NCBI RefSeq assembly: GCF_038967635.1
Contig: NZ_CP152413.1
Coordinates: 806,001 to 870,000 of the forward strand
Direction: 5' to 3'
Origin: Bradyrhizobium sp. B124
Lineage (GTDB): Bacteria > Pseudomonadota > Alphaproteobacteria > Rhizobiales > Xanthobacteraceae
DNA: 64,000 nucleotides
Of this stretch, positions 1-64,000 are shown in pieces. A program made the translations under genes and the position numbers. Numbering within the stretch: the first letter of the stretch is position 1; the number at the start of each line of letters is the position of its first letter. The notes under the pieces were generated by a model. It was not told where the DNA came from. It worked only from the letters and a program-made list of their open reading frames with translations, and made no database searches.

Positions 1-2
1 AG

Positions 3-605
3 CTGCTCGCCGACCAGCGCGTGATCGGCTGGTTTCAGGGCCGCTCAGAATTCGGTCCCCGCGCGCTCGGCAACCGCAGCCTGATTGCCGATCCGCGCAA
101 GGCCGAGATGAAGGACATCCTCAACAGCCGCGTCAAGCACCGGCAGGCCTTCCGCCCGTTCGCGCCGATCGTGCTGGCCGAGCGGATGACGGAGATCTTC
201 GAGGGCGAGGAGGACTCGCCCTACATGCTGATCGCCAAGCCGGTGCGCCCCGAATGGCGCGACAAGATCCCGGCGATCGTGCATGTCGATGGCTCGGCGC
301 GGGTGCAGAGCGTGCGGGAGGAAACCAACCCGGTGCTCTATCGCCTGCTGAAGGAGTTCGAGGCGCTGACCGGTGTGCCGGTGCTGATCAACACCTCGTT
401 CAACGTCAAGGGCGAGCCGATCATCGAGACGCCGCAGGATGCGGTGAGCTGCTTCCTTACCACCGGGATCGACAACCTCGTGCTGCACGACACGCTGGTG
501 TCGAAGACCAAAATGCACAAGGTCGTCACGCCCGTGATGACGACGTTCGGCGACGTCGCCACCATCGTCTCCTCGACCACGCAGGACGGCAGCCGCGGCG
601 GCTGA
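3..605 (+). CDS. carbamoyltransferase, C-terminal part (5' end outside window)
   Basis: This is the C-terminal domain of a NodU/CmcH-type carbamoyltransferase, the family that moves a carbamoyl group from carbamoyl phosphate onto a sugar or antibiotic hydroxyl. The visible frame is open from base 3. It contains the family signature GWFQGRSEFGPRALGNRS and, later, NTSFNVKGEPI, both typical of the Carbam_trans_C domain. The catalytic N-terminal domain lies off the left edge, so substrate cannot be inferred. The stop falls 40 bases before the convergent stop of the SagB-type dehydrogenase, so it is probably not co-transcribed with the peptide-modification locus. GTG at 21 is an internal codon rather than the start. 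Confidence 0.9.
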   Translation: MLADQRVIGWFQGRSEFGPRALGNRSLIADPRKAEMKDILNSRVKHRQAFRPFAPIVLAERMTEIFEGEEDSPYMLIAKPVRPEWRDKIPAIVHVDGSARVQSVREETNPVLYRLLKEFEALTGVPVLINTSFNVKGEPIIETPQDAVSCFLTTGIDNLVLHDTLVSKTKMHKVVTPVMTTFGDVATIVSSTTQDGSRGG

Positions 606-645
606 TCACGGTCCTCCAGGCGAGCTTGTCGCGGCTGATCGCGGG

Positions 646-2112
646 CTATCGGGCAGGGGGCGGTTCCATGCCGCGCCCCAGCCCGAACTGGCCGACCGGC
701 CCCTCGACGTGAATGTCGAGCCCGGTCATCTTCGCGAACAGATCGATATTGGCGGTGCCGATCGCACAGCCGCCGAGGCCCAAATCCGTCGCCACCAGGT
801 ACAGCGTCTGGGTCAGGACGCCGACATCCTTCAGGACGAGCGCATAAGCGATTGCGCTGTACTTCCAGGAGATCCGGCCAAAACGCGCGGCGATGGTGAT
901 CAGGATCTGCGGTGGAGACGGCGCGTCCATGGCAAATCCCGCGCTTTGCAACATGGCCTCGAAGTGTTGCGGGCGAACGTCGATGGCTGCCAACGCATGC
1001 GCATCGGCGTCGTAGTGGTAGAAACCTGGCGTCAGGCCGTCGCAATTCGCGACGGCCAGATAGAGCTCAAGCTCGTAGGCGCTGCCCGCTGCCGGATACG
1101 GCCTGCTGGTGTATTCGATATCGGGACCATCATCGGCAAACTCCAGCTGCCCGCTCCATTTCGCCCGGACCCGCGCGACGCTGTTCAGGAACGTCGAAAG
1201 TTCAGCCAACGTGATGGGCTTGTGATTGTCGAAATCGCGAGTCGAATGCCTGTCATGCAGCAGTTGTTCCAGCGGCGAGGCGATGCGGTCGGATTCCGGC
1301 AGCCTGATGCGCTTACCGGGCCAGGCAGGTCGGATCGCGGGGAGCGGCGCAATCAGGCCGGTGTGCGGATAGAGGCCACCCAGCGGATTAGCCTGTCGGC
1401 CTTCCGTGCTGCGGGCATGGAACAGCAAGTCGTGAAAATCCCAGAGCACGAGGCCGTCATCGCCTTCCGCTTTTCGCAGCGTATCGCGTTGTGCCGCGTC
1501 GACCTCGATCAGGATTTGGCAGTCCAGCAGCAGCGCAAGCAATGCAGGGCCCGGATAGCCATCCAGACGCCGGATGCGGCTGATCTTCTGAGGAGTGGCA
1601 AGGATGGTCAGCAGGGCCGCAATCCGCGCATCATGGATCCTCAACAGTGCGCCGGCCCGCGGTGATTCCAAAATCATCTCGGTGCCGCGCCGCCGAAGAT
1701 AGGCGAAGCGTGACAGCACGATTGTTGCCGCATCGTCGAGCTTTGGCGTTCGCGGCCAGTAATCGGGGGTCTGCGGCTCGATCGTGACGAGAGGATTGGC
1801 GTCGCCCGTGCGCGCCAGGCGATATTCCAGCAGGCCGCGGTGTGCCAATTGCCGCACCAGGCGCTCGACCTCTCGCTCGACCGCATCGCCGTCAGGGCGA
1901 GGGAGTGGCAGGCCTGCCCGCAGTTCGAGGGCGCGTTCCGCTGCGGCTGTGCTGAACGTTCCCAGAGGCTCCGAATAGCCTTCGACATGGGCCGCTATAC
2001 TCCCGTCAGGTTGCGCTTCGAGCGCGACGAGCGGGTTGAGCCGAGCGAAGACAACCGGCGGCGTGGTGCGTGACGATTTCTTTTTCTCGTACATTTTGCT
2101 GGGCGCGCGCAC
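646..2112 (-). CDS. SagB-type azoline dehydrogenase (nitroreductase fold)
   Basis: Predicted FMN-dependent dehydrogenase that would oxidise thiazolines/oxazolines made by the adjacent cyclodehydratase to thiazoles/oxazoles. The 488-residue protein has an N-terminal extension (about 1-280) without a recognisable catalytic motif, then a SagB/ThcOx nitroreductase domain (about 285-480). Visible family features are HDRHSTRDFD, SRPYPAAGSAYELELYL near 336-352, and a glycine-rich LGLGGCAIG segment near 455. The GTG start at 2112 is preceded by GAGGTGAT at good spacing; the later in-frame ATG at 2094 has no such site. It begins 12 bases after the cyclodehydratase stop, which indicates translation from one mRNA. 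The substrate assignment is inferred from context. Confidence 0.88.
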   Translation of the reverse strand: MRAPSKMYEKKKSSRTTPPVVFARLNPLVALEAQPDGSIAAHVEGYSEPLGTFSTAAAERALELRAGLPLPRPDGDAVEREVERLVRQLAHRGLLEYRLARTGDANPLVTIEPQTPDYWPRTPKLDDAATIVLSRFAYLRRRGTEMILESPRAGALLRIHDARIAALLTILATPQKISRIRRLDGYPGPALLALLLDCQILIEVDAAQRDTLRKAEGDDGLVLWDFHDLLFHARSTEGRQANPLGGLYPHTGLIAPLPAIRPAWPGKRIRLPESDRIASPLEQLLHDRHSTRDFDNHKPITLAELSTFLNSVARVRAKWSGQLEFADDGPDIEYTSRPYPAAGSAYELELYLAVANCDGLTPGFYHYDADAHALAAIDVRPQHFEAMLQSAGFAMDAPSPPQILITIAARFGRISWKYSAIAYALVLKDVGVLTQTLYLVATDLGLGGCAIGTANIDLFAKMTGLDIHVEGPVGQFGLGRGMEPPPAR

Positions 2113-2124
2113 GCCGGTATCACC

Positions 2125-4377
2125 TCAAGTGTGCGGGAGAAATGGCGTCAACTCGCTTTCCAGCGACGGCCGATCGCGCAATCCGAGCTTGACGGGCACA
2201 TCATAGAGCCGCCCCGGCGCGAAGCGGCGATAGAAATGGCGCATCCCGGGAACGATGACCCGGACCACCGGAACCTCGACGTCCGGTCGCGTCTGGTCGA
2301 GAATCAGGAAGTCGAGACCCGCGCGGGCCGCGATATCAACGCAGGCATCCACCTGTGCACGGGTGTTGTCGAGCGGCACGTCCGTCGCGGCGGCCGGCGG
2401 GATGACGGGATTGGCACTTGGAATCAGGAACGGATATTCGTCGAGCCGCAGCGGATTGACGCCATCGAGGCTCGGCTTCTCGCCGCTGCCACCACCCATC
2501 AGACCGATGGAGAGGAACTGATTCAACTCGGTCAACGACCGCAGTAGCGCGATACGCGGATCGAAGTGAGCGCCCGAGCCAAACTCGATGTTTTCCTGAC
2601 CGTTCTGCATCCAGTGCACGATCGCGACATAGGTCGGGACGCCGAGATCGCTGGTGATATCCAGCACCCAGAGCCGCCGGCCCGATTCCTCGAGTTGGGT
2701 CTTCAGATCGCGGACGTAGGAATCGCCGAACTGGTCCAGATCGACCGCAGCGCGTTGCGACCGGTTGTACCACCAGATCGCATAGGCGTCGCGCTCCATC
2801 AATTCGAGGAAGCCCTGCACGATGGCTTCTTCGCGGGTATTGCCGGCAGCGCAGCCGTTGGAATCAGCGGCGAAGGCCGCCGGACCCTGATAGAAGAAAT
2901 ACAGCAGGCTGGTCGGAATCTGCCTGAACCGCTTGTCGCGCAACGACCAGACGGGTGACCATTCGATTTTCGCGGACGGATCAAACGGCTCGGGGGCGGG
3001 CTGCGTGTGGTGTGAGTCGTTGGGATTCGGCACGGCGCTGCCGCGGTACTGCTCGTCGCTGAAGAGCAGGATGTCGTTGGGACGGATTGCGTCGCCAGGG
3101 GGGAAGTCGGCGAAGCGTTTTCGGGCCCGGATCTCATCACCCTGGAAAATTCCCGAATATCGCTCGATTGCTTCCATCAGCGCGCTGGCCTCGCCTTGCT
3201 CGGCCGTGCTGCCCTTGCCGAAACTGCCGCCGCTCAGCCCGGCGCGAAGCTGATCCACGTTCTGCGCCGGCGCGGAGAAGTTATGTTGGGCATAGAAATT
3301 GGTGTTCATCGGCAGATCGACTTCGATCCGCTCCAGCCGCGTCACCACACCGGTGAGGGGGCTGACATGCTTCTTGAACCGCGCTACCGTGGTGCGGGAC
3401 GAGACGGTGCGATAGCCGCCGCTGGTCATGACCAGCTTGGCGCCGGGTCCCAATTCGACCGGTTGTGGTGACCGCCGCGGGTTTTGCAGTTTCTTGTTGC
3501 CGCAGGTTGGGCATTGCGGGCGGGCTGCCACGTAGTGCTTTGCAATGGTCGAGCCCAGCAGGTCGAGACTGACGATGTGATTGCGCAGATCGGTGCGGAA
3601 GCCGCTCGCGATAGCCTTGGCGACTTCAATCGCCGCAAAGTGGATGGCGCTCTGTCCAACGGTGTGCTGTGCGAGCGCAGAAACCGCGACCCGCCGCGCC
3701 GCGCCGCGATCAAGGAAGCCCTTGACCTCGCGGTTGCGGATCATCCGGTCGTACAGGCAGGTCCAGCACGCGGTCTCGCCCGGGCTGAACATGGGGCCGA
3801 CCAGGGGAAATACCCCGGAGGGCTGCACCAGCAACCAGGCTGATCCGTCGGACACGCGCTGCAGGTTGCGTTCGGCGAGCCGCCGATCGAGATAGTCGTT
3901 CACCAACGTAACCGTAAGGTCGGGCGATGTCTTGACGACGCGGACGCCCAGCCCCTGTAGTGCCTTGCTCAATTCGGCCGCGCCCTTGACGTCGATCGTC
4001 TCAAGTCGAACGCGGCAGTTGTGAAGGTTTTGTTCGGCTATCGCGTCAGGAAGGCCCAGGCTCGCCCAAAGTCCCGCCGCGGCGGTGCCGGGACCTGGCG
4101 ATTTCGCGATCACATAGCGGCGGTCGAGCAGTCGCTTGATAGCTTCATTGATCTTGTCGGACGGAAACTTTCGCCCGAGCTTGTCCGTGAGCTTGGCGAC
4201 GCTGCATCCATTTGCACCGATTGCCGACGCCAGCGTGCAATAGAGCTCGCCATGGAGAAAGAACTTTCGATCTTCGGAATAGAGGCAGACAACATCCGGA
4301 GGCAGCGCGTAGGCCGTGAAATTCGGTGCGAACTGCAGAACGTCGTTGTTGGCGCGCTGGGTGGATTTGCCTGGCAA
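2125..4377 (-). CDS. TOMM cyclodehydratase, fused E1-like (C) and YcaO (D) protein
   Basis: Predicted ATP-dependent cyclodehydratase converting Cys (or Ser/Thr) of a ribosomal peptide to azolines. Residues about 1-300 resemble the ocin-ThiF-like/E1-like leader-binding partner, with two CxxC pairs (C204-C207 and C289-C292) expected to hold zinc. Residues about 330-750 are a YcaO domain: GKGSTAEQGEASALMEAIER near 388-407 matches the ATP-binding signature, and NGCAAGNTREEAI followed by ELMERDAY is the second conserved block. The last residues, TPFLPHT, only loosely resemble the Pro-rich tail of peptide-cyclising YcaO proteins. The TTG start at 4377 has AGGAA seven bases upstream. It sits between the precursor gene and the SagB-type dehydrogenase; a C-D fusion is a common architecture in TOMM loci. 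Confidence 0.9.
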   Translation of the reverse strand: MPGKSTQRANNDVLQFAPNFTAYALPPDVVCLYSEDRKFFLHGELYCTLASAIGANGCSVAKLTDKLGRKFPSDKINEAIKRLLDRRYVIAKSPGPGTAAAGLWASLGLPDAIAEQNLHNCRVRLETIDVKGAAELSKALQGLGVRVVKTSPDLTVTLVNDYLDRRLAERNLQRVSDGSAWLLVQPSGVFPLVGPMFSPGETACWTCLYDRMIRNREVKGFLDRGAARRVAVSALAQHTVGQSAIHFAAIEVAKAIASGFRTDLRNHIVSLDLLGSTIAKHYVAARPQCPTCGNKKLQNPRRSPQPVELGPGAKLVMTSGGYRTVSSRTTVARFKKHVSPLTGVVTRLERIEVDLPMNTNFYAQHNFSAPAQNVDQLRAGLSGGSFGKGSTAEQGEASALMEAIERYSGIFQGDEIRARKRFADFPPGDAIRPNDILLFSDEQYRGSAVPNPNDSHHTQPAPEPFDPSAKIEWSPVWSLRDKRFRQIPTSLLYFFYQGPAAFAADSNGCAAGNTREEAIVQGFLELMERDAYAIWWYNRSQRAAVDLDQFGDSYVRDLKTQLEESGRRLWVLDITSDLGVPTYVAIVHWMQNGQENIEFGSGAHFDPRIALLRSLTELNQFLSIGLMGGGSGEKPSLDGVNPLRLDEYPFLIPSANPVIPPAAATDVPLDNTRAQVDACVDIAARAGLDFLILDQTRPDVEVPVVRVIVPGMRHFYRRFAPGRLYDVPVKLGLRDRPSLESELTPFLPHT

Positions 4378-4495
4378 AGAATCGTTCCTGTGCAGCTTGT
4401 GGGTCGATCATTGAAGCGGGCAAGGCGCCGGCCTCGACACCTCCGCGCCGTTGCCCGAAGCGAGCCGCGCAACGATACGGACACAATACAAATTT

Positions 4496-4524
4496 GGCCG
4501 GGTCGACGTGTGTCGGACCCGGCC
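4496..4524 (-). terminator. hairpin between precursor and cyclodehydratase genes (attenuator or terminator)
   Basis: A perfect 9-bp stem (GGCCGGGTC pairing with GACCCGGCC) encloses an 11-base loop. On the minus strand it lies about 40 bases after the precursor stop and is followed by AAATTTGTATTG, a weak T-rich tract. It could partly terminate transcription or protect the 3' end of a precursor-only transcript, giving more precursor than enzyme. The structure is visible; the function is inferred. Confidence 0.55.
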
Positions 4525-4561
4525 ATGACGGTCGATGTGTGTCAACGCGATGCTGTTTCGA

Positions 4562-4969
4562 CTAGCAGATGCGGCAGGCGCCCCACGACAGACAGCAGCC
4601 GCCACCGCAACCAGCGCAGCCACCGCAGCGGCAGGCACGGCAGCCGCGGCAACCACGACAGCCGCGGCAACCTCGGCAGCCGCCGCATCCGCGCCACGCC
4701 ACCTGGACGCCGGCTCCGATGTCTTCCTTGTCGAACAGGTGGAACGTCGCCAGGCTGACGTCGGCGATTTCTTCTTCGCCGAGTGTGATGGCTTGCGTCG
4801 GTCCGTACTTCTGAATCGGCGGCCCGTCTGCTGCTGGAACTGCGGATGCGGACGCACCCCCGACCAGCGAGAAAGTCAATCCGGCTGCACCCAAAGCGGG
4901 CACAGCGGCCTTGGTCATACGCTTGCTCGTCACACGCTTGGTCTTGGGGGCTTGCTTCACTCGCGGCAT
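4562..4969 (-). CDS. Cys-rich azole-peptide (TOMM) precursor
   Basis: Likely substrate of the two downstream modifying enzymes. The 135-residue product has a basic N-terminus (8 Lys/Arg in the first 20), a hydrophobic signal-peptide-like stretch (about 21-45, ending ASASA), a Cys-free acidic segment (about 64-83, containing LGEEEIADVS and HLFDKED) and a core from W92 to C135. The core has 14 Cys in 44 residues, mostly as Gly-Cys or Arg-Gly-Cys repeats, ending GACRIC, and only one Ser. Gly before Cys is a favoured context for TOMM cyclodehydratases. The ATG at 4969 is chosen because GGAGG lies eight bases upstream; the frame stays open further upstream without a better site. The closest analogy I know is the Cys-repeat heterocycloanthracin type, but I do not recognise a named family. 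Confidence 0.85.
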   Translation of the reverse strand: MPRVKQAPKTKRVTSKRMTKAAVPALGAAGLTFSLVGGASASAVPAADGPPIQKYGPTQAITLGEEEIADVSLATFHLFDKEDIGAGVQVAWRGCGGCRGCRGCRGCRGCRACRCGGCAGCGGGCCLSWGACRIC

Positions 4970-5232
4970 GCTCGCATCCTCCATTCTTGACGTGTTGTCG
5001 AATTCAACTCTCGCGCAGTTGTACAAATTGTCGCAGCCGCATGCAAGGCGCGCTGCGCGCACACTCTCGCGAGGCGCTAGCGTGCATCAAGTGCTGTCGT
5101 TCATCTTCGTTCTCGGGTTCATCTTGATGAACGCGATTATTGGCCGGCCCTGTCGCTCAGGCGCGATCGTTGACGATGTGGGAATTTGCATGCTGCACTG
5201 CGGTTGTCCCGACGCCGAAGCGAGGGATCGGC

Positions 5233-6123
5233 ATGGCTGATGATGGTGCGGGCTTCGCTTGGTATGAGCTGCTGACCACGGACGTGGGAGGAGCGAGTGC
5301 CTTTTACGGCAGCGTCCTCGGCTGGGTGACGAAGGATGCGTCGACACCCGGGATTTCTTACAAATTGTTCATGTCGGGGGAGCTTACCCGAAGCGGTCTG
5401 ATGGAGTTGCCGGAAGAGGGCATACGCCAGGGCGCAACCCCGCGATGGATTGGTTATGTCGGTGTTGACGACGTGGATCTTGCCGTTCGCCGAATGCTAG
5501 AACGTGGTGGCGCCGTCTACGTGCCACCGACCGGCACCAATATCGGCCGTATCTCGATCGTCGCCGACCCGCAGCGGGCGACGTTCGGGTTGCTTAGCGG
5601 ATCAAGGATCGCTCGGCCCGCGGTTGAAGGCCTCGATGCCCCTGGACGGGTCGGCTGGCATGAACTGCTGGCTGCCGATTGGCGGAAGGCCTTTGGTTTC
5701 TACAGCGAGGTTTTTGGCTGGCGACAGGCCGACAGCGACGTCGCTGGCGCCGAGTCCTACCAACTGTTCTCTGCTGGTGGGCAGACCATCGGTGGAATCT
5801 TCAACAAGCGTCCGCTCGAACCGATCGCGTTCTGGCTTTACTATTTCAACGTCGACGACGTCGACGCCGCCATCGTGCGAGTCAGGGCCGGTGGCGGACG
5901 GGTCTACGAGGGGCCGCTGGAGCTGCCGAACGGCAGTTGGATCGTTCGCTGCCTTGACCCGCAGGGCGCCACGTTTGCCCTGGAGGGAGCGCGCAGCTCC
6001 GATAGCATCGCGAAGGCGCCGCCGGCCGAGTATCGCTGGACCACCACCTGGGATGGGTTCACTTCAAAGGGCAGGTGGCGAAGCGGCCAGCCGGGTGGCA
6101 AAGGGCGGCGGCCGGGCAAATGA
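5233..6123 (+). CDS. two-domain VOC (glyoxalase/bleomycin-resistance fold) protein
   Basis: A 296-residue protein made of two vicinal-oxygen-chelate modules (about 1-130 and 140-260). Each starts with a WYELL/WHELL motif followed by a FY..V.GW segment, and ends with a D.Q.A.F.L strand (DPQRATFGLL; DPQGATFALEG). The family includes glyoxalases, dioxygenases and drug-binding resistance proteins; the substrate cannot be told from sequence. The ATG at 5233 has GAGGG six bases upstream, which favours it over earlier in-frame starts. It is divergent from the TOMM precursor, 263 bases start to start, and convergent with the OpgC gene nine bases downstream. The C-terminal tail after 270 is basic and low-complexity. 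Confidence 0.85.
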   Translation: MADDGAGFAWYELLTTDVGGASAFYGSVLGWVTKDASTPGISYKLFMSGELTRSGLMELPEEGIRQGATPRWIGYVGVDDVDLAVRRMLERGGAVYVPPTGTNIGRISIVADPQRATFGLLSGSRIARPAVEGLDAPGRVGWHELLAADWRKAFGFYSEVFGWRQADSDVAGAESYQLFSAGGQTIGGIFNKRPLEPIAFWLYYFNVDDVDAAIVRVRAGGGRVYEGPLELPNGSWIVRCLDPQGATFALEGARSSDSIAKAPPAEYRWTTTWDGFTSKGRWRSGQPGGKGRRPGK

Positions 6124-6132
6124 CGCGCTTTG

Positions 6133-7296
6133 TCACCCAGCCTTTGCCGGCGCCGCCGGCTTCTGCGCCGGCGGCTTGATCGGCTTGTCCTGCCGCTTCG
6201 ACCACGAGATGTAATAGGCCACGATCGTCATGATCGCGATGCCGGAGATGCTGACGAAGATCTGCGCGAACAGCGAGCCCGAGCTCATCGAGAGCTCGAA
6301 ATGTCCGACAAAGGACAGGAACACACCGACGCAGAACACCGCGAGCGACTGCTGGCCGCAGACGATCAGGGGATCGAACACCTTCCACTCCAGCGCCGAC
6401 CAGTCCTTCGGGACGAAGCGGATCACCAGCACCGTGATCACCACGAAGTGCAGGAAGCGATACGGCGCGAGGTTGGTCTTGTCGTTCGGATTGAAGGTCG
6501 AATACAGCCAGTCCGGGAACATCGCGCCGAAGTCCGGGAAGCGGCCGGCCATCGTCATGATCAGGGCGAAGATCAGATAGGCGACGCAGAACCACAGCGT
6601 GTAGCGCGAATTGATGATGTGCATGTTCGCGCGCGCGCCGCCCATCGCGCACCACGAGCCGAATACGAACAGCACCTGCCAGGCGAACGGATTGAAGTAC
6701 CAGGTCCCTGCCGGGTAGGCGGGCAGGTTCCAGCCCATGTGCCGCGACACCAGCCACAGCGCGAGCGAGGCCAGCATGGTCCAGTTCGGCTGCCGCAGCA
6801 TGAACCACAGCACAGGCGGGAACAGGCCCATCAGCACGATGTAGAGCGGCAGCACGTCGAGATTGACCGGCTTGAACTTCAGGAACAGGCCCTGGCGCAG
6901 CGTCTCGGTGGCGTTGTCGACGAGACCCGCGACATTGAACTCGTTGATGATCTCGGAATCGCCGAAGCGCAGCGCCAGATAGCTGATCGAGGCGATGTAG
7001 ATCACGAACAGGATGATGTGGGCGACATAGAGCTGCCAGACCCGCTTGGTCAGCCTTGTGGCGCCGACGATGAAGCCCCGCTCCAGCATCATGCGGGCAT
7101 AGACGAAGGATGCGGTGTAGCCGGAGATGAAGACGAACAGGTCCGCGGCATCGCTGAAGCCGTAATTCCGGGTCGTGATCCAGTTCACGATATTGTCGGG
7201 GATGTGATCGAGATAGATCGCCCAGTTCGCGATCCCGCGGAACAGGTCGAGCCGGAGGTCACGTCCTTTGTCGGGCAGGTGAGCGTGGATTTCCAT
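6133..7296 (-). CDS. OpgC-domain membrane acyltransferase
   Basis: Polytopic inner-membrane protein of the OpgC family, whose characterised members add succinyl groups to osmoregulated periplasmic glucans. The N-terminus has RDLRLDLFRGIANWAIYLDH, a family hallmark with an Arg-Asp pair and His at the first membrane segment, followed by GFSDAADLFVFISGY and about ten hydrophobic helices. The C-terminal tail is Pro/Ala/Lys-rich and cytoplasmic-looking. The ATG at 7296 has GAGGAAG nine bases upstream and gives 387 residues; the longer frame to 7350 lacks such a site. It is transcribed away from the NDUFS4-like gene and convergent with the VOC gene. Acyl donor and glucan substrate are family-level inferences. 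Confidence 0.85.
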   Translation of the reverse strand: MEIHAHLPDKGRDLRLDLFRGIANWAIYLDHIPDNIVNWITTRNYGFSDAADLFVFISGYTASFVYARMMLERGFIVGATRLTKRVWQLYVAHIILFVIYIASISYLALRFGDSEIINEFNVAGLVDNATETLRQGLFLKFKPVNLDVLPLYIVLMGLFPPVLWFMLRQPNWTMLASLALWLVSRHMGWNLPAYPAGTWYFNPFAWQVLFVFGSWCAMGGARANMHIINSRYTLWFCVAYLIFALIMTMAGRFPDFGAMFPDWLYSTFNPNDKTNLAPYRFLHFVVITVLVIRFVPKDWSALEWKVFDPLIVCGQQSLAVFCVGVFLSFVGHFELSMSSGSLFAQIFVSISGIAIMTIVAYYISWSKRQDKPIKPPAQKPAAPAKAG

Positions 7297-7537
7297 GGGG
7301 CGCCGCTTCCTCGAGATGATGCCGTCGAGAAGGCCGCGCCGCGGGCCCAAGAGGCTCCAAACGGAAGCCCCCGAGGCCAGATTGTCACAGCGCGGTAGAA
7401 TGACTATACCGGTCCGGCGAAGGCTCCCTCCGAGATCGAGGAATCACCGATCAGATCGTTGAACGGTGTCTCTATACTATCCCGGCGGTTTCCTTCAAAT
7501 CGCTTCCATATCGCACATCCCACGGGGCCGACCATCC

Positions 7538-7843
7538 ATGACCGCACGCATTTTTAAGCCCGCCAAAAACGCGATGCAATCGGGACGTGCCAAGACCAAA
7601 GAGTGGCAACTGGACTACGAGCCGGAGCAGCCGCGCACCGTGGAGCCCTTGATGGGCTGGACCTCGTCCACCGACATGAAGCAGCAGCTCGCGCTGCAGT
7701 TCGAGACCAAGGAGGAGGCGGTCGCCTATTGCGAGCGCAAGGGCATCGCCTACCAGGTGATCGAGCCGAAGGATTCGGCGCACCGCCAGATCGCTTATGC
7801 CGACAATTTCGCGTTCCGCCGCTGGGAGCCGTGGACGCATTAG
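7538..7843 (+). CDS. NDUFS4-like complex I accessory subunit (ETC complex I family)
   Basis: A 101-residue homologue of the mitochondrial 18-kDa subunit NDUFS4, found in alphaproteobacteria as a peripheral subunit of respiratory NADH dehydrogenase. Family features are the opening MTARIFKPAKNAMQSG, the KEWQLDYEPE strand, GWTSSTDMKQQLALQF, and the C-terminal YADNFAFRRWEPWTH. The ATG at 7538 matches the usual family N-terminus; the open frame upstream is unlikely to be coding. It is alone, with a palindromic repeat downstream and OpgC divergent upstream, so it is probably a single-gene transcript. Confidence 0.93.
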   Translation: MTARIFKPAKNAMQSGRAKTKEWQLDYEPEQPRTVEPLMGWTSSTDMKQQLALQFETKEEAVAYCERKGIAYQVIEPKDSAHRQIAYADNFAFRRWEPWTH

Positions 7844-7872
7844 GCCATACCGCTTCAAAACGAGTTCAATTC

Positions 7873-7962
7873 CGTCATGGCCGGGGTTGTCCCGGCCATC
7901 CACGTCTTTGCTGCCTGAATGAAGAAAAGGCGTGGATGCCCGGCACGAGGCCCGGCATGACG
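7873..7962. repeat. imperfect palindromic intergenic repeat
   Basis: The outer arms CGTCATGGCCGGG and CCCGGCATGACG face each other, with an inner pair CCGGCCATCCACG and CGTGGATGCCCGG. The transcript would fold into a long hairpin between the NDUFS4-like gene and the convergent Lrp gene. It resembles interspersed intergenic palindromes I recall from Bradyrhizobium genomes; copy number was not checked. Confidence 0.6.
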
Positions 7963-7985
7963 AGTCTGGCGGAAGGGGCTCCGGG

Positions 7986-8489
7986 TCAGCCCGCAGGGCT
8001 TGGCGCGGCGAGGGCGCCCGGGATCGGCAGCGGCGCATCCTTGGAGACGCCGAGCACCGGAAAACTTCGAATTTTACGCACGTTGGGCAGGCCGGCGAAC
8101 TGCAGCAGCTGCTGACGCATGTCGTCGACGCTGGGTGCGACGCATCTCAGCATAAAATCGGCATCGCCCGAGATCCGCCAGCATTGCAGGAAGCGCGGCA
8201 CGGCGGCGACCGCCGCCTCGAACGCCTCGATCGCAACCAGGTTCTGGCTGTCGAGCTGGATCAGGACGAAGGTCGTCACCTCGTAGCCCAACAGCCGCTC
8301 GTCGAGCGTGGCGCGGATCGCCTGCACCACACCGCGGCTGCGCAAGGCGCGGACCCGGCGCAGGCAGGGCGGCGCGGTGATGCCGACGCGCTCCGCGAGC
8401 TCGTTGATCCTGATCCGGCCGTCCCGCTGCAATTCCGACAGGATACGCAAATCGATGTCATCGAGCTGTGGGCGCTCCGTCACAGTCAC
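7986..8489 (-). CDS. Lrp/AsnC family transcriptional regulator
   Basis: A 167-residue feast/famine regulator. Residues about 8-65 form the winged helix-turn-helix (LDDIDLRILSELQRDGRIRI, then ERVGITAPPCLRRVRAL). Residues about 75-150 form the RAM/ligand-binding domain with the GDADFMLRC segment. Family members bind amino acids such as leucine and oligomerise on DNA. Its start overlaps the stop of the upstream TetR gene by four bases (ATGA), so the two are co-expressed. Next to a leucine-catabolic operon, leucine or a related amino acid is a reasonable but unproven ligand. Confidence 0.92.
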   Translation of the reverse strand: MTVTERPQLDDIDLRILSELQRDGRIRINELAERVGITAPPCLRRVRALRSRGVVQAIRATLDERLLGYEVTTFVLIQLDSQNLVAIEAFEAAVAAVPRFLQCWRISGDADFMLRCVAPSVDDMRQQLLQFAGLPNVRKIRSFPVLGVSKDAPLPIPGALAAPSPAG

Positions 8490-9139
8490 GAGCCCGCTAC
8501 CGCAGTCCGCGGGCTCTTGCTGCCGCTGCCGACCCGACCGAGCGCAGCCTGCGGTGCGACGCCCGACAGCACCAGCTTCTCATGCGCCGCGATGATGGCG
8601 TCGCGGGTCAGCCGGCCGCCGGGGCGGTACCAGGTGCAAAGACCGGTCAGCAGCGCGATGATGGCGAAGGTCGCGACCTGGATATCGCCGACCTCGAACA
8701 CGCCGTCCGAGACCCCCTCGGTGAGAATCTGCGCCAGCCGCTGCTCATAGGCGCCGCGCAACGCCACCACGACGTCGTAGTTCTTGGCATCGAGGCTGCG
8801 CAGTTCGGAATTGGCGATGAAGACCTCGCGCTTGCGGGTCATGTGATAGCTGACGTGGAAGGCGACGAAGGCGCGCAGCTGCTCGACCGGATCGGCCTTG
8901 CCCTCCAGCGCGAGGTCGAGCTCGCGCAGCAAATCGTTGATATGCTCCTGCACCAGATCGAACAGCAGGTCCTGCTTGGTTGAGATATGGTTGTAGAGTG
9001 AGCCGGCCTGGATGCCGACCTCGGCGGCGAGCTGGCGCAGGCTCATCGCCTCGTAGCCGCGCTCGAAGATCAGGCGCACGCCGGCCTTGCGGATCGCCTC
9101 CAGCGTCGTGGGGCCATGTGAGCCGATCGTGCGTGCCAT
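8486..9139 (-). CDS. TetR/AcrR family repressor, probable regulator of the ivd-mcc operon
   Basis: A 217-residue TetR-type protein with an N-terminal helix-turn-helix (IFERGYEAMSLRQLAAEVGI followed by AGSLYNHISTKQDLL) and an all-helical C-terminal ligand pocket. The gene is divergent from isovaleryl-CoA dehydrogenase, and the 192-base shared region carries two similar palindromes. By analogy with other TetR regulators of acyl-CoA catabolism, an acyl-CoA pathway intermediate would be the inducer; this is inference. The downstream Lrp gene overlaps it by four bases. Confidence 0.92.
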   Translation of the reverse strand: MARTIGSHGPTTLEAIRKAGVRLIFERGYEAMSLRQLAAEVGIQAGSLYNHISTKQDLLFDLVQEHINDLLRELDLALEGKADPVEQLRAFVAFHVSYHMTRKREVFIANSELRSLDAKNYDVVVALRGAYEQRLAQILTEGVSDGVFEVGDIQVATFAIIALLTGLCTWYRPGGRLTRDAIIAAHEKLVLSGVAPQAALGRVGSGSKSPRTAVAGS

Positions 9140-9187
9140 CAGGGCCTCGGAGGGATGTTGGCTTGTCAGGGAGTGCCGGAAACAAGC

Positions 9188-9203
9188 AAACGACCGTATG
9201 TTT
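9188..9203. promoter_or_regulatory. operator-like palindrome 1 in the tetR-ivd promoter
   Basis: AAACGACCGTATGTTT has AAAC/GTTT arms. It matches the reverse complement of the second site (9286-9301) at 13 of 16 positions. It lies 49 bases upstream of the TetR start, where autorepression would act. Confidence 0.55.
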
Positions 9204-9285
9204 ATCGCATGAAATCCCAGTCAATTCAACGAACTGCGGATTTCATGCGCAAACCATAGCACAGTCGCTTGCGAAGCAAAGAAAA

Positions 9286-9301
9286 AAACGTATGATCGTT
9301 T
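9286..9301. promoter_or_regulatory. operator-like palindrome 2 in the tetR-ivd promoter
   Basis: AAACGTATGATCGTTT has 5-bp inverted arms (AAACG/CGTTT) around a 6-base centre and ends 30 bases before the ivd start. Together with the related site at 9188-9203 it is the likely binding site of the divergently encoded TetR protein. Confidence 0.55.
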
Positions 9302-9331
9302 AATTGCAAGATGAATCTCATGGGAGGGATC

Positions 9332-10504
9332 ATGGCCTCGAACCGGGCGGCAATCTTCAATTTCGACCTTGGCGAGACCGCGGATGCGATCCGCGAGACG
9401 GTGCATGATTTCTCGACCAACGAGATCGCGCCGCGCGCCGCCGAGATCGATCGCTCCAACACCTTTCCGCGCGACCTCTGGCCGAAAATCGGCGCGCTCG
9501 GCCTGCACGGCATCACGGTCGAGGAGGAGTACGGCGGATCCGGCCTCGGCTATCTCGAACACTGCATCGCGGTCGAGGAGATCTCGCGCGCGTCGGCTTC
9601 GGTCGGGCTGGCTTACGGCGCGCATTCCAACCTCTGCGTCAACCAGATCCGCCGCAATGGCAACGAGGCGCAGAAGCGCAAGTATCTGCCCAAGCTGATC
9701 TCCGGCGAGCATGTCGGATCGCTGGCGATGTCGGAGCCGTCCGCCGGCTCCGACGTGGTCTCGATGAAGACCCGCGCCGAGAAGAAGGGCGACCGCTTCG
9801 TGCTCAACGGCAGCAAGATGTGGATCACCAACGGCCCCCATGCCGAGACGCTGGTGGTCTATGCCAGGACCGATGCCAATGCCGGCCCGCGCGGCATCAC
9901 CGCCTTCATCATCGAAAAAGGCATGAAGGGCTTCTCCACCGCGCAGAAGCTCGACAAGCTCGGCATGCGCGGCTCCGACACCTGCGAGCTGGTGTTCGAG
10001 GATTGCGAGGTGCCGGAGGAGAACGTGCTGAGTGAGGTCGGCCGCGGCGTCAACGTCTTGATGTCCGGTCTCGACTATGAGCGCGCGGTGCTGGCGGCGG
10101 GACCGATCGGCATCATGCAGGCCTGCATGGACGTCGTGCTTCCTTACGTCCACGAGCGCCAGCAGTTCGGCGAGCCGATCGGCTCGTTCCAGCTGGTGCA
10201 GGGCAAGATCGCCGACATGTACACCACGATGAACGCCTCGCGCGCCTATGTGTACGCCGTGGCGAAGGCCTGCGACCGCGGCGAGACCACGCGCGAGGAC
10301 GCCGCCGGCGCGATCCTCTATGCCGCCGAGAAGGCCACCCAATGCGCGCTGGATGCGATCCAGCTGCTCGGCGGCAACGGCTACATCAACGACTATCCGA
10401 CCGGCCGGCTGCTGCGCGATGCCAAGCTCTACGAGATCGGCGCCGGCACCAGCGAGATCCGCCGCATGCTGATCGGCCGCGAGCTGTTCGCCAAGACGGC
10501 CTGA
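9332..10504 (+). CDS. ivd: isovaleryl-CoA dehydrogenase
   Basis: FAD-dependent acyl-CoA dehydrogenase of leucine catabolism, converting isovaleryl-CoA to 3-methylcrotonyl-CoA. The 390-residue length is typical. Motifs include [20 protein letters not shown] (FAD/substrate binding), KMWITNGP, and the C-terminal [20 protein letters not shown] with [12 protein letters not shown]. The specific assignment as IVD rests on the adjacent methylcrotonyl-CoA carboxylase and HMG-CoA lyase genes. The ATG at 9332 has GGGAGGG just upstream, better than the ATG at 9311. It is the first gene of the operon and follows the two operator-like sites. Confidence 0.95.
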
Positions 10505-10591
10505 GCTGTGCACCGGCCGTCGTGCCTCCGGCGCGGCGGCTCGCTTTCCAAAAAAATCCTGTCGGCCACTCCAGCGAAACGTGCAACACCG

Positions 10592-12196
10592 ATGCCGCTT
10601 CATTCGACGATCGATCCCACATCCTCTGAATTCGCCCGCAACGCCGATGTGATGCGCAGCCTGGTCGCGGAGCTCCGGGACAAGCTCAAGCAGGTTGCCG
10701 GCGGCGGGGGCGAGACCTCGCGCAAGCGGCACACCTCGCGCGGCAAGATGCTGGCGCGCGATCGCGTCGATCTGCTGGTCGATCCCGGCACCGCATTCCT
10801 CGAGCTGTCGCCGCTCGCCGCCAACGGGCTCTACGGCGGTGACGTCCATTCGGCCAGCGTCATCACCGGCGTCGGACGCATCGCGGGACGCGAATGCATC
10901 ATCGTCGCCAACGACGCCACCATCAAGGGCGGCACCTACTACCCGCTGACGGTGAAGAAGCATCTGCGCGCGCAGGACATCGCGCGGCAGAACAATCTGC
11001 CCTGCGTCTACATGGTGGATTCCGGCGGCGCCTTCCTGCCGCTGCAGGACGAGATCTTTCCCGACGAGCGGCATTTCGGCCGCATCTTCTACAATCAGGC
11101 GCAGATGTCGTCGCAGGGCATCCCGCAGATCGCCATCGTGATGGGCTCCTGTACCGCGGGCGGCGCCTATGTGCCTGCGATGTCGGACGAGAGCATCATC
11201 GTGCGCAACCAGGGCACGATCTTCCTCGGCGGACCGCCGCTGGTGAAGGCCGCGACCGGCGAGGTCGTCACCGCTGAAGAGCTCGGCGGCGCCGACGTCC
11301 ACTCCCGGCAGTCGGGTGTGACCGATCACTACGCGCAGAACGATGCGCACGCGATCGGGATCGCGCGGCGCATCGTCGGCACGCTGAAGCAGCCGGCGAA
11401 GGCGCCGCTCAACATGAAGGCGCCGCAGGAGCCGCTGTTTCCCGCCGAGGAGATCTACGGCGTGGTCTCCGCCGACGGCCGCAAGCCGTTCGACGTGCAT
11501 GACATCATCGCGCGGATCGTCGACGGCTCCGAATTCGACGAGTTCAAGAAGCTGTACGGCACCACGCTGATCTGCGGCTTCGCCCATATCTGGGGCTATC
11601 CGGTCGGCATCATCGCCAACAACGGCATCCTGTTCAGCGAGAGCTCGCTGAAGGGCGCGCATTTCATCGAGCTGTGCTGCCAGCGCGGCATTCCCCTGGT
11701 GTTCCTGCAGAACATCACCGGCTTCATGGTCGGCAAGAAGTACGAGGCCGGCGGCATCGCGCGCGACGGCGCCAAGCTGGTGACCGCGGTTGCGACCGCC
11801 GGCGTGCCGAAATTCACCGTCGTGATCGGCGGCTCCTACGGCGCCGGCAATTACGGCATGTGCGGCCGCGCCTACAGCCCGCGCTTCCTCTGGCTGTGGC
11901 CGAACGCCCGCATCTCGGTGATGGGCGGTGAGCAGGCCTCGATGGTGCTGAGCCAGGTGCGGCGCGACGGCATCGAAGCCAAGGGCGAGAGCTGGTCGGC
12001 GGAAGAGGAAGACAAATTCCGCGAGCCGATCCGCGCGCAATACGAGAAGCAGGGCAATCCCTATTACGCGACGGCGCGGCTCTGGGACGACGGCGTGATC
12101 GATCCCGCCGATACCCGCCTGGTGCTCGGGCTCGGCCTGTCGGCCGCGGCCAATGCGCCGATCGAGCCGACGAAGTTCGGCCTGTTCAGGATGTGA
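10592..12196 (+). CDS. mccB: methylcrotonyl-CoA carboxylase, carboxyltransferase (beta) subunit
   Basis: Carboxyltransferase that moves CO2 from biotin to 3-methylcrotonyl-CoA, giving 3-methylglutaconyl-CoA. The 534-residue protein has the ClpP/crotonase-like acyl-CoA carboxylase fold. Conserved regions are [51 protein letters not shown] and FVQN-type [13 protein letters not shown], plus [20 protein letters not shown]. The ATG at 10592 agrees with the family N-terminus, although its ribosome site is weak; the upstream extension to 10508 is low-complexity and unlikely. It is second in the leucine operon and abuts the alpha subunit gene. Confidence 0.95.
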
Positions 12197-12210
12197 CCCA
12201 GGATCTGACC

Positions 12211-14220
12211 ATGGACCGCTCAAAACTCTACCGGCGCTTCCGCACGCTTCTGATCGCCAACCGCGGCGAGATCGCCTGCCGCGTCATCCGCTCGGCGCGC
12301 GCGATGGGGTTGCGCACCGTCGCGGTCTATTCCGAGGCCGATCGCGACGCGATGCATGTCGCGCTTGCCGACGAGGCGGTACTGCTCGGGCCGGCACGGG
12401 CGCGCGACAGCTATCTCAACACCGAGCACGTCATCGCAGCCGCTCGCGCGATCGGCGCGGAAGCGGTGCATCCCGGCTACGGCTTCCTGTCGGAGAACGC
12501 CGAATTCGCACAAGCCTGCCTTGATGCTGGCCTGGTGTTCGTCGGTCCGACCGCGGCGATGATGACCGCGATGGGCTCGAAATCCGGCTCGAAGGCGTTG
12601 ATGGAGAAGGCCGGCGTGCCGTTGGTGCCCGGCTATCACGGCGAGGCGCAGGACGAGGCGATCCTGGCGGAGGCCGCCAACCGGATCGGCTTCCCGGTGC
12701 TGGTGAAAGCGTCGGCCGGCGGCGGCGGCCGCGGCATGCGCGTGGTCAATTCGGCGGGCGAGCTGTCGGCCGCGATCACAAGCGCCAAGCGCGAAGCCAA
12801 GGCGGCGTTCGGCGACGACCGCATGCTGATCGAGAAATACGTGCAGAACCCGCGCCACATCGAGGTGCAGATCATCGGCGACAGCCACGGCAATCTGCTT
12901 TCGCTGTGGGAGCGCGAATGCACGCTGCAACGCCGGCACCAGAAGGTGATCGAGGAGGCGCCGTCGCCCACGCTCAACGCCGCGCAGCGCGAGACCGTCT
13001 GCGAGGCCGCCCGCAAGGCGGCCGGCGCGGTCAATTATGTCGGCGCCGGCACCATCGAGTTCGTCTCCGACGGCAAGGATGTGTTCTTCATCGAGATGAA
13101 CACGCGTTTGCAGGTCGAACATCCCGTCACCGAGCTGATCACCGGCGTCGATCTGGTCGAGTGGCAGCTGCGCGTTGCCTTCGGCGAGGCGCTGCCGCTG
13201 AAGCAGGACGAGATCAAGCTCAATGGCCACGCCATCGAGGCGCGCGTCTACGCGGAAAATCCGCAGAAGAACTTCATGCCTTCGGTCGGCCGCATCAAGA
13301 CCTGGTGCACGCCGCCGGAAGGCGACGGCCTGCGCATCGACGCCGGCTATCGCAGCGGCGATAACGTCTCGCCGTACTACGACGCGATGCTTGCCAAGGT
13401 GATCGCCTGGGCGCCGACGCGCGAGGGCGCGATCGAGAAGCTCAATCGCGGGCTGGAACAAACCGACGTCCGCGGCATCGTCACCAACATCCCGTTCCTG
13501 TCGGCGCTGGTGACGCATCCGGACGTCAGGGCCAATGCGATCGATACCGGCTTCATCGAGCGCGAGCTGAAGAACCTGACATCAGGCACAGGCGCGGCCG
13601 GCGAGTTCGAGCTCTGCGCAGCGGTGGCAGCGATCGTGCAGGATGAACAGAAGGCCGCGCGAAGCGAGGCAAACTCGCCCTGGCAGGCGTTCGGCTGGAT
13701 GCCGGTCGGCCGCCGCCAGCGGGTGTTTTCATTCCGGCAGGGCCACGAGGCCGCCCAGACCGTCACGCTGTACTATGGCAACGGACCATCGACGCTATTC
13801 GTCAGCGGGCGCGAGGTCGCCTTCGCGATCTCGTCAGCCGGCGATGATGGCTTCGACCTGACGCTCAGGGGGGTGAAGTCGCGCGTCGCATCGGTGATCG
13901 AGGGCCACGAGCTTTACCTGCGCACCCGCAACGGCCGTTTCGACCTGCACTGGGTTGATCCGTTCGGCGGCGAGAGCGAGGAGCAGGTCGGTGAGGACAA
14001 AATCGTGGCGCCTTTGCCGGGCACCGTGGTCGCGCTGCTGGCCGAGGAGGGCGCGACGCTGGAGAAGGGCGCGCCGATCCTCACCCTCGAAGTGATGAAG
14101 ATGGAACAGACCCTGCGCGCGCCCTATGCCGGCGTGTTGAAGAAGCTCAAATGCAAGGTCGGCGACATCGTCGGCGAGGGCGTCGAGCTTGCTGAAGTCG
14201 AGCCCGCGGCCGCGTCATGA
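12211..14220 (+). CDS. mccA: methylcrotonyl-CoA carboxylase, biotin carboxylase/BCCP (alpha) subunit
   Basis: ATP-dependent biotin carboxylase fused to a biotin carrier domain. Residues about 7-450 form the carboxylase: LLIANRGEIACRVIRSAR, HPGYGFLSENAEFA, the ATP loop KASAGGGGRGMRVV, and EMNTRLQVEHPVTE. The C-terminal domain carries the biotinylation motif EVMKMEQ near residue 632, with Val in place of the usual Ala. The ATG at 12211 has AGGA seven bases upstream; a GTG at 12193 overlapping the mccB stop is the alternative. The stop overlaps the HMG-CoA lyase start by four bases, so the genes are translationally coupled. Confidence 0.95.
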   Translation: MDRSKLYRRFRTLLIANRGEIACRVIRSARAMGLRTVAVYSEADRDAMHVALADEAVLLGPARARDSYLNTEHVIAAARAIGAEAVHPGYGFLSENAEFAQACLDAGLVFVGPTAAMMTAMGSKSGSKALMEKAGVPLVPGYHGEAQDEAILAEAANRIGFPVLVKASAGGGGRGMRVVNSAGELSAAITSAKREAKAAFGDDRMLIEKYVQNPRHIEVQIIGDSHGNLLSLWERECTLQRRHQKVIEEAPSPTLNAAQRETVCEAARKAAGAVNYVGAGTIEFVSDGKDVFFIEMNTRLQVEHPVTELITGVDLVEWQLRVAFGEALPLKQDEIKLNGHAIEARVYAENPQKNFMPSVGRIKTWCTPPEGDGLRIDAGYRSGDNVSPYYDAMLAKVIAWAPTREGAIEKLNRGLEQTDVRGIVTNIPFLSALVTHPDVRANAIDTGFIERELKNLTSGTGAAGEFELCAAVAAIVQDEQKAARSEANSPWQAFGWMPVGRRQRVFSFRQGHEAAQTVTLYYGNGPSTLFVSGREVAFAISSAGDDGFDLTLRGVKSRVASVIEGHELYLRTRNGRFDLHWVDPFGGESEEQVGEDKIVAPLPGTVVALLAEEGATLEKGAPILTLEVMKMEQTLRAPYAGVLKKLKCKVGDIVGEGVELAEVEPAAAS

Positions 14221-15131
14221 GCGATCAGATCCACATCGTCGAGATGGGACCGCGCGACGGCCTGCAGAACGAGAAGACGCCGGTCAGCGTCGAGGCGCGT
14301 ATCGCCTTCGTCGAGGCACTGGTGGCGGCGGGGCTTAAAACCGTCGAGGTCGGCGCCTTCGTATCGCCCAGGGCGATCCCGCAGATGGCGAGCTCCGACC
14401 AGGTGCTGCACGGCGTCAGCCACATCAAGGACGCCGAATTCCACGTGCTGGTGCCGAACGAGAAGGGCTATGACGCCGCGCGCGCGGCCGGTGCGCAGGT
14501 CGTCTCGGTGTTCGCTGCGGCCTCCGAGGGCTTTTCGCGCGCCAACATCAATTGCTCGATCGCGGAGTCGATCGAGCGCTTCAAGCCGGTGCTGGCGCGC
14601 GCCAAGGCCGATGGCGTCAAGGTGCGCGGCTATATCTCCTGCGTGCTCGGTTGTCCGTTCGACGGCGAGATCAAGCCGAAGGCGGTCGCCGACCTCGCGA
14701 TGACGCTGTGGGATCTCGGCTGCTACGAGATCTCGCTCGGCGACACCATCGGTGTCGGCACGCCGCTGAAGGCCAAGGAGATGCTGCGTGCGGTCGGCGC
14801 CGAGCTCCCGGTCGGCAACCTCGCGATGCACTTCCATGACACCTATGGTCAGGCGCTCGCCAATCTCTATGCCGGCATGGAGGAGGGCGTGCGCGTCATC
14901 GATGCCGCCGCCGGCGGCCTCGGCGGCTGCCCCTATGCGCCCGGCGCCACCGGCAACGTCGCGACCGAGGATGTCGTCTACATGCTCGAGGGCATGGGCG
15001 TGAAAACCGGTATCGATATGGAGAAGCTGCTGGCCACGACGAACGAGGTCGCCGGTTTGCTCGGCCATCCGCCGGTCAGCCGCGTCGCTTCGGCGCTGAA
15101 CGCGAAACGCAAGCGGCTGAGCGGATCGTAG
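14217..15131 (+). CDS. mvaB: hydroxymethylglutaryl-CoA lyase
   Basis: Cleaves HMG-CoA to acetyl-CoA and acetoacetate, the final step of leucine breakdown. The 304-residue TIM-barrel protein has VEMGPRDGLQNE (divalent metal Asp), the HFHDTYGQALAN metal-ligand strand, and the catalytic-Cys loop GGLGGCPYAPGATGNVATED. It overlaps mccA by ATGA and closes the ivd-mccB-mccA-mvaB operon. No 3-methylglutaconyl-CoA hydratase gene lies in the cluster, so that step must be encoded elsewhere. Confidence 0.96.
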   Translation: MSDQIHIVEMGPRDGLQNEKTPVSVEARIAFVEALVAAGLKTVEVGAFVSPRAIPQMASSDQVLHGVSHIKDAEFHVLVPNEKGYDAARAAGAQVVSVFAAASEGFSRANINCSIAESIERFKPVLARAKADGVKVRGYISCVLGCPFDGEIKPKAVADLAMTLWDLGCYEISLGDTIGVGTPLKAKEMLRAVGAELPVGNLAMHFHDTYGQALANLYAGMEEGVRVIDAAAGGLGGCPYAPGATGNVATEDVVYMLEGMGVKTGIDMEKLLATTNEVAGLLGHPPVSRVASALNAKRKRLSGS

Positions 15132-15140
15132 TTCTCCACC

Positions 15141-15179
15141 GCACGGGTTCCAGGAACCGCAAGCTGGAACCCGTTGTGC
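15141..15179 (+). terminator. hairpin after the leucine-catabolic operon
   Basis: A perfect 10-bp stem (CGGGTTCCAG with CTGGAACCCG) around a 10-base loop, extended by a GCAC/GTGC pair, starts 10 bases after the mvaB stop. There is no clear T-run, so termination efficiency is uncertain. Confidence 0.5.
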
Positions 15180-15276
15180 AGCGCACGCCGCCTTCGTTCA
15201 TCCGCTCTGGGTCAAAACCCCTCGAAAGCGTTCATGGCTTGGTGACTCAAACATGCTGAGGTGAGGGGGCTCGCAA

Positions 15277-16929
15277 TTGCTCCAGGTGCGTCTCGCCATG
15301 TCCGGACAGGTGTCAGCTTCCCGCGGCCGAACGTTTTTGGCCGGAAAGATCGTTTTCAATTTCGGTCGGTCGGCCTTCGATTGCACGGTCCGGCAGCTCA
15401 CCGATACCGGAGCGACCGTGGAACTCGAAAGCGTCGTTGGCATTCCCGACCAGGTCCAACTGTTGATCGTCGGCACCAATCAGGTGAGGCCATGCAAGCG
15501 GCTGTGGCAATCGGACCGCCAGCTCGGCCTGGTGTTTGAGGCGCAGCAGGCGAATGCTGCGGCACCCGCGCCTGCCGCTGCCGTGCCTGCCGCTCCTGCG
15601 CCATCAGCCATTCCGGAGCGGCGCAGCGGCGACATTCTGCGCGGGCACATGCTGGCGCTGCGCGCAGCGCTCGATCATATCCCGGTCGGCATCCTGCTCT
15701 TGGACGCGCAGCTGAAAGCCCTGTTCATCAACCGCGCGTTCCGGAACATGTGGCAGCTTCCGGACGCGGTGGCCGACCGCAATCCCAGCTTCACCGATCT
15801 GATGCATCACGGATGCAAGACCATGGCCTATGAGCTGCCGGCTGAGCAGCTTAAAGCCTATGTTGCCGAACGCGTGCGCCTCGTGAGCGCCGGGGATGCA
15901 AATCCGATCGATCTCAGGCGCAGCAGTGGCGATGTGGTTCGGTGTCAGTGCACGCCGCTGCCCGACGGCGGTCGGATGGTGAGCTACACGCCCGTGACCG
16001 ACATCGTGCGCGCGTCGGACAAGTTGAAGGTGCTGACCGGCGCCCTCGAGAACGTGGAGGACGGCGTCGTCCTGCTCGATCGCGATCTCAATGTGATTTT
16101 CCTCAACCGGAGAATGCGGGAATTCTGGGAGGTGAGTGAGGAGGAGATTGCGCGGCATCCGGCATACGTCACGCTTCTCACGCGCGGCCGCCGGGCAGTC
16201 CCAAGCGGCTCGACCCCGGAGCAAATCAAAGCCTTTCCGGCGAAGCGGATCGCGGAGATCAAGGCGGGCGATCACAAGCGCGACGTCCAGACGCCTGATG
16301 GCCGCAACATCAGGATCCATTGCTCAACGATGGCAAACGGCGGCCGGATGCTGACCTTTGTCGACGTGACCGATCTCGTTGGTAATGCGCGACAGCTCGA
16401 GGTGCTCGCGACCACCGATCCGCTCACCGGACTGTTCAACCGCAGGCAGTTCCTGACGACGCTGGACGCGGAGTGGAGCCGGTTCCAGCGCTACTATCGC
16501 TCCGTCTCCGTGTTGATGGTCGATATCGACTACTTCAAGAGCATCAATGACCGGCTCGGTCATGCGGCCGGCGACGAGGCCATCAAGGCCGTTGCCGAGA
16601 TCTGCATTCGCGGTAAACGCAAGTCCGACGTCGTCGGACGTGTCGGAGGCGAGGAGTTCGCGGTTCTGCTGCCGGAAACGACATTGTCGCGCGCCCGGAC
16701 CGTCGCCGAGCGCATTCGCAAGAGGGCGGAAGGGTTGGCATTGGCGGCGGATGGTCATCCGGTGCGACTGACAGTGAGCATCGGCGTTGCCGAGGCCCTT
16801 ACCAGCATGCCCGGGATAGACGCGCTGATGAAGGCCGCCGATGCCGCGCTCTACCAGGCCAAGGAGCACGGCCGGAATCGCGTCGAGTGCTGGGTGCCTC
16901 CGGCGCCACCGAAGCTGGCGGCCGAGTAG
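15277..16929 (+). CDS. diguanylate cyclase with PilZ-like, double PAS and GGDEF domains
   Basis: Predicted soluble c-di-GMP synthase of 550 residues. Residues about 8-95 resemble a PilZ domain, though without a clear RxxxR motif. Two PAS-like modules follow (about 125-235 and 255-360, each with a FINRAFRNMW / FLNRRMREFWE segment). The GGDEF domain occupies about 375-540 and has the active-site sequence GGEEF, plus an RxxD inhibitory site (RKSD) exactly five residues before it, so product inhibition is expected. The start is uncertain: TTG at 15277 follows GAGGTGAGGGGG at good spacing, while ATG at 15298 is the alternative. It stands alone between the leucine operon and the repeat-rich gap. 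Confidence 0.9.
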   Translation: MLQVRLAMSGQVSASRGRTFLAGKIVFNFGRSAFDCTVRQLTDTGATVELESVVGIPDQVQLLIVGTNQVRPCKRLWQSDRQLGLVFEAQQANAAAPAPAAAVPAAPAPSAIPERRSGDILRGHMLALRAALDHIPVGILLLDAQLKALFINRAFRNMWQLPDAVADRNPSFTDLMHHGCKTMAYELPAEQLKAYVAERVRLVSAGDANPIDLRRSSGDVVRCQCTPLPDGGRMVSYTPVTDIVRASDKLKVLTGALENVEDGVVLLDRDLNVIFLNRRMREFWEVSEEEIARHPAYVTLLTRGRRAVPSGSTPEQIKAFPAKRIAEIKAGDHKRDVQTPDGRNIRIHCSTMANGGRMLTFVDVTDLVGNARQLEVLATTDPLTGLFNRRQFLTTLDAEWSRFQRYYRSVSVLMVDIDYFKSINDRLGHAAGDEAIKAVAEICIRGKRKSDVVGRVGGEEFAVLLPETTLSRARTVAERIRKRAEGLALAADGHPVRLTVSIGVAEALTSMPGIDALMKAADAALYQAKEHGRNRVECWVPPAPPKLAAE

Positions 16930-16947
16930 ATTGCGGGATGGGTCCTT

Positions 16948-17010
16948 CGTCATTTCCGGGCTCGTGCTTCGCACGCCCTCAGGTGCGCAATTGCGCATCG
17001 GGAAATGACG
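16948..17010. repeat. inverted repeat with GCGCAATTGCGC centre
   Basis: The arms CGTCATTTCC and GGAAATGACG enclose an inner GTGCGCAATTGCGCA palindrome. The inner motif recurs at 63413-63457, so both belong to one repeat family. It lies 19 bases after the diguanylate cyclase stop and may also act as a transcript 3' end. Confidence 0.6.
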
Positions 17011-17543
17011 GAAGGAGGTGCGACAAAACAACCCGACGGGCAACTCACTCAAAATGCGTCAAGCCCGCGCGACGAAAAGATTTCGGTTTACCGGAAGGCC
17101 AACTCAGTGTTATGAAATCGCCGTCTCACCCGATCGAGGGGCGCTTCGCGATCGTCACGAACGCGGTGTGGGATGCGGTGGACGCCGAGCGTGTGACTGA
17201 CGAGAGCACGCGAAGCGGACGGTGAAGTCGTGTGGTCCTGACGCCCTAACGGCAGGTGTCTTTTCACAATACGCGAGCGCGTCTTGTGAAGGCGGTGACA
17301 AGCAAGCCCAGTCTCGCCGGGGAGAGCACGAAGTAAGCCGTAACCCATCGCGCAGGGAAAGCCGGATTGCTCCGGTTACACCTGTGGTCCTACCCCCGAG
17401 CTTTCTACCTTTTGCTCGGGGCCCATGGGTGCGATCGGCACCCGGCTTTCCCTGCGCCCTCTGCGCAAGAGAGGGCGGAACGAACAGCAAAGCTCGGGCG
17501 CTTCATGTCGCGAGAATGCGAAGCCGTGTCCCCACTCACAACT

Positions 17544-17645
17544 GTCATCGCCCGGCTCGACCGGGCGATCCAGTACGCCGCGGCCTCTCCGCTTAAGCAC
17601 GAGCGTCTCTGGAATACTGGATCACCCGCATGCGCGGGTGATGAC
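17544..17645. repeat. cloverleaf-like palindromic repeat, copy 1
   Basis: The outer ends GTCATC and GATGAC pair. Inside are an arm CGCCCGG/CCGGGCG, a longer arm ATCCAGTA/TACTGGAT and an arm ACCCGC/GCGGGT. A second copy with the same layout and much identical sequence (for example GGAATACTGGATCACCCGC) is at 36267-36366. Confidence 0.7.
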
Positions 17646-18044
17646 ACCGAGAACTTGGCTGTTTGACATCATGAATCGAAAACCATCCTCATCGTCGTCC
17701 CGGCTTTCCCAGCGCCCCCTGTTGAAGGAGAGGGCAACGACCAATCCACAACTCGGACGAGTTCCGTCGCGAGGCAACAACTCCACGGCTATCTGGTCAG
17801 GTACGTGTCAGGTTCCCATAAGGACCGATAATACATGGTTGCCCGGGAGCCACGATTGTTGCGTCGTCGCAACAGTGAATCGACATTTAACCCTAAACAC
17901 AGCCAGTCCGTAGTCGCGCCGCTTTTTAGCCACACCCTGACATGAAAGGATATTCACCTAGCTGGATAGCCAGCGCTCGCGATGACGGGACTTTTGATCG
18001 GTTCCGGCGTTGTTGGAGGAAACAGCGCTGGGAACAGGGTCGCG

Positions 18045-19769
18045 ATGGACGCCAAGACGAACATCAAGGGCAGGCTGCCGAGCCGTCACGTGACGGAAGG
18101 GCCCCAGCGCGCACCGCATCGGTCCTATCTCTATGCGATGGGGCTGACGACAACCCAGATTCATCAACCCTTTGTCGGCGTTGCTTCATGTTGGAATGAA
18201 GCTGCCCCCTGCAACATCTCGCTGATGCGCCAGGCGCAGGCGGTGAAGAAGGGCGTGGCGTCCGCCGGCGGCACGCCGCGCGAGTTCTGCACCATCACCG
18301 TGACCGACGGCATCGCGATGGGCCATGACGGCATGCGCTCGTCGCTGCCGTCGCGGGAATGCATCGCCGATTCGGTCGAGCTGACCGTCCGCGGTCACTC
18401 CTATGATGCGCTGGTTGGGCTCGCCGGCTGCGACAAGTCGCTGCCGGGCATGATGATGGCGATGGTCCGGCTCAACGTGCCCTCGATCTTCATCTATGGC
18501 GGCTCGATTTTGCCCGGCAACTTCCGCGGGCAGCCGGTGACCGTGCAGGACATGTTCGAGGCGGTCGGCAAGCACTCGGTCGGCGCCATGTCGGACGAGG
18601 ACCTCGACGAGATCGAGCGGGTGGCGTGCCCGTCGGCCGGCGCCTGCGGCGCCCAGTTCACCGCCAACACCATGGCGACCGTCTCCGAGGCGATCGGCCT
18701 CGCGCTGCCGTATTCGGCCGGGGCTCCGGCGCCTTACGAGATCCGCGACGCCTTCTGCTCTGCCGCCGGCGAGAAGGTGATGGAGCTGATCGAGAAAAAC
18801 ATCCGGCCCCGCGACATCGTCACCCGGGAAGCCCTTGAAAATGCTGCGGCCGTGGTTGCAGCCTCAGGTGGTTCGACCAATGCTGCGCTGCACCTGCCGG
18901 CGATTGCCCATGAGTGCGGCATCAAATTCAATTTGTTCGACGTTGCCGAAATCTTCAAAAAGACTCCTTACGTCGCGGATTTGAAGCCGGGCGGCCGTTA
19001 TGTTGCCAAAGACATGTTTGAAGTTGGTGGCATTCCGCTGCTGATGAAAACGCTGCTCGACAATGGCCACCTGCACGGGAATTGCCTGACCGTCACTGGC
19101 CGAACGATCGCCGAAAACCTCAAAAGCGTGAAATGGAATCCGCACCAGGACGTGGTGCGGCCCGCCGACAATCCGATCACCGTGACAGGTGGCGTTGTCG
19201 GGCTGAAGGGTAATCTCGCTCCGGAGGGTGCGATCGTGAAGGTCGCGGGAATGTCCAACCTGAAGTTTACCGGTCCGGCCCGGTGCTTCGACCGCGAGGA
19301 AGACGCCTTCGAGGCGGTGCAGAAGCGCACCTACAAGGAAGGCGAAGTGATTGTGATCCGCTACGAGGGGCCGAAGGGCGGTCCCGGGATGCGGGAGATG
19401 CTGGCGACCACGGCGGCGCTGACCGGGCAGGGGATGGGCGGCAAGATTGCCCTGATCACCGATGGCCGGTTCTCCGGCGCCACCCGTGGCTTCTGCATCG
19501 GACATATTGGACCTGAAGCGGCCGTCGGTGGGCCGATCGGGTTGTTGCAAGACGGCGACATCATCGAGATCGATGCGGTCGCCGGCACCCTTAACGTAAA
19601 TTTGAGCGACGCCGAACTCGCAAATCGTAAGACCAAATGGGCCCCTCGCGCGACGAACCATACATCTGGTGCGCTGTGGAAGTACGCCGAGCAAGTGGGG
19701 CCGGCGGTGGATGGCGCAGTCACCCATCCGGGTGGCGCGTACGAGAAACAGTGTTATGCGGACGTTTAA
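18045..19769 (+). CDS. ilvD: dihydroxy-acid dehydratase
   Basis: Fe-S enzyme of valine, leucine and isoleucine synthesis, dehydrating 2,3-dihydroxy-3-methylvalerate/isovalerate. The 574-residue protein has the cluster and active-site Cys motifs [24 protein letters not shown] and [16 protein letters not shown], and the C-terminal [19 protein letters not shown]. The ATG at 18045 gives the family N-terminus [17 protein letters not shown] strong GGAGGAAA at 18015-18022 is about 22 bases upstream, further than usual. Its last 14 bases overlap the exoR start. Confidence 0.95.
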
Positions 19770-20592
19770 GCGTGCGATATTTGCGTTTGCGTTAGGGGCC
19801 ATTCCGGTGGCGGGCCCCGGATTCGGATTCGACGGCGCCCCGGTCAACCCCCAGGATACCGTTCTTCCGGTGGTCGCTCCGCAGCCCGGCACGGCCGGTG
19901 CCCTGAAGCGGGCCGCCACGCCGGTTGCGCCTGCGGCGACCTCGCCGACCTCCTCCTTCAGCACGCTGCAGTACCAGGCCGAGGGCGGTCACCCCGTGGC
20001 GCAGTGGAAACTTGGCAAGATGTACGCCGAGGGCGACGGCGTCATCCAGGACGACATGCGCGCCTTCGAGTATTTCAGCCGGATTGCCAATGCGCATGCC
20101 GAGGACTCGCCGTCGGCGCCGCAGGCTTCGATCGTGGCCAACGCCTTCGTGGCGCTCGGCCGCTATTATCTGAGCGGCATTCCCAATTCCAAGGTGAAGG
20201 CGGACACCGAACGGGCGCGGGAGATGTTCTCCTATGCCGCGTCCTATTTCGGCAATGCCGATGCCCAGTACGACCTTGCCCGGCTTTACCTGAAGACGCC
20301 GGACGCCTCGCGGGACGACTTCCGCTATGGCGCGCGCTGGCTCGGGCTTGCCGCCCAGAAGGGCCAGCATCAGGCGCAGGCGCTGCTTGGCCAGATGCTG
20401 TTCAACGGCGACCGGCTGCCGCCGCAGCGGGCACGTGGCCTGATGTGGCTGACCCTGGCGCGTGACAGCGCCACGCCCGACGAGGCCTGGATCAAGGAAA
20501 GCTACAACCGGGCGATCACCAAGGCGTCCGAAGACGACCGCGCGATGGCGCTGCAGATGCTCGAGCACTGGGTGCAGGGTCGTCGCGATTAG
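19756..20592 (+). CDS. exoR: ExoR-like periplasmic Sel1-repeat regulator
   Basis: Homologue of rhizobial ExoR, the periplasmic Sel1-repeat protein that inhibits the ExoS/ChvI sensor system controlling exopolysaccharide and motility. Residues 1-25 form a signal peptide ([20 protein letters not shown]). The Sel1-like region matches what I recall of Exo[60 protein letters not shown]. The 278-residue length fits. The ATG at 19756 lies within the end of ilvD, so it may be translationally coupled to it; no separate promoter is evident. It is convergent with xthA. Confidence 0.87.
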
Positions 20593-20593
20593 A

Positions 20594-20621
20594 GGCCGCC
20601 GGGATTGATATCCCCGCGGCC
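20594..20621. terminator. hairpin between convergent exoR and xthA
   Basis: The stem GGCCGC-GGGA with TCCC-GCGGCC has one mismatch and a 6-base loop, and directly follows the exoR stop. It could serve both convergent genes, but there is no T-run on the plus strand. Confidence 0.4.
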
Positions 20622-20628
20622 GGCGAGC

Positions 20629-21426
20629 TCAGACGGTCTCGAAATCGAGATCGGCCCAGACCGGGACATGGTCGGAGGGCTTCTCCCAGGCGCGGACATA
20701 GCTATCGATCCCGACGTCGATCAGCCGGTCGCTGGCCTGCGGCGACATCAGCAGATGGTCGATGCGCAGGCCCCAGTTCTTCTGCCAGGCGCCGGCCTGG
20801 TAGTCCCAGAAGGTGTACTGGCCGGGCTCGTCATTGACCGCGCGCAGCGCATCGGTCAGGCCGAGGCCGAGCAGCGACTGGAAGGCCTCGCGGGTCGCAG
20901 GGCGGAACAGGGCATCGTCGGTCCAGGCGGCCGGATTGTAGACGTCGCGGGCCGCCGGAATGACGTTGAAGTCGCCGGCCAGGATCAGCGGCTCCTCGGC
21001 CTTAAGCCGTTGCCGCGTGTACTCAAGAAGCCGCGACATCCATTTGAGCTTGTACGGATATTTGTCGGTGTTGGCGGGGTTGCCATTGGGCAGATAAAGG
21101 CACGCGACCCGCACCACGCCCTGCTTCAGCGTGACGACGCCTTCGAGGAAGCGGGCGTGGGCGTCCTCGTCGTCGCCGGCGAGGCCCGACTTGGTCTCGT
21201 CGAACGGCAGCTTGGAAAGCAGCGCCACGCCGTTGAAGGTCTTCTGGCCGTGGGTGACGACATTATATCCTAGCGCCTCGACCTCGAGCCGCGGAAACGC
21301 GTCGTCGACGCATTTGATCTCCTGCAGGCAGACGATGTCGGGGGAACACTCCTTCAGCCAGGCGACCAGAAGTTCGATCCGTTGCCGGACCGAGTTGACG
21401 TTCCACGTAGCGATGCGAACTGCCAT
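20629..21426 (-). CDS. xthA: exodeoxyribonuclease III
   Basis: AP endonuclease/3'-5' exonuclease of base excision repair. The 265-residue protein has the exonuclease III signatures ATWNVNSVRQR, CLQEIKC (metal-binding Glu), LAGDFNVIP (catalytic Asp-Asn) and the C-terminal GLRIDHLL plus PSDHVPVW with the catalytic His. It lies in the conserved alphaproteobacterial order upstream of erpA, dgt and argS, here separated from them by an acetyltransferase and an efflux pair. Confidence 0.96.
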   Translation of the reverse strand: MAVRIATWNVNSVRQRIELLVAWLKECSPDIVCLQEIKCVDDAFPRLEVEALGYNVVTHGQKTFNGVALLSKLPFDETKSGLAGDDEDAHARFLEGVVTLKQGVVRVACLYLPNGNPANTDKYPYKLKWMSRLLEYTRQRLKAEEPLILAGDFNVIPAARDVYNPAAWTDDALFRPATREAFQSLLGLGLTDALRAVNDEPGQYTFWDYQAGAWQKNWGLRIDHLLMSPQASDRLIDVGIDSYVRAWEKPSDHVPVWADLDFETV

Positions 21427-21469
21427 CGGACTTCCTTCATTGATGGGACACGTGACCGAGCGCCCCGCT

Positions 21470-21895
21470 TTAGACCAACCGCTTCCGCATCTCGATGTGC
21501 GGGATGCCGGCCTCCTCGAATTCCTCGCCGATCCGCTCGAAGCCGACGCGTGCGTAGAACCGCTCTGCGTGTGTCTGCGCGTTGAGGATCAGCTCCGGAT
21601 AGCCGAGTTCGGCCGCCTTGGCCATCAGCGCATCCAGCACGCGGGCGCCCATGCCCGTGCCGCGCGCCGCCTTGAGCACCGCCATCCGGCCGACATGGCC
21701 GTCGGGCAACAACCGGCCCGTCGCCACGGCGGTGCCGTCTTCGGCAAACGCCAGGGCATGCCAGCTCGACACGTCCATTTCGTCCCATTCAAGTTCCGCC
21801 GGAACGCCCTGTTCTTCGACAAAGACGCTGTAGCGGATGGCACCGGAGCGTTCGCGGGCTTCTTCCCAGGTGCAGACGCGGACGGAGATGGACAT
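21470..21895 (-). CDS. GNAT family N-acetyltransferase
   Basis: A 141-residue acetyl-CoA-dependent acetyltransferase with the ElaA/YjcF-like layout: IRYSVFVEEQGVPAELEWDE near the N-terminus, the acetyl-CoA loop AVLKAARGTGMGARVLDALM, and ILNAQTHAERFYARVGFE. The substrate is unknown. Two starts are possible, ATG at 21913 or 21895; neither has a good ribosome site, and the inner one gives the more typical N-terminus. It lies 43 bases upstream of xthA on the same strand. Confidence 0.85.
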   Translation of the reverse strand: MSISVRVCTWEEARERSGAIRYSVFVEEQGVPAELEWDEMDVSSWHALAFAEDGTAVATGRLLPDGHVGRMAVLKAARGTGMGARVLDALMAKAAELGYPELILNAQTHAERFYARVGFERIGEEFEEAGIPHIEMRKRLV

Positions 21896-22145
21896 CAGGG
21901 GGATTCGAAACATTCGATCTGGAGGCGAAAGGGTAGCGCGATTGCCCGCCCCGTCGCATGCCGAATTTCCAGGAGTGCGGATGCGAATGACCGGGATTGA
22001 AGCCGCAGGATTTTACTTAGGTGGCATACCATGGGCGATCCGCCTGTGCTAACCCTCTCCGGAAACAAGGCGTAACAATTGCCGACGGGGGAGTTGCGAA
22101 GCGTCCCGGCCCTGAGGGGAAGCGGGCGGCGCACGTGCAAGACTT

Positions 22146-23279
22146 ATGAAAAAACGGAATTTGGTTCTGACTGTCGCTGTTCTCGGCATTGCAGCCGGGG
22201 CGGCTTACATGACCCGCGCTTCATGGATGGGTGGCGGTGCCGCCACCGCACAGGGGACGCCGCGGCCGCGTGTGGTCTCGGTGGATCTGGCCAAGGCCGA
22301 ACGCAGGTCGGTGCCGGTGGATGTCGACGCGATCGGAACGGTCACGCCGATCTCCAGCGTGGCGCTGAAGTCGCGGCTGGAAACCACCATCGTCTCGGTG
22401 CATTTCGAGGACGGCGCCAAGGTCAATGAGGGTGACCTGCTGTTCATGCTCGACGCACGGCAGATCGATGCCCAGATCGAGCAGGCCGAGGGCGTGCTGG
22501 CCCGCGACCAGGCCCAGCTCGAGGGCGCGCAGCGCGACCTCCGCCGCTATACGGAGCTCGTCGGCAAGGGCGCGACCACGCAGGTCAATCTCGACAATGC
22601 CAAGACCCAGTCCGATGTCCTGATCGGCACCATCAAGGCCGACCAGTTCGCGCTGGAAAACCTCCGCGTCCAGAAGAGCTACACCGTGATCCGCGCGCCG
22701 TTCGCGGGCCGGATCAGCGCCGCCAACGTCAAGGTCGGAAACTTCGTCCGCCCGGCAGATACCCAGCCGCTCGCCGTCATCAACCAGATGGCGCCGGTCT
22801 ATGTCACCTTCGCCATTCCCCAGCGTGCGCTGGTCGATCTGCGCGATGCCATGGGGAAGGACGATCCCAAGGTGATCGCGACCATTCCCGGCCACCAGCG
22901 TTCCGAGAGCGGCAAGGTCGCGATGGTCGAGAACGCCGTCGATGCGACCACCGGCATGGTCACGGTGCGCGGCATCATGAACAATGCGAGCGAGACGCTG
23001 TGGCCCGGCACCATCGTGCAGACCAAGCTGATCATCCGCAGCGAAGACGCGGTCGTGGTGCCCACGGTCGCGGTCCAGCGCAGCCAGAACGGCAATTTCG
23101 TCTTCGTCGTCCAGGACGGCGTCGCCAAGGTGCGGGCGGTCAAGGTCGATCGCACCTTCCAGGGCAGCTCGGTGATCTCTGATGGATTGGCGGGCGATGA
23201 AAGCATCGTCGTCGACGGCCAGCTGCTGCTGTCGGAGGGATCGCGGGTCGAGTTGCGGGCGCGCAAGGCCGGAGCCTGA
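22146..23279 (+). CDS. RND efflux periplasmic adaptor (membrane fusion protein)
   Basis: A 377-residue HlyD/AcrA-type adaptor linking an inner-membrane RND pump to an outer-membrane channel. An N-terminal membrane anchor (LVLTVAVLGIAAGAAYM) is followed by the barrel-sandwich hybrid (DVDAIGTVTPISSVALKSR, FEDGAKVNEGDLLFMLDARQ), a coiled-coil hairpin (about 110-175) and YTVIRAPFAGRISAANVKVG. The pump gene starts three bases after the stop, so the two form an operon. No outer-membrane factor gene is adjacent, so the pump would borrow one. Substrate unknown. Confidence 0.93.
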   Translation: MKKRNLVLTVAVLGIAAGAAYMTRASWMGGGAATAQGTPRPRVVSVDLAKAERRSVPVDVDAIGTVTPISSVALKSRLETTIVSVHFEDGAKVNEGDLLFMLDARQIDAQIEQAEGVLARDQAQLEGAQRDLRRYTELVGKGATTQVNLDNAKTQSDVLIGTIKADQFALENLRVQKSYTVIRAPFAGRISAANVKVGNFVRPADTQPLAVINQMAPVYVTFAIPQRALVDLRDAMGKDDPKVIATIPGHQRSESGKVAMVENAVDATTGMVTVRGIMNNASETLWPGTIVQTKLIIRSEDAVVVPTVAVQRSQNGNFVFVVQDGVAKVRAVKVDRTFQGSSVISDGLAGDESIVVDGQLLLSEGSRVELRARKAGA

Positions 23280-23282
23280 CCG

Positions 23283-26200
23283 ATGACGCTCTCCGAGCTC
23301 TGCATCCGCCGCCCGGTCATGACGACGCTGATCACGGCGTCGATCATCGCATTCGGCGTGTTCGGCTTCCGCCTGCTGCCGGTCTCGGCGCTGCCCAAGG
23401 TGGATTTCCCGACCATCGCGGTCACGGCCACGCTGCCGGGCGCCAGCGCCGACACCATGGCCGCCTCGGTCGCCGGCATCATCGAGCGCCAGCTCTCGAC
23501 CGTTGCCGGCATCTCCTCGATGAACTCGAACTCCTCGCAGGGCACGAGCGTCATCACCATCCAGTTCGACCTCAACCGCAACATCGATGCCGCCGCGCTC
23601 GACGTGCAGACGGCGTTGACGATCGCGCAGCGCCGGCTGCCGATCGAAATGACGATCCCGCCGAGCTTCCGGAAGGTGAACCCGGCCGATTTCCCGGTGC
23701 TGTTCGTCTCGCTGGGGTCGGCGACGCTGCCGTTGTCGGCGGTCAACGAATACGGCGACATCACGATCGGGCAGGCGCTGTCGCAGCTGCCCGGTGTTGC
23801 CCAGGTGTTGATCTACGGCGCGCAGAAATTTGCGATCCGCGTTCAGGCCGATCCGGAGGCCGCGGCTGCCCGCAGCGTCTCGATGGAGGATATCCGCGCC
23901 GCAGTGTCGCGCGCCAATTCCTCGACCCCGGTCGGCACGCTGAACGGCCCCAAACAGGACGTCGCGCTGCAGGCCTCCGGCCAGATGGACAAGGCGGCCG
24001 ACTACCGCCAGATCTATGTCGCCTGGCGCAACGGCTCGCCGGTCCGGCTCGACGAGATCGCCAAGGTCTACGACAGCGTCGAGAACGACAAGATCGCGAC
24101 CTGGATGAACGACGAGCGGGCGATTGTGCTCGCGATCCAGAAGCAGCCCGACGCCAACACCGTGGCAGTCGTCGATGCCGTGCTGGCGAAATTGCCGTCG
24201 CTGCGCGCCGCGATCCCGCCCTCCGTGACCATGCAGGTCATGATGGACCGCTCGGTCTCGATCCGGCAGGCGGTCAGCGACGTCGAGGAGACCCTGCTGA
24301 TCGCGATCGCGCTGGTGATCCTCGTCATCTTCCTGTTCCTGCGCTCGGCGTCGGCGACCTTCATTCCGGCGCTGGCGGTGCCGATCTCGCTGTTCGGCAC
24401 CTGCGCTGCGATGTACGCGCTGGATTACTCGATCAACAACATGACGCTGCTGGCGCTGACGCTCTCGGTCGGCTTCGTGGTCGACGACGCCATCGTCATG
24501 CTGGAGAACATCGTCCGCCATATCGAGCACGGCATGAAGCCGTTCGAGGCGGCGCTGAAGGGCGCCCGCGAGATCGGCTTCACGATCATCTCGATCACCT
24601 TCTCGCTTATCGCCGTGTTCATCCCGGTGCTGCTGATGGGCGGCATCGTAGGCCGCGTGTTCCGCGAATTCGCGGTCACGATCTCGGTGGCGATCATCGT
24701 CTCCGGCTTCGTGTCGCTGACCTTGACGCCGATGCTGTGCGCCCGCGTGCTGCGCGCGCATGACGCGACCAAGCGTCCGAACATCGTGTTGCGGGCGTTC
24801 GAGGCGATGTTCGAGGCCTGGCTGCGCGCCTATGAATGGGCGCTGGACTGGGTGCTGGCCAAGAAAGCCTTGATGCTGATCGTGACGCTCGCGACGCTCG
24901 GCGGCACCATCTACCTCTACATGATCGTCCCGAAGGGCTTCTTCCCGCAGGAGGACACCGGCTTTCTGATCGGCGTGACGGAAGCTGCGACCGATACCTC
25001 GTTCGAGGCGATGAAGGTGCGCCAGCAGGCGCTGGTCGAGGTGATGCGGACCGATCCGGCGATCGATTACATCAATTCCACGGTCGGCTCCGGCGGTCCC
25101 AATCCGACCACCAACTACGGCCGCCTGTTCATCGCGCTGAAGCCGCAGAAGACGCGTGACAACGCCACCGTGGTGATCGGACGGCTGCGCCAGAAGGCGC
25201 GCGAGATTCCGGGCATGCAGGCGTTCTTCCAGAGCGTCCAGAATCTCAACATCGGCGGCCGCATCTCGAAGAGCCAGTATCAGTATGTGATGCAGAGCGG
25301 CGATACCGAGTCGCTGTACCGGCTGGCGCCGGAGATGCGCGACAAGATCGAAAAGATCCCGGGCCTGCTCGACGTCACCACCGATCTCTACATCAAGAAC
25401 CCGCAGATGACGGTCGATATCGACCGCGAGAAGGCGGCGGTCTACGGCATCACCGTCGACCAGGTCCGCAACCAGCTCTACAACGCCTACGGTTCGCGGC
25501 AGGTCGGCACCATTTACATGCCGTCGAACGACTACCAGATCATCCTGGAGGTGCAGCCGCAGTTCCGCGTCGATCCGTCCGATCTCTCTAAGCTCTACAT
25601 GAAGACCGCGAATGGGCAGACCATTCCGCTGGATGCGGTAGCGCGGTTGGTGCCGACGGTCGGGCCGCTGCAGATCAACCACCAGGGCCAGCAGCCGGCG
25701 GTGACGATCTCGTTCAATCTCGCGCCCGGCAATTCGCTCGGCTATGCCGTCGACAAGATCACCGAGCTCGAGCAGACCGCGAATTTGCCGCCGACGATTG
25801 CGACCGGATTCTCCGGCACCGCGCAGGTATTCCAGGATTCGCTGCGCGGGCAGGGTGTCCTGATCCTCGCCGCCGTGTTCGCGGCCTTCGTGATCCTCGG
25901 CATTCTCTACGAGAGCTTCATCCATCCGATCACCATCATCTCGGGCCTACCGTCGGCCGGCATCGGCGCGATCCTGACGCTGATGCTGTTCGGGATGGAG
26001 CTATCGGTAATTGCGATGATCGGCATCGTGATGCTGGTCGGCATCGTCAAGAAGAACGCGATCATGATGGTCGACTTCGCGCTGGAGCGCCGCCGCGTCG
26101 GCCTCAGCGCCGAGCACGCGATCCGCGAGGCGGCGCTGCTGCGTTTCCGCCCGATCATGATGACGACGTTCGCGGCGATCTTCGGCACGCTGCCGATCGC

Positions 26201-26411
26201 GCTCGGTGCCGGCGCCGGCGCCGAACTGCGTCAGCCGCTCGGCGTCGCGGTGGTCGGCGGCCTCTGCGTGTCGCAGCTGCTGACACTGTTCATCACGCCT
26301 GTGATCTACATCTATCTCGACCGTATCGACCGCAGGCTGCGCCGCAAGCTCGATCCGCAGGCGGAGGCGGCCAGCGACGTCGAGCGGCCGCAGGTGGTGG
26401 CGGCAGAGTAG
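23283..26411 (+). CDS. RND (HAE1-type) efflux permease
   Basis: A 1042-residue proton-driven trimeric efflux pump of the AcrB/MdtB family with 12 membrane helices in two halves, each with a large periplasmic loop. The N-terminus (LCIRRPVMTTLITASI, LPVSALPKVDFPTI) is typical. The TM4 proton-relay Asp pair is present in LSVGFVVDDAIVMLENI, followed by GAREIGFTIISITFSLIAV. A single permease is present rather than an MdtB/MdtC pair. It is co-transcribed with the adaptor. A regulator gene is not adjacent. Confidence 0.95.
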   Translation: MTLSELCIRRPVMTTLITASIIAFGVFGFRLLPVSALPKVDFPTIAVTATLPGASADTMAASVAGIIERQLSTVAGISSMNSNSSQGTSVITIQFDLNRNIDAAALDVQTALTIAQRRLPIEMTIPPSFRKVNPADFPVLFVSLGSATLPLSAVNEYGDITIGQALSQLPGVAQVLIYGAQKFAIRVQADPEAAAARSVSMEDIRAAVSRANSSTPVGTLNGPKQDVALQASGQMDKAADYRQIYVAWRNGSPVRLDEIAKVYDSVENDKIATWMNDERAIVLAIQKQPDANTVAVVDAVLAKLPSLRAAIPPSVTMQVMMDRSVSIRQAVSDVEETLLIAIALVILVIFLFLRSASATFIPALAVPISLFGTCAAMYALDYSINNMTLLALTLSVGFVVDDAIVMLENIVRHIEHGMKPFEAALKGAREIGFTIISITFSLIAVFIPVLLMGGIVGRVFREFAVTISVAIIVSGFVSLTLTPMLCARVLRAHDATKRPNIVLRAFEAMFEAWLRAYEWALDWVLAKKALMLIVTLATLGGTIYLYMIVPKGFFPQEDTGFLIGVTEAATDTSFEAMKVRQQALVEVMRTDPAIDYINSTVGSGGPNPTTNYGRLFIALKPQKTRDNATVVIGRLRQKAREIPGMQAFFQSVQNLNIGGRISKSQYQYVMQSGDTESLYRLAPEMRDKIEKIPGLLDVTTDLYIKNPQMTVDIDREKAAVYGITVDQVRNQLYNAYGSRQVGTIYMPSNDYQIILEVQPQFRVDPSDLSKLYMKTANGQTIPLDAVARLVPTVGPLQINHQGQQPAVTISFNLAPGNSLGYAVDKITELEQTANLPPTIATGFSGTAQVFQDSLRGQGVLILAAVFAAFVILGILYESFIHPITIISGLPSAGIGAILTLMLFGMELSVIAMIGIVMLVGIVKKNAIMMVDFALERRRVGLSAEHAIREAALLRFRPIMMTTFAAIFGTLPIALGAGAGAELRQPLGVAVVGGLCVSQLLTLFITPVIYIYLDRIDRRLRRKLDPQAEAASDVERPQVVAAE

Positions 26412-26473
26412 CTGGCGTCTCCGGCGAACCGGTCACCGGTTGGCGTGGAGCAGCCGCGTCGGGCAAAGAAGCG

Positions 26474-26803
26474 TTAGATCGAGAAGCTGGTGCCGCAGCC
26501 GCAGGACGCGGTGGCGTTCGGATTGACGACGCGGAACGAGGCGCCGATCAGGTCGTCGACGAAGTCGACTTCCGAGCCCGCGAGGAACGGGACCGAGGCG
26601 GGGTCGATCAACACCACGGCGCTGTCGCGCTCGATCACCAGGTCGTCATCGGCCTGGGTGCGCTCGACGTCGAATTTGTACTGGAAACCGGAGCAGCCGC
26701 CGCCCTCGACCGAAATGCGCAGCTTGGCGCCGTCGCCTTCTTTGCTGAGGATCTGTCCGATCCGGCGGGCGGCCCGTTCGCTGACGGTGATGGCAGCAGT
26801 CAT
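26474..26803 (-). CDS. erpA: A-type iron-sulfur cluster carrier (ErpA-like)
   Basis: A 109-residue HesB/IscA/ErpA-type protein that delivers Fe-S clusters to apo-enzymes. All three conserved Cys are present: C37 in VEGGGCSGFQYKF and the C-terminal pair in ATASCGCGTSFSI. It is encoded alone on the minus strand, divergent from dgt, as is usual in alphaproteobacteria. The ErpA rather than IscA assignment follows from this conserved position and is less certain than the family. Confidence 0.9.
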   Translation of the reverse strand: MTAAITVSERAARRIGQILSKEGDGAKLRISVEGGGCSGFQYKFDVERTQADDDLVIERDSAVVLIDPASVPFLAGSEVDFVDDLIGASFRVVNPNATASCGCGTSFSI

Positions 26804-26940
26804 ATTGGTCTCCGAAACCCTATTTGAGCATGGTTTGATCGGATCATTCTCGGCGTCATGCCCAATTCATTTGGTCAGCCGCCTCAGTCATAGTTAAGTG
26901 CGTCGGACCATGGAATCAAATGGATAAGGACTAAAATACC

Positions 26941-28149
26941 GTGTCGGTCGGAATGGCTGCCCCCCGCGCGCCTTATGCCTGCGACCCCGACCGCAGCCGC
27001 GGCCGGCTTGTCTTGGAGCCGCCGAGCCGGACCCGCAGCCCGTTCCGGCGCGATTGTGACCGGGTGATCCATTCCACCGCGTTCCGCCGCCTCAAGCACA
27101 AGACCCAGGTCTTCGTCTTCCATGAAGGCGATCATTACCGCACCAGGCTGACTCATTCGCTGGAGGTCGCCCAGATCGCCCGCGCGCTGGCGCGCCAGCT
27201 CGGGGTCGACGAGGATCTGACCGAGACGCTGGCGCTGGCGCACGATCTCGGCCACCCGCCGTTCGGGCATGCCGGGGAGCGGGCGCTCGACGACTGCCTC
27301 AAGGACGACGGCGGCTTCGACCACAATGCGCAGGCGCTGCGGGTCGTCACCTCGCTGGAGCATCGCTACCCCGAATTCGGCGGGCTGAACCTGACCTGGG
27401 AGTCGCTCGAGGGTATCGTCAAGCACAACGGCCCGCTGACCGAACGCAACGGCGCACCTAGCGGCCGCTACGTCGACAGCGGCCTTCCGATCGGGATCGC
27501 CGACTACAACCAGGCCTACGATCTCGAGCTCTGGAGCTATGCCTCGCTCGAGGCGCAGATCGCGGCCTTCGCCGACGACATCGCCTATGACGCCCATGAC
27601 ATCGACGACGGCCTGCGCGCCGGTCTGTTTGCGGTCGATGACCTCAAGGAGATGCCGCTGACCGCAGAGATCATCGCCGAGATCGACCGCCATTACCCCG
27701 GGCTCGACGAGGTCCGGCGCGGCGCCGAACTGGTGCGTGAGCTGATCTCGCATTTCATCAGCGCGGTCTTCAACGAGGCGACCCGGCGGCTTGCGGTCGC
27801 GCAGCCGCAATCGGCCCAGGATGTGCGCCACCACAACGCGCCGCTGATCGCGTTTCCGCCCGAGGTGGCCGAGCAGGAGGCGGCGATCAAGGCGTTCCTG
27901 TTCCGGCGGATGTATCGCCACCCGCGGGTGATGCTGGTCATGCGGGAGGCGGAGCAGGTGGTCCGCAATCTCTATGAGCGCTACCGGCAATCGCCGGGCG
28001 ACCTGCCGGCGGAATGGATCGAGGGAAGCGTGCAGGAGACCGGCAGCGCGCGGAACAGGCGGATCGGCAATTTCATTGCCGGGATGACCGACCGTTTCGC
28101 CCTGATCGAGCATCAAAGGCTTTTTGACTCGACCCCGGATTTGCGTTAG
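26941..28149 (+). CDS. dgt: dGTPase-like HD-domain triphosphohydrolase
   Basis: Deoxyguanosine-triphosphate triphosphohydrolase-like protein, type 2, 402 residues. HD metal-binding motifs are visible: [15 protein letters not shown], the paired HD in [17 protein letters not shown], and the downstream [12 protein letters not shown]. Family enzymes hydrolyse dNTPs to nucleosides and triphosphate. The GTG start at 26941 follows AAGGA ten bases upstream; ATG at 26953 is the alternative. argS follows nine bases after the stop, so they are likely co-transcribed. Confidence 0.93.
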
Positions 28150-28158
28150 CGCCCTGCC

Positions 28159-29955
28159 ATGGCCGACACCCCTGCGACACCACACCTTTTTGCCGACATG
28201 CTGGCGCGCGTGCACGCGATCTGTGCCGCTGTCGCTGCCGAGGATAACTGGCCCGCGGGCATCGATCTGTCCCGCGTCGTGGTCGAGCCGCCGCGCGATG
28301 CCAGCCATGGCGACATGGCGACCAATGCCGCGATGGTGCTCGCCAAGGAGGCCAAGGCCAAGCCGCGCGAGCTCGCCGACAAGATCGCGGAGCGGCTGCG
28401 TGCCGACGCGCTGGTGGCGTCTGTCGATGTCGCCGGGCCCGGCTTCATCAACCTGACCTTGAAGCCGCAGGTCTGGGCGGACGCGCTACGCGCCGTGCTG
28501 GCCGCCGGCTCGGCCTATGGCCGCAGCGACATCGGCAAGGCCGAGAAGGTCAATGTCGAATACGTCTCGGCCAACCCGACCGGGCCGATGCATGTCGGCC
28601 ACTGCCGCGGCGCTGTGTTCGGCGATGCGCTGTGCAGCCTGCTGCAATTCGCAGGCTTCGACGTCTGCCGCGAATATTACATCAACGACGCCGGCGCCCA
28701 GGTCGACGTGCTCGCGCGCTCGGCATTTCTGCGTTACCGCGAGGCGCTCGGTGAGGACATCGGCGCGATCCCGGAGGGGCTCTATCCCGGCGACTACCTC
28801 GTGCCGGTCGGCGCGGCGCTTGCCAAGGAATACGGAGAGAAGCTGCTCAACATGACGGAAGCCGCGTGGCTGCCGATCGTGCGCGACAAGGCGATCGCCA
28901 TGATGATGGAGATGATCAAGGTCGATCTCGCCGCGCTCAACATCCATCACGATGTGTTCTTCTCCGAGCGCTCGCTGATCACATCAGGCAACAACAAGGT
29001 CGCCGAGACCATCGATTTCCTGCGCGCCAAGGGCGACATCTACGAAGGCCGCCTGCCGCCGCCAAAAGGCAAGCCGGTCGAGGATTATGAAGACCGCGAG
29101 CAGTCGCTGTTCCGCGCCACCGCCTATGGCGATGACGTCGATCGTCCGCTGATCAAGTCGGACGGTTCATACACCTATTTCGCGTCCGACATCGCCAACC
29201 ACCGCAACAAGTTCGAGCGCGGTTTCACCAATCTGATCGACGTGTTCGGCGCCGATCACGGCGGCTACATCAAGCGGATGCAGGCGGCGGTGAAGGCAGT
29301 GACTGCCGGCAAAGCCACGCTCGACGTCAAGATCGTGCAGCTCGTCAAGCTGCTGCGCGACGGCGAGCCGGTGAAGATGTCGAAACGCTCCGGCGAATTC
29401 GTCACGCTGCGCGAGGTGGTCGACGAGGTCGGCTCGGACGCGGTCCGGTTCATGATGCTGTTCCGCAAGAACGACGCGGTGCTCGATTTCGACCTCGCCA
29501 AGGTGATCGAGCAGTCCAAGGACAATGCCGTCTTCTACGTCCAGTACGGTCACGCCCGTGGCCATTCGATCTTCCGCAATGCGCGGGAGGAGGCGGTTCC
29601 CGACCTGCCCGAGACCGATGAGGCCCGGCTGGCCTATCTGCGAAACGCTGCGGTCGAGCGGCTGACCGATCCGTCCGAGCTCGGCCTGCTTAAGCAGCTT
29701 GCGCTGTATCCGCGGATGATCGAAGCTGCCGCGGTGGCACACGAGCCGCACCGAATCGCTTTTTATCTATATGATTTGGCCAGTGAATTTCATGCGCTGT
29801 GGACCAAGGGGCGCGATTTGCCCTATTTACGCTTCATTATCAATAATGATGCAGAGATCACGAGGGCGCGACTGGCAATGGTTCAGGGCGTCGTCTCGGT
29901 TCTGGCATCGGGCTTAGCTGTTCTAGGCGTCCACGCTCCGACCGAGATGCGGTAG
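28159..29955 (+). CDS. argS: arginyl-tRNA synthetase
   Basis: Class I aminoacyl-tRNA synthetase charging tRNA-Arg, 598 residues. It has the N-terminal Arg-tRNA-synthetase additional domain (about 1-100), the HIGH-type motif in [18 protein letters not shown], the KMSKS-type motif [14 protein letters not shown], and a DALR anticodon-binding domain at the C-terminus ([16 protein letters not shown]). The start codon lies nine bases after the dgt stop. The SPOR-domain gene follows after 118 bases. Confidence 0.97.
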
Positions 29956-30073
29956 GCAGGGGCATTAGGCCTTCACGAGTGGGGATTTGTGAGGGCATCT
30001 GGCAGGGGCCAACTCGTTCGGACCGGCTGTGCCGGCGATCTTGGCGCTGTCCCGAAGGGGATGCATCATCACG

Positions 30074-31540
30074 ATGGCTGATCGATATCAGGACCGACAT
30101 TTTTCCACCGACGCGGCACCCAAGGCCGAGAGCGATCCGCTCGCCGAACTGGCCCGGCTGATCGGACAGACGGATCCGTTCGGCAGCGCGAACAAGCCGC
30201 CGCCGCGTCCGCTGCAGTCGCGCGCCAATGCGCGGCCGCAACAATATGATCCGCAGGCCGAGGACGAGGATGCGCCGCCGCCCGCGGGCCCGCCGCCCTG
30301 GATGCAGCGCGCGCGGCAGGAGACCGTCGCTCCGCCGCCCGTGCAGCACACCGAGTACGAAGAGCCCGAACAGGACTACCAGCCGAAGCCGGTGCATCCG
30401 TTGCATCGCTATGCGGCCCAGCAGGCGCAGCCGCCTGCGCCCGAACCGGTCGCAAGCTATCGGCCGGTCGAGCCCCCGCGACAGCCCGAGGCCTTTGACG
30501 ACGAGCCCTATCAGAGTGGCGATCAGGGCCAGGATCCGTCGCGCTATGACGATGCGCTCTACGGCCAGCTGGAAGCCGGCGAACAGGATCTGCAGCGCGA
30601 TCCATCCTATCCGGACGATCCCTATGCGTATGAGGCCGACGAAGAAGAGCCTGAACCGCGTCGGCGGAGCAGCGGCCTGATGACGGTCGCCGCCGTCTTG
30701 GCGCTAGGCGTGTTCGGCGTCGGCGGCGCGTACGCTTACCGAACCTATGTCGGCTCGCCCCGCAGCGGTGAGCCGCCGATCATCAAGGCCGACAACACGC
30801 CGACCAAGGTGATCCCGGCCCAGGCCGATGCGCCGGCCAAGACACCGGATCGCATGGCAGCGGGTGACGGCACCGAGAAGATCGTGTCGCGTGAAGAGAC
30901 CCCGGTCGACGTCAATTCGAAGACCGCAGGACCGCGCGTCGTGTTTCCGCCGCTGAACGCAAATGCGAATCCGCCGCCGGCATCGACCGTGCAGACGGCG
31001 CAGCCCGCGCCGGCGCCGATCACCGCGAACGGGACGTTGCCGAACAACGAGCCGCGCAGGGTTCGCACGCTCGCGGTCAAGGGCGATTCGCCCGATGGCG
31101 CGCAGGCCGCGGCCGCCGCGCCGGCCAAGCCTGCGGCCGCAGCGAAGCCTCCGGTGTCGCGCGGCAACCCGGCCGCGGCCAATGCCAGCGTGAACGCGCC
31201 AATGGCGCTGGTTCCCGGGCAGGCTGACGCAGCCCCGGCCGCGCCTCCGACCCGGGTTGCATCCAACACGACCGCCTCCGTTGGTGGCGGTGGATATCTG
31301 GTCCAGGTGTCGTCGCAGAAGAACGAGGCGGACGCACAGTCGTCCTATCGGACGCTGCAGGGCAAATATCGCAGTGTACTCGGTTCACAGCCTTTGGTGG
31401 TGAAGCGCGTCGATCTCGGGGAGAAGGGCGTCTATTACCGCGCCTTTGCCGGCCCGTTCGCGTCGTCGGAAGAGGCGAACCAGCTGTGCCGGAGCCTGAT
31501 GTCGGCCGGTGGGCCGCAGTGCCTCATCCAAAGAAATTAA
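30074..31540 (+). CDS. SPOR-domain cell-envelope protein
   Basis: A 488-residue bitopic membrane protein with a C-terminal SPOR domain (about 410-488: GGGYLVQVSSQKNEADAQSS to QCLIQRN), which binds denuded septal peptidoglycan. The N-terminal 200 residues are Pro/Gln-rich, acidic and probably cytoplasmic. One membrane helix follows (GLMTVAAVLALGVFGVGGAY, about 202-221), then a long Ala/Pro-rich periplasmic linker. The start at 30074 (MADRYQDRHFS) is chosen because upstream codons look non-coding. Position between argS and nagZ is conserved in alphaproteobacteria and suggests a role in division or peptidoglycan remodelling. Confidence 0.9.
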   Translation: MADRYQDRHFSTDAAPKAESDPLAELARLIGQTDPFGSANKPPPRPLQSRANARPQQYDPQAEDEDAPPPAGPPPWMQRARQETVAPPPVQHTEYEEPEQDYQPKPVHPLHRYAAQQAQPPAPEPVASYRPVEPPRQPEAFDDEPYQSGDQGQDPSRYDDALYGQLEAGEQDLQRDPSYPDDPYAYEADEEEPEPRRRSSGLMTVAAVLALGVFGVGGAYAYRTYVGSPRSGEPPIIKADNTPTKVIPAQADAPAKTPDRMAAGDGTEKIVSREETPVDVNSKTAGPRVVFPPLNANANPPPASTVQTAQPAPAPITANGTLPNNEPRRVRTLAVKGDSPDGAQAAAAAPAKPAAAAKPPVSRGNPAAANASVNAPMALVPGQADAAPAAPPTRVASNTTASVGGGGYLVQVSSQKNEADAQSSYRTLQGKYRSVLGSQPLVVKRVDLGEKGVYYRAFAGPFASSEEANQLCRSLMSAGGPQCLIQRN

Positions 31541-31586
31541 GGGCCGTTTCCTTGACCCGTGAGCTGCATACGGCCTAATCGGCCGA

Positions 31587-32609
31587 ATGACGAACCGCGC
31601 ATTCATCACGGGCATATCCGGGCTGATCCTCAACGACGCTGAACGCGAATTTATTCGCGCCGAGCGGCCATGGGGCTTCATCCTGTTCAAGCGCAACATC
31701 GAGAGCCCTGCCCAAGTGGCCGCTCTTGTTGGGGAACTCAGGTCGGCGGCCGGCATGGCCGACGCGCCGGTCCTGATCGACCAGGAGGGCGGGCGGGTGC
31801 AACGGCTCGGACCGCCGCATTGGCCGGTCTATCCGCCCGGCGCGAGCTTCAGCGCGCTCTACGACATCGACCCGAAGCTCGGCCTGACCGCGGCCCGGCT
31901 CAGCTCACGGCTGATTGCGGCCGACCTGATCGACCTCGGAATCACCGTCGATTGCCTGCCCTTGGCCGACGTTCCGGTGGCCGGCGCAGATGCGGTGATC
32001 GGCAACCGGGCCTATGGAACCGAACCGGACAAGGTCGCGGCGATCGCCCGTGCGGTCACGGACGGGCTAGAACGGGGCGGCGTGCTGCCGGTTCTCAAGC
32101 ACATTCCTGGCCATGGCCGCGCCACCGCGGACAGCCATTTCCGGCTTCCGACGGTCGATACCGCCAGAGACGAGCTGGAACGGACCGATTTTGCCGCGTT
32201 CCAGCCGTTGGCGGACCTGCCGATGGCGATGACCGCACATGTTGTGTTTAGCGCGCTGGACCCCGTCCATCCGGCGACGACTTCTGCGACAATCATCGAA
32301 CAGGTGATTCGCGGCCTGATCGGGTTCCAAGGTTTGTTGATGAGTGATGACGTGTCGATGAATGCGCTGGCCGGATCAATTGCCGAGCGGACCCGCGCCA
32401 TCGTCAACGCCGGTTGCGACATGGTTCTGCACTGCAACGGCAATATCGACGAAATGCGCGAGGTCGCGCGGGAGACGCCGGAACTCGCCGGCAAGGCGCT
32501 TGAGCGAGCCAAGGCGACGCTCGCCGCGCGGAAGCAGCCTGAACCGCTCGACCGGCAGGCGGCACGGGCAGAACTGGATGCGTTGTTGAATCGGGTAGGG
32601 ACGGCATGA
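31587..32609 (+). CDS. nagZ: beta-N-acetylhexosaminidase (peptidoglycan recycling)
   Basis: GH3-family glycosidase removing N-acetylglucosamine from anhydro-muropeptides in the cytoplasm, 340 residues. It shows the NagZ substrate motif LIDQEGGRVQRL, the GH3 NagZ loop KHIPGHGRATADSH with the catalytic Asp-His pair, and SDDVSMNAL with the nucleophile Asp. It overlaps scpA by four bases (ATGA). No signal peptide is seen, consistent with a cytosolic recycling enzyme. Confidence 0.95.
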   Translation: MTNRAFITGISGLILNDAEREFIRAERPWGFILFKRNIESPAQVAALVGELRSAAGMADAPVLIDQEGGRVQRLGPPHWPVYPPGASFSALYDIDPKLGLTAARLSSRLIAADLIDLGITVDCLPLADVPVAGADAVIGNRAYGTEPDKVAAIARAVTDGLERGGVLPVLKHIPGHGRATADSHFRLPTVDTARDELERTDFAAFQPLADLPMAMTAHVVFSALDPVHPATTSATIIEQVIRGLIGFQGLLMSDDVSMNALAGSIAERTRAIVNAGCDMVLHCNGNIDEMREVARETPELAGKALERAKATLAARKQPEPLDRQAARAELDALLNRVGTA

Positions 32610-33427
32610 CCGCTGAAATTCTATCGTTTGAGACCGGGCGGCCGGCCGACCTCGCCGAGGGCGAACCGGCGCTGGTGGTCGACGTCGAGGGCTATGAGGG
32701 CCCGCTCGACCTGCTGTTGACGCTGGCACGGCAGCAGAAGGTTGACCTGTCGAAGATTTCGATTCTTGCGCTCGCCGACCAATATCTTTCGTTCATCGAG
32801 GCCGCGCGCAAAATCCGCCTCGAGCTTGCCGCCGACTATCTGGTGATGGCGGCTTGGCTTGCCTTCCTGAAGTCGCGGCTTTTGCTGCCCGAGCCGCCGA
32901 GTGCGGAGGGGCCGAGCGCCGAGGAAATGGCGACCGCGCTCGCCAACCGGCTGCGCCGTCTGGAGGCGATCCGCGAGGCGGCGAACCGGCTGATGAACCG
33001 GCCGCAGTTCCAGCGCGATATCTTTCCGCGCGGCAATCCGGAATCGATCGCCGAGATCAAGCATCCGAAGTTCACTGCGACCTTGTACGACCTGCTGTCG
33101 GCCTATGCGACGCAGCGCGCATCGCGCGTGCTGACCTCAGTGCATCTGGCCAAGCGGACGGTGTGGTCGCTGGCGGAAGCGCGCGCCTCGCTGGAGCGGC
33201 TGGTCGGCCTCGCCGAGGACTGGAGCTGCCTCGACGAGTACCTGATGAACTACGTCGCCGATCCCAAGCAGAAGGCCACGGTGTTCGCATCGAGCTTCGC
33301 TGCTGCCCTCGAACTGGTTCGCGAGGGCGAGATGGAAATCAACCAGAAGCAGGCGTTCGCGCCGATCTATTTCCGAAAGCGTCAAGCGCAGGCCGCAATG
33401 GCTGCGCCGGACCTGTCGGTTGAGTAA
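32606..33427 (+). CDS. scpA: segregation and condensation protein A (kleisin)
   Basis: Kleisin subunit that bridges the SMC ATPase heads in chromosome condensation, 273 residues. Typical motifs are YEGPLDLLLTLARQQKVDLS (N-terminal SMC-binding region), LAADYLVMAAWLAFLKSRLL, and the C-terminal winged-helix stretch with VVTFLALLEL-like VFASSFAAALELVREGEMEI. It is coupled to nagZ upstream, and scpB follows after 22 bases. Confidence 0.94.
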   Translation: MTAEILSFETGRPADLAEGEPALVVDVEGYEGPLDLLLTLARQQKVDLSKISILALADQYLSFIEAARKIRLELAADYLVMAAWLAFLKSRLLLPEPPSAEGPSAEEMATALANRLRRLEAIREAANRLMNRPQFQRDIFPRGNPESIAEIKHPKFTATLYDLLSAYATQRASRVLTSVHLAKRTVWSLAEARASLERLVGLAEDWSCLDEYLMNYVADPKQKATVFASSFAAALELVREGEMEINQKQAFAPIYFRKRQAQAAMAAPDLSVE

Positions 33428-33449
33428 GTGGAAGAAGGAGAGCAAGCCC

Positions 33450-34385
33450 ATGGCAAGCTTGGCGGAAGTGCGCAGAGACGAGCCCGAGGAGAAGGTTTCT
33501 CCTATGGATCATCCGGTAGCGCGTCCTGAGGAATTGCGGCTCCTTGAAGCCCTGTTGTTCGCATCGGCCGAGCCGATCGATCAGGCAACGCTGGCAAAGC
33601 GGATGCCCGACGGCGTCGATATCAAGGTGGCGCTCGCACAGTTGCAGGCGGAATATGCGCCGCGCGGCGTCAACCTGGTTCGGGTCGCCAACAAGTGGAC
33701 GTTCCGCACCGCCGGCGATCTGTCGTGGCTGATGACGCGCGAGAGCACCGAGACCCGGAAGCTGTCGCGTGCAGCGATCGAGGTGCTGGCGATCGTCGCC
33801 TATCACCAGCCGGTGACCCGTGCCGAGATCGAAGAGATTCGCGGCGTGGTCACGTCGAAGGGCACGATCGACGTGCTGCTGGAGACGGGCTGGATCCGTC
33901 CGCGCGGCCGTCGCAAGACGCCGGGCCGTCCGTTGACCTTCGGAACCACCGACGCATTCCTGTCGCAGTTCAGCCTGGAAGCGCTCGGCGACCTGCCGGG
34001 GCTCGAGGAGCTGAAGGGCACCGGCCTGCTCGACTCGCGGCTGCCGACCGGCTTTTCCGTTCCCTCACCATCGGATGATGCGACGCTGCGGGAGGACGAG
34101 GAGCCGCTCGAGCCCGGCGACACGCTGGAACTTCTGCTCGCGCCGGCCGTCGAGCCTGAAGCCGAGGAACCGAAGACCGAGAGCGAAGCGGTTGCCGAGG
34201 TTGAGGCTACCGAGGTTGGGACTGCCGAGGTCGAAACGACAGCCGAGGCCGAAACCGACCTCGAAGCGGAAGTTGCCGCCGAGGTGGACGCGGCCGAACC
34301 TGACGCGGCCGAACCTGACGCTGATGAGCCGGACGAGCGCATCCACGCGGGCGATGACGACGGCGCCGAGGAGAAGGGCGAATAG
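33450..34385 (+). CDS. scpB: segregation and condensation protein B, with acidic C-terminal tail
   Basis: Winged-helix partner of ScpA and SMC. Residues about 25-195 hold the two wHTH domains (LRLLEALLFASAEPIDQATL; SRAAIEVLAIVAYHQPVTRA; RGRRKTPGRPLTFGTTDAFL). The remaining third, from about 215, is a Glu/Ala/Asp/Val-rich low-complexity tail with near-repeats such as AEPDAAEPDADEPDE, longer than in most ScpB proteins. The ATG at 33450 has AAGGAG upstream. A TTG at 33420 overlapping scpA is unlikely. Confidence 0.92.
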   Translation: MASLAEVRRDEPEEKVSPMDHPVARPEELRLLEALLFASAEPIDQATLAKRMPDGVDIKVALAQLQAEYAPRGVNLVRVANKWTFRTAGDLSWLMTRESTETRKLSRAAIEVLAIVAYHQPVTRAEIEEIRGVVTSKGTIDVLLETGWIRPRGRRKTPGRPLTFGTTDAFLSQFSLEALGDLPGLEELKGTGLLDSRLPTGFSVPSPSDDATLREDEEPLEPGDTLELLLAPAVEPEAEEPKTESEAVAEVEATEVGTAEVETTAEAETDLEAEVAAEVDAAEPDAAEPDADEPDERIHAGDDDGAEEKGE

Positions 34386-34532
34386 CCCGGAATATTCCCG
34401 GTTAAGCCTAGCAATATTACGTAGCCGCGACAGCGATTTGCCGCGGCCGAGGTCCTTGTTTTTGACACCCCGCGGGCCTAACTTCCGGCCATGTTCAGGC
34501 CGGTCTACCGGCCATTTCTGGAGGGTTGCAGG

Positions 34533-34766
34533 ATGGGTTCGCTTAGCATTTGGCACTGGATCGTCGTGATCGCAGTGGTCCTGCTGCTGTTCGGACGCGG
34601 CAAGATTTCGGACCTGATGGGTGACGTCGCCCAAGGTATCAAGGCCTTCAAGAAAGGCATGCAGGACGACGACAAGGTCGCGGACAAGCCGGAGTCCACC
34701 AAGGCGATCGACCACAATGCGGCGCCGTCGGCCGCGCGCCAGGATGTCGGCAGCAAGGCCGTCTAA
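34533..34766 (+). CDS. tatA: Sec-independent protein translocase TatA
   Basis: A 77-residue pore-forming subunit of the twin-arginine translocase. One N-terminal membrane helix ([20 protein letters not shown]) contains the FG hinge and is followed by an amphipathic helix ([17 protein letters not shown]) and a short charged tail. The ATG at 34533 has GGAGGG seven bases upstream. It is the first of tatA-tatB-tatC. Confidence 0.95.
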
Positions 34767-34926
34767 CGCGCCTGTACTGACACATATTTCGACGTTTTTC
34801 TTTGCGCGAAACGGTGACGCCGTCGCTCGGAAGCGCTATGGACGCCGATTGAGAAAAGGCGCCGGCAGCCCCACATCCTGCTAGGACCAATGGGGCCGAT
34901 GGCGGCGCGCTTAGGCGGAACAATTC

Positions 34927-35447
34927 ATGTTCGATATCGGGTGGAGTGAACTGGTCGTCATCGCGGTCGTCGCGCTGATCGCCATCGGCCCGAAAGAGCT
35001 GCCGGGCGTGCTGCGCATGGTCGGGCAATGGATGGGCAAGGCCCGGAAAATGGCCTCCGAATTCCAGGGCCAGTTCCAGGAAGCCATGCGCGAGGCCGAG
35101 ATGGCCGACCTCAAGAAGAGTTTTGACGAGGTCAGGGAAGCCGCAACCGGCATCACCAGCGGCAACATCATGACCTCGCTGCACAAGGACGTCAGCGACG
35201 CCCTGCAGATCGACAAGCCGGTCGATGCGCAGGTCGCCTCCGCAATCGACGCACCGGTGACGTCAAGCGACGCACCGGTCACTCCGACAACACCCGCACC
35301 GCCGACACCGGAAGCCTTCGTCGAGGCCGAGACGCACGCTGCCGCCGGCGAGCCGCTCGCGATCACCAGCGAGGTGAAGCCCGAGCCGGCGCCTGCGCAG
35401 GACGAGACGCCGCCACAGCCTGACGTGCTCAAGGACGCGAGGGCGTC

Positions 35448-35451
<4 letters not shown>
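34927..35451 (+). CDS. tatB: Sec-independent protein translocase TatB
   Basis: A 174-residue TatB with an N-terminal helix ([20 protein letters not shown]), the [13 protein letters not shown] hinge/amphipathic region and a long Pro/Ala/Thr-rich tail with repeated [13 protein letters not shown] units. It receives Tat substrates together with TatC. The stop overlaps the tatC start by four bases (ATGA), so they are coupled. The 160-base gap after tatA holds no gene. Confidence 0.95.
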
Positions 35452-37777
<2,326 letters not shown>

Positions 37778-37793
37778 GGCGAGGGCCAGTGTG

Positions 37794-38648
37794 ATGCCGC
37801 TCCATCGGGACATCCACTGGCTTGGTCGACAATGGGCCGTCACGGGCCACGGTCTGCAGCTGATCAATCAGAAGCAGATGGGCTATTACGACATCGAGGC
37901 CGCGCGTTTGTGGGAAGCCCGCGTGACCGAGATACAATCGAAGGTCTGGATCGACAGGCCCGATTTCGACAAGGCGCTGGAGATCGCGCGCGGCAAGTTC
38001 GCCTACTTGGCGCCGGCCGATCTGCCCGCGGCCGTCGCGCCACCGCCGCCTCCGGTCCGGGCCATGCCGCCGGCCGCGCCGCGTGCTCCGCTTGACGCGG
38101 AATCGGTGCCCTCGATCGAGGAGCTGCTGGCGAGGCTGAAATCGAAATCGGCCGCGCCCGTCGCAAGGCCGGCCGAGCAGGTGCCCGCGCCGCCGCCCAG
38201 ACCTGAACCTCTCACGTCTGCACCTGGCAAGACCGAACCCGCCGGGGCCGAGCTCCTCAGGTCTGAGCCTCCGAAACCGTCCAAGCCGGAACTCGGCCAG
38301 ACTCCCCCGGACGCAGCCGTGCCGCTCAGGCCTGAAGCTCGGAGGGCTGAATCGCCCGGGGTTGAATCGCTCGGGGGCGAGCCTGCAAAACGCGAGGCTC
38401 CGAAGCCTGAGCTTCCAGAGACCGAGCCGATCAGGTCCGAAGCTCCCGAACCTCCCGAAGCTCGCCAGGCTGCGCCGGTTGAGCCGGAGGCGCCTACGCC
38501 GCCGCCCTCACCATCAGGCCTCACGTCCGTTCGGCGGCCGGCCTGGCCGGTGTTCGACCGCAAGATCGCCGGCAGCGGCAGATTCGTGCATCCATGGCGC
38601 GTCGCCTCGGCGCGATGGCAGGGGCCGGGTTTGCCTCCACGGTCCTAG
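37794..38648 (+). CDS. Pro/Glu-rich protein of unknown function between serS and surE
   Basis: A 284-residue protein I cannot assign. Residues 1-80 look folded (IHWLGRQWAVTGHGLQLINQ, YYDIEAARLWEARVTEI, a tract rich in aromatic and charged residues). Residues about 80-250 are low-complexity with many Pro, Glu, Ala and imperfect repeats such as PEARRAESPGVESLGGEP. The C-terminus (about 255-284) returns to a compact basic stretch (RRPAWPVFDRKIAGSGRFVH). The ATG at 37794 follows a GAGGG-containing stretch, 16 bases after the serS stop. No signal peptide or membrane helix is seen. Position and good codon use argue it is real. Confidence 0.75.
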   Translation: MPLHRDIHWLGRQWAVTGHGLQLINQKQMGYYDIEAARLWEARVTEIQSKVWIDRPDFDKALEIARGKFAYLAPADLPAAVAPPPPPVRAMPPAAPRAPLDAESVPSIEELLARLKSKSAAPVARPAEQVPAPPPRPEPLTSAPGKTEPAGAELLRSEPPKPSKPELGQTPPDAAVPLRPEARRAESPGVESLGGEPAKREAPKPELPETEPIRSEAPEPPEARQAAPVEPEAPTPPPSPSGLTSVRRPAWPVFDRKIAGSGRFVHPWRVASARWQGPGLPPRS

Positions 38649-38726
38649 CCGGTTAAGACGGCAATCAAATCAGGAGCCGCCGCCCAAGAAACCCGCGTCG
38701 GATCGAAACAAGGGGCACTTTGACGG

Positions 38727-39494
38727 ATGCGAATTCTCTGCACCAATGATGATGGCATCCACGCCCCCGGCCTGCAGGTCGTCGAGCAGATCGCACGCTC
38801 ATTGTCCGACGACGTCTGGATCGTCGCCCCCGAACTCGACCAGTCCGGCGTCTCGCATTCGCTGTCGCTCAACGATCCGCTGCGTCTGCGCGAAGTCAGC
38901 CCGCGTCACTTCGCGGTGCGCGGCACGCCGACCGATTGCGTCATCATGGGCGCGCGCCACATCCTCGGAGACAAGCTGCCAGATCTCGTGCTGAGCGGCG
39001 TCAACAAGGGCCGCAACGTCGCCGAGGACGTGGTCTATTCCGGCACCATCGCCGGCGCGCTGGAAGGCACCATCCTGGGCTTTCCGTCATTTGCGCTGTC
39101 GCAGGAGTTCTCGATCGAGACGCGCAACGCGCCGCTGTGGGAGACCGCGCTGAAATTCGGACCCGACATCATCCGCAAGGTGATCGGCGCAGGCGTTCCC
39201 CGGAACACCGTCATCAATGTCAACTTCCCGTCCTGCATGCCCGACGACGTCAAGGGCATCCGGATCACGCGGCAGGGCAAGCGCAATCAGGGTTTCCTGA
39301 AGATCGATCGCCGTCACGACGGACGCGGCAATCCGTATTTCTGGATCGGCTTCGAGCGCGCGGCGATGATGGATGCGCCGGCCGAAGGCACCGATCTCGC
39401 CGCGCTTGCCGCGCGCTACGTCTCGGTGACGCCGCTGCGGCTCGACCGCACCGATGAAGCATTTTCGGAAGCGCTGACCGCGACGTTGAAGTGA
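38727..39494 (+). CDS. surE: 5'/3'-nucleotidase SurE
   Basis: Metal-dependent survival-protein nucleotidase, 255 residues. The N-terminal active-site motif [16 protein letters not shown] and [15 protein letters not shown] are diagnostic, as are [10 protein letters not shown] and [19 protein letters not shown]. It hydrolyses nucleoside monophosphates and is classically paired with pcm, which here lies about 870 bases downstream with a response regulator gene inserted between them. Confidence 0.96.
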
Positions 39495-39507
39495 TGCAGG
39501 GGAATCT

Positions 39508-39595
39508 GTAGCCCGGATGAAGCGCAGCGAAATCCGGGGAAATCTTTAGCGCATAGAGGGCGGTCCCGGATTGCGCTTCGCTGCGTCCGGGCTAC
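39508..39595. repeat. GTAGCCCGGAT-type palindromic repeat
   Basis: The ends GTAGCCCGGATGAAGCGCAG and CTTCGCTGCGTCCGGGCTAC face each other, and an inner pair AAATCCGGG/TCCCGGATT completes a long hairpin. It lies between surE and the convergent response regulator gene. I recall similar interspersed palindromes in several alphaproteobacteria; copy number was not checked. Confidence 0.65.
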
Positions 39596-39610
39596 GAATG
39601 CGGGTGAGGT

Positions 39611-39988
39611 TTAAACCGGCGCGCTCCGCATTGCGCTCGAGATCACCTGCGCCAGCGTTTCCAGCTGGAAGGGCTTTTGCAGCGCCGGACGATCACGATA
39701 CTCCGGTGGCAGGCCGGACGAGCCATAACCGGTCGCGAAGATGAAGGGGCGGTTGCGGGCGTTGATCAGCTCGGCGACCGGGGTGATCACCTTGCCGTTG
39801 ACGTTGACGTCCAGGATCGCGAGGTCGAATTCGGTCGATTGCGCGAGCTTGACCGCTTCGCCGATCTCGCCGGCCTCGGCCGCGACGCTATGGCCGAGCT
39901 CTTCGAGCATGTCGGCGACCATCATCCGGATCATGACCTCGTCCTCCACGAGGAAAACTGAACAGCCCGCCGGCCGTGTCGCTGTCAT
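39611..39988 (-). CDS. single-domain response regulator with FAT-GUY-type motif
   Basis: A 125-residue stand-alone receiver domain. Acidic pocket residues in VFLVEDEVMIR, the phospho-acceptor Asp in FDLAILDVNVNG, and the Lys in LQKPFQ are all present. The FIFATGYG segment is the FAT-GUY signature of a receiver class common in alphaproteobacteria, often linked to stress or general stress-response signalling. There is no output domain, so it would act by protein contact or phosphotransfer. ATG at 39988 has AAGGA eight bases upstream. No kinase is adjacent. Confidence 0.92.
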   Translation of the reverse strand: MTATRPAGCSVFLVEDEVMIRMMVADMLEELGHSVAAEAGEIGEAVKLAQSTEFDLAILDVNVNGKVITPVAELINARNRPFIFATGYGSSGLPPEYRDRPALQKPFQLETLAQVISSAMRSAPV

Positions 39989-40360
39989 GATGGAATCCTT
40001 GCCCGTCCCTGAAATAGGCTCGCAAATAACACTACAAGGCGCAATGCAAACGTTTGGGAATTAGCCGGTTTCCAGCGCGCGACGCTGCGCCGCCGGATCG
40101 TTCTGACTGACTTGTTGCGCAGGATTCGTCCAGTCTCCGACCGGGTGCAAACCGTACAACCAGAGCCCCCGCGCCTGGGCGTTAACCGCGCATCTCGGTC
40201 GATTATATGGGAAGCTACCGTGTTGGCGCCAACACGAAATCGGACTGCTGGTTCCTGACCGGGAACAAATGGTGACGGGAAATTTTTCCTTAACGCGGTA
40301 TTTCGGATTTCAATGGCATCAAGCCAGGGCAAGATTCCGCGCTGCCGCCTAGAGACGCTG
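39989..40360. other. intergenic region upstream of pcm
   Basis: No convincing gene. It holds the divergent promoters of the response regulator and pcm, and an 18-bp palindrome at 40219-40236. The GC content falls in places (for example near 40205 and 40265-40310). Confidence 0.5.
40219..40236. promoter_or_regulatory. perfect 18-bp palindrome upstream of pcm
   Basis: CGTGTTGGCGCCAACACG is a perfect inverted repeat about 125 bases before the pcm start. Its TTGGCGCCAA centre recurs at 41034-41043, upstream of the next gene, which suggests a shared regulator. No binding protein is known to me. Confidence 0.4.
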
Positions 40361-41017
40361 ATGAACATGGCCGTGAAGCCCGATCCGACCGAGAAGATGA
40401 TGTTTCAGCTCACCCTGCGGCGGCGAGGGGTGAGCGATCAGGCGGTATTGCGCACCATGGAGGAGGTGCCGCGCGAGGTGTTCGTCGATACGCGCGATCG
40501 CAACGAAGCCTACCGCGACAGTGCGCTCGGGATCGCCTGCGGGCAGACCATCAGCCAGCCTTTCGTCGTCGCCTACATGACCGAGCAGCTGCAGCTGCAG
40601 AAGGACCACCGCGTGCTCGAGATCGGCACCGGCTCGGGCTATCAGGCGGCCGTGCTGTCCCGGCTGTGCAAGCAGGTTCTGACCATCGAGCGCTATCGGA
40701 CGCTGGCCGACAGTGCCCGCAAGCGCCTCGAAAAGCTGGGCTATTACAACATCGAGGTGCTGCTCGGCGACGGCTTCGACGTTCCGGCCGGGGCCGGCGA
40801 TTTCGACCGTATCATCGTCACCGCGGCGATGGAGCAGATCCCGGAGAAGCTATTAGAGCGGCTCAATCCCGGCGGCGTCCTGATCGCCCCGGTCGGACCG
40901 CATCAGGGTACCCAGACCCTGGTCCGCGTGGTGCGGACGCAGAGCGGTTTCGACCGCAAGGAATTGGTCGACGTCCGCTTTGTGCCGGCGCTGCCGGGAA
41001 TCGCCCGCGAATTGTAA
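40361..41017 (+). CDS. pcm: protein-L-isoaspartate O-methyltransferase
   Basis: SAM-dependent repair enzyme that methylates isoaspartyl residues of damaged proteins, about 218 residues. Motifs: [20 protein letters not shown] (substrate region), [18 protein letters not shown] (SAM motif I), and [12 protein letters not shown]. The start is uncertain among 40313, 40361 and 40367; the family usually begins shortly before [16 protein letters not shown], which favours 40361 or 40367. Confidence 0.93.
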
Positions 41018-41033
41018 TTTGGCGATTTGCCGC

Positions 41034-41043
41034 TTGGCGCCAA
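41034..41043. promoter_or_regulatory. TTGGCGCCAA palindrome upstream of the NlpD-like gene
   Basis: The 10-bp palindrome TTGGCGCCAA lies 84 bases before the NlpD-like start and repeats the core of the 18-bp palindrome at 40219-40236. Possible operator; function inferred only from recurrence and position. Confidence 0.3.
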
Positions 41044-41126
41044 CGCCTTATTCGCAGGGTTAAGCGGTTATTTACTCGCGAGGTGTTTACTCAAAACAGT
41101 CTTTTGTTGCGTACGAGTGAGTAACC

Positions 41127-42503
41127 ATGTCTGGGGTTGTCGAGTTGCTTCGCTCGCGTCGCGTACCGCAGGTTGCGGTGCTGACGCTGATGTCCATGGC
41201 TTTTGCCGGTTGCAGCGCCGACATGTCGTCGCGCTTCTCGCAAAACTCCTACTCACAAAATCCGTTTGCGTTTGATCCGCAGCCGACCGGCACCGTGCAG
41301 GCAGCGCCGCCGCGCGAGCTGCCGCAATACGCGCGGCCAAGAACGCAACCGCAATATTCACAGTACCAGTCACAGCCGTTGCCGCCGCCGGTTGCGGCGC
41401 CACAGTCCTACCCGGTCGCCAATGCTGGCGTTTCCGGAGGAGGACGCGGGCTTTCGTCCTACACGCCGCCGCCGGCGCGCCCGCAGATCGAGGCCACCGG
41501 CACCGTTCCGCAATCGGTCGCGGCTGCGCACGCCGGACACAGCGGCACCACCATCATCGTCGGCACCAGCGATACGCTCGAATTGCTGGCGCGCCGCTAC
41601 AACGTCTCGACTGCCGAGATCCTGCGGGCCAATGGCTACAAGGGACCGCGCGCGCTGTCGCCCGGCCAGCAGCTGGTCATTCCGCGCCCGATGGCGGCCG
41701 CCGCAGCACCGGCGATGGCTGCGCCGGCCACCCGGCCCGTTGCCGTGGCAGCGGCGCCTGCCGGCGTCCACTATGTCAATCGCGGCGACACGCTGCACAG
41801 CATCGCGCGCCAGCACCACATTCCCGTGGCTGAGCTTGCCCGCGCCAACAATCTCGATCAGTCGGCCCGGCTGAGCCTTGGCATGAAGCTGGTGGTGCCC
41901 GGCGCCAAGACCGCGATGGCGGCTCCGGCGCCGGTTGCGCAAGGCGTTGCTGCCGCACCGGTTGCGGTTGCCCCGGCACCGGCCATGGCGGCCCCGAAGG
42001 TCGTCGCGACGGCGCTGCCGCAGCAGAGCGCGCGGCTGGTTCAGCCGACCGCGACCGTCGAACAGCCGGCGGCCGCCGCAGAAGCGCCCGTTGTCACCAA
42101 GTCGAGCGAAGCCACCGGCGCGTTGCCGACGTTCCGCTGGCCGGTGCGCGGCAAGGTCATCACCGCCTACGGCTCGAAGACCAACGGCAAGGTCAATGAC
42201 GGCATCAACGTCGCGGTGCCCGAAGGCACGCCGGTGAAGGCGGCCGAGGACGGCGTCGTCGCCTATTCGGGCAATGAGCTGAAGGGCTACGGCAATCTCG
42301 TGCTGGTTCGCCATTCCAACGGCTATGTCACCGCCTACGCCCACACGAGCGAAATCCTGGTGAAGCGCGGCGATACCATCAAGCGCGGCCAGGTGATCGC
42401 CAAGTCGGGCCAGTCGGGCGAGGCGGGCTCGCCGCAGCTCCACTTCGAAATTCGCAAGGGATCGTCTCCGGTCGATCCGCTCCAGTTCCTCAACGGCGCG
42501 TAA
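41127..42503 (+). CDS. NlpD-like LysM/LytM lipoprotein, probable amidase activator
   Basis: A 458-residue lipoprotein (lipobox AFAGC at about 26-30). Two LysM domains follow (about 142-190 and 211-257: YNVSTAEILRANGYKGPRAL; RGDTLHSIARQHHIPVAELA), then an Ala/Pro linker and a C-terminal M23/LytM domain (about 330-458). The catalytic ligands of active M23 peptidases are lost: the HxGxD site reads NDGIN and the HLHFE site reads QLHFE. This is the degenerate pattern of NlpD/EnvC, which activate septal amidases rather than cut peptidoglycan themselves. It lies downstream of pcm, as nlpD does in E. coli. Confidence 0.9.
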   Translation: MSGVVELLRSRRVPQVAVLTLMSMAFAGCSADMSSRFSQNSYSQNPFAFDPQPTGTVQAAPPRELPQYARPRTQPQYSQYQSQPLPPPVAAPQSYPVANAGVSGGGRGLSSYTPPPARPQIEATGTVPQSVAAAHAGHSGTTIIVGTSDTLELLARRYNVSTAEILRANGYKGPRALSPGQQLVIPRPMAAAAAPAMAAPATRPVAVAAAPAGVHYVNRGDTLHSIARQHHIPVAELARANNLDQSARLSLGMKLVVPGAKTAMAAPAPVAQGVAAAPVAVAPAPAMAAPKVVATALPQQSARLVQPTATVEQPAAAAEAPVVTKSSEATGALPTFRWPVRGKVITAYGSKTNGKVNDGINVAVPEGTPVKAAEDGVVAYSGNELKGYGNLVLVRHSNGYVTAYAHTSEILVKRGDTIKRGQVIAKSGQSGEAGSPQLHFEIRKGSSPVDPLQFLNGA

Positions 42504-42540
42504 GCTGCGCGCCGGGACTTCCAAGTCTCACAACAAAGAC

Positions 42541-42574
42541 AACGGGGGAGGCGCAAGCCTCCCCCGTTTTGTTT
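42541..42574. terminator. bidirectional Rho-independent terminator
   Basis: A perfect 12-bp stem (AACGGGGGAGGC with GCCTCCCCCGTT) and GCAA tetraloop are followed by TTGTTT on the plus strand; the AA at the stem base gives TT on the minus strand. It sits between the convergent NlpD-like and porin genes and likely serves both. Confidence 0.85.
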
Positions 42575-42577
42575 GAT

Positions 42578-44206
42578 CTAGAAGTCGAAGGTCATGCCTG
42601 TCGTCACGGCGCTCGCCTTGTTGCCTGCGACCACGTTGTTGTTGGCGTCGCGGCCGCATATGCCATACCCATGACCGCTCACGCCGAGGCAGTAATGCGC
42701 GCCGGGGCCGTTGCGCAGGTAACTGCCGACAAGGTACCAGGTCGCAAACGGGCTGAAGTGGTACTTGATGCCCGCTGCATACTGGTCGGCGCTGCTGTCG
42801 AGCGTGTTGAGCGCAAAGTCGGCCGATCCCGGTGCCGGAGTGACGGTGTAGTTGTTGAAGACGCCGGTGCCGGGCGAGCCGGGTGAGGCGTTGGCGTGGG
42901 CCCATGACGCGCTGACGTCCCAGGCGCCGACGCTCTGGGTGGCGCTGAAGAAGTAGCCGTCGCGCGACCGCTCGTTGAAGTCGGCCACGGTGTTCTCGCG
43001 CCGCATCACCTCGTAGATGCCGTAGAGCTGCAGCTTGCCGATGCCGTCGTCGAGGCGATACCCGGCGCCGATCTTCGCGGCCCATTCGTTGGCGATGCCG
43101 ACGGATCCCGGCGGAACGATCAGCACGCCGCCGTTGCTCAACGGCGTGACGGCTTCATCGCCGGTGCGGTTGGTGCCCTCATGCATCTCGTAGGCGGCGA
43201 CGGCTGTGAACGGCCCCTGATTGTAGGTCAGCGAGGCGCTGTACAGGTTGCCATAGGAGCCGTCGGTGCAGCCTTCGGGCGCCGCCGTCAGCGGGAAGCC
43301 GCTGCCGCTGCCGCGCGCGGACGTGGCGGGGCAGTTGAAGTCGCCGAGTGCGAAATCGCTGTTGTCCTTTGCGGTGTTCTGCCCGGGCGAGATCATCAGC
43401 GTGGTCTGGAAGCCGTTCCAGACCGGCGATTCGTACCAGAGCGCATGGGCCGCACGCCAATCGAACTCCGCGCGCAGGTCGCCGCCGGTATTGCCCATGA
43501 TCGAGTTGTAGTCGCCGAGCGTCGCCGAGAACGGATCGAACTTCGATGTGGCTTTCTTGTAGGGCGTATCCGATTTGCCAGCCTTGATCGTGCCCCACGG
43601 CGTTGCCATCCCGATGAAGCTGTCGCGCGTTCCGAGCGCGGCACGCTCGGTCGGAACCGCGGCGACCTCGACGAGGGATTCAAACTGGGCGACGGCAGCC
43701 CACCCGGCGAAGCCATACGGCGCGAGATCGTGACGCGCGTGGACACCGAAAAAGGTGAGGTTGCTTGCCACACCGAACTTGGTGCCCTGATCGAACACGC
43801 CGGCGTTGAAGACGTCGCCGGATAGATCCACGTGGCCGTAAAGGGTGACGGTGGTGTTGTCGACGAAGGCGTTGCCACCCGGCGCCTTGCTGTAGAGCGG
43901 CGCGCCTCCGATGCTGACGACGGCATGTTCGGGAGCCGGCGGCTTCGGGGATGGCGCGACGCCGGCATGCTGCACCGGGTTGCCCTTTGGCGTTGTGGTT
44001 GCCGGAGGGGGCGCGGCGCTGCGGCTTGTGATGTTGTTCACGCGATCCCGGAGCTGTGCATTCTCCTTCGCGAGCTTCGCATTGTTTCGTTCGAGCGCAT
44101 CCAGACGCGCCATCACGTCGTCGAGCGTTGCTGCCTGCACCGGCTGTTGCGTGAGCGCCAGGCCGATCGCCGCGAGCGCGGTTCCGGCAAGAAGTCCCTT
44201 CTTCAT
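42578..44206 (-). CDS. outer-membrane porin, coiled-coil anchored type
   Basis: A 542-residue predicted outer-membrane beta-barrel. Residues 1-25 form a signal peptide (KKGLLAGTALAAIGLALTQQ, cleavage near VQA). A short coiled coil follows (DVMARLDALERNNAKLAKEN), then a Pro-rich linker. The barrel begins about residue 120 with VTLYGHVDLSGDVF, a typical general-porin first strand, and ends with Phe (TTGMTFDF), the usual assembly signal. Family members pass small solutes. Start at 44206 has GGGGGGA upstream. It appears inserted in an otherwise conserved housekeeping block and has an unusually AT-rich upstream region. Confidence 0.87.
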   Translation of the reverse strand: MKKGLLAGTALAAIGLALTQQPVQAATLDDVMARLDALERNNAKLAKENAQLRDRVNNITSRSAAPPPATTTPKGNPVQHAGVAPSPKPPAPEHAVVSIGGAPLYSKAPGGNAFVDNTTVTLYGHVDLSGDVFNAGVFDQGTKFGVASNLTFFGVHARHDLAPYGFAGWAAVAQFESLVEVAAVPTERAALGTRDSFIGMATPWGTIKAGKSDTPYKKATSKFDPFSATLGDYNSIMGNTGGDLRAEFDWRAAHALWYESPVWNGFQTTLMISPGQNTAKDNSDFALGDFNCPATSARGSGSGFPLTAAPEGCTDGSYGNLYSASLTYNQGPFTAVAAYEMHEGTNRTGDEAVTPLSNGGVLIVPPGSVGIANEWAAKIGAGYRLDDGIGKLQLYGIYEVMRRENTVADFNERSRDGYFFSATQSVGAWDVSASWAHANASPGSPGTGVFNNYTVTPAPGSADFALNTLDSSADQYAAGIKYHFSPFATWYLVGSYLRNGPGAHYCLGVSGHGYGICGRDANNNVVAGNKASAVTTGMTFDF

Positions 44207-44563
44207 CTAATCCCCCCTTTGTCAGAGCGCCTCAGCGGTGTGCTGAGGGTCACAAAGTGGAGGAACGTTAATGTATACCACACACCAGATACATTGATGC
44301 GGGCGAGCTAAGGCAGATAAACACCCGATGTGACTTAAATGGTACTATGATACTATTGCGCTGCATCAATTTGTCGCATCTTAAATTTTGGAATAAGATT
44401 TAACTTACATGCATGTGATTGAATATCAGATCAAAAATCAAATCTCAAAATTAGGACAGCAATGCTGATATAAAATATTGCAGTGCAGAAACGCAAGTTG
44501 GGTTTGGAATAATGGATGCCAGTTTCTGCCGAGTTCGAAGCGAACTCGCGCCTGGCCGGAGAC
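44207..44563. other. AT-rich region upstream of the porin, no gene
   Basis: About 44260-44515 is far richer in A and T than the surrounding genes, with runs such as AAAATCAAATCTCAAAATT and a near repeat GGTACTATGATACTATT. No coding frame, tRNA or clear hairpin is seen. It probably carries the porin promoter and regulator-binding sequence. Confidence 0.55.
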
Positions 44564-45067
44564 CTAGACTGGCTGCCAGGGGTCTCGCTCGTCTGAGAGA
44601 CGCTCGACCATGTCGCTCAGGAATTGCGGCGGTCCAAACGCGTGCCAGTCCCCGTCCGATTGCAGCAGCAGCGGACGGCGCGCGTCGCGGCTAAAGGCTT
44701 CCAGCCACGCGCGCGCCTTGGCCTTCGGACGAGCGCCGATGGCAACCGCAACGTCGACCGGAATTGTGCGCCAGACAAAGCTTGCCGGAAGAAAGATGAC
44801 ATCGGATCTATCCGGGCGCATCCAGTCGGGCAGCGGGCTTGTCGGCGTAAGCCAGCCGCAGACGAATCTCCGGCACGGATCGACCGGACGCTCGTCGTAG
44901 ATCGTGCATTTGCCCGCGCTGCTGAACGGGCACGGCTGCCCTGGATGGACGTCGTGGCCACGTATCCGGATTTTCAGCCAGCCATCGCAGCAAGCGGTGC
45001 ACTCGCCACATTGTCTCGCAGTCGTGCTGGGTTCGGCCGGCATAAGTCGAGTGTACCCATGCCGCAC
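44564..45067 (-). CDS. YkgJ-type cysteine-cluster protein
   Basis: A 167-residue (or 159 from ATG 45043) cytosolic protein with a Cys cluster: CGECTACC, then PCPF, KCTIYDERP and PCRRFVC. This is the Zn/Fe-chelating pattern of the YkgJ/UPF0153 family, whose biochemical role is unknown. Neither candidate start has a good ribosome site. It is 42 bases downstream of the AAA-type ATPase gene on the same strand, so they may be co-transcribed. Confidence 0.82.
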   Translation of the reverse strand: MRHGYTRLMPAEPSTTARQCGECTACCDGWLKIRIRGHDVHPGQPCPFSSAGKCTIYDERPVDPCRRFVCGWLTPTSPLPDWMRPDRSDVIFLPASFVWRTIPVDVAVAIGARPKAKARAWLEAFSRDARRPLLLQSDGDWHAFGPPQFLSDMVERLSDERDPWQPV

Positions 45068-45109
45068 CGAATTCAGAAGGCCTGCGACTTGCCGGTCGTG
45101 CGGCTCGTG

Positions 45110-46093
45110 CTATGCCCCGCTCAGCCGCACGCCGAGCCGGCCGGCGAGTTCCTGCGTGTACTGCCAGGCGACGCGGCCGGAGCGCGAGCCGCGGGTGGTC
45201 GACCATTCGAGCGCCTCGCGCTCGAGTTCGTCCTCGGCGATCTTGATGCCGAAATGGTCGCAATAGCCCTTCACCATCGCGAGGTACTCGTCCTGGCTGC
45301 AGCGGTGGAATCCGAGCCAGAGACCGAAGCGGTCCGACAGCGACACCTTCTCCTCGACCGCTTCGCCGGGATTGATCGCGGTCGAGCGCTCGTTCTCGAT
45401 CATCTCGCGCGCCAAGAGATGCCGCCGGTTCGAGGTCGCATAGAGGATGACGTTCTCGGGGCGTCCCTCGATACCGCCTTCCAGCACCGCCTTGAGCGAT
45501 TTGTACGAGGCGTCGTTGCCGTCGAAGGAGAGGTCGTCGCAGAACACGATGAAGCGGAACGAGGAGCTGCGCAGCAGCTCCATCAGGCCGGGCAGGCTCT
45601 CGATGTCCTCGCGGTGGATCTCGATCAGCTTCAGCCGGTCAGCCGGCTTGCGATCGACATTGAGGCTGGCATGCGTCGCCTTGACCAGCGACGACTTGCC
45701 CATGCCGCGGGCGCCCCACAGCAGCGCATTGTTGGCGGGCAGTCCGTTGGCGAAGCGCTCGGTATTCTCCATCAGGATATCGCGCATCCGGTCGACGCCC
45801 TTGAGCAGGCCTATCTCGACGCGGCTGACGCGCGGCACCGGGGCGAGCCGTCCGTCCGGATGCCAGACAAAGGCGTCCGCGGCACCGAACGACTCGGCCG
45901 GATCGGGGGCCGGGGAGGCGGCCGCAAGGCGGCTCGCAATGGTCTCCAGGGCGTTCGCGATCCGCTCGGCAGTGGCGCCGTCGAGCGGCATTACCGGGCG
46001 TTTTGTCGCGGCGTTTGCGGTACGCTTGGCGGCAGCTTGAGGGACGGTTTTGCGGGCTGTTTTACTGGTAGTTTTCTTGGCTTTTTTCGGCAT
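45110..46093 (-). CDS. DUF815-type AAA ATPase
   Basis: A 327-residue P-loop ATPase of the DUF815 family. The Walker A motif is GARGMGKSSLVKA and the Walker B-like strand FIVFCDDLSF; a sensor-like ATSNRRHL follows. The N-terminal 35 residues are Lys/Ala/Thr-rich, resembling a nucleic-acid- or surface-binding tail. The ATG at 46093 has AGGAA eight bases upstream; the longer frame to 46246 runs into the yajC promoter. It is divergent from yajC-secD-secF. Function unknown; the family is conserved next to these Sec genes. Confidence 0.87.
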   Translation of the reverse strand: MPKKAKKTTSKTARKTVPQAAAKRTANAATKRPVMPLDGATAERIANALETIASRLAAASPAPDPAESFGAADAFVWHPDGRLAPVPRVSRVEIGLLKGVDRMRDILMENTERFANGLPANNALLWGARGMGKSSLVKATHASLNVDRKPADRLKLIEIHREDIESLPGLMELLRSSSFRFIVFCDDLSFDGNDASYKSLKAVLEGGIEGRPENVILYATSNRRHLLAREMIENERSTAINPGEAVEEKVSLSDRFGLWLGFHRCSQDEYLAMVKGYCDHFGIKIAEDELEREALEWSTTRGSRSGRVAWQYTQELAGRLGVRLSGA

Positions 46094-46283
46094 TTGTCCA
46101 GTTCCTGACGGCGCAGCCTTATCGGGCTGGCGGCGGTCCCGCAAGCGCCCTAAATGAAGGTCCGTTAACGTTGCAATTGGGACCGCGGCCGCTATAGTCC
46201 GCGCGAATTTGTCCGGACCGCCATACCGCCCCGAACCCGAGGGCACTGCCGGTCCTTTCCCGTCTTATCCGAGGATCGTCCGA

Positions 46284-46640
46284 ATGCTGATTACTCCTGC
46301 GTTTGCTCAGGCTGGAGCTGGCACTGATACCAACAGCATGTTGATGTCGCTGCTGCCATTCGCGCTGATCTTCGTCATCATGTACTTCCTGATTCTGCGC
46401 CCGCAGCAGCGGAAGGTGCGCGATCATGCCGACCTCGTGAAGAACATCCGCCGCGGCGACACGGTGGTGACCACCGGCGGCCTCGTCGGCAAGGTGACCA
46501 AGGTGGTCGACGACGACCAGATCGAGTTCGAGATTTCGGACGGCGTTCGCGTGCGGCAGATGCGCCAAATGATTTCGGGCGTGCGGACCAAGGGCGAGCC
46601 GGCGAAGGGCGATGCCAAGGACGAGGCGTCCGCGAGCTGA
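46284..46640 (+). CDS. yajC: preprotein translocase subunit YajC
   Basis: A 118-residue Sec accessory protein with one membrane helix (MSLLPFALIFVIMYFLILRP), the QQRKVRDHADLVKNIRRGDT motif and a small beta domain (VVTTGGLVGKVTKVVDDDQI). The ATG at 46284 has GAGGA eight bases upstream. It is first in yajC-secD-secF, whose products aid late steps of Sec export. Confidence 0.95.
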   Translation: MLITPAFAQAGAGTDTNSMLMSLLPFALIFVIMYFLILRPQQRKVRDHADLVKNIRRGDTVVTTGGLVGKVTKVVDDDQIEFEISDGVRVRQMRQMISGVRTKGEPAKGDAKDEASAS

Positions 46641-46680
46641 TTGCCGCGGAGCCCTTTGCCGAATCTGACAGGTCAATTCG

Positions 46681-48276
46681 ATGTTGTATTTCACGCGGTG
46701 GCGAGCGCTGGGGATTATCCTGACAGCGCTGGTGGTCTGCCTGTGCGCCGTGCCCAATTTCTTCCCCGAGGCGCAGGTCAAGACCTGGCCGGCCTGGGCG
46801 CAGCGGCGCCTCGTCCTCGGCCTCGATTTGCAGGGCGGCTCGTATCTGCTGCTCGAGGTCGACGCCAATTATGTGAAGAAGGAAAAGCTCGAACAGGTTC
46901 GCGACGATACAAGGAAGGCGCTGCGTGACGCCCGGATCGGCTTCACCGGAGGCATCACGATCCGCAACGACGCCGTCGAGGCCCGGATCGCGAAGGAAGC
47001 CGATGTTCCGGCGGCGCTGGCGAAACTTCGCGAGATCGCGCAGCCGATCGGCGGCTTGCTCGGCTCCGGCGGCCAGCGCGATGTTGATGTGACGGACGCG
47101 GGCGGCGGCTTGATCCGCCTGACCGTGTCGCAGCCCGCGATGATCGAGCGGATGCGCAAGACCATCGAGCAGTCGATCCAGATCGTCGAGCGCCGCGTCA
47201 ACGAGCTCGGCACCGTCGAGCCGTTGATCCAGCGTCAGGGCACCGACCGCATCCTGGTGCAGGTGCCGGGCCTGCAGGACCCGACCCATCTGAAGGAGCT
47301 GCTCGGCAAGACCGCGAAGATGGAATTCCGCATGGTCGACACCACGGCGTCGCCCGATCAGGCCACGGTGCCGGCGGATTCGGAGCGGCTCGTGAGCGCG
47401 TCGCCGCCACCGGTTCCGTACATTGTGAAGAAGCAGGTGCTGGTTTCCGGAAGTGAACTCTCCGACGCCCAGCCCGGCTTCGACCAGCGCACCGGCGAAG
47501 CAATCGTCAGCTTCAAGTTCAATACGTCGGGCGCCCGCAAGTTCGCTCAGGCGACCGCCGACAATGTCGGCCAGCCGTTTGCGATCGTGCTCGACAACAA
47601 GGTGATCTCGGCACCCGTGATTCGCGAGCCGATCACCGGCGGACAGGGCCAGATCTCCGGCAGCTTCACGGTGCAGTCGGCCAACGATCTGGCGATCTTG
47701 ATGCGCGCCGGCGCGCTGCCGGCGCCGCTGACCGTGGTCGAGGAGCGCACCGTCGGTCCCGGCCTCGGTCAGGACTCGATCGAAAAGGGCGAGCTTGCGG
47801 CCTATGTCGGCTCGATCCTGGTCATCGTGTTCATGCTGATCACTTACCGGCTGTTCGGGGTGTTCGCCAACATCGCGGTGGCCATCAACGTCGCCATGAT
47901 CTTCGGGCTGCTGTCGCTGCTGAACGCCACGCTGACCTTGCCCGGCATCGCCGGCATCGTGCTGACGGTGGGCATCGCGGTCGACTCCAACGTGCTGATC
48001 TACGAGCGCATCCGCGAGGAATTGCGCGGCGGCCGCAACGCGATCTCGGCGATCGACGCCGGCTTCAAGCGGGCGCTGGCAACCATCCTCGATTCCAACA
48101 TCACCACCTTCATCGCCGCCGCCGTGCTGTTCTACATCGGCACCGGACCGGTGCGCGGCTTTGCCGTGACGCTCGGCATCGGCATCATCACCACGGTGTT
48201 CACCGCCTTTACCTTGACGCGCCTGATCGTCGCGGCATGGGTGCGGTGGAAGCGGCCGCAAACCGTGCCGATCTGA
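46681..48276 (+). CDS. secD: protein translocase subunit SecD
   Basis: A 531-residue RND-like Sec component that uses the proton gradient to pull proteins out of SecYEG on the periplasmic side. N-terminal helix, then LGLDLQGGSYLLLEVD (SecD signature), the periplasmic P1 region with VERRVNELGTVEPLIQRQG, and six C-terminal helices with TLPGIAGIVLTVGIAVDSNV and IYERIREELR. secF starts 10 bases after its stop. Confidence 0.96.
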   Translation: MLYFTRWRALGIILTALVVCLCAVPNFFPEAQVKTWPAWAQRRLVLGLDLQGGSYLLLEVDANYVKKEKLEQVRDDTRKALRDARIGFTGGITIRNDAVEARIAKEADVPAALAKLREIAQPIGGLLGSGGQRDVDVTDAGGGLIRLTVSQPAMIERMRKTIEQSIQIVERRVNELGTVEPLIQRQGTDRILVQVPGLQDPTHLKELLGKTAKMEFRMVDTTASPDQATVPADSERLVSASPPPVPYIVKKQVLVSGSELSDAQPGFDQRTGEAIVSFKFNTSGARKFAQATADNVGQPFAIVLDNKVISAPVIREPITGGQGQISGSFTVQSANDLAILMRAGALPAPLTVVEERTVGPGLGQDSIEKGELAAYVGSILVIVFMLITYRLFGVFANIAVAINVAMIFGLLSLLNATLTLPGIAGIVLTVGIAVDSNVLIYERIREELRGGRNAISAIDAGFKRALATILDSNITTFIAAAVLFYIGTGPVRGFAVTLGIGIITTVFTAFTLTRLIVAAWVRWKRPQTVPI

Positions 48277-48286
48277 GAGGCCTATT

Positions 48287-49315
48287 GTGACTCATACCGT
48301 TCTGATTGGCCTTGGCATCCTGATCGCCGTGCTCACCGTGGTCGCGGCGCTCGGGCTGATGCCGGCGCTGCGCATCGTGCCCGACGACACGCATTTCGAC
48401 TTCACGCGCTTTCGCCGCATCAGCTTCCCGATCTCGGCGCTGCTCTCGATCGTTGCGATCACGCTGTTCTTCACCCACGGCCTGAATTTCGGCATCGACT
48501 TCAAGGGCGGTACATTGCTGGAGGTCCGGGCCAAGTCCGGCACCGCCGACATTGCCGCGATGCGCACGACCTTGAACGGCCTGGGCCTCGGCGAGGTGCA
48601 GTTGCAGCAGTTCGGAGGTCCGGCCGAAGTCCTGATCCGCGTCGCCGAGCAACCCGGCGGCGATCAGGCACAACAGGACGCGGTGACGAAGGTTCGCGGC
48701 GCGCTCGGCGATTCCGTCGACTACCGCCGCGTCGAAGTGGTGGGACCGCGTGTCTCCGGCGAATTGCTCGCCTACGGCATGCTCGGCCTGATGCTCGCGA
48801 TCGTCGGCATCCTGATCTATCTCTGGTTCCGGTTCGAGTGGCAATTCGCGCTCGGCGCCATGATCGCCAACGTCCACGACATCGTGCTGACGATCGGCTT
48901 CATGTCGATCACCCAGGTCGACTTCGATCTCACCAGCATCGCGGCGCTGCTGACGATTCTCGGCTACTCGCTCAACGACACCGTCGTCATCTACGACCGT
49001 ATCCGCGAGATGCTGCGGCGCTACAAGAAGATGCCGATGCCGCAGCTGCTGAATGAATCGATCAACTCGACGCTGTCGCGCTCGATCATCACCCACGTCA
49101 CCGTGACGCTGGCACTGCTCGCGCTGCTGCTGTTTGGCGGCCAGGCGATTCACAGCTTCACCGCCGTCATGATGTTCGGCGTGGTGCTGGTCGGCACCTA
49201 TACCTCGATCTTCATCGCGGCACCGATCCTGATCTATCTCGGCGTCGGCACCACGCGGCGCGACGCCGCCGACGATGAATCGGAGAAGAAGCCGAACGCG
49301 GCAGCCAAGAAGTAG
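48287..49315 (+). CDS. secF: protein translocase subunit SecF
   Basis: A 342-residue partner of SecD. Signatures are LNFGIDFKGGTLLEVRAKSG, the LGYSLNDTVVIYDRIREMLR segment in the membrane domain, and LNESINSTLSRSIITHVTVT. The start at 48287 is GTG, or the codon nearby; no ATG gives a better family N-terminus. It is co-transcribed with secD and followed six bases later by an Mth938-like gene. Confidence 0.96.
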   Translation: MTHTVLIGLGILIAVLTVVAALGLMPALRIVPDDTHFDFTRFRRISFPISALLSIVAITLFFTHGLNFGIDFKGGTLLEVRAKSGTADIAAMRTTLNGLGLGEVQLQQFGGPAEVLIRVAEQPGGDQAQQDAVTKVRGALGDSVDYRRVEVVGPRVSGELLAYGMLGLMLAIVGILIYLWFRFEWQFALGAMIANVHDIVLTIGFMSITQVDFDLTSIAALLTILGYSLNDTVVIYDRIREMLRRYKKMPMPQLLNESINSTLSRSIITHVTVTLALLALLLFGGQAIHSFTAVMMFGVVLVGTYTSIFIAAPILIYLGVGTTRRDAADDESEKKPNAAAKK

Positions 49316-49321
49316 CCGGTC

Positions 49322-49705
49322 ATGAGCAACTCCTCGGACGCTCCCCATCTTCCGAGGTCGGCGCCGATCGAGGCCTACGGCAAGGGCGGCTTCGCGTTTG
49401 CCGATATGTCGCACCGCGGCTCGCTGCTGTGCCTGCCCGATGCGATCTGGGCCTGGGCGGTGACCAGGCCGCAGGAGATCGACGAATACGCGCTGCAGAA
49501 GGTATTCGCGGCCGCCAATGCGATCGACACGCTGATCGTCGGCACCGGCACCGAGGTCTGGGTGCCGCCGAAGGGCCTGCGCGAAGCCCTGCGCGCGGTG
49601 CGGGTGGTGCTCGACCCGATGCAGACGGGCCCCGCGATCCGCACCTACAACATCATGCTGGGCGAGCGGCGTCGCGTCGCGGCGGCGCTGATCGCGGTGC
49701 CATGA
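49322..49705 (+). CDS. Mth938-like domain protein (NDUFAF3-like)
   Basis: A 127-residue protein of the Mth938/DUF498 fold related to the mitochondrial complex I assembly factor NDUFAF3. Motifs: PIEAYGKGGFAFADMSHRGS, LIVGTGTEVWVPP, and the C-terminal TYNIMLGERRRVAAALIAV. Human NDUFAF3 homologues are known to neighbour secDF genes in alphaproteobacteria, as here. The stop overlaps the next start by four bases. Direct function in bacteria is not established. Confidence 0.88.
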   Translation: MSNSSDAPHLPRSAPIEAYGKGGFAFADMSHRGSLLCLPDAIWAWAVTRPQEIDEYALQKVFAAANAIDTLIVGTGTEVWVPPKGLREALRAVRVVLDPMQTGPAIRTYNIMLGERRRVAAALIAVP

Positions 49706-50565
49706 GCACGACGGAGGCGCCGACCGACGGCGCGGCATTCTGCGCCGATCTGGTGCGAACCCATGACTTCGTGCGCTACGCGTCGACCTTGTTCATGCCG
49801 GGTCCGGAGCGCCGGGCGCTGCTCGCGATCTACGCCTTCAACATCGAAGTCTCGCGCGTGCACGAGCAGGTCAGCCAGCCGCTGCCCGGCGAGATGCGGC
49901 TGCAATGGTGGACCGACATGCTGGCCGGGACCGGACACGGCGGCGTCGAGGGCAATCCGGTCGCAGCTGAGCTGCTGTATGCGATCCGCAATCACCGCCT
50001 GCCGGTCTCGCCGTTCTCGCTCCTGGTCGAGGAGCATCAGTTCGATCTCTACAACGACCCGATGCCGTCGCTGGCCGCGCTCGAGGGCTACCTCGACGCC
50101 ACGGCATCGGCGCTGTTCGCGCAAGCCACGCGCGTGGTGGCGCGGCCATCGGAGGCGATCGATCACCTGGCCCGTCATGCCGGCCTCGCGCAAGGCATGG
50201 CGCAGGTCATCGCGGCGCTGGGCCGCGATGCCTCGCGGCAGCAGCTGTTTCTGCCGGTCCAGCTGCTGCAGCAGCACGGCAGCAGCAAGGAGGAGGTGTT
50301 TGCCGGCAAGCCCACGCCGAACATCGGTGCTGCGATCGATCAGCTTGCGGACGAGGCCCAGGGCCATCTCAAGACCGCATTCGGGCTGCTTGCGGATGTG
50401 CCATCCGGCGTGAGGCCGATCTTCCTGCCGCTTGCTCACATCAGGCGCGAGCTGAACCGGGCAAGGAGGGCCGACTACGATCCGTTCCTGCCGAAGCCGG
50501 CGTCGCGCCTGCGCACGCTCTGGACGTTGTGGCGAGCTGCGCGCACCGAAGAGTTCGGTCGCTAG
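49702..50565 (+). CDS. squalene/phytoene synthase-like protein (NDUFAF6-like)
   Basis: A 287-residue all-helical trans-prenyltransferase-fold protein. It has LLAIYAFNIEVSRVHEQVSQ and MRLQWWTDML, but the Asp-rich DxxxD motifs needed for prenyl diphosphate binding are poorly conserved, as in the complex I assembly factor NDUFAF6. It is translationally coupled (ATGA) to the NDUFAF3-like gene, which supports a complex I assembly role over carotenoid or hopanoid synthesis. Confidence 0.85.
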   Translation: MSTTEAPTDGAAFCADLVRTHDFVRYASTLFMPGPERRALLAIYAFNIEVSRVHEQVSQPLPGEMRLQWWTDMLAGTGHGGVEGNPVAAELLYAIRNHRLPVSPFSLLVEEHQFDLYNDPMPSLAALEGYLDATASALFAQATRVVARPSEAIDHLARHAGLAQGMAQVIAALGRDASRQQLFLPVQLLQQHGSSKEEVFAGKPTPNIGAAIDQLADEAQGHLKTAFGLLADVPSGVRPIFLPLAHIRRELNRARRADYDPFLPKPASRLRTLWTLWRAARTEEFGR

Positions 50566-50662
50566 AGCATGATCCGGAAAAGTGCGAAGCGGTTTTCCGA
50601 AAAGATCATGCTAAAACAAGAATCTAAAGCGCGATGACGATTCAACGCAATCTCATCGCGCT
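50566..50662. repeat. two tandem hairpin repeats (GAGCATGATCCGGAAAAG type)
   Basis: The first unit (50567-50616) begins GAGCATGATCCGGAAAAG and closes with TTTTCCGAAAAGATCATGCT. The second (about 50625-50665) has AAAGCGCGATGA facing TCATCGCGCTTT. I recall the first as an abundant intergenic palindrome in Bradyrhizobium and relatives. The array lies between convergent genes and reaches the DUF1488 stop codon. Confidence 0.7.
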
Positions 50663-50947
50663 TTAGCTCTGTTCCTTCGAGATGTGCTTGGTGAAGATCC
50701 GGATCGTCGCGCCTTTGACCACCGGGCCGCTGTCAAAGATGTCGGATGCGATCATCTCGATCGCGTCGCGCAGCGCAATGAACTGCGCCTGCCGGGCCAG
50801 GCTCGGTGTTCCGCGCGTGCCGGCCAATTCGTCCATTGCGGCGTCGCTGATCTGACATTCAATTTCCTGATCGCCGTGCATCATGGTGAATCCGAACGCC
50901 AGGCGTTCGGAATCATATCCCCCGATACGGCCACGGGTGAGTGGCAT
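50663..50947 (-). CDS. DUF1488-family small protein
   Basis: A 94-residue protein of the DUF1488 family, function unknown. It reads as a compact alpha/beta domain: RLAFGFTMMHGDQEIECQIS, SDAAMDEL, then a helix with FIALRDAIEMIASD. The stop codon lies at the edge of the upstream palindromic repeat. It is downstream of the kinase-like gene on the same strand, 75 bases away. Confidence 0.8.
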   Translation of the reverse strand: MPLTRGRIGGYDSERLAFGFTMMHGDQEIECQISDAAMDELAGTRGTPSLARQAQFIALRDAIEMIASDIFDSGPVVKGATIRIFTKHISKEQS

Positions 50948-51022
50948 TAAGCTTGTCCCTTGAGCGCGCTAGCCCTCACAAGATTGGCGCTTCGAGCTGC
51001 GTTTGTCGAGAGTGCGCGCGCT

Positions 51023-52126
51023 TCAGCGCGCCAGCCGATCCATCTCGGCAACTTCGAAATTGAAGCGATCGCGCAGATTCTTGCGTTGCTCGAGGATGTC
51101 CTTGAGGAACTCGCGATCGGCGTCGCTGCGCATCATCGGTTCGATCAGGTCGATCTGGTTCATGGCGACGAGCTGCAGGATTTCGGTGCGTGGCTTGCCG
51201 GCCGCATCGCGCGGCAATGCATGCACGATCTGGATGTGTTCGGGCGGCTTGACGCCCTTGGCCGCGGCAAGCTCGTTGCGCAGCGTCTTTTCCAGCGCGG
51301 ACTGGTCGGCCTCGACGAAGGCGTAGAGCCCGACGCCGACGCGCCGGTCGGCAAAGGCGACGATCGCGGTGTCGCGCACGTCGGGATTCCTGCGGATCAA
51401 ATCGACCAGCACCGGCGCGTCGTTGACCAGCCGCCGGCCGCCGCCCTCGCGGTCGGTGAAGTTGAATATGCCGCGGGTGATTGCCTGATAGACCTTCTTG
51501 CCGGTCTTGAGCCAGACGCTGGCGACCGCGGACTTCTTCGCGAGCACCTTGCGCTCCATCGGCGTCAACGCCTCCGGCGCGTAGCTGCGCTTGTGCTTCA
51601 ACAGATGCCGCAGATCCTCATAGGCCGCGATGCGGAACAGCCGGCTTCGGGTCTTGAAGCAGGCAGCAAGCTGAAAGTCGGTGAGGTAGGCGCGGCTGTC
51701 GCGGCCGACCAGCCAGTTCTGCTCCTTGGCGAGGTCGTTGTGGCAGATGCCGGCACGATGCAGCTTGCGTAACGCGGCCTTGGCGGAACGGAAATAGGCG
51801 ACGTCGCCATGCGGCTTCGCCAGATGCAGCGCCGCGCCGTCGATGAAGCCGCGCACCAGCGCGCGCCTGCCTGCCCACAACAGCTTGGGGCCGACGTCGA
51901 GATCGTGCGCCAGGGTCAGCGCGCGGCGTTCGCGCGAGAACAGATGCAGCGCCACGGCGAACGACCAGAACGGCACCTGATCGAGCCGGCGCAGCACGCC
52001 TTCGACCTCGCCGTCATCGGTCCGGAAGCGGCCGCGCTCGACGGTCGAGAACACGTCGCGCTTGAGCAGCACGCCCTGGCTCCATCGCGCCGACAGGGTG
52101 GCGTCGTCATCTTTCGGCAAGCTCAT
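51023..52126 (-). CDS. kinase-like domain fused to an acyl-CoA synthetase C-terminal domain
   Basis: A 367-residue fusion. Residues about 15-215 resemble RIO/LPS-heptose-type kinases: ICHNDLAKEQNWLV (H129, D131, N137) and YLTDFQLA (D150, with DFQ in place of DFG). Residues about 233-320 match the C-terminal domain of AMP-forming ligases (NPDVRDTAIVAFADRRVGVG, ALPRDAAGKPRTEIL) with the Gly-Lys at 310-311 that normally catalyses adenylation. The adenylating N-terminal domain is absent. A helical tail (about 325-367) follows. It starts five bases after the trmFO stop, so co-transcription is likely. Substrate unknown. Confidence 0.78.
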   Translation of the reverse strand: MSLPKDDDATLSARWSQGVLLKRDVFSTVERGRFRTDDGEVEGVLRRLDQVPFWSFAVALHLFSRERRALTLAHDLDVGPKLLWAGRRALVRGFIDGAALHLAKPHGDVAYFRSAKAALRKLHRAGICHNDLAKEQNWLVGRDSRAYLTDFQLAACFKTRSRLFRIAAYEDLRHLLKHKRSYAPEALTPMERKVLAKKSAVASVWLKTGKKVYQAITRGIFNFTDREGGGRRLVNDAPVLVDLIRRNPDVRDTAIVAFADRRVGVGLYAFVEADQSALEKTLRNELAAAKGVKPPEHIQIVHALPRDAAGKPRTEILQLVAMNQIDLIEPMMRSDADREFLKDILEQRKNLRDRFNFEVAEMDRLAR

Positions 52127-52131
52127 GACTG

Positions 52132-53565
52132 TCAGGCCGCTGCCGCAACGCGCAGGTGCTCTGCGATCCAGTGGTCGAGGTCGGCGAGTGCCCGCGCGCT
52201 GATCGCCTGCTTCTTGGCGACCGTCTTCTCGTTGCCGCGCAGGCGCGAGCCGTCCGGCTTCTTGGTCGGAGGGCTGGCCAACGGCGGGAACAGACCGAAA
52301 TTGATGTTCATCGGCTGGAACGAGCGCGAACCGGCGTCGATCGTCTCGATATGACCACCGGTGATGTGGCCGAGCAGCGCGCCGAGCGCGGTGGTGGCGG
52401 GCGGTGGCGTCAGCGCGGTGCCGCGCATGTCGGCGGCAGCGCAGAGGCCCGCAATCAGGCCGACGCTGGCCGACTCGACGTAGCCCTCGCAGCCCGTCAT
52501 CTGGCCGGCGAAACGCAGCCGCGGCTGCGCGCGCAGGCGCAGCTGGCTATCGAGCAGCTTCGGTGAATTCAGGAAGGTGTTGCGATGCAGGCCGCCGAGC
52601 CGGGCGAACTCCGCGTTCTCAAGGCCCGGGATGGTGCGGAACACGCGCTGCTGCGCGCCATGCTTCAGCTTGGTCTGGAAACCGACGATGTTGTAGAGCG
52701 TGCCGAGCTTGTTGTCCTGCCGCAGCTGGACGATCGCATATGCCTTGACCGTCGGATTGTGCGGATTGGTCAATCCCACCGGCTTCATCGGCCCGTGGCG
52801 CAGCGTCTCCTGACCGCGCTCGGCCATCACCTCGACCGGCAGGCAGCCGTCGAAATAGGGCGTGTTGGTCTCCCAATCCTTGAAGTCGACCTTCTCGCCG
52901 TCGAGCAGCGCCGCGACGAAGCCGTTATATTGCTCCTTGGTCATCGGGCAGTTGATGTAATCGGCGCCGGTGCCGCCGGGACCGACCTTGTCATAGCGCG
53001 ATTGAAACCAGGCCACCGACATGTCGATGGAATCCTTGTGCACGATCGGTGCGATCGCATCGAAGAACGCCAGCGCATTCTCGTCGGTGAGCTGCCTGAT
53101 GGCGTCGGCGAGCGGCGCCGAGGTGAGGGGACCGGTGGCGACGATCACGTTGCTCCAGTCGGCCGGCGGCAGGCCCGCGACTTCCTCGCGGCTGATCTCG
53201 ATCAGCGGATGTTCGTTCAGCGCTTTGGTGACGGCAGCGGAAAAGCCGTCGCGGTCGACCGCCAGCGCGCCGCCGGCGGGCACCTGATTGGCATCGGCCG
53301 AGCGCATGATGAGGGAGCCCAGCCGCCGCATCTCTGCGTGCAGCAGCCCGACCGCGTTGTTGGCGGCATCGTCGGAGCGGAAGGAATTCGAGCAGACCAG
53401 TTCGGCGCAGCCTTCGGTCCGATGCGCCTCGGTCATTCGGTGCGGGCGCATTTCATGCAGGACGGCACGGACGCCGGAATTGGCAACCTGCCAGGCGGCT
53501 TCCGAGCCGGCGAGCCCCGCGCCCACGATGTGCACGGGTTGGGAAGAGGATTGATGCGGTGTCAT
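52132..53565 (-). CDS. trmFO: methylenetetrahydrofolate-tRNA-(uracil-5-)-methyltransferase TrmFO
   Basis: FAD- and folate-dependent enzyme making ribothymidine-54 in the T-loop of tRNAs, 477 residues. Motifs: [20 protein letters not shown] (FAD site), [20 protein letters not shown], and the C-terminal [19 protein letters not shown] with [10 protein letters not shown]. This matches GidA-related TrmFO rather than GidA itself. The C-terminus has an extra basic segment (about 430-477). First of the minus-strand group with the kinase-like fusion. Confidence 0.95.
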
Positions 53566-53613
53566 CGCGCAGCGTTAGCGCGTTTTGATTCCATATGCAT
53601 CTGAAACTGCAGC

Positions 53614-53666
53614 AGAGCGTTTTCAAGCGAAGTGGGTACCGGTTCGCGTGAAGTAAACGCGTCAAA
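53614..53666. repeat. AGAGCGTTTTC-type interspersed repeat
   Basis: A sequence beginning AGAGCGTTTTCAAGCGAAG and ending AAACGCGTCAAA, with facing GCGTTTTC/GTAAACGC and GGTACC at the centre. I recall near-identical intergenic copies in Bradyrhizobium and Rhodopseudomonas; the genome was not searched. Confidence 0.6.
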
Positions 53667-53674
53667 CCTAGGAC

Positions 53675-53720
53675 CAGAGGCCATCCCGTTCCGATGCCGT
53701 CGGAACGGGATGGGCTCTGA
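53675..53720. terminator. long hairpin, possible transcript end
   Basis: A 14-bp perfect stem (CCATCCCGTTCCGA with TCGGAACGGGATGG) and 6-base loop, extended by CAGAG/CTCTG past a G-G mismatch. It is one of two hairpins between trmFO and the DUF1127 gene. No T-run on either strand, so the role is uncertain. Confidence 0.45.
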
Positions 53721-53727
53721 AACGAGA

Positions 53728-53752
53728 ACGCCCGCTGTGGAAGCGGGCGTTA
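53728..53752 (-). terminator. terminator-like hairpin after the DUF1127 gene
   Basis: A 9-bp perfect stem (AACGCCCGC with GCGGGCGTT) and 7-base loop about 28 bases beyond the DUF1127 stop on the minus strand, followed by TCTCGTTTC. A plausible 3' end of that small mRNA. Confidence 0.55.
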
Positions 53753-53779
53753 TCCGTTCATCAGATGGCTTGCGGCCGA

Positions 53780-53932
53780 TTAGCCGTTGTAGGTACCGGC
53801 GGCAACGCGCGGAATGTCCGAGCGGTCGAGGCCGATATCGGCCAGTTCGCGATCGCTGAGCTGGGACAGTTCGCTGACATTGCGCTGATAATCCCGGAAA
53901 GCCTGGATCATGCGGATGAGCGAGAGCAACAT
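53780..53932 (-). CDS. DUF1127 small protein (YjiS-like)
   Basis: A 50-residue protein not listed by standard length cut-offs. It starts MLLSLIRMIQAFRDYQRN and ends with SELSQLSDRELADIGLDRSD then IPRVAAGTYNG, the typical DUF1127 helix-turn-helix-like C-terminus. ATG at 53932 has AGGAG six bases upstream, a strong site. Small proteins of this family are involved in phosphate, carbon, and RNA-turnover regulation in other alphaproteobacteria; the role here is unknown. A good sigma-70-type promoter lies 62 bases upstream, and hairpins follow the stop. Confidence 0.92.
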   Translation of the reverse strand: MLLSLIRMIQAFRDYQRNVSELSQLSDRELADIGLDRSDIPRVAAGTYNG

Positions 53933-54678
53933 GGTAGTCTCCTAGTAATTCAGATTCAGCTTTTCAAAAGCCTCATCGTTGAAGTGAATATAGATGATAT
54001 GGTGCGGCGCGGTAGTTCCAATGGTGCGATGCAGCTAGACCCAAAACGCATGGCGGCGGTAAGGTCTGGTTAACCGTTGGGCACTTGCCGAGCAGGTCTG
54101 TAAATGAAAGTTCCGTCGACACGCAGTGTATCGCAAAAATATTCCTGAAATCAATTGGTTGATAGAATTGCGGCAAGCTCGATCAGGTTGGATATATGGT
54201 AATTAAAGACCGCCCAATCAAGTTTTTCCGCGCCTTCGCTCACCGGATCACATCGATGTGTTCCATGCGTGATTCGCATGCGACAAGATGGCATTGAAAT
54301 GATTTTTTGTTCATATGTTGGTGCGAGCGTCCATGAATGGGTGGAGCGTCAATCGGTCGTATTGACGCGAGAGGTAATTCGGTCCTCCCGCGCCGTGCGG
54401 ATCTCCGTCGCGTCCGGCGTGTCGCGTGGAATGCGCTGAGGATTATCGGAAATGCATTTCGATTGAAGTGAACGTTGGCAGCAAAGCTAATGCGGCGCCG
54501 CTTCCTTACCGACATGTAATCGAAATACTATGCAACGCATGCGCGATCCGCGTGCAGCGCTCATCACATTCGTATCGCGCGAAGTTCATTCTGAATGGCG
54601 CCGGGAACAGCGAATAATTGCGCTGCAGATTCCGCAATCACGCAGGGATCTGTCCAAGAACAAGAGATGGATCATCCC
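53933..54678. other. 0.75-kb intergenic region
   Basis: No credible gene: frames here are short and Arg/His-rich without recognisable motifs or good ribosome sites. GC is lower than in the flanks. It contains the DUF1127 promoter (53994-54021) and presumably the promoter of the small secreted protein gene. Confidence 0.5.
53994..54021 (-). promoter_or_regulatory. sigma-70-type promoter of the DUF1127 gene
   Basis: On the minus strand TTGGAA (-35, 4/6) and TATCAT (-10, 5/6) are separated by 16 bases. The -10 element is 62 bases before the ATG, leaving a short leader with the AGGAG site. Predicted from consensus only. Confidence 0.45.
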
Positions 54679-54954
54679 ATGATTAAAACATTCATCGCCG
54701 CAGCCAGCATGGCTGCCGTTGCTTATGCTGTCGCTGCTCCCGCCCAGGCCGCTCATCGCCATCATATGGGCGTCGGCTGCAGCGGTGCCAATTTCGGCAA
54801 GACGGAAGCTGCCGTCGAAGCTATGGCCGACAATGAGGTCAAATTCGCGGCGGAGAAGGAAGTCTCGCTCGCCCAGGACGCGATGCTGAACAACAAGTGG
54901 GGCGCATGCGGCGCGCACCTCAGCAAGGCCGCCGAAGAGAGCATGGCGAAGTAA
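54679..54954 (+). CDS. small secreted protein of unknown function
   Basis: A 91-residue protein with a signal peptide (MIKTFIAAASMAAVAYAVAA, cleavage near PAQAA) and a mature part of about 64 residues. It contains His-rich HRHHMGVGCSG, a second Cys in WGACGAHLS, and an alpha-helical acidic region (KTEAAVEAMADNEVKFAAEK). Two Cys could form a disulfide in the periplasm. Start at 54679 gives the signal peptide directly; 54667 is an alternative. A strong terminator follows 17 bases after the stop, so it is probably a single abundant transcript. I do not recognise the family. Confidence 0.78.
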   Translation: MIKTFIAAASMAAVAYAVAAPAQAAHRHHMGVGCSGANFGKTEAAVEAMADNEVKFAAEKEVSLAQDAMLNNKWGACGAHLSKAAEESMAK

Positions 54955-54971
54955 GCTTTTGATCATGGCAT

Positions 54972-55005
54972 AAGGGCCGATTGCCTGGGGCAATCGGCCC
55001 TTTTT
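54972..55005 (+). terminator. Rho-independent terminator of the small secreted protein gene
   Basis: A perfect 14-bp stem (AAGGGCCGATTGCC with GGCAATCGGCCCTT) and 3-base loop are followed by TTT. Strong intrinsic terminator. Confidence 0.85.
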
Positions 55006-55085
55006 GATTCATCCCGGAGCGGGAGCGGTTCTGATCGAAGCGGAGCCGACGTGCGGGCTTCTCGCCGCTACGCAACTCCACCGCG

Positions 55086-55901
55086 CTACGGAGCCTTGGC
55101 GAGCTGGGTGGCGAAGTAGCCGATCGTCTTGGCGTACACCTCGCTCTTGTTCCATTGCTGGATAACCGCGAAATTCTCGCTGCCGGGCTCCCAGCCTTTG
55201 CCCTTCTTCCAGCCGTAGCTCTTCAGGAAGTTCGCCGTCGAGGCCAGCACGTCAGGCACGTTGTGCAAGAGGTCGCGCTTGCCGTTGCCGTCGAAGTCGA
55301 CCGCGAACTTGATATAGGACGACGGCATGAACTGGGTCTGGCCGATCTCGCCGGCCCAGGCGCCGCGCATCTCCTGCGGCGCGAGATCGCCGCGCTCCAC
55401 AATGCGCAACGCATCCATCAACTCGGCCTTGAACATGTCGGAGCGGCGGCAATCATAGGCCAGCGTCGCAAGCGAGCGCATGGTCTGAAACTTGCCGGTG
55501 TTGACGCCGAAATCGGTCTCCAGCCCCCAGATCGCGACCAGGATTTCGCCCGGCACGCCGTAGGCCTCCTCGATCCGCGACAGCACCGAGCCGTAGCGCT
55601 TCATCATGTCGGAGCCACGATTGAGCCGCGGCGGCACCATACGACCCGAGAATTGCTCGAAGGTCTGGCTGAATACCTGCTGCGAATGGTCGCGCGCCAG
55701 GATCGCCTTGTCCTGCGTGACGCCACTCAAGCCGGCCTGGATCGCGTTCTGCGAAATGCCCTTCGTCACAGCCTCTTTCTTGAAATCGTCGAGCCAGGAC
55801 TCGAACGTGCCCGTGCCGCATTGGGCGGCGAGCGCAGACGCGGTCGAGGTCAACAGCCACGCCCCGACGGCGAGCGTGTGAAAGGAAAAGCGCGAGGTCA
55901 T
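55086..55901 (-). CDS. lytic murein transglycosylase (MltB family)
   Basis: A 271-residue periplasmic enzyme cleaving peptidoglycan glycan strands. A signal peptide (FHTLAVGAWLLTSTASALAA) precedes the SLT_2-type domain: EEAYGVPGEILVAIWGLETD with the catalytic Glu of the ET pair, SLATLAYDCRRSDMFKAELM, and AGEIGQTQFMPSSYIKFAVD. ATG at 55901 follows GGAGTG nine bases upstream; GTG at 55913 is less likely. It lacks a C-terminal peptidoglycan-binding domain. Neighbours are unrelated. Confidence 0.93.
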   Translation of the reverse strand: MTSRFSFHTLAVGAWLLTSTASALAAQCGTGTFESWLDDFKKEAVTKGISQNAIQAGLSGVTQDKAILARDHSQQVFSQTFEQFSGRMVPPRLNRGSDMMKRYGSVLSRIEEAYGVPGEILVAIWGLETDFGVNTGKFQTMRSLATLAYDCRRSDMFKAELMDALRIVERGDLAPQEMRGAWAGEIGQTQFMPSSYIKFAVDFDGNGKRDLLHNVPDVLASTANFLKSYGWKKGKGWEPGSENFAVIQQWNKSEVYAKTIGYFATQLAKAP

Positions 55902-56068
55902 AGGCAATTTCACTCCGGAGTCTGCGATGTCATCGATTGGTCGCGAAACCCGGCGGGTATGTTCGCGGCAACAGCGGCTAAAACAAGGCTCGTGATCGAG
56001 CCGTTTATCTCAGGCAATGCTGCAAATGCCACGCCAATTTCACACCCATTTGACGATCCGGAACGACA

Positions 56069-56100
56069 AACCGCCGGCCGAATATAATCGGCCGGCGGTT
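56069..56100. terminator. hairpin between DUF2189 and transglycosylase genes
   Basis: A perfect 13-bp stem (AACCGCCGGCCGA with TCGGCCGGCGGTT) around ATATAA. On the minus strand it lies about 35 bases after the DUF2189 stop and is followed by TGTCG, so termination would rely on the stem. It also insulates the transglycosylase promoter. Confidence 0.55.
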
Positions 56101-56134
56101 GCTTTGGCGTTTACGCGTTCGGGGTGACTGGCGC

Positions 56135-57046
56135 TTAGCCGCGATCGCTGCGCCGCCACGGGAACAGGTTGGCCGGGAAGTCGGCGGCGGGCTTGCGCTC
56201 ACGCGGCTCGGGGATCACCGGCTGCGCGTTCGGATCCTTGACGATGACCTCGCGATAGAGATGCCAGGTGGCGTGACCGAGCAGCGGGATCACGACGGCG
56301 AGCCCGAGGAAGAACGGGATCGTGCCGAGCACCAGCAACACCGCGACGATCAGGCCCCAGGCCGCCATCGGCACCGGGTTCTGTGCGACGGCGCGCATCG
56401 ACGTCACCATGGCTTCGCCGGCGGTTGCCTGGCGGTCCAGCATCATGGGGAAGGCGACCACGCTGATGCACAGCGCGACGAGCGCGAACAGGAAGCCGAC
56501 GCTGCAGCCGACCACGATCAACCACCAGCCTTGCGGGGTGGTCAGCACGCGCTCGGCAAAATCGGGAATGTTGGCTGCGGTCTGATAGCCGAATACCGCG
56601 GTGTAGATCGCCTGTGCGGTGGCGATCCAGGTCACGAACAGTGCGAACAGCAACGTTCCGACCCCGAGCATCGCGCCGAATGACGGCGAGCGGAATACCT
56701 GCATGGCGTCCCATGCGGATGCCTCACCGCCGTCCTCGCGCCGACGGCTCATCTCGTAGAGGCCGATCGCGGCGAACGGGCCGAGCAGGGCAAAGCCCGC
56801 GGCCAGCGGAAACAGCAGGGGCAGCACGGAATAACCGTGCACGGTGCGCGCAAGCACAATGCCGAGCACGGGATAGATCAGACACAGGATGATGGCGTGG
56901 CTTGGCACAGCCTTGAAGTCTTCCCAGCCGAGACGCAGCGCTTGATGCAAATCGGACAGGCCGATGGTGCGGATAACCGGCGCAGATGCGGGACCTTGTC
57001 CGCTCTGCGTCATCGATGTGACATTGCCTTGGTATGGAGTGGCCAT
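56135..57046 (-). CDS. DUF2189-family integral membrane protein
   Basis: A 303-residue inner-membrane protein of the DUF2189 family, function unknown. The N-terminal TIGLSDLHQALRLGWEDFKA is the family opening; about six hydrophobic helices follow (AIILCLIYPVLGIVLA, LLFPLAAGFALLGPFAAIGL, and others). LYEMSRRREDGGEASAWDAM is a conserved cytosolic loop. ATG at 57046 has GGGAG nine bases upstream. It could be part of a stress-responsive membrane system, but nothing in the context shows this. Confidence 0.87.
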   Translation of the reverse strand: MATPYQGNVTSMTQSGQGPASAPVIRTIGLSDLHQALRLGWEDFKAVPSHAIILCLIYPVLGIVLARTVHGYSVLPLLFPLAAGFALLGPFAAIGLYEMSRRREDGGEASAWDAMQVFRSPSFGAMLGVGTLLFALFVTWIATAQAIYTAVFGYQTAANIPDFAERVLTTPQGWWLIVVGCSVGFLFALVALCISVVAFPMMLDRQATAGEAMVTSMRAVAQNPVPMAAWGLIVAVLLVLGTIPFFLGLAVVIPLLGHATWHLYREVIVKDPNAQPVIPEPRERKPAADFPANLFPWRRSDRG

Positions 57047-57334
57047 GGTCGTTGTCTCCCTCTGGGCGGGCGCATTCTGCGCCCGGCACGCGGGCACAAA
57101 CGTACCGCCTCTCGAAGCGATCACGAGCAAGCCAGACGCGAAAGACAGAGCAGGGAACTGGCCGTGTCGCGAACTGTGCACTGAGGGTACTCCCAAACCG
57201 CGGCAAAAGCACTCACGCTTAGGTGAATGTCGCATTGGCAAGGTATTGAGGGAGCGATACACTTGAACTGCGATCTCGGTCAGCCGGCGCGTTGCCGCGT
57301 GGCCTTCACATCTCAACTCTCTTGGGAGCGAACG

Positions 57335-57748
57335 ATGAGCATTTTCGGAAAAATCATGGGCGCGATCTTCGGCAGCAGCGCCAGCGCCGCGCCCGCCGGC
57401 GGAACGGCCACAAGCGCAGCTCCCGCCGGTGGATCCGGTAGCGCCTCGCCGTCGCCTGCCGCGGTACCCGCCGGTGCGGCGCCCGCGCAGTCCGTTGACG
57501 TCGCCCCCATCCTCGACAAGGCGGTAGCCGCGAAGGGCGAGAAGCTCGAGTGGCGGACTTCGATCGTCGACCTGATGAAGGCGCTCGACATCGACTCCAG
57601 CCTGTCGGCGCGCAAGGAGCTCGCCAAGGAGCTCGGTTACACCGGCGACACCAACGATTCCGCCAGCATGAACATCTGGCTGCACAAACAGGTGATGACG
57701 AAGCTCGCGGCCAATGGCGGCAAGCTGCCCCCGGATATCAAGCACTGA
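57335..57748 (+). CDS. DUF3597-family protein
   Basis: A 137-residue protein of the DUF3597 family, function unknown. It has a short N-terminal helix (MSIFGKIMGAIFGSS), an Ala/Pro/Gly-rich linker (about 16-55), and the conserved C-terminal domain DVAPILDKAVAAKGEKLEWR, SIVDLMKALDIDSSLSARKE, LAKELGYTGD. ATG at 57335 has GGGAG six bases upstream. It has its own strong terminator, so is likely monocistronic. Confidence 0.85.
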   Translation: MSIFGKIMGAIFGSSASAAPAGGTATSAAPAGGSGSASPSPAAVPAGAAPAQSVDVAPILDKAVAAKGEKLEWRTSIVDLMKALDIDSSLSARKELAKELGYTGDTNDSASMNIWLHKQVMTKLAANGGKLPPDIKH

Positions 57749-57773
57749 CGGGATCATCATCCCGCACACGGCC

Positions 57774-57802
57774 AGGGCCCGCGCCAGCGCGGGCCCTTTT
57801 TT
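57774..57802 (+). terminator. Rho-independent terminator of the DUF3597 gene
   Basis: A 9-bp stem (GGGCCCGCG with CGCGGGCCC), loop CCAG, and six T residues, 26 bases after the stop. Strong intrinsic terminator; the FAH-family gene starts only 49 bases later, so its promoter must be very close or overlap. Confidence 0.88.
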
Positions 57803-57850
57803 ATGGACCGGCGAGCATCTATAGATCGGCGGACAAGAAGGAGAACGCCC

Positions 57851-58678
57851 ATGAAAACTCCCAAGAAAACTCCCAAGAAAACTCCCATGACTGATCTCGA
57901 TCGCCGGACGATGCTTGCGACCGGCGCCCTCGGACTGGCCGGCGCCGCCGCGCAATCTGTGCCGGCCCACGCCGAGGCCGCGCCCAAGGCGATGTTTGCG
58001 GTCCCGGCCGTGACGATCCCGATCGTCGGCGCCACCGAGGTGTTCCAGGTCCGCCGCATCTACTGCATCGGCCGCAACTACGCCGCGCATGCGATCGAGC
58101 GCGGCTCCGATCCGAGCCGCGAGCCGCCGTTCTTCTTCCAGAAGCCGACGGATGCGATCCAGAATGTCGCGATCGGCACGGTCGCGGATCATCTCTATCC
58201 GTCGCTGACCAAGAACTATCACCACGAGGTCGAGCTGGTCGCCGCGCTGAAGTCCGGCGGCGCCAACATCCCCGCCGACAAGGCGCTCGATCACGTCTAT
58301 GGCTACGCGCTCGGCCTCGACATGACGCGGCGCGATTTGCAGAACGGCATGGCCGCGGAGAAGAAGCCGTGGGAGATCGGCAAGAGCTTTGACCATGCCG
58401 CGGTACTCGGGCCGATCCATCCGGCTGATAAGACCGGCCATTTCACGCAAGGCGCGATCTCGCTCGCGGTCAACGGCACGGTGCGGCAGAGCTCGGATCT
58501 GAAGAACATGATCTGGAGCGTCGCCGAGCAGATCGCAAAGCTCTCCGAGGCATTCGAGCTCAAGGCCGGCGACATCATCTATTCCGGAACGCCGGAGAAT
58601 GTCGGCCCGGTCGTCAAGGGCGACGTGCTGCTCTGCAAGCTCGAGGGCCTGCCCGACATGTCGATCAAGATCGTCTGA
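57851..58678 (+). CDS. fumarylacetoacetate hydrolase-family protein with Tat-type signal
   Basis: A 275-residue protein. Residues 14-42 look like a twin-arginine signal: DLDRRTMLATGALGLAGAAA, cleavage near AHA. The mature domain is FAH-type: IYCIGRNYAAHAIERGSDPS, metal-binding Glu residues in NYHHEVELVAAL, YALGLDMTRRDLQ, and ELKAGDIIYSGTPENVGPV. The family hydrolyses acylpyruvates and related diketo acids; most members are cytosolic, so export is unusual. ATG at 57851 has AAGGAG eight bases upstream; the N-terminus carries a 12-base tandem repeat (57854-57886), and ATG at 57887 is the next possible start. Confidence 0.87.
   Translation: MKTPKKTPKKTPMTDLDRRTMLATGALGLAGAAAQSVPAHAEAAPKAMFAVPAVTIPIVGATEVFQVRRIYCIGRNYAAHAIERGSDPSREPPFFFQKPTDAIQNVAIGTVADHLYPSLTKNYHHEVELVAALKSGGANIPADKALDHVYGYALGLDMTRRDLQNGMAAEKKPWEIGKSFDHAAVLGPIHPADKTGHFTQGAISLAVNGTVRQSSDLKNMIWSVAEQIAKLSEAFELKAGDIIYSGTPENVGPVVKGDVLLCKLEGLPDMSIKIV
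57854..57886 (+). repeat. in-frame 12-base tandem repeat (2.75 copies)
   Basis: The unit AAAACTCCCAAG repeats at 57854, 57866 and 57878, the last partial, encoding Lys-Thr-Pro-Lys units before the twin-arginine motif. A multiple of three, so slippage would change N-terminal length without a frameshift. Confidence 0.75.
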
Positions 58679-58689
58679 CGAACGCGGCG

Positions 58690-58962
58690 CTAACCCGCAA
58701 GATCCGCGTATTCCGGATGCTTGTCGAGGTAGTCCACCACGAAGCTGCAGCCGGCGATCACCTTGTGGCCGTCGGCGCGGATCAGCTCCAGCGCGCCCTT
58801 GACCAGCTCCGATGCGATGCCGCGGCCGCGCAGGGCGCGCGGTGTCTCGGTATGGGTGATGATGACGGCCGAGGGCGTCTGCCGGTAATTCGCAAAGGCT
58901 GTGCCGTCCTCGGTATCGAGTTCGAAGCGCCTCTCGGCCTTGTTGTCGCGGACGGCAGCCAT
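58690..58962 (-). CDS. small GNAT-type acetyltransferase (YjdJ-like)
   Basis: A 90-residue minimal GNAT-fold protein of the GCN5-related N-acetyltransferase-2 type. RFELDTEDGTAFANYRQTPS, the acetyl-CoA loop ALRGRGIASELVKGALELI, and the C-terminal VIAGCSFVVDYLDKHPEYAD are the family pattern. Substrate unknown. It is convergent with the FAH-family gene, 11 bases apart. Confidence 0.88.
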   Translation of the reverse strand: MAAVRDNKAERRFELDTEDGTAFANYRQTPSAVIITHTETPRALRGRGIASELVKGALELIRADGHKVIAGCSFVVDYLDKHPEYADLAG

Positions 58963-59062
58963 CGCAAAATCCCGGTTGATTCACTGGCCTTGATCTAAGC
59001 CCGTGAACCCGCCGGTGCAAAGCCGCGACCAACCCGCAAATTGGCATTTGTGGATTGACGAG

Positions 59063-60007
59063 ATGCGCATTTTGGCCTGCCTGACCGCCGCATTGCTCGG
59101 CGCTGCGTTGACGCTGCCAAATCCTCCGCGAGCCGTCGCTGGCGATGATCCGAGCTGGCAGGCCTGCGTCGGCCTGACGACGGCGCCCGGCGACCGTGTG
59201 TCCGCCTGCACCACGGTGATCGACGGCAAGACCGAAACCGGCAGGCGGCTGGCCGGCGCCTATTGCAACCGCGGCCACGGGCTGACCGAGCAGCGCGAAC
59301 TCGACGCCGCGCTCGCCGACCTCAACGAGGCGATCAAGCTCGATCCCGCCTATGCCTGTGCCTACACCAACCGCGGCCGGGTCTACGCCTTCAGGCGCGA
59401 TCTCGATCATGCGATCGCCGATTACGACGAGGCGATCCGCATCGATCCGGCCTTCGCACTGGCCTACAACAATCGCGGCGATGCCTGGCTCAACAAGGGC
59501 GATCTCGACCGCGCGCTGGCCGATCTCAGCCTCGCGATCAGATACAACCCGCAGCTCGCCACGGCCTATGGCAATCGCGGCTTCGTCTATTACCGCAAGC
59601 GCGATGCGGCCCATGCGATCGCCGACTACACCACCGAGATCAAGCTCGAGCCCAACGCGCTCGCCTACATCAACCGCGGCAATGTCTATCGCGATACCGA
59701 GCAGCTCGACCGCGCTGCCGCGGATTACGGCGAGGCGGCGAAGATTGCGCCGACCGACGCACGCGGCTGGCGCAACCGCGGCATGATCCGGCTCTTCCAG
59801 GGCGACAACAAGGGCGGGCTCGCCGATTATGACAAGGCGCTGCAATACGATCCTGCCGACGTCTATTCCTGGAACAACCGCGGCCAGGCCAAGCTGCGGC
59901 TCGGCGACAAGAAGGGCGCGGCGGCCGATTTTCGCAAGGCGCTGGAGCTGCAGCCCGATCTGAAGTCCGCCAAGGAGGCGCTCGCGCGGCTCAGTGGGGC
60001 GCGCTGA
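59063..60007 (+). CDS. secreted tetratricopeptide-repeat protein
   Basis: A 314-residue exported TPR protein. A signal peptide (MRILACLTAALLGAALTLPN) precedes a Cys-containing cap (WQACVGL; RVSACTTVID), as in other rhizobial TPR proteins, then about seven TPR units such as NRGHGLTEQRELDAALADLN and NRGRVYAFRRDLDHAIADYD. These form a scaffold for peptide binding. ATG at 59063 gives a clean signal peptide; the extension to 59003 does not. No partner is evident. Confidence 0.87.
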   Translation: MRILACLTAALLGAALTLPNPPRAVAGDDPSWQACVGLTTAPGDRVSACTTVIDGKTETGRRLAGAYCNRGHGLTEQRELDAALADLNEAIKLDPAYACAYTNRGRVYAFRRDLDHAIADYDEAIRIDPAFALAYNNRGDAWLNKGDLDRALADLSLAIRYNPQLATAYGNRGFVYYRKRDAAHAIADYTTEIKLEPNALAYINRGNVYRDTEQLDRAAADYGEAAKIAPTDARGWRNRGMIRLFQGDNKGGLADYDKALQYDPADVYSWNNRGQAKLRLGDKKGAAADFRKALELQPDLKSAKEALARLSGAR

Positions 60008-60191
60008 CGCGCGGTGCCGGGCGCCCTCGATCCTGCCGCATCGCACATACGCCGATCGGGCCTTGCGGGCCGATGCAATTCGATTAGGCTTATTCCCAGA
60101 CATACGCCCCCGGATGCGGCCCAATAGTCGTCTGGTACCGAGTGGTGAGGCCGGCCGCTGACGTATGCCCCTTGTCGCAAGGAGGTTCGTC

Positions 60192-60593
60192 ATGTCGGAC
60201 AATCGTTTCTTCGGCACACACCGCCCCTGGGAGGACTGGATCGGCATGCTGCTCGGCGTGCTGATCATGGTCTCGCCCTGGTTTCCGATACAAGTCAGCG
60301 ACGTCGTCGACGTCGAGCGCAGCCACCTGGTGCTCAACAGCTTCGTGGTCGGCATGCTGGTGCTGGGCCTCGCCCAGCTCGAATATGTCGCGCTGCATCG
60401 CTGGGAGGAGGTGGCGAGCATCGTGCTCGGCCTCTGGCTGGTCGCGTCGCCGAACATCTTCGGCTACTCGGAAGACCAGGCGCTGCAGCTCTGGCACATC
60501 CTGCTCGGCGGGCTGGTCGCCCTGATCGGCGCCTTGCAGCTCTGGCAGGACTGGAACCTGAGCGAGCAGGACCTGGCCAAGCATCCGCAATAG
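60192..60593 (+). CDS. SPW-repeat membrane protein
   Basis: A 133-residue, four-helix membrane protein with two SPW repeats: GMLLGVLIMVSPWF and the degenerate VLGLWLVASPNIFG. Its opening MSDNRFFGTHRPWEDWIGM is typical. ATG at 60192 has AAGGAGG seven bases upstream, a strong site. Function unknown; the family is common in alphaproteobacteria. Confidence 0.87.
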   Translation: MSDNRFFGTHRPWEDWIGMLLGVLIMVSPWFPIQVSDVVDVERSHLVLNSFVVGMLVLGLAQLEYVALHRWEEVASIVLGLWLVASPNIFGYSEDQALQLWHILLGGLVALIGALQLWQDWNLSEQDLAKHPQ

Positions 60594-60819
60594 CGGCCTC
60601 CGGCCAGGCATTGTCGGGCCAAGCATTGTCGGGAATGGCGGCCGCCGGCGCGGTAGCATCGCGCCGCGCCTGACGGGCCTTGCCGAGGCGCGCGGCTTGG
60701 CGATAAACCGGGGGGCACCAATCCCTTGCGGCGCTTGAAGACGCCCGGTTCTGACCGAGGAAACACCCGATGACCGTCCTGACCATGCTCTGTCTGTTGT
60801 GCGTATCGGCGGGGCGGCA

Positions 60820-62460
60820 ATGAGCGGGACCGAGGTGACCGCGCCGCGCGGCGGGATCGCGCGGGTGTCGCGCCGGGTGATGAACCTCGCCTACATCCTG
60901 ACCCAGAATGCCCGCCGCCACGGCGACCGTCCCGGCTTCATCTGGAACGAGAAGACCTGGTCGTGGCGCCATATCGACCAGAACGTCTCGGCGCTGGCGG
61001 CGGCGCTGGCCGCGCGCGGCATCGGCAAAGGCGACCGCATCCTGGTGCATTCCAAGAACTGCGATGAGATGTTCTGGTCGATGTTCGCGGCCTTCCGGCT
61101 CGGCGCGGTCTGGGTGCCGACCAATTTCCGCCTGATGCCGGACGAGGTCGCCTATCTGGCGGCAGCCTCCGGCGCCAAGGCGTTCCTGTGCCAAGCCGAT
61201 TTCCCCGAACATGCCAAGGCGGCCCTCAATCCCGCGCTCGAATTCGTCTGGCGGATCGGTGAGGAGGGCACGTTCGGCGAGGCCACGGTCGGCGACGTCA
61301 TCGCCAAGCACGCCGGTGCTGCGGTCGAGAACACCCCGGTCGAGTACGACGATCCCTGCTGGTTCTTCTTCACCTCCGGCACCACCGGCCGCTCCAAGGC
61401 CGCGGTGCTGACCCACGGCCAGATGGCCTTCGTGATCACCAACCATCTCGCCGACCTGATGCCCGGCACCACCGAACGGGACGCCTCGCTGGTGGTGGCG
61501 CCGCTGTCGCATGGCGCCGGCGTGCACCAGCTGGTGCAGACCGCGCGCGGCGTCCCGACCATCTTGCTGCCGTCTGAGAAGTTCGACATCGCGGAGGCCT
61601 TCCGGCTGATCGCCAAATACCGCGTCAGCAACATGTTCACGGTGCCGACGATCCTGAAGATGATGGTCGAGCATCCCGCCGCCGACCAGCACGACCACTC
61701 CTCGCTGCGCTACATCATCTATGCCGGCGCGCCGATGTATCGCGAGGACCAGAAGGCGGCGCTGAACAAGCTCGGCGGTGTGCTGGTGCAGTATTTCGGC
61801 CTCGGCGAGGTGACCGGCAACATCACGGTGCTGCCGCCTGGCCTGCACGATCCCGAGGACGGACCGCATGCGCGGATCGGAACCTGCGGCTTCGAACGCA
61901 CCGGCATGCAGGTTGCGATCCAGGGCGACGACGGAAGCGAGCTGAAGGCGCACGAGACCGGCGAGATCTGCGTGATCGGCCCCGGCGTGTTCGCCGGCTA
62001 TTACGACAACCCCGAAGCCAACGCGAAGGCGTTTCGCGACGGCTGGTTTCGCACCGGCGACCTCGGCCACATGGACGAGGAGGGTTTTGTCTACATCACC
62101 GGCCGCGCCTCCGACATGTACATCTCCGGCGGCTCCAACATCTATCCGCGCGAGATCGAGGAGAAGCTCTTGACCCATCCCGCGGTCGGCGAGGTTGCCG
62201 TGCTCGGCGTGCCCGATCCGTTCTGGGGCGAGGTCGGTGTCGCCGTCTGCGTCGCGCGCGAGGGCACCGAGGCCGTCGCGGAGGCGGAGCTTGCGGCGTA
62301 CCTTGCGCCAAAGGTGCCGCGCTACAAGATGCCAAAACGCTTCTTCTTCTGGGAGGCGCTGCCGAAGTCTGGCTACGGCAAGGTGCCGAAGCGCCTGATC
62401 CGCGACGAGCTCGAGGCGCGCGGGCTGCTCGAGGTGATTGCCAAATCGACGGGCGCGTGA
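60820..62460 (+). CDS. acyl-CoA synthetase (AMP-forming)
   Basis: A 546-residue ANL-family ligase activating a carboxylic acid to an acyl-CoA. Adenylation motifs: FFFTSGTTGRSKAAVLTHGQ (P-loop), VQYFGLGEVTGN, GWFRTGDLGHMDEEGFVYIT, and the C-terminal catalytic Lys in LPKSGYGKVPKRL. Chain length and substrate cannot be read. The start is uncertain: ATG 60820, or a later ATG at 60880 closer to the core (LAYILTQNARRHGDR). A PPC-domain gene follows after four bases, so they form an operon. Confidence 0.93.
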   Translation: MSGTEVTAPRGGIARVSRRVMNLAYILTQNARRHGDRPGFIWNEKTWSWRHIDQNVSALAAALAARGIGKGDRILVHSKNCDEMFWSMFAAFRLGAVWVPTNFRLMPDEVAYLAAASGAKAFLCQADFPEHAKAALNPALEFVWRIGEEGTFGEATVGDVIAKHAGAAVENTPVEYDDPCWFFFTSGTTGRSKAAVLTHGQMAFVITNHLADLMPGTTERDASLVVAPLSHGAGVHQLVQTARGVPTILLPSEKFDIAEAFRLIAKYRVSNMFTVPTILKMMVEHPAADQHDHSSLRYIIYAGAPMYREDQKAALNKLGGVLVQYFGLGEVTGNITVLPPGLHDPEDGPHARIGTCGFERTGMQVAIQGDDGSELKAHETGEICVIGPGVFAGYYDNPEANAKAFRDGWFRTGDLGHMDEEGFVYITGRASDMYISGGSNIYPREIEEKLLTHPAVGEVAVLGVPDPFWGEVGVAVCVAREGTEAVAEAELAAYLAPKVPRYKMPKRFFFWEALPKSGYGKVPKRLIRDELEARGLLEVIAKSTGA

Positions 62461-62464
62461 GGCG

Positions 62465-63340
62465 ATGCGCAGCATCGCCCAGCCCGGCGCTCCGATACCC
62501 GAGCGCATCCAATGGGTCGCCGCGCGCGGCCGCGCCTTTTCCTTCGTGCTCGAGGCCGGCATTCCCTTGCTCGACGCCGTGCGCCGCGGCTTTGCGACGG
62601 AAGGATTTTCCAGCGGCGTGCTGAGCGCCACGCGTGGAGCGCTCGGGCCGTTCGCCTATGTGATGCCGGCGCTGTCGAAGGACGGCGTCAACGCTGCGTT
62701 CTACAGCGATACGTTCCGTCCCGATGGCGTGACGCGGCTCAAGCTCGCTGCGCTGACTTTCGGCGAACGCGACGGCGCACCGTTCTTCCATTGCCACGGG
62801 TTGTGGACCGAGGCCGACGGCCGCTTCAACGGCGGACACATGCTGCCGGATGAAACCATCGTCGCCGAGCCGTTCGAGGTCAGCGCGTTCGGCATCGACG
62901 GCGCGACGTTCCTGGCTGAGCCCGACAGCGAGACCAATTTCAAGCTGTTCGGTCCGGTCGCCAGCGCGCCGCGCGGGGCGAAGACCACGAGCCATGCCTT
63001 CGCGTTGCGGCTGCGGCCGAACCAGGATTTCGCCTGTGCGCTGGAGGGCTTCTGCCGCCAGCACGGCATTTTGCGCGCACGGCTGCATGGCGGCGTCGGC
63101 TCGACCATTGGCGCGGTCTTCAGCGATGGCCACAGCGTGGTGCCGTTCGCGACCGAGCTCGCGGTGATCGCGGGGCAGATCGGGCCTGACGCCAACCGTC
63201 GGGTGCGCGCCAGCCTCGACGTCGCGCTGGTCGACTATCTCGGCGGCATCGCGGAGGGACGCCTGGTGCGCGGCGACAATCCCGTGCTGATGACGATGGA
63301 GCTGGCGCTGGAAGTGCTGGAGGAGGCGGAGCGGCCGTAG
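62465..63340 (+). CDS. double PPC/DUF296-domain protein
   Basis: A 291-residue protein with two copies of the plants-and-prokaryotes-conserved (DUF296) fold. The first half has GRAFSFVLEAGIPLLDAVRR and DGAPFFHCHGLWTEADGRFN with GGHML; the second has FAFALRLRPNQDF-like segments, and LHGGVGSTIGAVFSDGHSVV. The paired His-Cys-His in the first domain could bind a metal. It is four bases downstream of the acyl-CoA synthetase gene and probably acts in the same pathway; function otherwise unknown. Confidence 0.8.
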   Translation: MRSIAQPGAPIPERIQWVAARGRAFSFVLEAGIPLLDAVRRGFATEGFSSGVLSATRGALGPFAYVMPALSKDGVNAAFYSDTFRPDGVTRLKLAALTFGERDGAPFFHCHGLWTEADGRFNGGHMLPDETIVAEPFEVSAFGIDGATFLAEPDSETNFKLFGPVASAPRGAKTTSHAFALRLRPNQDFACALEGFCRQHGILRARLHGGVGSTIGAVFSDGHSVVPFATELAVIAGQIGPDANRRVRASLDVALVDYLGGIAEGRLVRGDNPVLMTMELALEVLEEAERP

Positions 63341-63668
63341 GGGCGGGGTAAACCCTTCCTCCACGGTCGTCCCGGCGTTCGCCAGAGTCGATATCGCGCC
63401 GCGTCCTCCGCTGTCGTCCCGGCCCCGGTGCGCAATTGCGCACTAGGCCGGGACGACGGCGAGTGCGTGGCGCCGCCTGTGAGACGCACATCCGCAGTCT
63501 CGCGACATGTTGGGCTTCGCGGGAACCGGAGCCCGTATTCAAGCTGTTTCTGAAAATCTCTGCACGTTAGAATTGAGTTGATCGAGAAACGCCTTTATTG
63601 TTGCGTCATTGCGCCGACAGGAGCGAGGTCGGGTTTATTTTTGAGCTGGATATATTGGGGAAGCGACC
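63341..63668. other. intergenic region before the right-edge gene
   Basis: No gene is seen. It contains the palindromic repeat at 63413-63457, then an AT-richer stretch (about 63540-63660) that presumably holds the promoter of the downstream frame. Confidence 0.5.
63413..63457. repeat. GTCGTCCCGGCC palindromic repeat
   Basis: Perfect 12-bp outer arms (GTCGTCCCGGCC and GGCCGGGACGAC) surround the perfect inner palindrome GTGCGCAATTGCGCAC. The inner motif also occurs at 16986-16998, in the repeat after the diguanylate cyclase gene. Confidence 0.7.
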
Positions 63669-64000
63669 ATGGCCAAATTGCTGGTGGCGGGCGGTCTGTA
63701 CGAGAAGGATGAGACAGGGCCGATGCGCAGGCGCTTCGCCGAAGCGCTTGGTCGACAGACGGTGCTGAGAGGCCATGCGCTGCTCGGTGGTTGCCGTACC
63801 CAGCTCGATCTCGTCGTTGCGCAAGCCGCCTCAGCCGCTGCGCAATCCAGGAGGCTGGATCCGAACAAGGTGATCCATTCCTGGGTCACCCGCACCACGA
63901 CGCCGATCCACAGAATCGGCGAGATCACGCGGTCGCAGCTCGGCGACTGGTCCCAGGTCCCGCGCGGATTCGCGTTTCCCGAGCCGGTGCATGAATGCGA
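63669..64000 (+). CDS. SLOG/LOG-like protein, N-terminal part (3' end outside window)
   Basis: An open frame of 110 codons running off the right edge, with no stop. It begins MAKLLVAGGLYEKDETGPMR and continues RRFAEALGRQTVLRGHALLG, GCRTQLDLVVAQAASAAA. The order strand-Gly-Gly, helix, Gly-His-Ala-Leu-Leu-Gly-Gly, helix resembles the Rossmann-like SLOG/LOG nucleotide-binding superfamily, members of which sense nucleotide signals, including in phage-defence systems. ATG at 63669 follows GGGGAAG. The family call is from pattern only; the rest of the protein is needed. Confidence 0.5.
   Translation, partial: MAKLLVAGGLYEKDETGPMRRRFAEALGRQTVLRGHALLGGCRTQLDLVVAQAASAAAQSRRLDPNKVIHSWVTRTTTPIHRIGEITRSQLGDWSQVPRGFAFPEPVHEC

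Follow-up and report, generated by a model that had tools for sequence, protein, structure and literature searches.

Many Bradyrhizobium carry a gene set that very probably makes a chain of thiazole rings from a Cys-repeat peptide. The example described here lies in a 9.17-Mb, one-contig genome, within a stretch of 64,000 nucleotides that was analysed as a whole (the window). Judged by its sequence, it belongs to a real LAP/TOMM family, for which the chemistry, the activity and the role of a VOC-fold partner protein can be inferred. Its LAP/TOMM features are a predicted separate leader and Cys-rich core, encoded beside a YcaO protein of the azoline-forming type that has a leader-binding domain. 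In the literature searched, which did not extend to supplements, no paper describing this family of precursor, cyclodehydratase (CD), thiazoline dehydrogenase (B) and VOC-fold protein was recognised; an earlier note made from the window sequence had likewise recognised no characterised product.

Gene content and the two enzymes

The earlier note had read three minus-strand genes as a complete azole-installing set. Sequence analysis confirms all three, as far as sequence can, as precursor, CD and B, and the coordinates it gave for them are correct (Table 1). It had also called the locus minimal, which leaves the set one gene short: the VOC-fold gene is almost as constant as the enzymes and therefore belongs to it. 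The fourth conserved gene of the locus is thus this VOC gene, divergent from the precursor. A scan of positions 4300-5300 for promoters and terminators found no site, and none resembling a sigma-70 site.

Table 1. Features of the locus, in window positions
Feature	Position	Strand	Remarks
Precursor peptide gene (A)	4562-4969	-	135 aa
Signal-like N-terminus, precursor residues 1-42	4844-4969	-	Positive start, uncharged hydrophobic stretch, Ala-x-Ala; resembles a Sec/Tat signal peptide
Leader motif LGEEEIADVSLATF, precursor residues 63-76	4742-4783	-	Conserved, contains L(X)4[LIM]; presumed CD-binding strand
Gly-Cys-Arg core, precursor residues 95-135	4565-4687	-	14 Cys, no acidic residue
C-terminal cap CCLSWGACRIC, precursor residues 125-135	4565-4597	-	Conserved across precursors
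CD, fused leader-binding (E1-like) and YcaO cyclodehydratase	2125-4377	-	750 aa
B, SagB/ThcOx-type thiazoline dehydrogenase	646-2112	-	488 aa
VOC-fold two-domain protein, glyoxalase/bleomycin-resistance superfamily, Rv0577-like	5233-6123	+	296 aa
Divergent stretch between precursor and VOC	4970-5232	.	263 bp, presumed shared control region; coordinates only

CD exceeds the NCBIfam cut-offs for the leader-binding family TIGR03882 (148.7 bits) and for TIGR03604 (230.9 bits), and scores 314 bits against Pfam YcaO. Its best matches among solved structures are LynD (487 bits) and TruD (461 bits), followed by MusD; the alignments are nearly full length (residues 12 to 745 with LynD), and the segments that align with LynD and TruD include what we take to be the ATP site. 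Across 57 loci, conservation reaches 98% or more at 290 CD positions. YcaO proteins are expected to end in PxPxP; the C-termini of CD (for instance, TPFLPHT and NPIHPHT) contain Pro, although the exact PxPxP is absent. B matches TIGR03605 SagB (176.7 bits) and Pfam ThcOx (113 bits), retains the WKY segment and, among solved structures, matches CyaGox at 187 bits and McbC weakly (25.5 bits). Both enzymes appear cyanobactin-like because their best solved-structure matches are LynD/TruD and CyaGox, and by similarity, as distinct from a tree, the CD heterocyclase is assigned to the PatD/TruD/LynD type. The window genome holds six matches to subtilisin-type proteases (Pfam PF00082), none closer to the locus than about 467 kb; since no subtilisin-type macrocyclase lies near the locus, the product is probably linear.

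Distribution and selection

The order precursor-CD-B, with the precursor upstream of CD and B directly downstream, is found in all 60 distinct related loci. The set comprises 57 loci longer than 8 kb with a long CD match (L074 and L098 were omitted as repeats, L117 and L118 for a 36% CD), to which L133, L134, L136 and L137 were added (but not L135, with a 36% CD) to give 61; L137 repeats L043. In L072, L075, L094 and L134, the CD match runs into the first or second base of B, which was counted as present from these coordinates. The CD gene of L134 (7619-9692, genome G298) is broken into two frames, either through decay or by a sequencing error.

A CD of at least 70% identity occurs in 40 of 149 genomes, every one a Bradyrhizobium; the set includes 89 Bradyrhizobium, the window genome among them, so that 40 of the 89 sampled carry it. 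A leader profile (1e-4) finds precursors in the same 40 genomes and in no other. The earlier note had named a lack of co-occurrence between precursor and YcaO genes among relatives as evidence against its reading, and the two were found together. At E 1e-20 the CD count is 44 of 149, from which G059, G062, G112 and G145 (32-37% identity) were left out. A single-sequence precursor search gives 42 of 149 genomes at E 0.001; two of these are weak matches, in G052 (4.4e-5) and G090 (7.9e-4), that the leader profile does not recover at 1e-4. With the window precursor as a protein query, 5394 matches were counted at E 0.001, the best 120 of which were inspected; low-complexity cores may inflate this number. 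Among 397 genomes drawn evenly from the order, eight have a CD at E 1e-60: five Bradyrhizobium (the window genome included), G324 (59% identity), G298 (split CD) and G223 (37%). Scanning named genomes yielded CD relatives at 25 loci, carried by Bradyrhizobium strains, Methylocapsa acidiphila and metagenome bins named Xanthobacteraceae, Beijerinckiaceae, Alphaproteobacteria or Proteobacteria. Of the named loci retrieved, Bradyrhizobium altum Pear77 has the nearest CD, at 98% identity.

Purifying selection acts on VOC as on the other three genes. In comparisons of the window with seven relatives, dN/dS is 0.09-0.19 for CD, 0.19-0.40 for B, 0.09-0.17 for VOC and 0.09-0.25 for the leader; the core gives 0-0.09, a value biased low because repeat alignment favours identity. 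The codon differences between the cores of relatives fall mostly at silent sites. Pairwise distances across 57 loci correlate at 0.91 for CD and VOC and at 0.91 for CD and B, correlations that show shared descent and not function. The core is repetitive, but it is hardly credible that it is a GC-rich tandem repeat translated by chance into Gly-Cys-Arg: all 60 loci have a precursor with this leader next to CD, changes in the core are mostly silent, and the leader keeps a near-constant length (85-99 aa) and fixed motifs.

Several neighbouring genes were considered as further members and rejected, as they follow the chromosome and not the system. These are OpgC (23 of 57 loci), an NDUS4-like protein (21 of 57), AsnC-like and TetR-like regulators (12 of 57 each) and an acyl-CoA dehydrogenase-like gene (10 of 57), the last three named by reading, and a NodU-like carbamoyltransferase (5 of 57). 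The NodU-like gene lies at 21-605 in the window and occurs in 4 of 56 other loci; L133 (5808-7508, genome G324) also has one, named by reading, on the opposite side of the system from that in the window. Its presence beside the system is probably coincidence.

The precursor family and its VOC-fold partner

The earlier note's composition of the window precursor stands: its last 44 residues hold 14 Cys and one Ser. They also contain 8 Arg. A search of this precursor against Pfam and NCBIfam finds no family at E 0.1. Among related loci, 92 precursor frames reduce to 84 distinct sequences when L064 (no start) and repeats are dropped. Their cores range from 35 to 146 aa, with the first core Cys taken as the boundary between leader and core. 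The motif L(X)4[LIMV] is present in 80 of the 84 leaders, against a rate of 2.2% elsewhere in the leaders, and is also apparent in an alignment of 35 leaders; V-Q-x-A is conserved at the leader end. All 84 leaders combined contain 7 Cys, and the cores contain 18 acidic residues in 4744. The N-terminus resembles an export signal (Sec/Tat): by our own script, its positive start has a net charge of 2 to 10, all 84 precursors have an uncharged hydrophobic stretch of 15 residues, and 81 have an AxA-like motif. By pattern, 76 of the 84 precursors end in the cap CCx[SR]WGxCxxC or a near form of it; in L047 and L054 it is present with one extra residue.

The Gly-Cys spacing proposed in the earlier note is non-random against shuffled cores. 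Across the 84 precursors, 872 of 1256 core Cys directly follow Gly (mean 455 and maximum 502 in 500 shuffles), and 634 pairs of Cys are three residues apart (shuffled mean 315, maximum 355). In azole substrates, Cys is typically placed after Gly. The same Cys could belong to a metal-binding or redox peptide in which only some are converted to azoles and the CC...C..C cap stays free for copper, zinc or disulfides. The conservation of the cap, while the remaining core varies freely in length and sequence, would suit such a peptide, as would the signal-like N-terminus. We nevertheless regard it as improbable: a cyclodehydratase and a thiazoline oxidase adjoin the precursor in 60 of 60 loci, purifying selection acts on both enzymes across the seven relatives compared, the Cys follow Gly as fits azole substrates, and no metal-related gene was recognised among the recurrent neighbours, few of which were profile-searched.

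Each of the 40 genomes has one CD of this kind and between 1 and 7 precursors, 70 in total. More than one precursor occurs in 14 of the 40, and 30 precursors are sited away from CD; in G028, a precursor near a contig end and CD lie on different contigs, and this precursor was counted as CD-side. The cap is kept in 21 of the 30 distant precursors and absent in 8, and one at a contig end of G001 is unread. The window genome has no further precursor (best other match E 0.24). In other genomes, the same CD/B pair probably serves the scattered extra precursors.

Some precursors have other endings. A Pro-rich basic tail with a short Cys core is found in L059 (7198-7976), L060, L061, L068, L082 and L089, on a unit of about 0.4-0.8 kb whose copies are 94-99% identical although the DNA around them differs; G053 has three copies. 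This unit looks mobile, and its alignment yielded no transposase or clear terminal repeat. In G027, L069 and L070 carry identical precursor sequences far apart on the chromosome, with a Gly/Ser/Gln tail in place of the cap.

The VOC protein has two domains (PF00903) and is encoded at every one of the first 57 loci and at 59 of the final 60 distinct ones. Its gene is divergent from the precursor in 52 of these 59 and lies downstream of B, facing it, in 6; in L054 (Methylocapsa) it is further downstream. At E 1e-50 it is found in 40 of 40 Bradyrhizobium genomes with this CD versus 0 of 49 without. Across all 149 genomes the count is 48, the other 8 being genomes of other genera without this CD, at 39-46% identity. 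G053 has a second VOC, about 50% identical to that of the window, head-to-head with a precursor that has no adjoining CD. In one metagenome bin (L040, 114-860), the VOC gene has a mid-gene stop. In a structure comparison, Rv0577 comes first among the matches listed, followed by three entries of AbxF, which is also matched by sequence, and bleomycin-resistance proteins are not among the 50 matches listed, a result that does not count against a relationship with them. The profile PF22677 Ble-like_N scores 23.5 bits, under its cut-off of 24.5. The window VOC has the same fold and two-domain build as proteins of the Rv0577 and AbxF types, but it is tied to a RiPP locus and is about 30% or less identical to them.

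These data bear on whether VOC acts as immunity or as a third tailoring enzyme, one that modifies the cap CCx[SR]WGxCxxC or the azole chain within the same azole system. Tailoring is possible, although we doubt it. AbxF, matched right after Rv0577 among the listed structures, forms a spiroketal in an antibiotic, and H143 and E144 of VOC are invariant (19 of 19). W10, W72, W142 and W201, equally invariant, occupy by our own offset count the metal-ligand positions of metal-binding VOC enzymes, which argues against catalysis of that kind. The sole locus lacking VOC, that of G324 (the whole genome gives one VOC-like match at E 1e-10, 32% over 108 residues), also has a precursor lacking the cap, but this link between cap and VOC is one locus. 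Only 1 of 29 distant precursor loci examined (L058) has an adjoining VOC, five of the 29 reaching 1.5 kb or less on each side, though VOC could serve them in trans.

Relation to known systems and proposed pathway

The closest solved relatives of CD and B are the cyanobactin enzymes LynD/TruD and ThcOx/CyaGox, and an L(X)4L-type leader motif is common to both systems; the PatE leader is described as binding LynD through its L(X)4L motif (PMC12455567). The present system differs in its long Gly-Cys-Arg repeat core, its VOC partner and, in the window genome, the lack of a PatA/PatG-type protease near the locus; its leader of 85-99 aa, with a signal-like start, compares with 42 given for PatE (PMC12455567). 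A cyanobactin-like cluster does occur in Bradyrhizobium genome G062 (L117, 4333-12110), and the two systems are separate: its CD is 36% identical to that of the window, ends in NPTPMPF and is flanked by two genes over the TIGR03895 PatA/PatG protease cut-off, and G062 has no VOC match at E 1e-10. G083, which also has the main system, carries a second CD, 36-37% identical, with a B homologue (L118, 3220-6461).

One cyclodehydratase serving many precursors with an L(X)4L leader motif has a parallel in MprC, an azoline-forming YcaO described as serving ten precursors, MprE1-MprE10 (PMC12455567); likened by that description, these differ in their nitrile-hydratase-like leaders. Phazolicin and other rhizobial LAPs, as they are described, are likewise rhizobial azole peptides, and phazolicin acts on the ribosome according to the title of its report (PMC6783444).

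The heterocycloanthracin/sonorensin family, as described, shares a repeat core of Gly-Cys or Cys-Xaa-Xaa type and precursors that are often distant from the enzymes (PMC4603692), and its profile TIGR03601 matches 2 of 10 relatives. That the system is an ordinary member of this family moved to Bradyrhizobium is nonetheless very unlikely. The two matches are weak, at 21.9 and 17.2 bits where the cut-off is 35, and the profile does not match the window precursor at E 0.1. The leader is different, and CD is full length with its own TIGR03882 leader-binding part, whereas the family is described as having a truncated CD that needs a separate F protein (PMC4603692). The profile of the F protein (ocin_ThiF-like, TIGR03693) has 0 matches in the window genome and likewise 0 in 14 control genomes, so that its absence here carries no weight.

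We consider it fairly probable that the locus is a LAP/TOMM system of cyanobactin-type enzymes with a linear poly-thiazole product and VOC, most likely, as immunity. Its observed basis is the genes, their families, their co-occurrence, the selection on them and the conservation of their motifs; from these we infer the chemistry, export, cleavage, action in trans, immunity and antibacterial use. The RiPP-recognition domain of CD would bind the precursor leader at L(X)4[LIM], and CD with ATP would close core Cys onto the preceding carbonyl, mostly of Gly, to form thiazolines, which B would oxidise to thiazoles. The product would be a linear, cationic, Gly/Arg-spaced poly-thiazole peptide. The signal-like N-terminus would direct the peptide out via Sec or Tat, and this would account for the set having no recognised transporter gene; cleavage near V-Q-x-A would fall to a host protease. 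Where a genome has several precursors, a single CD/B pair would modify them in trans.

VOC proteins that bind bleomycin protect the producer by binding the drug. The VOC protein of this system, from its divergent gene, would most likely bind the azole product and protect the producer in a similar manner. The precursors share their leader and mostly their C-terminal cap, and, more tentatively, the system can be read as combinatorial: a chromosomal CD/B pair might serve dispersed, fast-diversifying precursors, with a near-constant VOC that reads the cap and modifies or disarms the peptide.

Bradyrhizobium is a main legume symbiont and a soil genus. If real, this LAP family would be a large one, with a possible influence on how soil and nodule bacteria compete. 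The scattered precursors give one enzyme pair a ready-made range of natural substrates, and the system poses a testable question about the role of a VOC-fold protein for an azole peptide, in which VOC may shield the producer or complete the product.
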